From the IMG/VR virus record IMGVR_UViG_3300009068_000115, positions 1 to 31,651 of that record: a DNA stretch of 31,651 nucleotides; one strand, written 5' to 3'. Positions 1-31,651 of the stretch are shown in pieces. A program made the translations under genes and the position numbers. Source of the stretch: a virus. The notes beneath the pieces are model-generated. The model was not told where the DNA came from and searched no databases. It saw nothing but the letters and a program-made list of their open reading frames with translations. Positions within the stretch are counted from its first letter, which is position 1; every line of letters starts with the position of its first letter.

Positions 1-49
1 CCTACCCTCGCAAACTGTCAGCAAAACTAGTTTTTATTTTTCGCATAAG

Positions 50-125
50 TTGAGTTTATCTTGGTTGGTGTGTATATAATTGTTTTATCAACAAAAGTTG
101 ATAGTTCAAGAGGAGGACTTAGAAA
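50..125 (+). promoter_or_regulatory. Promoter plus hairpin leader module, copy 1
   Basis: TTGAGT (50-55) lies 19 bases before TATAAT (75-80). Six bases after the -10 comes a stem-loop, ATCAAC/GTTGAT (87-92/97-102) with an AAAA loop, so the transcript would begin at or just before the hairpin. A strong Shine-Dalgarno AAGAGGAGGACTT follows, five bases before the ATG at 126. The same order and spacing recur at 21728 and 27292, which is the main evidence that it is real. Confidence 0.75.
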
Positions 126-311
126 ATGGAAATTACACACAAGAATCAGACTTACAAAATTGTTCAGATCAAAACAGCGCCTGATAATTTTAGAACTCAA
201 CTTGGTTGGACACACTTTGCAGAAGTGAAACGACCAAATGGCAAGAAGTCATATTGGGCAAATATCTATATCGTTGATGGTGTAATCGTTCAGTCAAAAG
301 TGATCAACTGA
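126..311 (+). CDS. Small protein of unknown function (61 aa)
   Basis: I do not recognise this protein. It is 61 residues, with alternating hydrophobic and charged residues that suggest a small beta-rich fold, and no Cys cluster or membrane segment. The start is fixed by the strong AAGAGGAGGACTT ribosome site just upstream. It is the first gene behind a promoter with a hairpin leader, and its TGA overlaps the ATG of the next gene by one base, so the two are translationally coupled. Position behind an early-type promoter suggests an early takeover or accessory protein, but that is inference only. Confidence 0.75.
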   Translation: MEITHKNQTYKIVQIKTAPDNFRTQLGWTHFAEVKRPNGKKSYWANIYIVDGVIVQSKVIN

Positions 312-550
312 TGGGCTATATGGTTGAAGTAAATAAGACCAAGCGCAACGCCGTTATGAATCTGCAAGTTGGCGATGTTTTCACTTGGTATATGCACAAA
401 GAAAATTATCTGATTCAAGAGATCAAACCTTCAACACGCAAGAACGGTAACACTTGGGTTGTGGTCACTGTTGGTTGCTCTACAGGGATTGTTAAAGACC
501 ATAAGTTGCCTAAAGAATCTTTAGTTCAACTTGTGAAGGACTTAAAGTGA
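311..550 (+). CDS. Small protein of unknown function (79 aa)
   Basis: Unrecognised 79-residue protein. It is mixed charged and hydrophobic, with a central aromatic stretch (FTWYMHKENYLI, about residues 24-35) and a Lys-rich C-terminus. An alternative start is the second Met at residue 4. It overlaps the preceding gene by one base (TGATG) and the following PolX-like gene by four bases (GTGA), so the three genes form one transcription unit from the promoter at 50-80. No domain can be named. Confidence 0.7.
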   Translation: MGYMVEVNKTKRNAVMNLQVGDVFTWYMHKENYLIQEIKPSTRKNGNTWVVVTVGCSTGIVKDHKLPKESLVQLVKDLK

Positions 551-1206
551 AACTTCGTAAAGCATTCAGTGAGGTTCAACCTGTCGCTGTTGATCTTGTC
601 GCACACTTTGAAGCACAAGGTTTACTAGTTGAAGTTGGCGGTTCGTTTCGTAGGCAAGCATCAACTGTCGGCGATCTTGACATTGTGGTTCAAGCAAACT
701 CGCTTTCAGATATTGTTTTGCCTGAACAAGTTTTCTTTGAGCGTTTAGGCGAGCAGGCTTCTCACGGTGTTATCGGTTTAGATGGTGACGCTTTCGGGGT
801 GGACATTTGGTGCGCTACGCCTCGCCAGTGGGGTGCGTTCCTTTGGTACATCACAGGCTCTAAAGAGTTGAATGTGTTGATGCGTCAGAAGGCTAAGGCT
901 CAGGGTTTGAAGTTGTCGCAGTTCGGTTTGTTTCGTGGCGCAGAACAGATTGACGATGGCACTGAGCGTGGTGTCGCTGATGCTTTGGGCTTTGATTGGG
1001 TTGAACCAACTGATCGGCAGAAATTTGTGCGCCAACAAATTATCTCTGATGCGATATATCAAGTTGCTTCTAGTTCAGGCGACAGATTCTATGAAATCTC
1101 TCAAAGCGATTTAGGTTGGTCTTGCAGTTGCCCACATAACACATTTCGCAAAGTTGAGTGCAAACACATCAAACAGATTCTTCGTACAACTTCTGTTGCA
1201 GCGTGA
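547..1206 (+). CDS. PolX-family nucleotidyltransferase fused to a SWIM zinc finger
   Basis: The N-terminal two thirds resemble the palm and thumb of family X DNA polymerases. There is a GSFRR motif (residues 32-36), followed by VGDLDIVV with the two metal-binding aspartates D43 and D45, and a third candidate aspartate in VDIW (D86). A thumb-like segment GAFLWYITGSKELNVLMRQ (about 96-114) leads to GLKLSQFGLF, closely following PolX thumbs. The C-terminus carries a SWIM-type zinc site CSC...CKH (C193, C195, C205, H207), often a nucleic-acid or protein-binding module. The N-terminal 8 kDa lyase domain and HhH repeats of full PolX enzymes are missing, so this is a minimal nucleotidyltransferase. 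The start is GTG at 547, overlapping the previous gene. It lies directly upstream of the terminase genes. A DNA-end processing or gap-filling role is inferred; the family assignment is fairly safe. Confidence 0.8.
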   Translation: MKLRKAFSEVQPVAVDLVAHFEAQGLLVEVGGSFRRQASTVGDLDIVVQANSLSDIVLPEQVFFERLGEQASHGVIGLDGDAFGVDIWCATPRQWGAFLWYITGSKELNVLMRQKAKAQGLKLSQFGLFRGAEQIDDGTERGVADALGFDWVEPTDRQKFVRQQIISDAIYQVASSSGDRFYEISQSDLGWSCSCPHNTFRKVECKHIKQILRTTSVAA

Positions 1207-1226
1207 TCTTGTGCCATACTAAGTGA

Positions 1227-1706
1227 ATGGGTGGCAAAGGTTCAGGCGGTTCTAATCGTAAACCTGTTGAGCGTAAACAGCGCATCGGCAATCCTTCAGG
1301 GCGCAAACTACCTGCAATAGTTCCAATGGCTCAGATCACAACGATTGCTTCATCACATATCCCTGAACCATCAAGACCAATGGGCGCACAAGGCACTGCG
1401 CTCTGGAATCAAGTTTGGCAGTCGGGTGCGAGTTGGCTTAAACAAAATATGGATACCGAACTAGTTTTGATGTTATGCGAAGCGACAGAGGAAAGAACAC
1501 GGTTAAGAATTATGTTGCAGAACGATCAAACTTTATGGCGTGAACGGCGTGCCTTGCGTGAAGTAGATCGCCAAATCATTACACTATTAGGGCAAGTGGG
1601 GTTCAGCCCATCGGAGCGAGGATTGTTAGGAACAGGTGAAACAACAAAGCACGAGTTCAGCGACTTACACAAACGGATTGCCAAAAAGCGTTCAACCAGC
1701 AGATAA
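1227..1706 (+). CDS. terS: Terminase small subunit, P27-like
   Basis: The small terminase subunit recognises phage DNA and recruits the large ATPase/nuclease for head filling. The 159 residues show a basic, Gly-rich N-terminus (MGGKGSGG, then NPSGRKLP), a helical middle with a typical 'tALWNQVW' segment, and a C-terminal GFSPSERGLLG that matches the 'LG(L/F)TPSxR' ending of the phage P27 small terminase family. The ATG at 1227 lacks a perfect Shine-Dalgarno. Its 3' end overlaps the large-subunit gene by about 70 bases. Adjacency to an unmistakable large subunit supports the call. Confidence 0.8.
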   Translation: MGGKGSGGSNRKPVERKQRIGNPSGRKLPAIVPMAQITTIASSHIPEPSRPMGAQGTALWNQVWQSGASWLKQNMDTELVLMLCEATEERTRLRIMLQNDQTLWRERRALREVDRQIITLLGQVGFSPSERGLLGTGETTKHEFSDLHKRIAKKRSTSR

Positions 1707-3156
1707 ATGGAAACCAGCCTTTTATACGGCACGCAAAAATGTTTCAACTGATGGCGATGAAATAATTGATTTTGCTCAAAACTATTTTAATGTTCTCAAA
1801 GGTTTCAGATCAGGTCAGCCTTTACAGTTCACTAACTGGCAGAAGTGGTTGTTGCGTTCACTGTATGAGCGTGACGATGTAACAGGCAGGCTTCGTTATC
1901 GGCGTGCGCTAATCGGTTTACCTCGCAAGCAAGGCAAGTCTTTGATGTTGTCTGCTGTTGGTGTTTACGGAATGATCGCAGGCGAATCAGGTTCAGAAGT
2001 TTACGCAGTAGCAAACGACAGGCAACAAGCACGCATCATTTTTAACGAAGCGAAACAACAAATAGTGAACAGTCCTTTGCTTAATGCTGAATCAAAGATT
2101 TATCGTGATGCGATTGAGATGCCACGCTTCGGTTCTGTGTTCCGTGTTCTCTCATCAGACTTCAAAGGACAGGCTGGACTCAATCCATCACTCGTGCTGT
2201 TTGATGAGTTGTGGGGGCAATCAAGCCACGATCTATACGATCAAATGACTTTAGGCTCAGGCGCACGAATAGAACCATTAACAATCAGCATCACGACTGC
2301 TGGCTACGATTTAGATTCACTCGCAGGCAAGTTATATCAATACGGCAAACAAGTTGCATCAAATGAAGTTGATGATGACAGTTTCGGGTTTTGGTGGTGG
2401 GAAGCACCAACAGATTGCGCCATTGATGACCGCAAAGCGTGGCGCATAGCAAACCCTAACCTTGCTGAGAAACTTCTTGACCCTGACGACCTTGCTGTTG
2501 CTGTTAAACAAACTTCCGAGATGGGAATGAGACGCTGGCGACTCAATCAGTGGGTAAGGTCGCAAGAATCGTGGCTACCTGTAGGCGGTTGGGAACAATG
2601 CGTATCCAATCTTGATCTAAACACGACTGAACCTGTTTGGATTGGTATTGATATGGCTCTAAAACACGACAGTATCGGGGTGGTTATCGCTCAACCGCAG
2701 GGTGAAAAAGTTGTTGTTCGTGCAAAGATTTGGCAACCAAGTTTAGAAGGCGTTGATGTTGCTGATGTTGAAAAGTATTTGCGTGAACTTCATCAGACTT
2801 ATCAGGTACAAGAGTTCGCTTATGACCCTGCCTACTTTCAAAGAAGCGCTGAAGCATTAAGCGATGACGGTTTGCCGATGGTTGAGTTCGGGCAATCTGC
2901 TGCACGAATGATACCTGCGTGCGGTAACGCCTATGAAATGATTGTGAACAACAAAGTTGCGCACGATGGCTCACCAACTTTCACAGATCAAGTCTTGTCA
3001 GCAGCGCAACGCATGACTGATACAGGCTGGCGTTTAAGTAAAGGCAAATCAAGGCGCAAGATTGATGCTTGTATTGCTATGGTTATGGCATTAGATCGTG
3101 CGACAACTAGAGCGACAGCAGTTATACAACCTTCAGTACTGGACATTTGGAAATGA
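1636..3156 (+). CDS. terL: Terminase large subunit (ATPase and nuclease)
   Basis: This is the DNA-packaging motor of the Terminase_1 (HK97-like) family, 506 residues. The Walker A-type motif RKQGKS is at 97-102, and Walker B LVLFDE with its catalytic Glu is at 186-191. The C-terminal RNase H-like nuclease shows WIGIDMALKHDS (D339), AYDPAY, and a late DACIAMVMALDRA. The start used is GTG at 1636, preceded by AGGA, which gives a 71-base overlap with terS. No ATG gives a better start before the conserved region. The stop overlaps an ATG for a tiny membrane protein (ATGA). Confidence 0.95.
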   Translation: MKQQSTSSATYTNGLPKSVQPADKWKPAFYTARKNVSTDGDEIIDFAQNYFNVLKGFRSGQPLQFTNWQKWLLRSLYERDDVTGRLRYRRALIGLPRKQGKSLMLSAVGVYGMIAGESGSEVYAVANDRQQARIIFNEAKQQIVNSPLLNAESKIYRDAIEMPRFGSVFRVLSSDFKGQAGLNPSLVLFDELWGQSSHDLYDQMTLGSGARIEPLTISITTAGYDLDSLAGKLYQYGKQVASNEVDDDSFGFWWWEAPTDCAIDDRKAWRIANPNLAEKLLDPDDLAVAVKQTSEMGMRRWRLNQWVRSQESWLPVGGWEQCVSNLDLNTTEPVWIGIDMALKHDSIGVVIAQPQGEKVVVRAKIWQPSLEGVDVADVEKYLRELHQTYQVQEFAYDPAYFQRSAEALSDDGLPMVEFGQSAARMIPACGNAYEMIVNNKVAHDGSPTFTDQVLSAAQRMTDTGWRLSKGKSRRKIDACIAMVMALDRATTRATAVIQPSVLDIWK

Positions 3157-3296
3157 TAAACAAACAAAACATAACTACGGCGATGGAAATTGTTGGCGCA
3201 ATACTTGTTGTTGGTGGCATCGCATCATTTAGTGTTCCGATTAGTGTTATTGTTTCAGGAATAATTTTGATTGTTGCTGGAGGCTTTACAGTATGA
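3153..3296 (+). CDS. Micro membrane protein between terminase and portal (47 aa)
   Basis: This 47-residue reading frame begins with the ATGA overlap of the terL stop and ends with another ATGA overlap onto the portal start, so it is locked into the translation chain. After MINKQNITTAME it is almost wholly hydrophobic (IVGAILVVGGIASF, then VPISVIVSGIILIVAGG), suggesting one or two short membrane helices. It has no known function that I can name. Double coupling and clean hydrophobicity make it a credible gene despite its size. Confidence 0.7.
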   Translation: MINKQNITTAMEIVGAILVVGGIASFSVPISVIVSGIILIVAGGFTV

Positions 3297-4453
3297 GTTT
3301 GTTTCGTAGGTCTGAACAGCGTGCGCTGCCGACTTCTATTGACCCATACCAAATAACTGCACGACCTTATTATCCAAATTACACAGGCGAGATCGTAACA
3401 GAATTAACTGCGTTTGCTCATAGTGCAGTTGTTTCTGCTGTAACTATTCTCGCTGATTCTATTGCTGCGATGCCTCTAGAACTTACTCGTACTCGTGGTG
3501 GTCGTATAGAAAAACTGCCAACACCATCAGTACTTCAAAGACCTAATGATAGGCAGAATATGTTTGAGTTCGTTCATCAAACAATGGCAACACTCGCCTT
3601 ACACGGCAACGCCTACATTTATGCACCAAGAGGCGCAAACGGTTTACCTGTTGAAATGCGAAACATTCACCCGAACGCAATAAAAAAAATAACTTACGCA
3701 GACACCGACACAATTTATGATCTCGGCAAAGTTCAATACAACAGCAAAGACATTCGTGCTATTCACTGGCTGATACTTCCTAATCAGGTGCGAGGCGTTT
3801 CACCCATTGAAACAATGCGAAACACGATCGGTATGGGTTTAGCGATGGACAGATTTCTCGCACAGTTCTACGGCGAAGGCGCAACACCATCATCAGTATT
3901 AGAAACTGATGGTGCACTAACACCTGATCAAGCAAGACAGATTCGTGACTCGTGGGAAGAGGCACACTATAAACATCGCAAGCCAGCAGTATTGCAAGGC
4001 GGTTTGAAATGGCGACCAATAACAACTAGTGCTGCCGATATGCAAATGTTGGAACACAAAGAATCTATTATCCGTGATATCGCTCGTGTGTATCGGATAC
4101 CGTTGCATCTGATTATTGGTACAGGTGGGGACTCGCAAACATACCAAAACCTTGAAGCAGTAGGTTCAGCGTTCTATCAATACACACTTCTTGGTTGGGT
4201 TCGTAGATTAGAAACAGCGTTCAGCGAAATGTTGCCACTAACTCAACAGGTTCGTTTCAATGCGTCAGAGTTCTTGCGAGCAGACTTGATGACCCGTGTT
4301 AAGGCTCAGCAGTTGCAGATCCTTTCAGGCACGATGACACCTAATGAGGCACGAGAGATTGAAAACCGTGAACCTTACGATGGTGGTAATACTTTTATTG
4401 CGCCAGCCTCAACGCCTGTTGTTGGCACTGACGCATTACCACCTGAAAAGTAG
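3293..4453 (+). CDS. Portal protein, HK97 family
   Basis: The portal forms the dodecameric channel at one capsid vertex, through which DNA enters and leaves and to which the tail connectors attach. The 386 residues carry features of the HK97 portal family: an early AVVSAVTILADSIAAMPLEL helix, LHGNAYIYA (about 103-111), the VRGVSPIE segment, and a C-terminal region with FNASEFLRADLMTRVKA and GTMTPNEARE(I)ENREP. The ATG has a good GGAGG eight bases upstream. It sits in the canonical place after terL and before the protease and capsid genes. Confidence 0.93.
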   Translation: MSLFRRSEQRALPTSIDPYQITARPYYPNYTGEIVTELTAFAHSAVVSAVTILADSIAAMPLELTRTRGGRIEKLPTPSVLQRPNDRQNMFEFVHQTMATLALHGNAYIYAPRGANGLPVEMRNIHPNAIKKITYADTDTIYDLGKVQYNSKDIRAIHWLILPNQVRGVSPIETMRNTIGMGLAMDRFLAQFYGEGATPSSVLETDGALTPDQARQIRDSWEEAHYKHRKPAVLQGGLKWRPITTSAADMQMLEHKESIIRDIARVYRIPLHLIIGTGGDSQTYQNLEAVGSAFYQYTLLGWVRRLETAFSEMLPLTQQVRFNASEFLRADLMTRVKAQQLQILSGTMTPNEAREIENREPYDGGNTFIAPASTPVVGTDALPPEK

Positions 4454-4462
4454 GAAACATTT

Positions 4463-4717
4463 ATGATTTCAAAATCAGTAACAGTAACAACTTCAGCAAC
4501 ACTACTTATCGCAGCAGATAATCAACCTCGTACTTGTTACTTTCACTCAACAAGTGGCAGCACATATTTGGGCAATAGTGCAGTGACTACATCTGATGGT
4601 TTGCATTTACCAAACAATCAAACGATCACAATTATTGTTCCATTTGGTGAAAGTTTGTATGGTGTGACAAATACTGGTACAACTAATGTTCGTGTTTTAA
4701 CACCTGATTTGGATTGA
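4463..4717 (+). CDS. Small beta-rich virion protein, unknown role (84 aa)
   Basis: The 84-residue protein is rich in Thr, Ser and Asn, with alternating hydrophobic strands (TVTTSATLLIAA, TITIIVPFGESLYGV, TNVRVLTPDLD). The pattern fits a small beta sandwich such as a capsid decoration or head-associated protein. It lies between the portal and a Cys-rich structural gene and has AGGAAA upstream of its ATG. No family is assigned; a structural role is inferred from position and composition. Confidence 0.65.
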   Translation: MISKSVTVTTSATLLIAADNQPRTCYFHSTSGSTYLGNSAVTTSDGLHLPNNQTITIIVPFGESLYGVTNTGTTNVRVLTPDLD

Positions 4718-4718
4718 T

Positions 4719-5549
4719 ATGTCTAACCAAATAATAATGATCGGCGATGATGATCAGATTGTTATGAATCAAGAAGAAATTATCAACGAGTGCCCAATAG
4801 CAACTCAAGATATTTCTGTGAATCTTAAAAACAGATTGAACGCAGTTGAAGTTGCGAATTATGGACCGATGAACCCTGAACTATCAAATAATGAGTTTTG
4901 GATAGCAAAAGGTGAACTGTTCAAAACAACTTCAGAAATTGCCAAACAGTCACGCTGTGCAAATTGTGCAGCATTTATTCAGACTAGTGAAATGATTTCT
5001 TGTATTGAAAAAGGATTAGATTCAGGCATAGAGGCAACTGCGATTGTTGAAAAAGCAAACTTTGGTTATTGTGAAATCTTTGATTTTAAGTGTGCTGGAG
5101 AAAGAACCTGTGATGCTTGGGTGTTTGGTGGTGCGATAACAGATACAGACATAATGCAATTAGCGGTTGAAGAAGTTGTTGATATAAATGAACCTCAATC
5201 TGATGAGTATCGGGCAGTCAATTTATCTGTGCCAGCGTTTATGCGAGCGTCAGCAAAACGAGGTTTAGCATTACACGAGCAGGGCTTCTCGGGTGATGGT
5301 CTTGTACCGCAAACAGTTGAAGATGCACGCAAAATGGCGAATGGTGAAGCGTTGAGCGAAAATAAGTGGCGCAAAATATCGCCGTGGATTGCACGCCACA
5401 TTGTTGATCTAGACGCTGTGCAAGGCGATGAAATTACTGCTGGTCTTGTAGCGATGTTGCTATGGGGTGGCGGTGCGAGTAAAGCAAGCGCACGAAGAGC
5501 ACAAGCATACGCTGAGCGAGTTGTGGCAAACTTAGATGAAACAATGTAA
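4719..5549 (+). CDS. Head-region protein: Cys-rich domain plus C-terminal helical domain
   Basis: The 276 residues fall into two parts. Residues 60-135 hold a cysteine cluster (C80, C83, C95, C118, C125, C131) with the pattern CANCAAF...C...GYCEIFDFKC, suited to binding Zn or an Fe-S cluster. Residues 168-272 are helical, starting VPAFMRASAKRGL and containing LSENKWRKISPWIARH and a LLWGGGASKAS segment. This C-terminal pattern is familiar from proteins encoded next to, or fused to, HK97-type proteases in phage head clusters. It begins one base after the preceding stop. The exact function is unknown; a structural or head-morphogenesis role is likely from position. Confidence 0.65.
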   Translation: MSNQIIMIGDDDQIVMNQEEIINECPIATQDISVNLKNRLNAVEVANYGPMNPELSNNEFWIAKGELFKTTSEIAKQSRCANCAAFIQTSEMISCIEKGLDSGIEATAIVEKANFGYCEIFDFKCAGERTCDAWVFGGAITDTDIMQLAVEEVVDINEPQSDEYRAVNLSVPAFMRASAKRGLALHEQGFSGDGLVPQTVEDARKMANGEALSENKWRKISPWIARHIVDLDAVQGDEITAGLVAMLLWGGGASKASARRAQAYAERVVANLDETM

Positions 5550-5561
5550 AGTGAGAAAACT

Positions 5562-6158
5562 ATGACCAAAACATTTAATTGGATTGCTAAACCGATTGAT
5601 GAAAAAAGAACTATCGCATACAGCAATCTTGAGATGCGTGCTGAAGGCGATGGCAACACTTTGATCGGTTACGCCTCAGTGTTTGACTCACCTTCAGAAC
5701 CGATGCCATTTACAGAATATGTTAAGCGTGGTGCGTTCGCAAAAACTTTGAACGATGGCGCAGATGTTCGCTTGCTGATTGATCACGAAGGCGTACCACT
5801 GGCAAGAACAAAATCGGGAACACTTGTATTGGAAGAAGATGATCGTGGCTTGCGTGTTGAAGCAGACCTAGACCCAAGCAACCCTGACGCTGCAAGAATT
5901 ATATCTGCGATGAAACGTGGCGACCTTTCACAAATGAGTTTTGCTTTTCGCACTATAAAAGATTCTTGGTCAAATGATCGTTCTGTGCGTGAACTAAAAG
6001 AAGTGCAACTGTTTGATGTCAGCGTTGTCACCTTTCCTGCTTATGAAGAAACTGTTGCCGAGTTGCGTTCAATAAATGAATCTGTTACTATCGCACCGAC
6101 TTCACTATTGCGTTTGCGAAAATCGCAGATAGCGGTAGAGAAGTTACGCAGCCGTTAA
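5562..6158 (+). CDS. Prohead protease, HK97/U35 family
   Basis: This serine protease cleaves the scaffold-like delta domain of the capsid protein during head maturation. The 198 residues show LIGYASVFDS (34-43), the catalytic His in LIDHEG (H75) and the Ser in QMSFAF (S126), then the conserved ELKEVQLFDVSVVTFPAY that closes the domain. The ATG at 5562 is preceded by only a weak GTGAG. It sits directly before the major capsid gene, the usual order. Confidence 0.93.
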   Translation: MTKTFNWIAKPIDEKRTIAYSNLEMRAEGDGNTLIGYASVFDSPSEPMPFTEYVKRGAFAKTLNDGADVRLLIDHEGVPLARTKSGTLVLEEDDRGLRVEADLDPSNPDAARIISAMKRGDLSQMSFAFRTIKDSWSNDRSVRELKEVQLFDVSVVTFPAYEETVAELRSINESVTIAPTSLLRLRKSQIAVEKLRSR

Positions 6159-6178
6159 GCAGCCGACCCGATTGGGTC
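6148..6178 (+). repeat. GCAGCCG direct repeat and small hairpin before the capsid gene
   Basis: GCAGCCG occurs at 6148-6154 and again at 6159-6165, followed at once by the hairpin GACCC/GGGTC (6165-6169/6174-6178) with a GATT loop. It has no T-run, so it is probably an mRNA-structure or processing element in the 73-base gap before the capsid gene rather than a terminator. Confidence 0.4.
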
Positions 6179-6231
6179 ACTACCTCTAACACTCGGATAA
6201 AAAATAAACCGATTGACCACAGGAGGTCAGA

Positions 6232-7542
6232 ATGTCATTTAGTAAATCACTTATTGAAAAGCGTGACGCTGCACTTGCAAAAGCAGAAGCAGTTGTTGTC
6301 GCAGCACAAACAGAAGCACGAGAGTTATCAGTTGAGGAAGATGCAGATATCACTGCAACTCTCGCTGAGGTTCGTTCACTTGATGAGCAAATTGAAAAGC
6401 ACGTTGAACTTGAAAAGCGTTCAGCAGAGGCATCAGAACTTCGTAAAGAAAAGAAGTTTGATATTGCTGTCGGTGGAACAGTCGTAAAGGCTGAGGCACG
6501 CACCTACTCGCCACAATCCGAAACATCATTTGTTTCTGACGCTTTCGCAGCACAATTCAACAACGACTTCGCAGCGCAACAGCGTTTGGCTCGCCATATG
6601 AACGAAGAAAAAATTGAACGCCGTGATGTGACTAGCGCAAACTTCGCTGGCTTAATGGTTCCGCAATTCTTAACTGATCTTGCTGCACCGTTCGCTCGTG
6701 CAGGTCGTGTAACAGCAGACCTCGCTCGCAAACATCAACTACCTGCACAAGGCTTAACAATCAGCCTCAGCAAGGTAACAACTGGTTCGGCAACAGCAGC
6801 ACAGACAGAAGGTGCAGCAGTTCAAGAAACAAATATGGACGACACAAAACTAGATATCAGTGTTGTAACTATCGCTGGTCAGCAAAATGTTTCTCGCCAA
6901 TCACTTGAGCGTGGAACAAACATTGACAGTCTCGTTATGGCTGATCTTGTTTCTTCATACAACACCGTTTTGAACACAGCAGTAGTCGCTGAATTGTTCT
7001 CATCGGCTGGTCAAGCGGTGACTTACACCGATGCTTCACCAACAGTTGCGGAACTTTATCCAAAACTTGTTGATTCAGTTCAGAAAGTTCAAACAACTTT
7101 CTTCGCTGGACCGAACGTGATGATTATGCACCCACGCCGACTTGCTTTTATTTTGGCAGCAGTTGATGGTCAATCACGACCACTGGCTGTACCAACACCG
7201 TCAAGTTCAGGTCAGCCTGCATACGCATACGGTTCAGGCGCAGTTCAGTACGGCAACTCTGGTTACAGCATTTTAGGTTTGCCTGTTTACACAGATGCAA
7301 CCGTTGCGGTGAATAAAGGAACTGGAACAGATCAAGACACCATCTACATCGGTAACTCTCAAGAGTTGCACTTGTGGGAACAGGGCGATGGAACACCAAT
7401 GATGCTTCGCTTTGAGCAACCTAAAGGTGCAGAACTTGATGTGACAATGATTGTTTACGGCTACAGCGCAGTAACAGCAAATCGTTACCCTAACGCTTGG
7501 GCACAAATCAACGGCACAGGATTGATTACACCAACTTTCTAA
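6232..7542 (+). CDS. Major capsid protein, HK97 fold
   Basis: This is the main shell subunit, 436 residues. Residues 1 to about 95 are charged and helical (coiled coil, rich in Glu, Lys and Ala) and act as the delta or scaffolding domain removed by the protease. The mature part starts around residue 100, with typical segments such as MVPQFLTDLAAPFARAGRV, SVVTIAGQQNVSRQSLERG and NVMIMHPRRLAFI, and a C-terminal Glu-Arg-rich loop region. The ATG has a strong AGGAGG seven bases upstream, in line with very high expression. A long stem-loop follows the stop. Confidence 0.93.
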   Translation: MSFSKSLIEKRDAALAKAEAVVVAAQTEARELSVEEDADITATLAEVRSLDEQIEKHVELEKRSAEASELRKEKKFDIAVGGTVVKAEARTYSPQSETSFVSDAFAAQFNNDFAAQQRLARHMNEEKIERRDVTSANFAGLMVPQFLTDLAAPFARAGRVTADLARKHQLPAQGLTISLSKVTTGSATAAQTEGAAVQETNMDDTKLDISVVTIAGQQNVSRQSLERGTNIDSLVMADLVSSYNTVLNTAVVAELFSSAGQAVTYTDASPTVAELYPKLVDSVQKVQTTFFAGPNVMIMHPRRLAFILAAVDGQSRPLAVPTPSSSGQPAYAYGSGAVQYGNSGYSILGLPVYTDATVAVNKGTGTDQDTIYIGNSQELHLWEQGDGTPMMLRFEQPKGAELDVTMIVYGYSAVTANRYPNAWAQINGTGLITPTF

Positions 7543-7549
7543 GTTGATC

Positions 7550-7604
7550 AAATAGTTGTTCGGGTTGCTGATATCCTTCAGGGTGTCAGCAACCCTAACT
7601 ATTT
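7550..7604 (+). terminator. Long stem-loop after the capsid gene (attenuator or processing site)
   Basis: The outer stem AAATAGTT/AACTATTT (7550-7557/7597-7604) encloses the inner stem GGGTTGCTGA/TCAGCAACCC (7562-7571/7586-7595), about 18 base pairs in total. There is no U-run after it. A partial terminator or RNase processing site that lowers expression of the genes after the capsid gene is plausible. Confidence 0.65.
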
Positions 7605-7617
7605 ACGGAGAAAACAA

Positions 7618-7827
7618 ATGAGCAAATATATTGAAGCACTACTTGTAGAGCGTGCAGCCTACGAGCGCAGAGGCTTGAAAGATCGTGTCGCCTCAGTTGA
7701 TGTTGCGCTTCGTGAAGCAGGCTTTGATCATAAATATATGACACCTGAAATAGATGTTGAAGTTGCTGTGCAAGAAGTAGAAAAAGAAACAGCATCATTG
7801 AATCGTGGTAAAAAAAAGAAAGAATAA
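7618..7827 (+). CDS. Small charged protein of the head cluster (69 aa)
   Basis: The 69-residue protein begins MSKYIEALLVERAAYERRGL, then KDRVASVDVALREAGF, and ends in a run of lysines. Short proteins with this 'RRGLxDRVxxVDxAL' helical pattern are common after the capsid gene in actinobacteriophages, but I cannot name a function. ACGGAG sits upstream of the ATG. A helical hairpin followed by a flexible acidic and then basic tail is what the sequence suggests. Confidence 0.75.
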   Translation: MSKYIEALLVERAAYERRGLKDRVASVDVALREAGFDHKYMTPEIDVEVAVQEVEKETASLNRGKKKKE

Positions 7828-7830
7828 AAT

Positions 7831-8433
7831 ATGGCAATCACAAACGGTTATTGCACGCTGGCTGAATTGAAGGCTGCTTTACGCATAACTGATTCAACTG
7901 ATGACACGCTTTTAGAGAACGCTGTTGAGTCTGCTTCTCGGCGCATTGATGGCTATACAGGAAGGTTCTTTTATCAGACGACTAGCACTGCTGTTCCGAT
8001 GTTTCCTTACAACGAATATCTTTTGGTGTTCGGTAGAGATGTTGCGACTACAACTATTACGATCAAGATTGATTCAACAGGTGATGGCACTTACGCTCAG
8101 ACTTTGACACAAGGCACAGATTATGTGCTACAGCCTAGAAATGTTCCGATCTTTTCACGACCTTACGAATCGGCACGAATGGTTGGTGGTAACACCTTTC
8201 CGATGCTGACTACGCCAGCGTTTGAAACTGTGCAGGTGACTACGGTTTGGGGTTGGTCTGCTGTGCCTGATGATATTAACCAAGCCACAATTCTGCTCGC
8301 TATGCGCCAGTTTGCACGCCTGAACGCTTCTCTAGGTGTTGTTGGGTTCGCTGATATGGCGATCACTGTTAGGGCTGTTGATCCTGATGTGCGTGATCTA
8401 TTGTCACCGTATCGCAGATTCGGTATCGCTTAA
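7831..8433 (+). CDS. Head-tail connector (adaptor, gp6-like)
   Basis: The 200-residue protein starts with TLAELKAALRITDSTDDTLLENAVESASRRIDGYTGRFF-type helices (about residues 8-46), the hallmark of head-tail adaptor proteins that dock beneath the portal. A beta-rich middle follows, and a C-terminal helix (NQATILLAMRQFARLN) ends in LLSPYRR. It lies three bases after the previous gene and its TAA overlaps the next ATG. Location between capsid and tail tube genes supports the call. Confidence 0.83.
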   Translation: MAITNGYCTLAELKAALRITDSTDDTLLENAVESASRRIDGYTGRFFYQTTSTAVPMFPYNEYLLVFGRDVATTTITIKIDSTGDGTYAQTLTQGTDYVLQPRNVPIFSRPYESARMVGGNTFPMLTTPAFETVQVTTVWGWSAVPDDINQATILLAMRQFARLNASLGVVGFADMAITVRAVDPDVRDLLSPYRRFGIA

Positions 8434-8840
8434 TGCCTGCAACTATTTCACAGGTCGCTACAGGTCTAGCAACTAATCTCGCAACTGTTACAGGTTTGCG
8501 TGCAACTTCTTTTCAACCTGAGCAACTAAACCCACCGTTGGCGTTTCCTGTTTTGAACTCTGTCAATTATCATCGTGCGATGGGTGGCGGTGATGTCACT
8601 ATGGAGTGGACTGTGTTCGTGATTGTTGGCAGATATGTTGATCGGACTGCGTTCGCTACTTTAGATGGTTATCTTTCCTACTCAGGTGCTACCAGTATTC
8701 GTGCAGCGATTGAATCAGATAAAACACTTGGTGGCGTGTGCCAAACTTTGGTGCTACCATCGGGTGCGAACATAACAAGTTTAAGTTCTGCTGATGCAGA
8801 GTTTTTACAAATCCAATTTCAAGTAACTGTTCACGGATAG
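8433..8840 (+). CDS. Probable tail terminator or neck protein
   Basis: The 135 residues start with a helical N-terminus (ATISQVATGLATNLATVTGLRA), then strands (VTMEWTVFVIVGRYVDRTAFATLDGYLS) and a C-terminal strand ending FLQIQFQVTVHG. This alpha/beta layout and the place immediately after the adaptor and before the tail tube fit a tail terminator or head-closure protein. It is coupled to the adaptor gene through TAATG. The sequence is weakly conserved in this class, so the name rests mainly on order and fold pattern. Confidence 0.65.
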   Translation: MPATISQVATGLATNLATVTGLRATSFQPEQLNPPLAFPVLNSVNYHRAMGGGDVTMEWTVFVIVGRYVDRTAFATLDGYLSYSGATSIRAAIESDKTLGGVCQTLVLPSGANITSLSSADAEFLQIQFQVTVHG

Positions 8841-8847
8841 GAATCTG

Positions 8848-9018
8848 ATGACAAACTATAAAGTTATTAGCGAAAACTTCACACTAGGTAAACAGGGCGA
8901 CAACATTAACGGCGATGATCTTGAAGGCTTGAATGTTGATGCGCTTGTTGATGGTGGACACTTAGCAGAAGTTAATGTTAAAGTACTCAAACAAGAACCG
9001 AAAGAAATGGACAAATAA
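8848..9018 (+). CDS. Small acidic protein before the tail tube gene (56 aa)
   Basis: This is a 56-residue frame from ATG 8848 to TAA 9016-9018, beginning MTNYKVISENFTLGKQGD and containing the repeated pattern 'dLeGLNVDALVDGGHLAEV'. GGATAGGAAT upstream can serve as ribosome site. It fills exactly the gap between the tail terminator candidate and the tail tube gene, in the same strand and with similar codon use. Short proteins of this type occur in siphovirus head-tail regions; the function is unknown. Confidence 0.68.
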   Translation: MTNYKVISENFTLGKQGDNINGDDLEGLNVDALVDGGHLAEVNVKVLKQEPKEMDK

Positions 9019-9020
9019 AT

Positions 9021-9428
9021 ATGGCTGTTAAAGTTTTAACCAACGCACTTGTAACTGTGAATGCGATTGATCTTTCCACGAAATCTAATTCCGTAACCCT
9101 GAATTACGAAGTGGACAGCGTTGAGGTAACGGCGTTCGGAGATGGTGGACACAAGTTCACTGGTGGGCTGCAAAACAATTCTGTTGATATTGAGTTTATG
9201 CAAGACTTCGCAACAAGCCAAGTTGAAGCAACAATTTATCCTCTTGTTGGTACAACTACAACTTTAATTATTCGTGCCGATAGCGGTGCGGTGTCAGCAA
9301 CGAACCCGACCTACACGATTTCAAATGCGTTCTTGGCAGCGCATACACCTGTGGCTGGCGGAATCGGTGAGTTAATGATGACAAGTCTTTCGTTCACTGG
9401 TGGAACACTCGTTAAAACAACTGTTTAA
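9021..9428 (+). CDS. Major tail tube protein
   Basis: The 135 residues are almost entirely predicted beta strands. Typical tail-tube features are an N-terminal LTNALVTVNAIDLSTKSNSVTLNYEVDS-like strand pair (split by short turns), VEVTAFGDGGHKFTGGL, and a late SLSFTGGTLVKTTV. It starts two bases after the previous stop and is followed by the tail assembly chaperone and tape measure, the standard siphovirus order. This is likely the polymerising tube subunit of a flexible noncontractile tail. Confidence 0.8.
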   Translation: MAVKVLTNALVTVNAIDLSTKSNSVTLNYEVDSVEVTAFGDGGHKFTGGLQNNSVDIEFMQDFATSQVEATIYPLVGTTTTLIIRADSGAVSATNPTYTISNAFLAAHTPVAGGIGELMMTSLSFTGGTLVKTTV

Positions 9429-9453
9429 TTAAAAACTATTAGAAGGAGTAGTA

Positions 9454-9720
9454 ATGAAAATTGCTTTACAAGTTGAATATCTTGACGGCACGATTGAACC
9501 TGTTGATGCTGTGTTCGCTGACTTTGTTGGCTTTGAAAGAACTTGGCAACGATCTGTTGTTAAGTTTGAAACTGAGATGCGTTTAACTGATCTTGCTTGG
9601 CTTGCGTGGTCTGCGCTCACTCATCGGAACAAAACTAAATTAAAGTTTGACCCCGATTGGATTGCTACTGTCGCACAGGTAACGCCACGAGATGAGGGTG
9701 AAAACCCTTTAGAGAAATAA
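9454..9720 (+). CDS. Tail assembly chaperone (gpG-like, unshifted product)
   Basis: This 88-residue product corresponds to the abundant form of the two-protein tail assembly chaperone that coats the tape measure during tail assembly. It contains MKIALQVEYLDGTIEP and the helical segment MRLTDLAWLAWSALTHR typical of actinophage chaperones. The start is decided by a strong GAAGGAG upstream of ATG 9454. Its 3' end carries the overlapping slippery heptamers AAACCCT and CCCTTTA (9702-9711) in the correct zero-frame register, after which a -1 slip gives the longer fusion protein. Confidence 0.85.
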   Translation: MKIALQVEYLDGTIEPVDAVFADFVGFERTWQRSVVKFETEMRLTDLAWLAWSALTHRNKTKLKFDPDWIATVAQVTPRDEGENPLEK

Positions 9721-9878
9721 AGTTTGGTGATGATTCCGCACACTGGCTAATCGCTCATCTTGCTCACGAATATCATATTGCGCCAACAGTTTTACTTAAT
9801 GAGAGTGAATCAATGTTGAACACGATGTTGGCTTATCATCGTTGGGTTGTTAAGCAATCGCAAACGAAACGCCGTTAG
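9702..9878 (+). CDS. Tail assembly chaperone extension (gpT-like, -1 frame)
   Basis: This is the -1 reading frame that continues from the slippery site. The frame is closed by TGA just upstream (9699-9701), so it has no start of its own and must be reached by frameshifting. If the slip occurs on CCCTTTA the product is join(9454..9711,9711..9878), 141 residues in total. The extension reads REIKFGDDSAHWLIAHLAHE, then YHIAPTVLLNESESM and LAYHRWVVKQ, matching the HxW...L.ITP-type second half of siphovirus chaperones. It ends in a basic tail. Confidence 0.83.
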   Translation, partial: KPFREIKFGDDSAHWLIAHLAHEYHIAPTVLLNESESMLNTMLAYHRWVVKQSQTKRR

Positions 9879-9895
9879 TTGTATGATGTTCGGCT

Positions 9896-10465
9896 ATGGC
9901 AACCGCATTAAAGTTTTATGGGATAAGCGAAACACTTTATTATCTCAAGAACTATGAGAAAGATTTGTATGATGCGCTTCGCAAAGACTTGGTTAATGCT
10001 TCTCAACCTTTAGCAACATTGGTTGGCAGTCACTTTCCTGATGAGCCTTTACTTAATTGGCATACATCAGGTGGCAGACTTCAAAGCAAGTCACGGTTGC
10101 CACCATATAACGGTGCTGTAGCAAAGAAAAGTGTGAAACCTAAAGCAGGTACAGGTTCTTTGCGTGGCGGTACTCGTAACAGTGTGATCTTGCGTATCCA
10201 ACAAAACGATGCAGGTGGTTCTGTTTACGATATTGCTGGCTCGGTAACTAAGGGTGCTAGGGGTGCAGGTGCTTCAGCAGGTCAAAAGTTTATTGCCAAT
10301 TTAGACAAAACTAAATCAATTCAATCACAAGGCAACGGTGGTCGTTCTCGTATCTTGTACGGTGCTATTAAAGCGAACGAGAAAATGATTGAACAAGATG
10401 TTTTAGTGATCATAAAAAAAGTTGATGCTCATACAACTAAAGCAATTATGAGCAATCAAAAGTAA
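9896..10465 (+). CDS. Tail-region protein of unknown function (189 aa)
   Basis: The protein lies between the tail assembly chaperone and the tape measure. It starts with helices (ISETLYYLKNYEKDLYDALRKDLVNA), followed by a basic Gly-rich loop (about residues 75-100), strands, and a C-terminal helix ending in a basic tail. The early helix pair followed by loops is reminiscent of HK97 gp10-like tail-completion proteins, but I would not assign it firmly. The start ATG 9896 has no clear Shine-Dalgarno. Confidence 0.68.
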   Translation: MATALKFYGISETLYYLKNYEKDLYDALRKDLVNASQPLATLVGSHFPDEPLLNWHTSGGRLQSKSRLPPYNGAVAKKSVKPKAGTGSLRGGTRNSVILRIQQNDAGGSVYDIAGSVTKGARGAGASAGQKFIANLDKTKSIQSQGNGGRSRILYGAIKANEKMIEQDVLVIIKKVDAHTTKAIMSNQK

Positions 10466-10474
10466 GGTGCATTT

Positions 10475-13327
10475 ATGGCTGTTGGTGTAAACATTGTTTC
10501 CGATTTTGATGCAAAGGGAATAAAGAAGGCGATCTCGGATTTTAAGAAACTTGAAGGCGCAGGAAATAAAGCGACATTCGGTTTACGAACTTTTGATAGT
10601 GCTCTTACTAACGGTGTAAAAAATCTTGCAAAGTTTGGTGCTGTCGCTGGCGTTGTGGCAGGTGTAATTGGCAAGAACCTGATTGACGCTGCTTCTAATC
10701 TTGAAGAATCACAATCAAAAGTTAATGTCGTTTTCGGTGCGTCATCTAAAGCGGTAACAGATTTTGCTTCTACTGCTGCAAAGTCAATGGGTATTTCTAA
10801 ACAGGCTGCACTAGAAGCAACTGGCACATACGGCAATCTTTTGCAAGCGTTCGGTGTCGCCCAACCACAAGCGGTAGAAATGTCCACGACTCTCGTTCAG
10901 TTGGCTGGCGATCTTGCTTCGTTTAATAACACGAGTGTTGATGAAGCGATCACTGCACTGCGTTCAGGGTTATCAGGTGAAACAGAACCATTAAAGCGTT
11001 TCGGTGTCGCAATCAATGATGTGAGGCTTAAACAAGAAGCATTAAATATGGGGCTTTATAGTGGCGCAGGCAATCTAGATATCAATGCTAAAACGCAGGC
11101 TGCTTATGCTTTGATTTTGAAAGATACAAGCCTTGCTCAAGGTGACTATGCAAGAACTTCTGATGGTGTAGCGAATACACAAAAGACTTTGAAGGCACAA
11201 TTTGATGATCTTAAAAGCACGCTCGGTACTGCTTTGATTCCGATGTATAAATCTTTGTTAGGTGTTGTTCAAGATTCAATTATGCCTGTTATGACTAGGT
11301 TTGCTGAAATTGTTGGCACAGAAGGTATTGGGGCTGGTCTTAAATATCTTGGTAGTGAGTTCTTGAATGTTATAGAAAATATGGGCAAGTTCGGTAATGC
11401 GATGCTTGTTTTAATTTCGTTGTTTACTGCTTTTCGTTTAATTGCGATTGCTGCTACTATTTCTCAAAATTTGTTTACTGCTGCTTTATTAACAAACCCG
11501 ATTGGTATTATTGTTGCTGCTTTTATTGCTCTCGGTGTTGCTGTAGTCGCAGCATATCTAAAGTTTGAAGGATTTCGCAAAGTAGTACACATTGTAATTA
11601 ACTTTGTTATAAGGCTTGTAGAAGATTTAGTAAATGCTTTTATAGATTTATACAACAAGTTTGTATTTGTTATAAATGTAATGATTAAAGCAGCGAATCT
11701 TTTTGGTGCTGGTTTAACGGAATTAACTTATACAAGCCACATTTCTTTCGGGCGTATCGCTACAGATGCACAGAAGGCTTCAACACAAATCTTTAAGACC
11801 CTTGGTGCAATTCAGGCAGTTAAGAACGCTGAGCGAGGCGGTAGTTTTCTTACACCAACTGTTTCAGGTGGTGGTGTTAATATTGATACTGGTGGCGGTG
11901 GCGGTGGCGGTGGCGGTGGCGGTGAGTCTGCTATTGAGAAAGCCAAGAAAGCGTTAGAAAAATACATTGACGCAGTTAAAGGCGTGACAACAGCGCAACG
12001 ATCAATGCGTGATGCGACTAAAGGTGTTACAGAATCTAATCTAAAACTTTCGGAAGCGATATCGGCTACCGCTAATGCGCAAGCGAACTTTAATAAAATT
12101 ACTAAAGGATTTGCGTTAGACAGCAAAGAAGTAGTAAAGCAAACTAAAGAATTCGCTGACGCTCAACGAAACTTAATTAAAGCAAACATTTCGGCTGCAG
12201 ACAGTGTTCAAGCAATCAAAGACGCTGAGGAAACATTACAAAAATTGCGTGAGAAAGTTGATCCATTTGATATTGAATCAGGTGAAATTAAATTAGAAAA
12301 AGCAAAGTTTAATGTTGAGGAAGCAAACTTCGCTGTTCTTGAAGCAGAAAAAGACCTTGCAAAATTACGCAAAGATAAAGAGACAACGCCACAAGAAATC
12401 CGTGAAGCCGAAATTAAACTGGCTGAATCAAAGTTCAGTGTGCGTGATTCAATTAAATCTGTCGCTGATGCTGAGAAAGAATTAAAGAAACTTCGTACTG
12501 ATACCCCAACTTTGAAAGAGATTGCTGCTGCTGAACGGGCTGTCGCTGATGCAAAGATGGCTGCTGAAGATGCTTCTATCGCTCAGGCTGATGCACAAAC
12601 TTCTGTCAATGAAGCGCAAGCAAAACTAAATGAACTTGTTAATGGTGCAACAGTTGGTAGTGATGCCTATACAGAAGCATTAAAACTATTGACTGACGCT
12701 GAGCAAGAAGAACGACAAGCAGCCGAAGATCGTGTTACTGCCTATGAGAAATTGGCTGCAGCCACAAGAGATTTGGCAAAGGCTGAACAAGAACGAAGTG
12801 ACGCTGCTAAAGGTGTTTCTAAAAAAGATCGTGCTGCTGCTGACGCTGCTGACGCTGCTGATTCAAATGTTGTTATTCCTGCTGTTGCTACGGTTGTCAA
12901 AAGTGTTGCAAGCGCAGTTGTCACACCGATAACTGATGCTGTTATTGATGTTGTTCAAACTGTTGCTGATGTTGTCGCAACGATAACAATTCCTTCTGCT
13001 TTTGGTGGTTCTATGTCAAATATCGCTGAACAAACTGCCGTAAGCAGAGGTTTCATAACTCAAGATCAAGCAGACGCTTTGTTCGCTAGACGGGCAACAC
13101 CTTTTGCTAATGGTGGAATTGTTACCAAAGCGATGCTCGGTATGGTTGGCGAGTCAGGTGCAGAAGCAATTATTCCGTTAGATCGTTTAGGTAATATGGG
13201 CAACACATACAACATTTCTGTTACCGCAGGTATGGGCGCTGATGGTAAAGATATTGGTACACAGATTGTTAATGCTTTGAAAAGGTATGAGCGAACGAAC
13301 GGTGCTATTCCGATTACGGTGGCATAG
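10475..13327 (+). CDS. Tape measure protein
   Basis: At 950 residues this is the longest protein in the window. It sets tail length and is ejected at infection. The first 300 residues are helical and include segments typical of tape measures (ALEATGTYGNLLQAFGVA, LRSGLSGETEPLKRFGVA). A hydrophobic region follows at about 305-405 with at least two membrane-length stretches (MLVLISLFTAFRLIAIAA, IGIIVAAFIALGVAVVAAYL). A run of about ten glycines at about 474-483 is encoded by GGTGGC repeats. A long Ala/Glu/Lys/Asp coiled-coil repeat region extends to about 800. The C-terminus has FANGGIVTKAMLGMVGESG and AIIPLDRL, the common tape-measure ending. Confidence 0.95.
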   Translation: MAVGVNIVSDFDAKGIKKAISDFKKLEGAGNKATFGLRTFDSALTNGVKNLAKFGAVAGVVAGVIGKNLIDAASNLEESQSKVNVVFGASSKAVTDFASTAAKSMGISKQAALEATGTYGNLLQAFGVAQPQAVEMSTTLVQLAGDLASFNNTSVDEAITALRSGLSGETEPLKRFGVAINDVRLKQEALNMGLYSGAGNLDINAKTQAAYALILKDTSLAQGDYARTSDGVANTQKTLKAQFDDLKSTLGTALIPMYKSLLGVVQDSIMPVMTRFAEIVGTEGIGAGLKYLGSEFLNVIENMGKFGNAMLVLISLFTAFRLIAIAATISQNLFTAALLTNPIGIIVAAFIALGVAVVAAYLKFEGFRKVVHIVINFVIRLVEDLVNAFIDLYNKFVFVINVMIKAANLFGAGLTELTYTSHISFGRIATDAQKASTQIFKTLGAIQAVKNAERGGSFLTPTVSGGGVNIDTGGGGGGGGGGGESAIEKAKKALEKYIDAVKGVTTAQRSMRDATKGVTESNLKLSEAISATANAQANFNKITKGFALDSKEVVKQTKEFADAQRNLIKANISAADSVQAIKDAEETLQKLREKVDPFDIESGEIKLEKAKFNVEEANFAVLEAEKDLAKLRKDKETTPQEIREAEIKLAESKFSVRDSIKSVADAEKELKKLRTDTPTLKEIAAAERAVADAKMAAEDASIAQADAQTSVNEAQAKLNELVNGATVGSDAYTEALKLLTDAEQEERQAAEDRVTAYEKLAAATRDLAKAEQERSDAAKGVSKKDRAAADAADAADSNVVIPAVATVVKSVASAVVTPITDAVIDVVQTVADVVATITIPSAFGGSMSNIAEQTAVSRGFITQDQADALFARRATPFANGGIVTKAMLGMVGESGAEAIIPLDRLGNMGNTYNISVTAGMGADGKDIGTQIVNALKRYERTNGAIPITVA

Positions 13328-14586
13328 TGGCAACAACTCTTGCATCGGGTGAAGTTCTAACTGTTCTTGCTGAGGTTGGTTTTATTGCAAACCAGTTTCG
13401 TTTAGATGACGCTGTAGCAGGCGTTTTAGATAATACTGAATATGTTTTAGATGGAAACCTTGACGGTGTAGATATTACCGAGTTTTGTCAAAACATTTCT
13501 ATTACTCGTGGTCGGCAAGATCAGTTCGCACAATTTGGTGCAGGTCAATGTTCAATCACTTTGTTAAATAACGATAGAAGGTTTGACCCGATCAACACAG
13601 CCTCGCCTTACTACGATGCAACAGCAGGTCGTTCGGGTGTTGTGCCTCGCAGAAAAGTTACAGTTACTTCGGGTGCGAATCCTTTGTTTACAGGGCGTAT
13701 CACTGACATTGATGTTCAATACAATCACAACTTGAGTACAGTTGAAATTACTTCTGCTGATGATTTTGTTTTATTAGCGAACACAGTTGTTGAAGCAGAC
13801 ATCACACCATCAGTACAGTTATCGGGTGCGAGGGTTGGCTATCTTTTAGATTTACCTGAAATCGCTTACCCTGCTACGACACGAGATATTGCTACAGGTT
13901 TAACAACGCTAGGTGCTTTCCAAATTGATGCAAACACAAACGCCTTAACCTATCTGCAACAGATCGCCACAAGTGAACAGGGTGCTTGTTTTATCTCTGC
14001 TGATGGCAAACTAACTTTCACTGATCGCCTCGCAGCAACCTTCGCAACTATTTCGGCAGTGTTCGCTGATGATGGTACGAACATTCCTTACACAGCGTTA
14101 TCGGTTATTTATGGTCAAGAGTTTCTATATAACAGGGTTCAGGCAACAGTTCAAGGTGGTGTTGTTCAACCTGCTGACGATGCTGCTTCCCAAACCGAGT
14201 TTGGTGTTTCTACTTTGGCGTTAAACGATTTGTTGCTTGAAAATAATACTGCTGCGCTGACTTTGGCAAACTATCTGTTGGGCTTATATAAAGAACCGCA
14301 ATACCGTTTTGATGATCTAGGTTTGCTGGTTTCTGCGATGTCGGCTGGCAACCGCAACACGATTAACGCTTTAGAGTTGCAAGACACAGTTTCTATAAAG
14401 CGAACTTTCACTACTGGTTCGCCTGCATCGGTAACAGATTTTTATGCGATTGAAAGATTGAACCATCAGATTACGGCAGGCGAGCATCGTGTTTCTGTTG
14501 GTTTGTTTAACGCTGAAATCTTGTATCAACTGATTCTTGACGATGCCGTGTTCGGCACACTTGATGGCGACAACGCCCTTGCTTAG
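13327..14586 (+). CDS. Minor tail protein (tail tip, baseplate-like)
   Basis: The 419 residues begin at a GTG that overlaps the tape measure stop (TAGTG). The N-terminal half contains DGVDITEFCQNISITRGRQD, then FGAGQCSITLLNNDRRFDP and SPYYDATAGRSGVVPRRKV, a pattern well known in minor tail proteins of actinobacteriophages, where strand-rich domains form the tail tip. The C-terminal half has strands and ends in an INAGEHRVSVGLF-like segment (here ITAGEHRVSVGLF). The position immediately after the tape measure is where distal tail and tail-hub proteins are found. Confidence 0.82.
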   Translation: MATTLASGEVLTVLAEVGFIANQFRLDDAVAGVLDNTEYVLDGNLDGVDITEFCQNISITRGRQDQFAQFGAGQCSITLLNNDRRFDPINTASPYYDATAGRSGVVPRRKVTVTSGANPLFTGRITDIDVQYNHNLSTVEITSADDFVLLANTVVEADITPSVQLSGARVGYLLDLPEIAYPATTRDIATGLTTLGAFQIDANTNALTYLQQIATSEQGACFISADGKLTFTDRLAATFATISAVFADDGTNIPYTALSVIYGQEFLYNRVQATVQGGVVQPADDAASQTEFGVSTLALNDLLLENNTAALTLANYLLGLYKEPQYRFDDLGLLVSAMSAGNRNTINALELQDTVSIKRTFTTGSPASVTDFYAIERLNHQITAGEHRVSVGLFNAEILYQLILDDAVFGTLDGDNALA

Positions 14587-14601
14587 TGTACAATAACCGA
14601 A

Positions 14602-15033
14602 ATGGCACGCCAATCGTTTACAGCAGCGCAAATCCTGACCGCTGCACAAATGACCACGCTTCAGGACAGCGTTTGGTCTGATGATGTAAACACTCAAACT
14701 GGAACTTCGTACACACTTGTTTTAACTGATTCAGGCAAACAGGTTACGATGAGCAACGCTTCAGCAAGCACGCTCACAATCCCACCAAACGCCTCTGTAG
14801 CGTTCGCTGTTGGCGTTCGCATACAGGTTATTCAGTTGGGTGCAGGCGCAGTTACTTTGACTGCTGGCGCAGGCGTGACAGTCAATTCGCTTTCTACTTC
14901 TCTTATTCTTGGTCAATATCAGGTGGCGACTTTGATTAAGCAGGCAACTAATACTTGGATTGCTAATCTTGGTGGTTCGGGTGGTGCTGCTGATAGCGAT
15001 CAAAACATTCTTGCAAATCAAGTACTAGGTTAG
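14602..15033 (+). CDS. Tail-fibre-type virion protein (143 aa)
   Basis: It has a short helical N-terminus (FTAAQILTAAQMTTLQDSVW), then a beta-rich domain with the pattern TLVLTDSGKQVTMSNASAST, then LTIPPNASVAFAVGVRIQV and AGAVTLTAGAGVTVNS. These segments are common in phage tail fibre or appendage proteins, where they form small beta domains. The C-terminus is flexible and Gly/Ala-rich. It follows the minor tail gene by 15 bases. A receptor-binding or fibre-support role is inferred. Confidence 0.7.
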   Translation: MARQSFTAAQILTAAQMTTLQDSVWSDDVNTQTGTSYTLVLTDSGKQVTMSNASASTLTIPPNASVAFAVGVRIQVIQLGAGAVTLTAGAGVTVNSLSTSLILGQYQVATLIKQATNTWIANLGGSGGAADSDQNILANQVLG

Positions 15034-15044
15034 AAAGAGACACA

Positions 15045-15416
15045 ATGGCAACTTTTACAAAATTAGCGTTACAACCAGCAGGCACTACAGGCGATGGTCT
15101 AGGTATCCTCGTTGTCGCTACTGCTACGGCAGGCACAGCAATTCACACAGCGTCATCTACTGCAACAACTATTGATGAGTTGTGGTTGTACGCATACAAC
15201 AACCATTCAAGCACAGTTGTTTTGACTGTTGAGTTTGGTGGTGTGACTTCGCCTAAAGATGTAATCAAATCAACGCTTACTTCTCAGGCTGGACTTGTTT
15301 TGATTTGTGCTGGTCTAGTAATTCAGGGTAATGCTACGGCAAAAGTTGTGCGAGCGTTCGCTGCTACAGCATCTCAGGTTTCTTTGTTCGGATATGTGAA
15401 CCGAATCACGGCTTAG
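15045..15416 (+). CDS. Small beta-rich virion protein (123 aa)
   Basis: The 123 residues are Thr, Ala and Val rich with regular strands (GLGILVVATATAGTAIHTAS, LWLYAYNNHSSTVVLTVEFG, GLVLICAGLVIQGNATAKVV). The layout resembles small structural proteins encoded among phage tail fibres. GAAAGAG provides a reasonable ribosome site. It lies between two fibre-like genes. No precise role can be stated. Confidence 0.65.
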   Translation: MATFTKLALQPAGTTGDGLGILVVATATAGTAIHTASSTATTIDELWLYAYNNHSSTVVLTVEFGGVTSPKDVIKSTLTSQAGLVLICAGLVIQGNATAKVVRAFAATASQVSLFGYVNRITA

Positions 15417-15422
15417 GTTTTT

Positions 15423-16301
15423 GTGGGTAGACCGCACGCACCTCGTACTAGGGTTGGTACTGCTTTATCTTCTTGGAGTTTTCCTACAGGTGACGGTTTA
15501 ACAAACTTGCTTGTTATCGGTGGCGGTGGCGGTGGCGGTATGTTTGGCGGTGGTGGTGGTGCTGGTGGTTATCGTGAAGCGTCAGCAATCACATTAACTT
15601 CAGGTGCGACTTATACAATTACGGTAGGTCTTGGCGGTGCTGCTGCAACTGCAAGAACTAGCAACGGTACTAGTGGTGCGACTTCAGAGATATCAGGCAC
15701 AGGTATCACAACTGTTACTTCGGCTGGCGGTGGTGGTGCTGGTTCAGCGACTAGCGGTATTGCTGGTAGTAGCGGTGGCTCTGGTGGTGGTGGTAATGCA
15801 CAGAACGCACCCTTGACTGGCGGTGCAGGTAACACACCAAGTACATCACCAAGTCAGGGCAATAACGGTGGCACAGGTGCAGCGACTACATCGCAGGCTG
15901 GCGGTGGTGGCGGTGGTGCGTCAGCAGTTGGGGCAAATGGTACAGAAAGTCTTTTAAATGGTTTCGGTGGTGCTGGCGGTGCAGGTACAAGTTACAACAG
16001 CATTTTTTATGCAGGCGGTGGCGGTGGTTGTGGCGAGGCAGCAGGTGGTTCGGGTGGTGCAGGCGGTAATGGTGGTGGCGGTGCAGGTTCTAAACAAGCA
16101 GCGAACGCTACAGCAGGTACAGCAAACACTGGCGGCGGTGGCGGTGGCTCACGAAATGAAGGCAGTGTTGGTGCTGCTGGCGCTGGCGGTAGTGGTGTTG
16201 TGATCATTGACGCAGGACAAGTCGCAGCATCAACAACTGGCTCACCAACTTTGTCGGGAACTGTTTATACTTTTACTGGTAGTGGAACGATTACTTTCTG
16301 A
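15423..16301 (+). CDS. Gly-rich tail fibre/adhesin-like protein, copy A
   Basis: The 292 residues start at GTG 15423. A short N-terminal segment (VGTALSSWSFPTGDGL) precedes a region in which glycine dominates, with runs of up to seven. Small strands lie between the runs (ITLTSGATYTITVGLGG, ISGTGITTVTSAGG). It ends in VVIIDAGQVAASTTGSP and YTFTGSGTITF. Gly-rich domains of this kind occur in phage receptor-binding adhesins, where parallel polyglycine helices form a compact brick. The next gene is a clear paralogue. Recognition of the host surface is the likely role. Other-frame readings of the repeats are artefacts. Confidence 0.8.
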   Translation: MGRPHAPRTRVGTALSSWSFPTGDGLTNLLVIGGGGGGGMFGGGGGAGGYREASAITLTSGATYTITVGLGGAAATARTSNGTSGATSEISGTGITTVTSAGGGGAGSATSGIAGSSGGSGGGGNAQNAPLTGGAGNTPSTSPSQGNNGGTGAATTSQAGGGGGGASAVGANGTESLLNGFGGAGGAGTSYNSIFYAGGGGGCGEAAGGSGGAGGNGGGGAGSKQAANATAGTANTGGGGGGSRNEGSVGAAGAGGSGVVIIDAGQVAASTTGSPTLSGTVYTFTGSGTITF

Positions 16302-17158
16302 TGCGTTTTGATAATCGTGGTTTAGTTGGTACAGCGTTAAGTGCTTGGGGCTTTCCTACAGGTGATGGTCTGTTGGTTGCAAACTATTTAGTTGTCGGTG
16401 GCGGTGCGTCTGGCGGTGGACTTGGTGGTGGTGGCGCTGGCGGATTTCGTACTGCATCAGATATTCTTTTAACACTTGGTGCGACTTACACAATTACTGT
16501 TGGACTTGGTGGTGCAGCAGTGACCACAAATGTTGACGGTTTATCTGGTGGCAGTTCAACAATTTCTGGTACTGGCATTACTACTTTGACTTCTGCTGGT
16601 GGTGGTGGTGGCGGTACTTATTACAATGCACCAAATGTCGGCACTGCTGGTGCGTCAGGTGGTGGCGGTGGCGCTGGACCGGGCGGTGCTGGTGGTGCTG
16701 GTAACACACCAAGCACTTCGCCTAGTCAAGGCAATAACGGCGGTGCAGGTTTGACAGATGCCGCAACATTTACCGCTGGTGGTGGTGGTGGCGGTGCTGG
16801 TGTAGTAGGCAATACTGCAACTTTCCAAAATGCTGGTAACGGTGGCGCAGGGTCACTTTATAACGGCGTTTATTATGCAGGCGGTGGCGGTGGCGGAATT
16901 GACGGTCTATTTCAGCAAGGGCTCGGCGGTAATGGCGGTGGCGGTAATGGTGGCAGAAATAACACAGATAACCCACAAAACGGCACAGCGAATAAAGGTG
17001 GTGGCGGTGGCGGTGCTTACGGTGCAGCAAGTTCAGGTGCTGGCGGTAGCGGTGTTGTAATTATTGACGCAGGCAGAACAGCAGCATCAACAACAGGCTC
17101 GCCTACACTTTCTGGAACTGTTTATACTTTCACAGGTTCAGGAACAATAACCTTCTAG
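16301..17158 (+). CDS. Gly-rich tail fibre/adhesin-like protein, copy B
   Basis: The 285 residues overlap copy A by one base (TGATG). It shares the N-terminal motif VGTALSAWGFPTGDGL, the middle motif NTPSTSPSQGNNGG and nearly the same last 35 residues with copy A, while the Gly-rich centre differs in order and length. Conserved ends with a divergent centre fit a tandem duplication whose receptor-contact loops have diversified. The likely function is host adsorption. ATG 16301 is the only sensible start. Confidence 0.8.
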   Translation: MRFDNRGLVGTALSAWGFPTGDGLLVANYLVVGGGASGGGLGGGGAGGFRTASDILLTLGATYTITVGLGGAAVTTNVDGLSGGSSTISGTGITTLTSAGGGGGGTYYNAPNVGTAGASGGGGGAGPGGAGGAGNTPSTSPSQGNNGGAGLTDAATFTAGGGGGGAGVVGNTATFQNAGNGGAGSLYNGVYYAGGGGGGIDGLFQQGLGGNGGGGNGGRNNTDNPQNGTANKGGGGGGAYGAASSGAGGSGVVIIDAGRTAASTTGSPTLSGTVYTFTGSGTITF

Positions 17159-17168
17159 GAGAAAACAT

Positions 17169-17519
17169 ATGGCACATTTTGTAAAAATAGAAAACGGCAA
17201 AGTCGTACAAGGAATCGTCGTACACAACAACGAACTACTTGTTGACGGGGTTGAAGTTGAGTCTAAAGGTGCAGAGTTTTGTACAAATCTTTTCGGTGGC
17301 GAATGGGTACAAACCTCGTACAACAACCGTATCCGTAAACAGTACGCAGGTATTGGCTACTCGTATGACGCTGACCTAGATATCTTTATCGCACCTCAGC
17401 CGTATCCTTCTTGGGTACTGGACAGCAACCATGATTGGCAACCACCAACCCCGAAACCTGATGATGGTAAAGAGTATGCGTGGTTTGAACCGAACAAACA
17501 ATGGATTGAGTTAGTATAA
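17169..17519 (+). CDS. Tail-associated protein with 'AGIGYxYDxDLDxFIAPQPxPSW' motif
   Basis: The 116-residue protein starts with HFVKIENGKVVQGIVV and has a core KQYAGIGYSYDADLD followed by FIAPQPYPSW, then a Pro-rich loop and YAWFEPNKQWIEL. This arrangement recurs in small proteins of marine and freshwater phages, usually encoded beside tail fibres. AGGAG is eight bases before the ATG. It is the last gene of the tail block, and a large inverted repeat follows. Fibre chaperone or tail-appendage roles are possible; neither is proven. Confidence 0.75.
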   Translation: MAHFVKIENGKVVQGIVVHNNELLVDGVEVESKGAEFCTNLFGGEWVQTSYNNRIRKQYAGIGYSYDADLDIFIAPQPYPSWVLDSNHDWQPPTPKPDDGKEYAWFEPNKQWIELV

Positions 17520-17524
17520 AGTTT

Positions 17525-17581
17525 CCACCCCGATGATAAGAGTTCTTTGGACTTTGCCACTGATTAGGCTAGTCGGGGTGG
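17525..17581 (+). terminator. Inverted repeat closing the tail gene block
   Basis: CCACCCCGA (17525-17533) is the exact reverse complement of TCGGGGTGG (17573-17581), with a 39-base loop. It lies right after the last tail gene and has no long T-run, so it may be a weak or Rho-assisted terminator or an RNA-stability element. The rest of the gap to 17723 holds the direct repeats and a possible promoter. Confidence 0.6.
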
Positions 17582-17587
17582 TTGCTA

Positions 17588-17624
17588 CTAAGTTGCGGTA
17601 TAAATGTTGCCTAAGTTGCGGTAT
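17588..17624 (+). repeat. Tandem 14-base direct repeats, possible operator
   Basis: CTAAGTTGCGGTAT is present at 17588-17601 and, without mismatch, at 17611-17624, a 23-base period. They lie upstream of a possible -10 (TATAAT, 17668-17673) that drives the Thr-rich gene. Two identical sites at roughly two helical turns suggest a regulator binding site. Confidence 0.6.
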
Positions 17625-17667
17625 TGTACCCCTAAATGAGGGCGAACAGTAGTGTCTGTTGCGTACT

Positions 17668-17673
17668 TATAAT
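17668..17673 (+). promoter_or_regulatory. Possible -10 box for the Thr-rich/lysis genes
   Basis: TATAAT stands 50 bases before the start codon at 17724. No good -35 is seen at 16-19 bases, which would fit an activator-dependent promoter working with the direct repeats upstream. It does not share the hairpin leader of the three early-type modules. Confidence 0.4.
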
Positions 17674-17723
17674 ATCGTTAAACGCCATTATCGTTACACT
17701 AGTATTCCGAAAATGGAACAGAA

Positions 17724-18947
17724 ATGAAAAGATTTAGTCGCTGGCTTGTTCCGCTTCCTGCTGTGTTGTTTAGTTTTTATCCGATACCAGCATTAGCAAA
17801 TCATCAGTACAGCACAACAACAACTTCATCAACCACGATCTCGCCAACTACTTTGCCTGCTACTTCTAGCAGCGCATCATCAACAACTACTACGAGCGAA
17901 CCCATCGCAGAAACCACCACAACACAAGAGCAAAGTACAACAACGAAACCGCCTGCATCAACATCTACAACAACCCTTCTCGCAGAAACTTCCACAACAA
18001 CAACGACAACTCAACTGCCACCTTCCACAACGATTGCCAGCACGACCACAACTGTTCTAGTACCGACACAGACAACTACGACTTTATTCTTGCCTGTATC
18101 AACTTCACCCACACCTGAACCGATAACACAACCGCTACCACAAGAAGTATCCACAGTGCCGATGCCTCAGATAGAAACAACCACCAAAACTTTACCAGCC
18201 ACCACAGTTCGCCTAGAAACCACCACATCGTTTCAAACATTTGTTACTTCTTTACCGATGCCCGAAACCAGCACAACACAAGCCACATTAGAAACCATAA
18301 AGCCCACGACCAGCCTGCCACTAGCCACAAGATTACCGACAACAACAAAAGCATCAGATCAGCCTACAGAACCGTTAAAGCCTTCAACAACTCTGCCAAC
18401 AGACGCTCTAGGAAGCGTTTTAAGCCCTGTTTCTGTCGCTACCCTACCTGTGCCACCCTTAATGGTTTCGCCTTCAACAGAATTGAATCTAACAGTTATG
18501 AACAACAACAAAGACACAGCACCGCAACCGATTGATCAGAAAGTGTTTGTTGATGTAATCAAAGTGTTGAGCATCGCAAGCCCTGAACAGATTGTGACAA
18601 TAGTTAGCGAGGTTGTGAAATCAGATTTAAGTCAAACACAAGCACTTGAACTCGCAACTGTGCCTGCAATTCTTGAAGCGATTACTGAGAAACAAGCCGA
18701 ACAGGTCTTTGAAAACATTGTGCCAGAACTTTTAACAGATCAGCAAGCAGAACAATTTATTGCAGCAGTTCAAGATGCGCCAACAAAAGTTAAAAAAGCG
18801 TTTGAAAAAACTTTAGACATTTTCGGTTCACAGTTTGAAAACTATGTTGCGCTCGGTTCAAATATCCCTGTGTCACAACGGCGCAGCCTTGTCGCTATTG
18901 GTAGTCTGATGACAATGTTGCCAATGCCTGTAAAGAGGTCACGATGA
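17724..18947 (+). CDS. Secreted Thr/Ser/Pro-rich mucin-like protein
   Basis: The 407 residues begin with a signal peptide (MKRFSRWLVPLPAVLFSFYP, then IPALAN with a likely cut after ALA, about residue 25). Residues 27 to about 235 are a low-complexity Thr/Ser/Pro stretch with many TTT and TTTT runs, similar to glycosylatable linkers of surface proteins. Residues from about 265 on are a helical domain (DVIKVLSIASPEQIVTIVSE, LLTDQQAEQFIAAVQDAP) that ends with VALGSNIPVSQRRSL and a hydrophobic stretch. Secreted Thr-rich proteins with such C-termini are common in Acidimicrobiia, so this may be acquired from a host (inference). It sits between tail and lysis genes. Cell-surface modification, superinfection exclusion or virion decoration are options. 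Confidence 0.75.
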   Translation: MKRFSRWLVPLPAVLFSFYPIPALANHQYSTTTTSSTTISPTTLPATSSSASSTTTTSEPIAETTTTQEQSTTTKPPASTSTTTLLAETSTTTTTTQLPPSTTIASTTTTVLVPTQTTTTLFLPVSTSPTPEPITQPLPQEVSTVPMPQIETTTKTLPATTVRLETTTSFQTFVTSLPMPETSTTQATLETIKPTTSLPLATRLPTTTKASDQPTEPLKPSTTLPTDALGSVLSPVSVATLPVPPLMVSPSTELNLTVMNNNKDTAPQPIDQKVFVDVIKVLSIASPEQIVTIVSEVVKSDLSQTQALELATVPAILEAITEKQAEQVFENIVPELLTDQQAEQFIAAVQDAPTKVKKAFEKTLDIFGSQFENYVALGSNIPVSQRRSLVAIGSLMTMLPMPVKRSR

Positions 18948-19105
18948 AAAAACTTTTAGATTATTTGATTGATAACACTTGGACACTTGCTGGCACAGGG
19001 CTAGTGCTGATCACTTTGTCGGGCACAACTTTTAAGCAGGCGATGCTTCTCACAGGTATAGCGATTGTTATACACTCGGTGCTTACCTTCAAAGCAAAGG
19101 ACTAG
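18944..19105 (+). CDS. Small two-helix membrane protein, holin-like (53 aa)
   Basis: This 53-residue frame starts in the ATGA overlap with the previous stop. MKKLLDYLIDN is followed by two membrane-length stretches (TWTLAGTGLVLITLSG and AMLLTGIAIVIHSVLTF), ending in KAKD. Its place at the head of a cluster with another membrane protein and a peptidase makes a holin or antiholin likely. Similarity to a named holin family cannot be shown by eye. Confidence 0.68.
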   Translation: MKKLLDYLIDNTWTLAGTGLVLITLSGTTFKQAMLLTGIAIVIHSVLTFKAKD

Positions 19106-19108
19106 CAG

Positions 19109-19351
19109 ATGAAAAAAGCACAAGACATAGCACAACGATTGACCGCACTTTTTATGGCAAACGCTTTAGCGATCATCACAGGTTCAGCAATCGTTGGCGG
19201 TATTCCTGTTTGGAAAGCAGCAGCACTCGCAGGATTCACAGCAGTTGCACAGGTCGCAGAAAAACTTGCTCGTGCTTCTGTTGATGGCAGTTTGACTACA
19301 CAAGAAATATCTGATGCGTTTGGTGGCAACGGTAAAAAGGTTTCCGAATAA
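19109..19351 (+). CDS. Putative holin (80 aa)
   Basis: The 80 residues have an amphipathic N-terminal helix (KKAQDIAQRLTALFMANAL) and a hydrophobic, Gly/Ala-rich centre (AIITGSAIVGGIPVWKAAAL, then AGFTAVAQVAEKLA), then a hydrophilic tail (DGSLTTQEISDAFG). Proteins of this form stand beside endolysins in actinobacteriophages, where they are annotated as holins or lysis membrane proteins. It starts four bases after the previous stop. The following peptidase gene begins at, or within 40 bases upstream of, its end. Confidence 0.7.
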   Translation: MKKAQDIAQRLTALFMANALAIITGSAIVGGIPVWKAAALAGFTAVAQVAEKLARASVDGSLTTQEISDAFGGNGKKVSE

Positions 19352-19352
19352 A

Positions 19353-19871
19353 ATGATTAGACCTTACACAGGTAATAAAGATGGTTTGGGAACTGGCGAG
19401 CGTAAAGGTTTAACAGTTTTTATTAAAGAACTTTGCAAGCGTTACCCTGCGCTGTGGAACAACGGAAGTTTTGTTAATCGTTCTATGCGAGGCAAACAAG
19501 GTGTGTTATCTGTGCACGCTACAGGGCGTGCGGTTGATCTATCTTTCAGGTTTACACCAAACCACAAAGACGCTTCAAACACTAAAGGTATTAAAGAAGG
19601 TGGTCGCAAGCAGGCGATGGAAGCGATGGATTTTGTTGTGAAACACGCTAACGAGTTTGGGCTTGAATGTATTTTAGATTACTTTCCAATACCTCACGGA
19701 AGAGGTTGGCGTTGTGATCGTAGTGCTTGGTCTGTATACACAAAAGAAGAAATACACGGCGCACCTATGGGCGACTGGATTCACTTTGAACTGTCACCAA
19801 AGATGGCTGATGACGCTGAGGCGATGCGAGCAGCGTTCAATGCGATACCATTACAGGCTCAAGTTATCTGA
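19353..19871 (+). CDS. Endolysin, M15-type D-Ala peptidase
   Basis: This is a zinc peptidase of the D,D-carboxypeptidase/L-Ala-D-Glu peptidase type that cuts peptidoglycan crosslinks at lysis. With the ATG at 19353 (172 residues) it shows LSVHATGRAVDLS with Zn ligands H55 and D62, and a third ligand in GDWIHFEL (H144). There is no signal peptide, as expected for a holin-released enzyme. An in-frame ATG at 19314 would add 13 residues that overlap the holin gene; those residues lack conservation hallmarks, so I prefer 19353, although the upstream AAAAGG is rather far away. The C-terminus has no obvious wall-binding domain. Confidence 0.85.
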   Translation: MIRPYTGNKDGLGTGERKGLTVFIKELCKRYPALWNNGSFVNRSMRGKQGVLSVHATGRAVDLSFRFTPNHKDASNTKGIKEGGRKQAMEAMDFVVKHANEFGLECILDYFPIPHGRGWRCDRSAWSVYTKEEIHGAPMGDWIHFELSPKMADDAEAMRAAFNAIPLQAQVI

Positions 19872-20131
19872 TGGATAGTTCAGCAATAGTTGTTGCCGTT
19901 ATTGGGGCGATAGGCGCAATTATTGTCGGGTTTATGCAGTCGTTTAAGAAAGAAGCAAGAGAAGCAAATAAAACTAATAGTGAAGATCACGCAATCGTTC
20001 AGTCGCAGTTAAGAATGATTTTCAAAACAGTTAATCGGGTAGATGACAAGTTAGAAAAACATATCAATCATCACGAAGAAGGAACATTGAATGGGCAAGT
20101 TATTAGACGAGATACAAAAACAAAAGCCTAA
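19871..20131 (+). CDS. Membrane-anchored coiled-coil protein (DUF2746-like)
   Basis: The 86 residues have an N-terminal membrane helix (AIVVAVIGAIGAIIVGFMQS, residues 5-24), then a charged helical stretch (KKEAREANKTNSEDHAIVQS) and a coiled coil (QLRMIFKTVNRVDDKLEKHI). This matches the layout of DUF2746 proteins found beside phage endolysins and minor tail genes. It overlaps the peptidase stop by one base. A lysis-related role (holin partner or spanin-like) is the usual guess. The following gene overlaps its 3' end by 41 bases. Confidence 0.75.
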   Translation: MDSSAIVVAVIGAIGAIIVGFMQSFKKEAREANKTNSEDHAIVQSQLRMIFKTVNRVDDKLEKHINHHEEGTLNGQVIRRDTKTKA

Positions 20132-20318
20132 AAAGACTGGTTCATCGCCGAAGATAGATTTGTTGCTTACAAAATTGAGCAAACAAGATGCCCAAGATTT
20201 GTTAGTTGCTTTGGCTGATGAGACTATTCAATCAGAAATCATTTCTAGAGTGCTGATCAAGAACGGTCACAATATAGGTCGGCAGTGTGTTTCTAGGTTT
20301 AGGAAACAGAACCTATGA
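20091..20318 (+). CDS. Small HTH-like DNA-binding protein (75 aa)
   Basis: The N-terminus is basic (MGKLLDEIQKQKPKKTGSSP). The rest has a helical pattern: KIDLLLTKLSKQDAQDLLVA, then ALADETIQSEIISRVLIKNG and HNIGRQCVSRFRKQ. The final segment, 'xxISRxLxxxGHxIxxxxVxRFRK', resembles a helix-turn-helix recognition unit. Short proteins of this type are often encoded just before a phosphoesterase in phages. Both ends overlap neighbouring genes, showing strong coupling. The exact role is unknown. Confidence 0.65.
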   Translation: MGKLLDEIQKQKPKKTGSSPKIDLLLTKLSKQDAQDLLVALADETIQSEIISRVLIKNGHNIGRQCVSRFRKQNL

Positions 20319-21376
20319 GCATTAAAGATGAGTTGGTAAGTGAGCAGCAAACACATTTTGAAACAGAGTTGGTAAGGCTACGCAAGCAGCGTGACAGTTT
20401 CGCTAATCAGAACGCACGATTAACAACACAACTTGAAAGCGTTGAAAGATGTTTACAGATCGTTGATCGTGCTGAAGGTACAGCAATCAATCCTCCAGCG
20501 TGGCTTGTGCCAACAAAACCAAAACTATCGGCAGCAACATTAGTTGTTATTTTGTCTGATACACATTTTGACGAGGTGGTGAATGTTGATGAGATGGAAG
20601 GCTTGAACTGTTACAACCGTGAGATCGCTGTGATGCGTTTAGAGAAGTGGGCGCAGAATGTGATCAAACTTTCACGCCACTATCTATCAGGTGTTTCTTA
20701 TGATGGGATTGTTGTGATCTTAGGTGGCGACATTTTTACTGGCGATATCCACGAAGAACTTGCTTTGACTAATGAGGACACAATGATCGGGTCGCTTCTG
20801 TTTTGGTCTGAACAGGTTGCTGCTGCTCTACAACTTTTGACTGATGAGTTCGGCAAATGTTTTGTGACAAGTGTTGTCGGTAATCACGGCAGGACTACTC
20901 GTAAGCCTCGTATGAAACAGAGAGTGAAAACAAACTTTGATTACTTGTTATCTAAAATGGTTGAACGACATTTCAGGTTAGATAAGCGAATCAGTTTTGA
21001 TATTCCTGAATCGGCTGATGCGTTGATCAAGATTTATGGTCACGGACATTTAATAACTCACGGCGATCAAGTTTCAGGTGGCGGTGGCATCGGCGGTATC
21101 TATCCACCAATTATGCGTATGCGTGCAAGAAAACAATCACGATATATGGCTACAGGTAAATCGTTTCAAACTTTGTGGCTCGGTCACTGGCATCAATATA
21201 TTTCTACACCGTCAATGATTGTTAACGGAAGTCTAAAAGGTTTTGACGAGTATGCGATGTTGATGGGGTTCGGTCACGAAGCACCGCAACAAGCGTTAGC
21301 AATTATTACACCTGAAAGAAACATCACGATTCAAGCACCTGTGTTTTGTGTTGATCGTAAAAAAGAAGGCTGGTAG
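20315..21376 (+). CDS. Calcineurin-like metallophosphoesterase
   Basis: The 353 residues carry all motifs of the di-metal phosphoesterase fold: SDTH (D82, H84), GGD (137-139), GNHG (189-192), THGD (248-251) and GHWH (290-293). The first 60 residues form a coiled coil that may drive oligomerisation. Phage members of this fold act on nucleic acids or nucleotides, similar to SbcD/Mre11 or 2',3'-cyclic phosphodiesterases. The substrate cannot be read here, and no SbcC-type ATPase partner is present. It overlaps the upstream HTH-like gene by four bases. Confidence 0.88.
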   Translation: MSIKDELVSEQQTHFETELVRLRKQRDSFANQNARLTTQLESVERCLQIVDRAEGTAINPPAWLVPTKPKLSAATLVVILSDTHFDEVVNVDEMEGLNCYNREIAVMRLEKWAQNVIKLSRHYLSGVSYDGIVVILGGDIFTGDIHEELALTNEDTMIGSLLFWSEQVAAALQLLTDEFGKCFVTSVVGNHGRTTRKPRMKQRVKTNFDYLLSKMVERHFRLDKRISFDIPESADALIKIYGHGHLITHGDQVSGGGGIGGIYPPIMRMRARKQSRYMATGKSFQTLWLGHWHQYISTPSMIVNGSLKGFDEYAMLMGFGHEAPQQALAIITPERNITIQAPVFCVDRKKEGW

Positions 21377-21379
21377 TTT

Positions 21380-21610
21380 GTGGCAACGATTGTGCTTATT
21401 GTTTGGCACGATGCTCACTCTGTTGCTTCTACTTGGATTGATGTTGCTGACATTGATGTTGAACCTGCTGTTGTTGAATCGGTAGGTTTTTTGTTGCCTG
21501 ATGCAAAGCCGAAGCATATTGTTTTGGCGCAGTCTTTAACTGGCGATGAGTGTGATCATATTTTGGCTGTGCCTGTTGAGATGGTGCGAAGTATGAAAGT
21601 TTTGTTGTAG
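21380..21610 (+). CDS. Small conserved phage protein (76 aa)
   Basis: The start is GTG (21380), three bases after the phosphoesterase stop. The protein reads as alternating strands: ATIVLIVWHDAHSVASTWID, then VESVGFLLPDAKPKHIVLAQ and DHILAVPVEMVRSM. Proteins with this 'VGxLLPDAKPxHxVLAQS...DHxLAIPxxM' pattern recur in aquatic phages and have no known function. It is the last gene of this unit; a strong stem-loop follows. Confidence 0.75.
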   Translation: MATIVLIVWHDAHSVASTWIDVADIDVEPAVVESVGFLLPDAKPKHIVLAQSLTGDECDHILAVPVEMVRSMKVLL

Positions 21611-21652
21611 TGTTCGGTTTGGCGTGAGATGTACTCCTTCTCCGTTTTGCGC

Positions 21653-21719
21653 TACGAGTTGAGTTGCCTTGACACGGAAAGTTGGGGCAACTCCTCGTAA
21701 GCCCTTTATAGAATAAGGG
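21653..21719 (+). terminator. Terminator-like structured region after the phosphoesterase operon
   Basis: TACGAG (21653-21658) and GAGTTGCC (21661-21668) pair with the adjacent segments CTCGTA (21694-21699) and GGCAACTC (21686-21693), a 14-base-pair stem with a TT bulge and a 17-base loop. A second hairpin CCCTT/AAGGG follows at 21702-21719. It separates the late block from the promoter at 21728. Confidence 0.65.
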
Positions 21720-21727
21720 TTAAATGA

Positions 21728-21805
21728 ATGAGTGGTTTGGTGGTGCAGTTGATATAATTAACTCATCAAGCAAACAGTTTGTTTGATAAGTCAAGAGGAG
21801 GGCTT
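21728..21805 (+). promoter_or_regulatory. Promoter plus hairpin leader module, copy 2
   Basis: ATGAGT (21728-21733) stands 19 bases before TATAAT (21753-21758). Six bases later begins a long hairpin, ATCAAGCAAAC/GTTTGTTTGAT (21765-21775/21777-21787), eleven base pairs with one G-T wobble. The Shine-Dalgarno AAGAGGAGGGCTT lies just before the ATG at 21806. Architecture and spacing match the modules at 50 and 27292. Confidence 0.78.
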
Positions 21806-22108
21806 ATGAAATTAAAATTATCAAGTCAGGCGTTAAGCGATCACGAGAGCAGATTGTATTGTTCAGATGAAAGCACCGACACAGTTAAAGTTCACATTGA
21901 TCAACCAAGTTCAATTTACACAATCATCAAGGCAACAAAAACAGTAACGACAGTTGAGATGAGTGAGTCAGCCATCAAAGAGTATTTGGCAGATGGGGAT
22001 TATCAAGCAGAGTTTAATAGCGAAGGTAAAAACCCTTTTGGTTTGATGTGGTCACGGGCAACAAAAAGTGTCAGAAAACAAATTACCAAAGTTCAAGAGG
22101 AGAACTAA
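21806..22108 (+). CDS. Small protein of unknown function, first gene of unit 2 (100 aa)
   Basis: The start is set by AAGAGGAGGGCTT immediately before ATG 21806; a longer frame back to 21779 would start inside the leader hairpin and is not credible. The 100 residues start MKLKLSSQALSDHESRLYCS and include a strand-rich middle (VKVHIDQPSSIYTIIKATKT) and a basic C-terminus (SVRKQITKVQEEN). No domain is recognised. Its 3' end contains the copied Shine-Dalgarno for the next gene (GTTCAAGAGGAGAACT). Confidence 0.75.
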   Translation: MKLKLSSQALSDHESRLYCSDESTDTVKVHIDQPSSIYTIIKATKTVTTVEMSESAIKEYLADGDYQAEFNSEGKNPFGLMWSRATKSVRKQITKVQEEN

Positions 22109-22110
22109 AA

Positions 22111-22446
22111 ATGAAAATCAGATTAGGTAAAGCGTTCTTAGAGGAATGCAAGATACGAGGCTACTTTAATGACAACGCTGCGATAGATGAACGAGGCGCA
22201 GTGTTGTTCAATGTGTTAGATCGGGCAACAAAAACTAAAACAGGTGTCAGCGTTGATGTGACACGTACAGAACTTGATCACTTGATTAGCGAATGTGATT
22301 GGTTCGTTTACAATAACTCGCCTGACGGTTCAAGTGATGATCGCAAAAACTTTAACAACTTAACTAACCAAGTGAAGTCTTTACGCAAAGTTAAATCTTT
22401 GAATTACACTAATGTTTGGAACTTCACGAGGGCTTATGAAAACTAA
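22111..22446 (+). CDS. Small protein of unknown function (111 aa)
   Basis: The ATG at 22111 is chosen because it follows the repeated ribosome site GTTCAAGAGGAGAACT; an upstream in-frame start at 22048 would lie within the previous gene. The protein begins MKIRLGKAFLEECKIRGYFN and has a middle LDRATKTKTGVSVDVTRTEL, then helical and Lys-rich segments near the end. No family recognised. It overlaps the next gene by 11 bases. Confidence 0.72.
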   Translation: MKIRLGKAFLEECKIRGYFNDNAAIDERGAVLFNVLDRATKTKTGVSVDVTRTELDHLISECDWFVYNNSPDGSSDDRKNFNNLTNQVKSLRKVKSLNYTNVWNFTRAYEN

Positions 22447-22666
22447 AGTAACTTGCCAGTGCGCAGTTTGCGGTGAACAGTTCAACAACATTACTGATCA
22501 TATGTTGCACTATATGAGAACACACGATGAGGGTTACAAAGAACACGCACAGCGCAGGCGCAGAGGCATCGCCTGTCGTGGTTGCGCTAAACCACTTCTA
22601 GCAAACATCTTTCATTGTGATAGTTGTGGCTGGCAATTACAAACAACAACAGAGGAGGGAAGTTAA
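22436..22666 (+). CDS. Small double zinc-finger protein (76 aa)
   Basis: ATG 22436 follows CGAGGGCTT, resembling the other leader ribosome sites; an in-frame start 24 bases earlier is less likely. The 76 residues contain a C2H2-type finger, C-x2-C-x12-H-x4-H (from CAVCGEQF to HYMRTH), then an Arg-rich linker (QRRRRGIACRG), then a zinc ribbon C-x2-C-x10-C-x2-C (CRGCAKP...HCDSCGW). Nucleic-acid binding or protein recruitment is inferred. Classical C2H2 spacing is uncommon in bacteriophages. Confidence 0.75.
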   Translation: MKTKVTCQCAVCGEQFNNITDHMLHYMRTHDEGYKEHAQRRRRGIACRGCAKPLLANIFHCDSCGWQLQTTTEEGS

Positions 22667-22866
22667 TGGATATTGAGATCGGTGATTTTTATTTAATCAC
22701 AACAAAGAATGGTGAAGAATATGACGGACAGATTACAGGTCTGACCGAAACTACTTTAACTGTTGAGCATTGGAACGGTGTTAAAGATAGAGATGTTGAA
22801 ACAGATATATTGTTTAAAGACATCTTAGGAATGGTTGGGTTTAATGATTCGCAAACAACTGTGTAA
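22666..22866 (+). CDS. Small acidic protein, possible Sm-like or SH3-like barrel (66 aa)
   Basis: ATG 22666 overlaps the preceding stop (TAATG) and lies after GAGGAGGGAAG. The sequence is strand-rich: MDIEIGDFYLITTKNGEEYD, then GQITGLTETTLTVEHWNGVK, then ETDILFKDILGMVGF. This spacing of strands and turns resembles small Sm/SH3-like barrels, but it is too short to be sure. It is the last gene of this small-gene run before the exonuclease. Confidence 0.68.
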   Translation: MDIEIGDFYLITTKNGEEYDGQITGLTETTLTVEHWNGVKDRDVETDILFKDILGMVGFNDSQTTV

Positions 22867-22913
22867 CACCCCTGAGTAATAATCTAATTAACAAATACCT
22901 GAGGAGGTAAACA

Positions 22914-23858
22914 ATGGAACGAATACTGAAAGAGAAACACGGAAGCAAAGAATGGTTGTTGAGTAGATGGCGTGATGAGGAAGGCAGGTGCGTCTTCGGT
23001 GCGTCTGATGTACCAGTGTTAATGGGTGCGTCACCTTACAAGACTCGTGGTGAACTGTTCGCAGACAAACTTAACGAGCCAGTAGTCCAGTCAGATTCGG
23101 CAGTGTTTAGGCGAGGCAACTTATTAGAGAAACCTTTGCTTGAAGCAGCGTCAGATTTTCTTGGTGTAAACATTTCTACGCCTGAGTGGGTTTATCGTGA
23201 GGATAGGTTCTCGGTTTCGCTTGATGGTGTTGATCATTGGGACGAACCGAGTGTTGTTGTTGAAGCGAAAACAACTACACGCTATTCAATTAACGATGCA
23301 AGCGATTTGCCTGTTGAGTGGTTGTGGCAGGGCTGGACTCAGCAAGCAGTTTTGAATTGTCCTGTTTGGTTCAGTGTTCTTGACCGTGACTTAAAGATCA
23401 GTATGGTTTGCTGTCCTGAGAATCGTGAGGCGATAGATAGTTTGCGTTTAGAGGCAGAAGTGTTTGGTGATTGGATTGATCAGGGTGTTGTGCCTGATGA
23501 GGAGTTGAATAACTTTTCTGCCGATGACATTACACGAATCTATAAAGTTGAGCCGACAAGTGTTGAACTTGATGTTGTTGTGATTGATTGGTTGGTTGCG
23601 TTAGAAGATGCAAGACAACAGAGCAAGCAGGCTACAGAGTTGGAAACGAAAGCAAAAGATGCTATTGCACAAATGTTAAAAGGTAGCGAGATCGGTTTAG
23701 TAAACGGTGTGCAAGTTGTTTCGTGGAAACAGCAGGCAGGCAAGATGTCGTTTGATATGACCCGATTGAAGAGTGAGCAACCTGAGTTAGTAAAGCAATA
23801 TGAGAAGCAAGGAAACCCGTACCGTGTGATGAGAACACACAGAAAGAAGGCAAACTAA
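22914..23858 (+). CDS. YqaJ-type recombination exonuclease
   Basis: This is a lambda-Exo/YqaJ-family 5'-3' exonuclease that resects double-strand ends for strand annealing, 314 residues. The N-terminus GASDVPVLMGASPYKT and RRGNLLEKPLLE (about residues 29-76) carries the conserved Ser/Gly and Glu. The catalytic PD-(D/E)XK core is SLDG (D104), VEAK (E117, K119) and a downstream Gln in GWTQQAVLN. The C-terminus is helical. ATG 22914 has CTGAGGAGG upstream. It overlaps the annealing-protein gene by one base, so the two enzymes are likely co-translated. Confidence 0.9.
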   Translation: MERILKEKHGSKEWLLSRWRDEEGRCVFGASDVPVLMGASPYKTRGELFADKLNEPVVQSDSAVFRRGNLLEKPLLEAASDFLGVNISTPEWVYREDRFSVSLDGVDHWDEPSVVVEAKTTTRYSINDASDLPVEWLWQGWTQQAVLNCPVWFSVLDRDLKISMVCCPENREAIDSLRLEAEVFGDWIDQGVVPDEELNNFSADDITRIYKVEPTSVELDVVVIDWLVALEDARQQSKQATELETKAKDAIAQMLKGSEIGLVNGVQVVSWKQQAGKMSFDMTRLKSEQPELVKQYEKQGNPYRVMRTHRKKAN

Positions 23859-24556
23859 TGAGTAATGAAACAGAATCACTAATGCTGAAAGCAGTGTTAG
23901 AACAATACGCAACACCTGACCCAAAGATCGTGGGAACAATTCCACGCAACGGAATAAACCTTAGTTATGTTTCGCACAGCGAGATCACACGAATCTTGAT
24001 TGAGATTGACCCGATGTGGAATTGGCAACCTGTCGCTTGGCAAGATGGCAGACCAGCAACACACGAAGCAAACGGAATGATAACAATGTGGGCAACTCTC
24101 ACGCTGTTAAATAAATCGTTGATCGGTGTTGGCTCAGTGCGTTCAGATAAACCTGATTATGAAAAAGAATTAGTTGGCGACTTTTTGCGAAACGCTGCGA
24201 TGCGGTTTGGTATCTGTTTAAGCCTGTGGTCTAAACAGGATTGGGAACACGCAACAACGCCTGCGCCTGTTCAACAAGCAAAACAAAACCACCCTGCAAG
24301 TCCGATGACTATTAAACAGATTGAAGAAGTGTTTACAAAGCCTGCAACTGTCACTTCAATCACTGGTTTAATTTCAGATAAGCAGAAGGGTTTGATTTCT
24401 AAGTTGGCTAAAGAGAAATTAAATGGCGATGTTGCACCTTTGATTCAAGAATTGTTTAGCAAACAAAACTTAAACACTTTGACCACTAAGGAGGGTTCAG
24501 AGTTGATTAAACATATTATGAATCTGCAAACTGGCGCACCTGAAGAACCTTTTTAA
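23858..24556 (+). CDS. Single-strand annealing protein (ERF/Rad52-like)
   Basis: The 232 residues match annealing proteins paired with YqaJ nucleases in actinophages. The core runs from LSYVSHSEITRILIEIDPMW (about 31-50) through ITMWATLTLLNKSLIGVGSV to ELVGDFLRNAAMRFGICLSL and WSK, where 'DxxRNAAMRFGIxLxLW' is diagnostic. A Pro/Gln-rich linker leads to a C-terminal helical domain (ISDKQKGLISKLAKEKLNGD) common in this group. The function is annealing of resected strands for phage recombination and concatemer formation. Confidence 0.85.
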   Translation: MSNETESLMLKAVLEQYATPDPKIVGTIPRNGINLSYVSHSEITRILIEIDPMWNWQPVAWQDGRPATHEANGMITMWATLTLLNKSLIGVGSVRSDKPDYEKELVGDFLRNAAMRFGICLSLWSKQDWEHATTPAPVQQAKQNHPASPMTIKQIEEVFTKPATVTSITGLISDKQKGLISKLAKEKLNGDVAPLIQELFSKQNLNTLTTKEGSELIKHIMNLQTGAPEEPF

Positions 24557-24825
24557 TGATTGAAAAGCGTGATCATTGGCGTGAGGCTGCTGCGTGTCGT
24601 GGTATTAAACATACTGTGTTCTTTCCTCCAACTGGCATCCGGTTAGCAATTACCGATGCTGGCTGGAATGAGGCGAGAGAGATTTGCGCTCGTTGTACTG
24701 TTACTGAACAATGTTTAGAACTTGTTTTGGCGTTTCCTGATACCGATGATAAGTGGGGTATGTATGGTGGCAAGACACCTGCTGAACGGCGTGTGATCAG
24801 AGATGAGAGGCACAGGGTGCGATGA
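24556..24825 (+). CDS. whiB-like: WhiB-family iron-sulfur transcription regulator
   Basis: The 89 residues have the four cysteines that bind a [4Fe-4S] cluster (C14, C44, C47, C53) in the order C...CARC...C, a GMYGGKTPAERR turn (the G-[VIM]-[WY]-G-G motif) and a basic C-terminus (RVIRDERHRVR) for DNA contact. WhiB proteins are restricted to Actinomycetota and their phages and usually work by binding the primary sigma factor. Here it may redirect host transcription. It overlaps genes on both sides. Confidence 0.93.
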   Translation: MIEKRDHWREAAACRGIKHTVFFPPTGIRLAITDAGWNEAREICARCTVTEQCLELVLAFPDTDDKWGMYGGKTPAERRVIRDERHRVR

Positions 24826-24908
24826 GAGCAAGGTTATGTTCGTGTTTTATTAAAAGAGTTGTACCGCAGAAACCTTTTTGCGGTGAGAAAGAACCTGACG
24901 ATGAATGA
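24822..24908 (+). CDS. Micro-ORF with Cys motif (28 aa)
   Basis: The frame opens in the ATGA overlap with whiB and closes in a TGA that overlaps the start region of the nuclease gene. It encodes MRARLCSCFIKRVVPQKPFC, then GEKEPDDE. The C-x-C...C arrangement and the double coupling support translation, perhaps mainly to deliver ribosomes to the next gene. A hairpin ACCGCA/TGCGGT lies inside it at 24863-24884. Confidence 0.45.
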   Translation: MRARLCSCFIKRVVPQKPFCGEKEPDDE

Positions 24909-25392
24909 TGAACGCAAAGGCGACTGTCAAGGCAACAAAGAAAAATGCACGCTAACAGATTGCCCAAAGTTTGGTTTGCTTGGCAGACCTTTTAAAGATG
25001 GCAACAAGCGTGTTAAAGGTTGCGCCGACCCGACAGCCAGAGGTAAGCGATCACGCACAAAAGGTTTAAGTAAGCAGCGTGTCGCTCGTAAGCGTCTTGG
25101 TGTTGCACCGTCAAACAAGTTTGGTGACGCTAACGAAGAGGACTGGCAAGATGTTTTATTTGCTAATGAAGTGAAATCAGGAAAGCAGATAGGCGCAGTG
25201 GTCACTGCGTGGCTTCGTATAGACGCTCAGGTGCGTTCTAACGAGGCAGATTACGGTTCAAGGCATAAACCTACCCGAGCAATTTTAATGCCTGACGATT
25301 GGGGCAAAGAGGGCTTGGTGATGATCAAGTTGAGCACTTGGGAGGAATTGGTGCGCCCTGCGATGCACGACTTTTATGAGGGCACAGCGTGA
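24901..25392 (+). CDS. PD-(D/E)XK-type resolvase-like nuclease with N-terminal Cys cluster
   Basis: ATG 24901 is the likely start; an upstream in-frame TTG at 24859 would overlap the micro-ORF. The 163 residues begin with a Cys cluster (GDCQGNKEKCTLTDC, then KGC), then a basic region, then the nuclease-like core: ANEEDWQD...FANEVKSGKQIG, where EVK fits the ExK signature. A later region (KPTRAILMPDDWG) is typical of phage Holliday-junction-resolvase-like proteins. Together with the exonuclease and annealing protein it would complete a recombination set. Substrate not proven. Confidence 0.68.
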   Translation: MNDERKGDCQGNKEKCTLTDCPKFGLLGRPFKDGNKRVKGCADPTARGKRSRTKGLSKQRVARKRLGVAPSNKFGDANEEDWQDVLFANEVKSGKQIGAVVTAWLRIDAQVRSNEADYGSRHKPTRAILMPDDWGKEGLVMIKLSTWEELVRPAMHDFYEGTA

Positions 25393-25892
25393 ACAGTTCT
25401 TTTGATTATATTTCATCTTTTTATGAAGGTGGGAAATGGGCTGAATATGTTGCAGAACTTTTAAGAACACAAAAAGTTAGATGTACTGCACCACCAATAA
25501 AGATCGCTAAAAGTCAAAGCGAACGTGATTTTATGACAAAGCACGAGCGAGACATTGTTTTTGATTGGTCTGATATTTGTTTAGAAGTAAAGTCATCTAG
25601 TCGCAGTTTTACGGATGCTGTTGATGATTACCCTTTTCAAAGTCTTTTCGTTGATACTGTTTCAAGTTTTGATTCTAAAGTTCAAAAACCTTTGGCTTAT
25701 GTTTTTGTTTCACAAGTGACTGGTTCGGTGATTTGTATTTCAAGTAAATCGCACGTAAGTTGGCGACAAGTTGAAAGATTTGATAAGCAGCGTCAGATTA
25801 CAGATTTTTTTTATAGTGCATCAAAACATTTGTTGATACCGTTTGATGATCTGGTAGAACATTTATTGAAACATCAAGATAGATTGAACTAA
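25389..25892 (+). CDS. Second PD-(D/E)XK-like nuclease (167 aa)
   Basis: The start is GTG 25389, in the GTGA overlap with the previous stop. The core KHERDIVFDWSDICLEVKSS places D55 and E66-V-K68 in classic PD-(D/E)XK spacing, with a hydrophobic strand before ExK. The N-terminus (YEGGKWAEYVAELLRTQKV) has the usual helix and G-x-x-A-E opening. The C-terminal part is mixed alpha/beta. It could be a restriction-like or recombination nuclease. No cognate methylase lies nearby. Confidence 0.7.
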   Translation: MNSSFDYISSFYEGGKWAEYVAELLRTQKVRCTAPPIKIAKSQSERDFMTKHERDIVFDWSDICLEVKSSSRSFTDAVDDYPFQSLFVDTVSSFDSKVQKPLAYVFVSQVTGSVICISSKSHVSWRQVERFDKQRQITDFFYSASKHLLIPFDDLVEHLLKHQDRLN

Positions 25893-25905
25893 TAGAGGAG
25901 GAAGA

Positions 25906-26295
25906 ATGAACACCGCACAAATTGAAGGAATGATTGATCGCATTTGTGGTCTGTTTCCTACAAGTCAAATTGCACGCAATACGGTTAAGAGTGCGTGGAC
26001 TAGCGATGACTTTCTGACCTTTCAAAGTGTTGAAGATGCACGCAAAATTATTCCGCTTGTAATGGAACAGTTTGAGAAGTTTCCGAGCCTTAAAGAAGTG
26101 CACAGAGTTTTCAGGCAGTTGCACGCCTACACGATTCCAGCGATGGTGCAGAACTGTGAAATCTGTTTAGGTCAAGGTTGGGATAATGGCGAACGCTGGA
26201 ACTTTGCAGACAAAACACTTTTAGATGATTGCTATACCGAAGTTCATTTAGGGCATCAGTACAGAGTTGTTAAGAGATGTATTTGTAGAAAATAA
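25906..26295 (+). CDS. Zn-binding protein, possibly replication related (129 aa)
   Basis: The ATG has an excellent AGAGGAGGAAG upstream. The first 85 residues are helical (IEGMIDRICGLFPTSQIARN, VEDARKIIPLVMEQFEKFPS, LKEVHRVFRQLHAY), a pattern similar to phage helicase-loader or replisome-organiser N-termini. The end has a DnaJ-like zinc motif CEICLGQGW and a distant pair RCIC. This composition may mean a small loader or adaptor for the host replisome, which would make sense because no replicase is seen; this is inference. Confidence 0.65.
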   Translation: MNTAQIEGMIDRICGLFPTSQIARNTVKSAWTSDDFLTFQSVEDARKIIPLVMEQFEKFPSLKEVHRVFRQLHAYTIPAMVQNCEICLGQGWDNGERWNFADKTLLDDCYTEVHLGHQYRVVKRCICRK

Positions 26296-26640
26296 TTGTT
26301 TCCGATAACTAGAAGAATACTCACAGACCTAAACCATTCGCAAGGTAGTTGGTGACACTCGGCAACGAGGGTAGATCACGCTGTAAGCAATTACGGTGTG
26401 GGGCGAATAATAAAAGAGTTGGGAATCGCAGTTGAGGCAGTGCGATGGGGGCATTTAGAAAACTGACTTACTTACTAGATACACAAACATTGAAATAAAA
26501 ATATATGTGTATAAACAACAAGAGCAACAGAAGTGATAAGGTTGAGGCATACGCCGACTGAGGCAAACGATGAGCGACTACGCCACGATCTGTCAAGGAC
26601 AGAACAAAGAAAACTAATAAACCAACAACCAAGTTCAGAA
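26296..26640 (+). ncRNA. Candidate structured RNA in a 355-base intergenic region
   Basis: ATTCGC (26336-26341) pairs with GCGAAT (26403-26408) and encloses two hairpins, both with GCAA tetraloops: CTCG/CGAG (26358-26361/26366-26369) and the 10-base-pair CACGCTGTAA/TTACGGTGTG (26377-26386/26391-26400). A further hairpin ATCGCA/TGCGAT lies at 26425-26446, and CTGTC/GACAG at 26590-26602. GTTGAGGCA occurs at 26431 and 26541, with TGAGGCA again at 26559. No credible gene is in the region. A possible -10 (TATAAA, 26510-26515) has only a poorly spaced -35. It could be a phage small RNA or a cis-acting leader of the downstream gene. Confidence 0.65.
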
Positions 26641-26650
26641 GGAGGACAAG

Positions 26651-27205
26651 GTGAATCGGAGTTATATGAAAAAAGTTATTGCAGGTATTTGTATATGTTT
26701 TATTTGGTTTGCTGGAATTGCTCACGCTGTGAGCGCACCTAACGATCTAAGAAGTGTTGCTGTTGATCTAGATAGCCTCGTTCGTGTTGATGCGATAGAT
26801 GTTGTTGCAGCCGATTATGTTTACCCGAAACAGTTTATGTGGGGTGATTGTTCTTGGATTGATCAGGTTGCTTTGGCTGCTGGTTGGTTGCCAAAAGATT
26901 TGGCTATGGTCAAAATGATTTCTGCTCGTGAGTCAGGTTGTTGCCCGAATCGTAGAGGCGGTGATGCTGTAGATAAGTTTTGTAATGTAACAAAAGTTAC
27001 TGAGTGGTCGCACAGATCGGATACTGGCTTGATGCAACTGAATGGCGTTCACTGGTTGCAATCGCACAAACAGTACGCAGGATTATTTTGTAAGGAATAC
27101 AAAATCTGCGAACAAGAGCCTCTGCTTGATGCGTTCACGAATCTGCGTATGGCGAAAGCGTTGTTTGATGTGGTGGGCTGGTCAGCGTGGCAGAAACAGC
27201 CTTAA
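26651..27205 (+). CDS. Secreted lytic transglycosylase/lysozyme-like protein
   Basis: GTG 26651 is preferred, because GAAGGAGGACAAG stands directly upstream; the internal ATG at 26666 is the alternative. A signal peptide or anchor (MKKVIAGICICFIWFAGIAH, residues 6-25) precedes the domain. The catalytic-type Glu is in ISARESGC (E98), followed by SDTGLMQLNGVHW (from about 124) and NLRMAKALFDVVGWSAWQ, the standard SLT/lysozyme-like elements. Six or more Cys outside the signal could form disulfides. It degrades peptidoglycan from outside the membrane. It is far from the lysis cassette and sits behind a structured RNA leader. Confidence 0.82.
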   Translation: MNRSYMKKVIAGICICFIWFAGIAHAVSAPNDLRSVAVDLDSLVRVDAIDVVAADYVYPKQFMWGDCSWIDQVALAAGWLPKDLAMVKMISARESGCCPNRRGGDAVDKFCNVTKVTEWSHRSDTGLMQLNGVHWLQSHKQYAGLFCKEYKICEQEPLLDAFTNLRMAKALFDVVGWSAWQKQP

Positions 27206-27291
27206 AAAGTCTGTGATAAAAAAATTGTTTTAGAAAATCTTTGAAAACAGCGCAAAATAAGGGTTTTAGAGTGTTTTTAGATGTTTGATAG

Positions 27292-27369
27292 TTGAGGTTT
27301 TTATTGTTGGTCAGGTTATATTTAATACATCAAGCAAACACGCTTGATAGTTCAAGAGAGGGACTTCAA
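27292..27369 (+). promoter_or_regulatory. Promoter plus hairpin leader module, copy 3
   Basis: TTGAGG (27292-27297), 19 bases, TATATT (27317-27322), six bases, then the hairpin ATCAAGC/GCTTGAT (27329-27335/27342-27348), then AAGAGAGGGACTT and ATG 27370. Spacing is identical to copies at 50 and 21728. The upstream gap (27206-27291) is AT-rich with nothing else clear. Confidence 0.78.
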
Positions 27370-27597
27370 ATGGAAACAGTAAACAAGAAATTTGAAATTG
27401 GTCAAGAATTATCTGCTCGTTCAGCGTGTGATTACGATTGTGTTTTTAGGTTCACAGTTGTTAAACGAACAGCAAAAACAGTTAGCCTTACTTATCACAA
27501 TCAAATCAAAACAGTAAAAATTCGTTTGAATGGTGAAGGCGAATATTGTTACCCATTGGGCACTTTTTCAATGTCACCTTCAGTAAGCGCAAAATAA
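27370..27597 (+). CDS. Small conserved phage protein (75 aa)
   Basis: The ATG is fixed by the leader Shine-Dalgarno; longer readings back to 27292 would start upstream of the promoter -10. The protein reads METVNKKFEIGQELSARSAC, then DYDCVFRFTVVKRTAKTVSL and ends with YPLGTFSMSPSV. Proteins with 'CDYDCVFRFxVxKRTAK' are widespread in actinophages as short hypothetical genes. The strand-rich fold and two Cys are visible. No function known. Confidence 0.82.
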   Translation: METVNKKFEIGQELSARSACDYDCVFRFTVVKRTAKTVSLTYHNQIKTVKIRLNGEGEYCYPLGTFSMSPSVSAK

Positions 27598-27624
27598 ACC
27601 AAAGTTCAAGAGGAGGACTTAGAA

Positions 27625-27900
27625 ATGTTATTATCAACCGAAATCAAATTAGATCAGATAGACAAAACATATCGGGGGCGCACAGGTTGCGCTTGTGGGT
27701 GTGGCGGTGAGTACTACGATCTAAACGGTCAAAACATTGACGCTGAACAAGTATCAAAAGAAATCAAGAAACACATCAAGCACATCAACAAAAACTCAGA
27801 GCGTGCAGAAATGTACATACTGATGGACAACCAAGTTTGCATAGAACTTGAGAATCCTTCAGGCACATCGGTTACTCGCATCTACTTAAAAGGAAACTAA
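27625..27900 (+). CDS. Small Cys-rich phage protein (91 aa)
   Basis: The start is decided by the repeated AAGAGGAGGACTT site, identical over 23 bases to the one at 103-125. The 91 residues contain GRTGCACGCGGEYYDL, a compact C-x-C-x-C cluster also seen in short actinophage proteins, then a helix (VSKEIKKHIKHINKNSERAE) and strands (MYILMDNQVCIEL, VTRIYLKGN). Metal binding is likely. Role unknown. Confidence 0.8.
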   Translation: MLLSTEIKLDQIDKTYRGRTGCACGCGGEYYDLNGQNIDAEQVSKEIKKHIKHINKNSERAEMYILMDNQVCIELENPSGTSVTRIYLKGN

Positions 27901-27904
27901 TAGT

Positions 27905-27970
27905 AAGTTCGGGTGGCTGGCAGGCACTCAGGTTCAAGCCCTGAACACCCACAAGGCGAAAGCCGAAACT
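27905..27970 (+). ncRNA. tRNA T-arm-like structured element
   Basis: TCAGG-TTCAAGC-CCTGA (27928-27944) is a perfect five-pair, seven-base-loop T arm. GGGTG (27911-27915) and CACCC (27946-27950) can pair as an acceptor-like stem around it. The 11 bases between them replace the D and anticodon arms, so this is no complete tRNA. A hairpin GGC-GAAA-GCC (27955-27964) follows, and AGTTCGG (27906-27912) can alternatively pair with CCGAAACT (27963-27970). It sits in the 97-base gap between two small genes. It may be a tRNA remnant, a tRNA-like regulatory RNA, or an attachment-site core. Confidence 0.55.
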
Positions 27971-27997
27971 AAACATCAACCAAGAGGAGGAACAGAA

Positions 27998-28399
27998 ATG
28001 AAAGCAAACAAATATCAGCAACGAAGTTTTGACCCACAAGAACTGTTAAAACAAATTGGTGCGCCAACATTCTTAGCAATCTCAGGAGGTCGCTTAGAGT
28101 GCGGAACAAACAGCGAAGGCGAAACAGTTGAAGTAGTCTTACCGTGTGGGAAAGGCTACTCAGTAGCAATCACACTTGGCTGGTCTGATCTTTATATCGT
28201 GCGCAGAGACTACGGGCGCAAAAACCCGAAAACAAAAGGTGTTCTCACCGATGTTTATTGCGATCAGGTCAGCGAAGTCGCTTATCAGGCAAGCCTGTTT
28301 GCGATGAGCAAGTTTGGTCAGCCTGATCTATTCATTGAACAAGCAGAGAAAGAAAAACAAGACGATATTCTATTTCAAATGGAGGCGTACACAAGATGA
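27998..28399 (+). CDS. Small conserved phage protein (133 aa)
   Basis: The ATG has CAAGAGGAGGAAC upstream. The protein has FLAISGGRLECGTNSEGETV, then VVLPCGKGYSVAITLGWSDL and YIVRRDYG, then GVLTDVYCDQVSEVAYQASL. The combination 'LxxGxGYxVxVxLxWxDxYxVRR...VYxxQVxEVAYxAS' is met in short actinophage and aquatic phage proteins without assigned function. It overlaps the next gene by four bases. Confidence 0.78.
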   Translation: MKANKYQQRSFDPQELLKQIGAPTFLAISGGRLECGTNSEGETVEVVLPCGKGYSVAITLGWSDLYIVRRDYGRKNPKTKGVLTDVYCDQVSEVAYQASLFAMSKFGQPDLFIEQAEKEKQDDILFQMEAYTR

Positions 28400-28689
28400 A
28401 AGTAACTAAACACTCATTAGATCATATAGAACTAGTTTCGTCAGGCGACACAGCCTTATTTGAAATCAGGCTTGTGGTGGCGATGAACGACTGGTCAGAC
28501 GATGAGGCAGAGGATATGGGCGCACTTGACTGGCTAATGAACCTGTTAAGCCTTGCATCAAATGGCACAGACATAACAACAGGCGCACAAGAGTTTCTAA
28601 AATCAATGATGACACTAAACGAAGAACGAGTACACTTGTGCAAAGTAGAAAAAGTTGATTACAACATTGACGAGATCGGAGGCAAATAA
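28396..28689 (+). CDS. Small acidic protein (97 aa)
   Basis: It starts in the ATGA overlap with the previous stop and ends overlapping the next ATG (TAATG). The protein is acidic (DDEAEDMGALDWLMNL) with strands at the start (LDHIELVSSGDTALFEIRLV) and helices after. No family recognised. An anti-host or regulatory role is possible for a protein in such a cluster, but nothing in the sequence shows it. Confidence 0.72.
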   Translation: MKVTKHSLDHIELVSSGDTALFEIRLVVAMNDWSDDEAEDMGALDWLMNLLSLASNGTDITTGAQEFLKSMMTLNEERVHLCKVEKVDYNIDEIGGK

Positions 28690-28928
28690 TGATTGAACCA
28701 TCTTCAAAAACAAAACTGCTATGTTCGCTGACTGGTGTCGGGATTTTGTTGATCATAGGTTTTATGCCAGCAAGCCCATTTGATGAAGTCACTCAAACAG
28801 ATTGGATTATTTGGGCAGTTGTTATGGGTGCGCTACTTGGCGCAGCAACAAGATCGCTTATTTTGGTTGCTTACCAGTGGTCGTATCAGCGTGACAAGAA
28901 AAAGTATTTAAGAGATCGCAGCCGATAG
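28689..28928 (+). CDS. Small two-helix membrane protein (79 aa)
   Basis: Two membrane helices are clear: LLCSLTGVGILLIIGFMPAS (residues 10-29) and WIIWAVVMGALLGAATRSLI (about 39-58). A basic cytoplasmic-type tail follows (RDKKKYLRDRSR). It overlaps the previous gene by one base. It lies far from the lysis cassette, so an exclusion or membrane-takeover role is as likely as a holin. Confidence 0.72.
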   Translation: MIEPSSKTKLLCSLTGVGILLIIGFMPASPFDEVTQTDWIIWAVVMGALLGAATRSLILVAYQWSYQRDKKKYLRDRSR

Positions 28929-29014
28929 GCTCAAAGTGTCCTTGTGGTATGCACCCACCGTTTTCAACCCCTCTTGAGCGTTGGAAGTATTGCTGCCACA
29001 AGGACTTTATTTTA
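28929..29014 (+). terminator. Terminator-like region with interleaved stems (possible pseudoknot)
   Basis: TCCTTGTGG (28939-28947) with AAAG just before it pairs with CCACAAGGACTTT (28996-29008), followed by a T-rich tail TTTATTTT. GCTCAA (28929-28934) pairs with TTGAGC (28974-28979) inside that loop, giving a pseudoknot or an alternative fold. CAAC/GTTG (28965-28968/28980-28983) is nested. The T-rich end suggests intrinsic termination. Confidence 0.65.
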
Positions 29015-29026
29015 TGAAGAGGACTG

Positions 29027-29173
29027 ATGACAATCAAAGATTTAGAAAGTGCTGTAGCGTTCTTGAGAAGATTAAGTGTTGGGCAAGTTGAGGCAGAGCA
29101 TTTGATTGAAACTGTTGAGGCTTTAGAAAACGAGATCACACGAAGAAGGGCGAAAAGTAATGTTAAGAACTGA
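29027..29173 (+). CDS. Small helical protein (48 aa)
   Basis: The frame runs from ATG 29027 (AAGAGGACTG upstream) to TGA 29171-29173. It encodes MTIKDLESAVAFLRRLSVGQ, then VEAEHLIETVEALENEITRR and a basic end. The pattern suggests two helices with a leucine-rich, coiled-coil face. It overlaps the next frame by 14 bases. Confidence 0.6.
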   Translation: MTIKDLESAVAFLRRLSVGQVEAEHLIETVEALENEITRRRAKSNVKN

Positions 29174-29294
29174 CGATGAAACAAAAGGTGTGAACCCTTA
29201 TCGTAGGTGTGTTTGCGCTAACTGGAACAACGATGATGGCACTTGCTCATATTGTGAATGGGAAGAAGAACACAACAGCGAGGAAGAAAACTAA
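29160..29294 (+). CDS. Small Zn-binding protein (44 aa)
   Basis: ATG 29160 to TAA 29292-29294, 44 residues. Four Cys in C-x-C...C-x2-C order (RRCVCANW, then GTCSYCEW) fit one zinc site. The remainder is acidic (EEEHNSEEEN). It overlaps the neighbours on both sides (TAATG at its end), and an AGAAGGG sits upstream. Confidence 0.62.
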   Translation: MLRTDDETKGVNPYRRCVCANWNNDDGTCSYCEWEEEHNSEEEN

Positions 29295-29488
29295 TGAGCG
29301 ATTCATTGAACGCAGAAGTACAACACTGGCAGGCACGCACCGATGATATGCAAGTTGCGTTAGATCGTTTGCGTGAAGAACGAGATGCGTTAAGGGTTGC
29401 TTACGAGTTGCTACGAACAGAGGTTGTTGCTTTGCGATCTACTGTTTCAAGGATTCAGGTTGCGATGTCGCAAGGTCAAGAACTCTAA
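29294..29488 (+). CDS. Small coiled-coil protein (64 aa)
   Basis: ATG 29294 overlaps the previous stop (CTAATGA) and is preferred over the upstream in-frame start at 29258. The 64 residues have heptad leucines: LNAEVQHWQARTDDMQVALD, then RLREERDALRVAYELLRTEV, then VALRSTVSRIQVAM. It is a single long helix, probably dimeric. Function unknown. Confidence 0.68.
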   Translation: MSDSLNAEVQHWQARTDDMQVALDRLREERDALRVAYELLRTEVVALRSTVSRIQVAMSQGQEL

Positions 29489-29493
29489 AGCAA

Positions 29494-29655
29494 ATGAAAA
29501 TCCGTTGCCACAACTGCAACCACACATTTCAAGCCGACCCGAAACGAACTGTTGGGTGTCTCTGCGACAGTGACTCACCAACTTGGATAGGTGTAACATC
29601 TGGAGGCAGGCTAATAGTTTTAAGCCTCACAAAATACACAATAGAAAAGGATTGA
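29494..29655 (+). CDS. Small zinc-ribbon protein (53 aa)
   Basis: ATG 29494 to TGA 29653-29655. It starts MKIRCHNCNHTFQADPKRTV and has a second pair GCLC, forming a C-x2-C...C-x-C zinc ribbon similar to rubredoxin-like or RNA polymerase-type knuckles. The rest is strand-rich (DSPTWIGVTSGGRLIVLS). It ends one base before the ParB-like gene start, which suggests coupling. Confidence 0.65.
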   Translation: MKIRCHNCNHTFQADPKRTVGCLCDSDSPTWIGVTSGGRLIVLSLTKYTIEKD

Positions 29656-29656
29656 G

Positions 29657-30448
29657 ATGGAACAGAGACAAATAGATTTTGCAACAGTAGATGTAAACAG
29701 CATTAAAGCACACCCGAAGAATGTGCGACAAGGCGACATCGGCGCAATCTCAGAATCATTAAAAGCACACGGACAATATCGCCCGATAGTTGTTGATCGG
29801 CGCACAAACCAAATACTTGCAGGCAATCACACTTGGCGAGCAGCAAAATCTTTAGGCTGGTCACAAATCGCTGTAGGGTTCATTGAAACTAAAGATGACG
29901 ATGACGCAACACGCATCTTGCTTGCAGACAATAGAACAACCGACCTTGCTTCTTACGATGATTCAGGGCTAGCAGACTTGTTGAAAGAGTTAGTTGCGTC
30001 TGATGAAGGTTTAGAAGGCACATTGTTTGACGGTGATGCTTTAGATCAACTTCTTGTGGACTTAGACCGAGAACCGTTAAACATAGAAACAGATACAAAA
30101 TATAGTCAAGCGGTAACTGTTCCGCATTATGAAATAGTTGGTGATGAACCACAACTATCTGAACTCGTGGACAGAACAAAAGCAACTTCTTTACGCAACG
30201 ACATCTACAAAGCGAACTTGCCTAAAAACTTGGAAGAGTTCTTACTCACAGCAGCAGCACGACACCTTGTGTTTAATTACGGCAAGATCGCAGAGTTTTA
30301 TCCACATCAAGAACCTGAAGTGCAACGCTTAATGGAACAATCAGTGCTTATTATTATTGATGCTAATGACGCTATAGCAAATGGTTACGCAACTTTTAAG
30401 CAAACAATTAATGACCTAAGAGGCGAGGACTGTATTGATGTTGAATAA
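29657..30448 (+). CDS. ParB-like N-terminal domain protein
   Basis: The 263 residues start with a ParB/Sulfiredoxin-like domain: VNSIKAHPKNVRQGDIGAIS, then SLKAHGQYRPIVV, then ILAGNHTWRAAKSLGW and the later RILLADNRTTDLASYDD. In ParB proteins this fold binds CTP; in phages such proteins are often encoded beside DNA methylases or base-modifying enzymes. The C-terminal half (from about 150) is helical and includes NLPKNLEEFLLTAAARHLVF. AAAAGGATTGAG upstream of ATG 29657 is a fair ribosome site. It is not followed by ParA, so plasmid-type partition is unlikely. Confidence 0.82.
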   Translation: MEQRQIDFATVDVNSIKAHPKNVRQGDIGAISESLKAHGQYRPIVVDRRTNQILAGNHTWRAAKSLGWSQIAVGFIETKDDDDATRILLADNRTTDLASYDDSGLADLLKELVASDEGLEGTLFDGDALDQLLVDLDREPLNIETDTKYSQAVTVPHYEIVGDEPQLSELVDRTKATSLRNDIYKANLPKNLEEFLLTAAARHLVFNYGKIAEFYPHQEPEVQRLMEQSVLIIIDANDAIANGYATFKQTINDLRGEDCIDVE

Positions 30449-31316
30449 AGAAAAGTTTGCAATGTTCATCTTGACACACGGCAGACCACACGATGTCATA
30501 ACAATGCAAGCCCTAAAAGACAGCAACTACACAGGCAAAGTATTTATAGTTATTGACAACGAAGACAGTCAGGCAGATGAATATAGAAAAGTTTTCGGCA
30601 ATGAAATGGTTATACAGTTTGATAAAGCAGCCATCGGGAAAACATTTGACATAGCAGACACAAGATCAGATCGCAGAGCAACAGTATTCGCTCGCAACGC
30701 ATCTTTCCAGATCGCTCGTGATTTAGGGCTTGACTATCATATGCAATTAGATGATGACTACAAAACTTTTATGTACCGCTTTCCGAAAGATAACGAACTT
30801 AAAGGTGTAATAATAAAATCACTAGACCAAGTAATTGATGCAATGATAAAGTTATTAGAGGACACAAACGCTGTGACTGTTGCTATGGCACAAGGTGGCG
30901 ATTACATCGGAGGCGTACAAGGCTTTAACAGTAAACCTCTTATGCGTAAGGCTATGAACTCTTGGATATTCCGAACCGAACGACCTTTAACATTTGTTGG
31001 TCGCATGAACGATGATGTTAATACTTATGTAATGAACGGCATAAGAGGCGAACTAATCTTGACACCAAACAACATCTGTTTAACTGTTGCTGCAACACAA
31101 GCAGTAGCAGGAGGAATGACTGAGATGTATGTTGAGAACGGAACTTATATGAAATCAATGTACACAGTTATGATGTCACCATCATCGGTAAGCGTAAAAT
31201 ATATGGGAACATCACACCCACGCTTACACCACTCAGTGCGCTGGAACAACACAGTGCCAAAGATAATTAACCAACGACATCGCAAAACAAATGTCAATAC
31301 AACGCCCCTGCCTTAA
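30438..31316 (+). CDS. TET-associated-type glycosyltransferase (TAGT), DNA hypermodification
   Basis: ATG 30438 has GAGGA eight bases upstream; TTG 30435 is possible. The 292 residues match the phage TAGT family known from base-hypermodification loci: FILTHGRP near the start, VFIVIDNEDSQADEY, FARNASFQIARDLGLDYHMQ followed by LDDDY (a DxD-like sugar-nucleotide site, about 104-108), VAMAQGGDYIGG, GRMNDDVNTY and GGMTEMYVENGTYMKSMYTV followed by MSPSSV and VRWNNTVPKI. Family members are thought to glycosylate hydroxymethylated pyrimidines in phage DNA. Its gene overlaps the ParB-like stop. The basic tail (KIINQRHRKTN) may contact DNA. Confidence 0.85.
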   Translation: MLNKEKFAMFILTHGRPHDVITMQALKDSNYTGKVFIVIDNEDSQADEYRKVFGNEMVIQFDKAAIGKTFDIADTRSDRRATVFARNASFQIARDLGLDYHMQLDDDYKTFMYRFPKDNELKGVIIKSLDQVIDAMIKLLEDTNAVTVAMAQGGDYIGGVQGFNSKPLMRKAMNSWIFRTERPLTFVGRMNDDVNTYVMNGIRGELILTPNNICLTVAATQAVAGGMTEMYVENGTYMKSMYTVMMSPSSVSVKYMGTSHPRLHHSVRWNNTVPKIINQRHRKTNVNTTPLP

Positions 31317-31602
31317 CTGCCGAACACTTACAACTAACAGCACACGATGCACTAACTGTCAAACACTTTGGAATAAACAACACCCAAAACCTGAACGCCT
31401 ACACTACAAAGGCGACTACAAAAGAAGAGCCAAACAAATAAGAGACACAGCCATTGCCTGTTGGATATGTGGCGAAGGCAAAAGAACAAACGACCCGTTC
31501 ACAGCCGACCATTTAATACCTGCTGACCCAAACTCACCTCTCGCAGCAGCACACCGATCTTGCAACTCAAGACGACAAAACAAACCAATCACACCAAACT
31601 AG
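31291..31602 (+). CDS. HNH endonuclease
   Basis: The 103 residues start at ATG 31291 inside the glycosyltransferase gene end. An N-terminal zinc ribbon (CLNCRT...RCTNC) precedes the HNH core: ACWICGEG, then TADHLIPADPNSPLAAAHRS, then CNSRR, with the expected H, N and Cys ligands. Small HNH enzymes of this type are usually next to terminase genes and assist packaging. TerS would be close by if the contig ends are joined. Confidence 0.88.
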   Translation: MSIQRPCLNCRTLTTNSTRCTNCQTLWNKQHPKPERLHYKGDYKRRAKQIRDTAIACWICGEGKRTNDPFTADHLIPADPNSPLAAAHRSCNSRRQNKPITPN

Positions 31603-31651
31603 ACACGCACAAAAATAAATGCGATTTTTCCTAGATGCTTACAGGTGCTAC
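31603..31651 (+). other. Right end: short AT hairpin, nothing else seen
   Basis: AAAAAT (31611-31616) pairs with ATTTTT (31624-31629) around a seven-base loop. That could be a weak terminator after the HNH gene, because it ends in a T-run. No repeat of the left end of the window is visible. Confidence 0.4.

Follow-up and report, generated by a model that had tools for sequence, protein, structure and literature searches.

The locus and its gene-free gap

The window, by which we mean the whole stretch of DNA that was analysed, is a virus record of 31,651 bp. Its genes include TerS, TerL, portal, head, tape-measure, RecE-like, SSAP, WhiB-like, ParB-like, and glycosyltransferase-like genes. Carriage of WhiB-like genes is regarded as indicating an actinophage (PMC10202952), and the WhiB-like gene points to actinobacteria as the hosts of the RNA-bearing phage group described here. 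The list of open reading frames leaves a gap (26296-26650) without a good gene, as the first-pass annotation had noted. The gap is preceded by a + strand gene (25906-26295) encoding a small protein with a CxxC...CxC pattern that is otherwise uncharacterized, and is followed on the same strand by a gene (26651-27205) encoding a secreted lytic-transglycosylase-like protein. One homologue of the latter scores weakly with Pfam SLT_3, and a Pfam search with the window's own protein gave no match.

The gap contains a structured RNA core (26326-26452), a spacer, and a second conserved stretch. Within the interval first proposed for an RNA (26336-26602), the core ends at about 26452, and the remainder consists of the spacer and the separate conserved stretch. 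This second stretch (26541-26608, + strand, CATACGCCGACTGAGGC...CTGTCAAGGACAG) lies in the 5' leader of the lytic-transglycosylase-like gene and is probably separate from the RNA core. It is nearly invariant in window-type phages and is not seen upstream of the HNH-TerL genes that follow the RNA in other phages. Three small hairpins are predicted within it, with a double change in one of the 13 predicted pairs, which is too little variation to establish a structure. A repeat of GTTGAGGCA reported earlier in this region is coincidental, being peculiar to the window in both places; relatives have AGTGAGGCA in the first place and, in the second, mostly GTTGAGACA or a related sequence.

A tRNA-like mini-element is found at 27908-27955 of the window (GGGTGGCTGGCAGGC..TCAGG-TTCAAGC-CCTGA..CACCCA). 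It consists of an acceptor-like stem and a canonical T-arm without an anticodon arm, and ARAGORN made no call. The element is 90-97% conserved in most of the relatives matched, and it is matched in 40 Streptomyces phages (~86% over 42 nt) at 73 unannotated places. The T-arm stem of the phiCAM copy differs through compensatory changes (CTCGGG/CCCGAG). The element is possibly a tRNA-mimic RNA of actinophages.

A pseudoknotted RNA core with covarying helices

The region 26326-26452 (+ strand) is almost certainly a structured RNA, and it is assigned to class A of the family discussed below. Covariance model R1 matches this region with 122.4 bits (E 1.9e-34), a score that is not independent as the window is one of the 29 sequences of R1, and the 5'-domain model R2 matches 26321-26376 with 78.1 bits. 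The window carries every class A helix (P1, P2, P3, the pseudoknot, and P5) together with the conserved core, all on the + strand. P1 (26333-26346) is a hairpin of 3 bp, ACC/GGT (26333-26335/26344-26346), with an 8-nt loop. Its pairs are kept in 29 of 29 members, with A-U/G-C and C-G/G-C double changes. The loop holds ATTCGC (26336-26341), which is complementary to GCGAAT (26403-26408) downstream of the second GNRA hairpin. The first-pass annotation had recognized this complementarity and had read it as a stem closing the domain. The pairing is real and covaries (a U-A/C-G double change in nine class A members, and one double change also in class B), but because ATTCGC lies in the loop of P1, a small 5' hairpin that the earlier reading had missed, the pairing forms a pseudoknot and not a nested closing stem.

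P2 (26358-26369, CTCG-GCAA-CGAG) is 100% paired; two of its pairs in class A and three in class B have double changes, and its loop is GNAA in all 138 sequences scored (GUAA in 51, GCAA in 46, and GAAA in 41). P3 (26376-26401) is a hairpin of ten to eleven pairs with a GCAA loop. The four basal pairs are 100% paired, three of them with double changes, and the upper part forms a hairpin in all class A members despite differing arm sequence and length; the loop is GNRA in 40 of 41 class A members. P2 and P3 are the two GCAA-capped hairpins described earlier, one of them with ten pairs, and the separate downstream hairpin of that description is P5 (26425-26446). The arms of P5, ATCGCA and TGCGAT (26425-26430/26441-26446), enclose a conserved loop motif, TGrGGCA, and are flanked by GGG (26421-26423) and GGGGG (26447-26451). 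P5 is 94.5% paired, with double changes at four of five pairs. Overall, the core formed by P1, P2, and the pseudoknot is nearly invariant, and P3 and the part preceding the last hairpin vary. A conserved run-in just 5' of the core, GATAACTAGAAGAATACTCACA (26303-26325, + strand, boundary approximate), also emerged when the upstream sequences of loci that differ in their upstream genes were aligned. The small phages of class A have CGATAACTAGTAGCGCAT at this place, and class B has AATCGGCTAGTAGCAC. This run-in is a probable 5' part of the RNA.

The structure was evaluated in alignment A4, which comprises 29 diverse class A members including the window, with model columns 8-10/19-21 for P1, 33-36/41-44 for P2, 51-54/73-76 and a variable upper part for P3, 12-16/78-82 for the pseudoknot, and 106-110/123-127 for P5. 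Standard pairs make up 95.2% of the cells for the 21 proposed pairs, and 13 of these pairs have changed on both sides. The covariation score was 0.474 versus at most 0.104 when the partners were slid, a control that preserves the relatedness of the sequences and in which 30-43% of cells were paired. On the + strand there are 33 G.U cells and 6 A.C cells, which indicates that the + strand is the RNA. The compensatory changes in every helix and the preserved GNRA loops, together with the lack of an Rfam match described below, bear out the first-pass proposal of a new structured RNA with two GNRA hairpins, for which a homology search followed by covariation analysis had been suggested as the check.

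It is extremely improbable that the conservation reflects a short protein or a chance fold rather than RNA structure. At z = -0.40 (single sequence), the folding energy of 26320-26480 is unremarkable, as such a reading would have it, and that of the whole gap gives z = -2.13; energy alone fails to distinguish the core, and it is the comparison of homologues that does so. All helices show compensatory changes, indels of one base occur between members of the family, and no ORF of at least 50 aa lies over the core among the open reading frames of the window.

Distribution, classes, and genomic context of the family

The RNA family is found in more than 120 uncultured phage contigs, with at most one copy per contig. 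In relatives located via the transglycosylase the gap has 83-96% DNA identity; in L013 the identity is 84% for the gap and 71% for the upstream gene. In L014 the element occurs at a different place, before an HNH gene, indicating that it is an independent unit. A pattern with any P2 stem allowed matched 51 viral contigs, and a pattern built on the 5' domain gave at least 120 matches, exactly one at each matching locus. The 123 distinct sequences gathered, from which the family total is to be read as a lower bound, include two chance matches from bacterial genomes (L163 and L164, found in GTDB with a looser pattern), which were rejected on their low scores with the covariance model. The strict pattern had no match in the 84,980 species genomes of GTDB, and a pattern for members bearing a different P1 3' strand found none. 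A blastn search of cultured phages gave no match for the region or for a class A locus and just a 22-base chance match for a class B locus, and the 5'-domain model had no credible match in the cultured small actinophages RRH1 and phiPsal1. Core identity between members is 82-96%, and the family keeps highly conserved unpaired segments.

The family can be divided into two classes. Class B has the 5' domain (the first ~51 nt), the pseudoknot, and the last hairpin in common with class A; the loop of its last hairpin contains GGGCA and the hairpin is flanked by GGG and GGGTGG. The middle part differs in that P3 is longer and there is an additional hairpin whose loop is GUAAACAUAAU. For 12 class B members the share of paired cells is 96.1%, double changes occur at 16 of 35 pairs, and covariation scores 0.342 versus at most 0.066 with slid partners. 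The class A model finds all eight of the class B loci tested (E about 6e-17 to 5e-22). The class B loci L075 and L077, and apparently also L154 and L076, have an extra folded module ~70 bases upstream of the core, GCTGG-[hairpin]-GCTAAGT-[hairpin]-CCAGC, in which the hairpins vary. The whole window and six class A and B loci had no match in Rfam 15 (4227 families) at gathering thresholds, and at E up to 10 there was a single chance match on the opposite strand. The family is new with respect to Rfam 15 and to the open-access papers found on the subject.

The gene downstream of the RNA encodes an HNH-TerL fusion in 89 loci, the transglycosylase in 23, and an inserted HNH protein in four; 21 further loci end too early to show it. 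The upstream genes belong to several unrelated families, with VRR-NUC the commonest. A sensor leader specific to the secreted transglycosylase, as the first-pass annotation had envisaged, is not supported, as most relatives have another downstream gene, and the retention of the core while both the upstream and downstream genes change makes any gene-specific sensor unlikely. The compact pseudoknot and the invariant unpaired segments would suit a metabolite-sensing riboswitch or a self-cleaving ribozyme, but this is quite unlikely given that the two classes have different middles, that the downstream genes are unrelated and include no shared metabolic gene, and that no Rfam family matches.

The position of the RNA differs between the phage groups. 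In the ~14.6-kb phages (contigs of ~14.2-14.8 kb) the RNA starts ~590 bases before the right end and precedes HNH-TerL and the structural genes. Many contigs end at one point immediately before CCCCGACCCAA, and the left ends of several resume immediately after it, so this site is probably cos. The packaging RNA of phi29 is ~120-174 nt long and is encoded near a genome end. A comparable role in DNA packaging, whether as RNA or as DNA around cos, would fit the ~590 bases between the RNA and the putative cos end and its location upstream of HNH-TerL. This role is nevertheless very unlikely, for in window-type phages the RNA is equally conserved ~26 kb into the 31.7-kb record, away from TerS/TerL and from any such genome-end position. 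Unlike phi29 pRNA, the new RNA occurs in phages with an ordinary TerL and, in the window phage, a match to a terminase small subunit, and identity with phi29 pRNA was rejected as its covariance model matched neither the window nor the six class A and B loci.

In the HNH-TerL phages the HNH nuclease and the large terminase are one ORF of 577-583 aa (L125, 2339-4069; L066, 5207-6955; and many ~14.6-kb contigs). The putative cos, at the junction of ...GCC and CCCGACCCAA, lies inside this ORF, and a linear genome would therefore split the gene. In L076, L122, L137, and L155 the RNA and HNH-TerL are separated by an inserted HNH-type gene, which may encode a homing endonuclease, and the RNA is unchanged. 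The window group and the small phages have morphogenesis proteins and the transglycosylase in common, so that the RNA marks one broad phage lineage. The proteins common to these phages are often only remotely alike, and the constancy of the core across them suggests a conserved host target.

Possible roles of the RNA

The spacer that follows the RNA in the small phages is rich in A and C and poor in G (A.37-.42, C.28-.32, G.17-.19, T.12-.14), compared with a near-equal base composition of the contigs overall. This bias is weak in window-type phages. Rho-utilisation sites are A/C-rich and G-poor. The RNA is flanked by TTGACATACC-like repeats in the small phages of class A and followed by alternating AT/GT tracts in those of the window type; a run of 5-6 G is found near its 3' end. 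These features could belong to a replication element in which the RNA acts as a primer or within a transcription-activated origin and the repeat-containing A/C- or A/T-rich spacer serves as the unwinding region. We regard such a role as unlikely, as the spacer sequence is wholly different between phage groups and the ParB-like and exonuclease genes are located elsewhere. In a consensus scan, terminator-like and promoter-like sites were no commoner than in shuffled sequence; there is thus no visible array of intrinsic terminators to be read through.

The RNA has the orientation of the genes and is always upstream of a gene, and in most members 11-36 bases separate the upstream stop codon from the core. 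This co-orientation, the long gap before late or lysis genes, and the rut-like spacer lead us to prefer, tentatively, a leader that acts in cis by binding the transcription machinery of the host, in the manner of put or EAR. The RNA would be transcribed in the same direction as every phage gene and would fold co-transcriptionally in the long gap after the recombination/nuclease genes. In the ~14.6-kb phages the next gene block would consist of the terminase and structural genes, and in the window phage of the lysis-type gene and those beyond it. The folded RNA may bind a conserved part of the host's transcription apparatus, and polymerase could thereby escape pausing or Rho-dependent termination within the A/C-rich spacer, in a way similar to the action of putRNA in HK022.

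EAR RNA, from the exopolysaccharide operons of Bacillus, is ~120 nt long with a pseudoknot, lies inside the operon, and promotes processive antitermination. It is bacterial, with different helices and sequence, and cmscan found no Rfam match for the new RNA. The putRNA of HK022 is a phage RNA that acts in cis, has two stem-loops, and works without any phage protein (PMC9378689). The new RNA resembles putL and putR as a phage-encoded RNA co-oriented with the genes downstream of it (PMC9378689). The put RNAs are ~70 nt long, with two stem-loops, and are located downstream of early promoters, whereas the new RNA has a core of ~127-190 nt that includes a pseudoknot, GNRA loops, and at least five helices. 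With five helices and a core of ~127 nt, the window RNA does not belong to the HK022 put elements.

The main rival to the leader, and nearly as likely, is a separate phage RNA of ~130-200 nt that acts in trans. Such an RNA would arise by processing of the surrounding operon or by transcription next to it, and would bind a protein of the host or the phage, for example RNA polymerase, the ribosome, or a nuclease, like 6S-like or decoy RNAs; the other roles are less likely than these two. The unrelated downstream genes and varied upstream genes, the single copy per locus, and the high conservation of unpaired segments are consistent with action in trans, as is a single promoter-like site (26267-26296), though such sites are not above shuffles. 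Against it stand the short distance from the upstream stop codon, the constant placement upstream of a co-oriented gene, and the consensus scan, which found no terminator-like site after the RNA; strict adjacency and co-orientation are just as compatible with a processed trans-acting RNA.

Other structured RNAs, including GOLLD, ROOL, and HEARO, have come to light through comparative genomics across phages, bacteria, and metagenomes, and several of them have no known phage function (PMC2864571, PMC12286853). These are much larger or are tied to other genes, and cmscan matched the new RNA with none of them. HEARO, the omega RNA of IscB, was rejected in that its covariance model had no match and the adjacent HNH domain belongs to a TerL fusion rather than to IscB. 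It is conceivable, if doubtful, that this phage-only modular RNA uses its pseudoknotted, near-invariant core to commandeer the RNA polymerase or ribosome of actinobacteria in an undescribed way, possibly linking late expression and packaging.

To our knowledge, few structured phage RNAs show strong covariation, and most of these lack an assigned function. The two natural variants of this family separate a fixed core from exchangeable parts and are ready-made mutants for studying whether the core binds a partner such as host RNA polymerase or the ribosome. Under the leader model the mechanism would be a version of an already described type, the family itself being new. An antiterminator would extend cis-acting RNA antitermination to actinophages, and a trans-acting RNA would be a new phage regulator.

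Follow-up and report, generated by a model that had tools for sequence, protein, structure and literature searches.

DNA glycosylation is understood as a process of two steps, in which a base is hydroxylated and a glycosyltransferase then adds a sugar to it; to our knowledge, all characterized DNA glycosyltransferases use such a hydroxylated base. The families concerned were reportedly defined in a 2013 paper by Iyer and colleagues. The closest described enzymes are the TAGTs (PF20691) of the TET-associated systems and the beta-glucosyl-HMC-alpha-glucosyltransferase of the T-even phages, and the glycosyltransferase (GT) described here belongs to the same profile family, with a GT-A fold and DxD, N-D-D and HH motifs. 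In contrast to those systems, our gene pair comes without TET, hmC synthase, alpha-GT or beta-GT, and the GT has an obligate partner, a C-terminal domain (CTD), which is usually fused to a ParB_N domain; near the TAGT of the T4-like Aeromonas phage Ah1, no clear CTD match was found. The pair thus has the second glycosylation step without a visible first step, and it probably glycosylates DNA by a route not yet described. Thymine hypermodification cassettes made up of TET/JBP, ADDT (aGPT-Pplase-like) and a kinase share the slot and the ParB_N domain with our pair and occur in close relatives, but they add amino-acid-type groups via a hydroxylated, phosphorylated base, by enzymes that the window lacks. 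Likewise, the CmoX/CmoA carboxymethylcytosine system (PMC12783734) is associated with a ParBc domain, and a pair of C5-methylase and CmoA-like genes fills the same slot in relatives, but the chemistry is different and no glycosyltransferase is involved. A 2026 study (PMC13216743) reports that 288 of 753 GT-encoding phage genomes have solitary TAGTs and calls these potentially novel transferases; the homologs are probably the same set as the CTD-paired GTs. ParB is not mentioned in the text of that study, and the passages considered contain neither a CTD partner nor slot exchange nor a replication context. In the literature searched, we found no description of ParB together with a glycosyltransferase and DNA glycosylation in phages, nor of the CTD partner or the slot exchange; an earlier mention of ParB with TAGT is possible in the family-defining paper.

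The window, that is, the whole stretch of 31,651 nucleotides analyzed here, is one whole IMG/VR virus record with the gene content of a small siphovirus-like phage of ~32 kb (terminase, portal, HK97-type protease and capsid, tail genes, and a RecE/annealing protein). A WhiB transcription factor gene at 24556–24825 points to an actinobacterial host. Many of the window proteins are ORFans. A DNA polymerase beta palm/thumb-like protein with a C-terminal SWIM-like zinc motif (recognized by eye) is encoded at 547–1206, adjoining the terminase genes, and two consecutive related glycine-rich proteins (phrog_2295) at 15423–17158 probably reflect duplication of a tail-fibre gene. At the right end, three genes follow one another on the plus strand: the ParB_N gene (29657–30448), the TAGT gene (30438–31316), and an HNH endonuclease gene (31291–31602; phrog_338, E = 5e-5). 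The HNH gene also comes after the slot in relatives with different cassettes; it is probably packaging-related and lies outside the cassette proper. If the window ends are joined, HNH and TerS lie ~1.3 kb apart, compared with 1.5 kb in a contig in which this join was assembled (L004), and the layout is shared by relatives of 29–34 kb. In these relatives, which were found through the terminase, TerL likewise lies close to the left end and a ParB-headed slot precedes HNH. Because both the spacing and the layout match those of relatives, little or nothing is missing, and the window genome is near complete.

The earlier note had proposed a TAGT-type glycosyltransferase from position 30438, and the profile search agrees: the 292-aa product matched PF20691 with 121.5 bits (cut-off 27.5) over profile positions 2–204 of 205, and phrog_842 (“beta-glucosyl-HMC-alpha-glucosyltransferase”) with 223 bits. 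An AlphaFold2 model from a 93-sequence alignment had a confident GT-A fold (pLDDT 92, pTM 0.90). Among the 93 homologs, D106 and D107 of the DDD motif (D105–D107, 30750–30758, plus strand; predicted metal and nucleotide-sugar binding) are invariant and D105 is 97% conserved; in the N-D-D motif (N191–D193, 31008–31016, plus strand; putative catalytic-base region), D193 is invariant and N191 is 98% conserved; and the C-terminal H264–H265 (31227–31232, plus strand; putative metal ligand) is 98% conserved. Judged from these motifs and the model, the active site looks intact and the enzyme looks active. The GT frame overlaps the ParB-like frame by 11 nt, and a Shine-Dalgarno-like GGCGAGG precedes the GT ATG, as expected for coupled translation. 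In structure comparison, the PDB matches were distant GT-A enzymes, the best being AvpGT, TarP and COLGALT1 (TM about 0.4), and they included protein and wall-polymer glycosyltransferases. A cell-wall or polysaccharide glycosyltransferase, which the earlier note had named as an identification that would speak against its proposal, is not supported, as no wall or protein GT family was the best profile match: TAGT was the only Pfam match, NCBIfam gave none, and a PDB sequence search gave none at E ≤ 1.

The partner is a 263-aa ParB_N-CTD protein (29657–30448, plus strand; AlphaFold2 mean pLDDT 88) that matched PF02195 with 31.9 bits (cut-off 26.3). Its N-terminal part has a ParB/Srx fold, with PDB matches to ParB/Noc at E of about 1e-6 in structure comparison, and this putative targeting domain (aa 1–135, 29657–30061, plus strand) is common to relatives with other modification cassettes. 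The protein thus carries the ParB_N domain by which ParB partition proteins are recognized, and its C-terminus is a GT-specific domain; among the annotated window genes, no partition partner ParA stood out. This CTD (aa 145–252, 30089–30412, plus strand) is a separate, all-helical domain of ~110 aa, for which a structure search gave no PDB fold match. The pairing of the GT with an overlapping ParB-like gene, already pointed out from the letters alone, holds far beyond the window: the CTD lies beside the GT in 194 of 198 GT loci, the other 4 being truncated at contig ends, and every CTD locus has a GT, including 80 of 80 loci retrieved with the ParB protein as query. In about 15 loci, a CTD without ParB_N still adjoins the GT; a ParB_N-free CTD beside a GT was also found in the 191-kb Vibrio phage pv27. 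Median identity was 0.47 for the CTD, 0.48 for the GT and 0.28 for ParB_N, and GT and CTD distances covaried (partial r 0.46 after TerL). No natural GT–CTD fusion was found in the 198 loci. ParB_N itself is optional and exchangeable, and the part of the ParB-like protein that is conserved as partner of the GT is the CTD, an obligate partner and a new domain rather than ParB as such.

In a 94-member alignment, CTD residues Y158, R202, A212, Q223, L225, D235, A239 and G243 are invariant, H203 and E227 are conserved at 97–99%, and H217 at 84%. The obligate pairing, the enzyme-like level of conservation and the polar residues among these (R202, Q223, D235, H203, E227) would also suit a small hidden hydroxylase or other handle-making enzyme, with which the GT would form a two-step hydroxylation–glycosylation pair. 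We consider this quite improbable: the CTD has only one near-invariant histidine, a diverged form in a Porphyromonas phage lacks even H203, the PDB offered no fold match, and the ParB proteins of other cassettes likewise have short tails specific to their enzymes, suggestive of docking. With no second invariant histidine, the conservation pattern speaks against a metal site of the classical two-histidine type.

The earlier note had seen neither a TET/JBP oxygenase nor a hydroxymethylase in the window, and profile searches came to the same result: neither Tet_JBP (PF12851) nor thymidylate synthase (PF00303, the dCMP hydroxymethylase family) matched in the window, with positive controls for both. 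The Tet_JBP negative is informative because the same search was positive in four close relatives, all of them without the GT. Neither family matched in 48 GT-bearing records, and a profile built from the TET proteins of the relatives gave 0 matches in 198 GT loci. When six unrelated viruses were compared (an E. coli Rac-like phage, whose record is a partial genome; Lactobacillus phages c5 and jlb1; Nocardia phage NTR1; halovirus HHTV-2, over 50.0 of 52.6 kb; and the window), only two protein families, those of the GT and of the ParB-CTD protein, were common to all; the next most widespread occurred in three. A hydroxylase elsewhere in the genome was rejected on the basis of these searches and the shared-gene test, and the suggestion that the system relies on an enzyme outside the window fits neither the near-complete genome nor the six viruses that share the CTD and the GT alone. 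No hydroxylase appears to travel with the pair, which recurs without one in unrelated viruses of bacteria and archaea.

An unrecognized enzyme, from the host or from a phage ORFan, could nevertheless supply a hydroxylated base, to which the TAGT would add a sugar as in TET-associated and T-even systems. This would agree with the substrate use of all characterized DNA glycosyltransferases known to us and with the many ORFans in the window. The T6 TAGT adds glucose to glucosyl-hmC (PMC13216743), and this also speaks for such an explanation. However, a third protein family common to the six GT-bearing viruses is absent, as are Tet_JBP and thymidylate synthase in the 48 records, and the explanation needs either a separate hydroxylase in every phage or a hydroxymethylated host base that E. 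coli, Lactobacillus, Nocardia and Haloarcula have in common. We therefore regard it as unlikely.

We found that the slot behind ParB_N is exchanged among close relatives. The window ParB_N is 54–70% identical to that of five relatives, and after aa 140 the per-block identity falls to 5–25% against relatives with TET, ATPase or ParB-only slots. In a comparison with relative G053, whose TerL is 90% identical to that of the window, blastn aligned 29294–30046 (68%) and 31266–31633 (79%) and nothing between, so that homology is absent over 30047–31265 (plus strand; the ParB C-terminal part and the GT) and resumes in the HNH gene. The corresponding stretch of G053 encodes a ParB tail of another kind together with Tet_JBP oxygenase, ADDT amino acid:DNA transferase and GNAT proteins, and a kinase gene lies across the contig join; another relative (G062) has ParB_N, Tet_JBP, ADDT, a P-loop kinase and HNH. 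More generally, relatives with TerL 60–90% identical carry other cassettes behind this shared ParB_N and, in most cases, ahead of the shared HNH gene, including Tet_JBP with ADDT and P-loop kinase, C5-methylase with CmoA, Mom (E = 4.5e-54), and ParB-fused N6/N4 methylases. When ParB_N alone served as query, 70 distinct loci were retrieved; 15 of these had CTD and TAGT, 9 had TET, and 0 had both.

Further sets were found at this slot. A ParB_N–N6/N4 methylase fusion followed by an Asp/Asn-hydroxylase-like protein and a PLP enzyme (L315, L322, L328, L331, L333, L340, L342) is apparently a different hypermodification set. Loci of freshwater phages with a ParB_N–Zn-ribbon protein, a C5-methylase and a CmoA-like gene (L318, L324, L326, L329, L343, L345, L368, L369, L382), some of which also have a QueC/Asn-synthase-like PP-loop protein, match the system of PMC12783734 and are likely carboxymethylcytosine cassettes. 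In five others (L304, L321, L323, L339, L349), ParB_N is followed by a protein with ABC-type ATPase and GNAT domains. One putative targeting domain, ParB_N, thus heads a range of chemistries, almost all of which belong to known DNA-modifying families, and the window has the same arrangement, with ParB_N upstream of or fused to an enzyme at a conserved slot. That the slot otherwise holds DNA-modifying families is our strongest reason for reading the TAGT pair as a DNA-modification cassette. The slot is also a natural experiment, in which phages with up to 90% identical terminases swap whole modification chemistries, and it could be used to discover more modification systems and the role that ParB_N plays in them.

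The genomic context of the pair depends on its form. ParB-fused pairs lie just upstream of the terminase, 104 of 141 having TerL no more than 2.5 kb away, whereas pairs with a standalone CTD lie in replication clusters and have PolA and a sliding clamp nearby in 6 of 15 and TerL in 1 of 15 (Fisher p = 5e-7, kinship ignored); other CTD-only pairs adjoin genes for SSB, primase or DnaB-type helicase. Both settings are thus concerned with the handling of DNA. Parsimony on a quick GT tree gave 7 changes to the standalone state, at least 3 of them on well-supported branches. A pair without ParB_N may rely on the replisome for access to DNA. The position of most ParB-fused pairs, directly upstream of terminase and head genes, would also suit glycosylation of a virion or packaging protein (capsid, portal or terminase) instead of DNA; capsid modification has been proposed for glycosyltransferases near head genes in Corndog (PMC4351075), and protein glycosyltransferases of the GT-A type are among the structural matches. 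Such a protein acceptor seems very unlikely to us, as the slot otherwise holds DNA-modifying enzymes, the ParB_N domain of the partner occurs fused to DNA methylases at the same slot, and standalone pairs lie among PolA, clamp, SSB, primase and helicase genes.

Sugar-nucleotide genes vary between cassettes, and the donor sugar therefore probably differs among phages. A cluster of SDR epimerase/dehydratase genes lies between or beside the two cassette genes in 15 loci, and a histidine phosphatase–cytidylyltransferase fusion, which possibly makes a CDP-linked donor, lies between the CTD gene and the GT in 10 (L035, L038, L049, L056, L058, L069, L071, L074, L077, L079). A UDP-galactopyranose mutase was found in one cassette locus and a sugar-1-phosphate nucleotidyltransferase in one, and some cassettes have tandem GTs. 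No gene of these kinds lies near the window pair, which probably draws on a nucleotide-sugar of the host. Separately, radical SAM proteins are encoded directly downstream of the GT in two loci (L062:8118–9191, L171:2695–3630).

We favor, with a probability of about 0.74, the reading that the CTD and the GT form a DNA-modification cassette of phages that is self-contained and exchanged horizontally. Bases of phage DNA would receive a sugar through the TAGT enzyme from a nucleotide-sugar donor, which would usually be that of the host and in some phages be made by cassette-borne sugar enzymes. The CTD would serve the GT as an obligate partner or docking subunit, and the fused ParB_N would guide the two proteins to phage DNA at about the time or place of packaging; pairs that lack ParB_N are encoded alongside the replication machinery and would probably act with it. 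No separate base hydroxylase would be used. Against this reading count the acceptor hydroxyl that known DNA glycosyltransferases need, which has no visible source here, and the structural matches of the GT to generic GT-A enzymes; we also know of no nucleoside chemistry for any ParB/CTD-linked member. The acceptor is probably DNA. Given this, there is close to an even chance that the sugar goes onto a base without an added hydroxyl, while a handle from an unrecognized host or phage enzyme is rather unlikely, it is improbable that the CTD or the GT complex makes one, and another position has only a slim chance. Tentatively, and at somewhat less than even odds, two proteins may suffice: either the TAGT with its CTD directly N- or C-glycosylates a base without an added hydroxyl, or the CTD makes the handle. 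If so, two-protein DNA glycosylation would occur in hosts from E. coli to haloarchaea, as the first hydroxylase-independent DNA glycosylation system known to us.

Seven 4-bp palindromes are almost absent from the window (observed/expected: AGCT 0/110, TCGA 0/114, CGCG 0/99, GGCC 0/51, CATG 3/77, CCGG 2/32, ACGT 6/84), and no non-palindromic tetramer there has a ratio below 0.4. This indicates that any modification gives no blanket protection from restriction. As evidence on dense modification, palindrome avoidance was dropped, because it is equally strong in relatives with TET, ParB-only or no cassette and is hence uninformative about the GT.

The cassette is common in E. coli prophages, at least 80% of it being kept in 887 of 5,426 complete E. 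coli genomes (about one in six), and the source of the acceptor can thus be tested with ordinary tools. In K-12, YnaK of the Rac prophage (b1365, L302:7878–8141) shares 99% identity with the first part of the E. coli ParB-CTD partner over 86 aa but, unlike the cassette, comes without CTD and GT. YnaK is thus the truncated N-terminus of the ParB-CTD protein of a cassette whose CTD and GT K-12 has lost.
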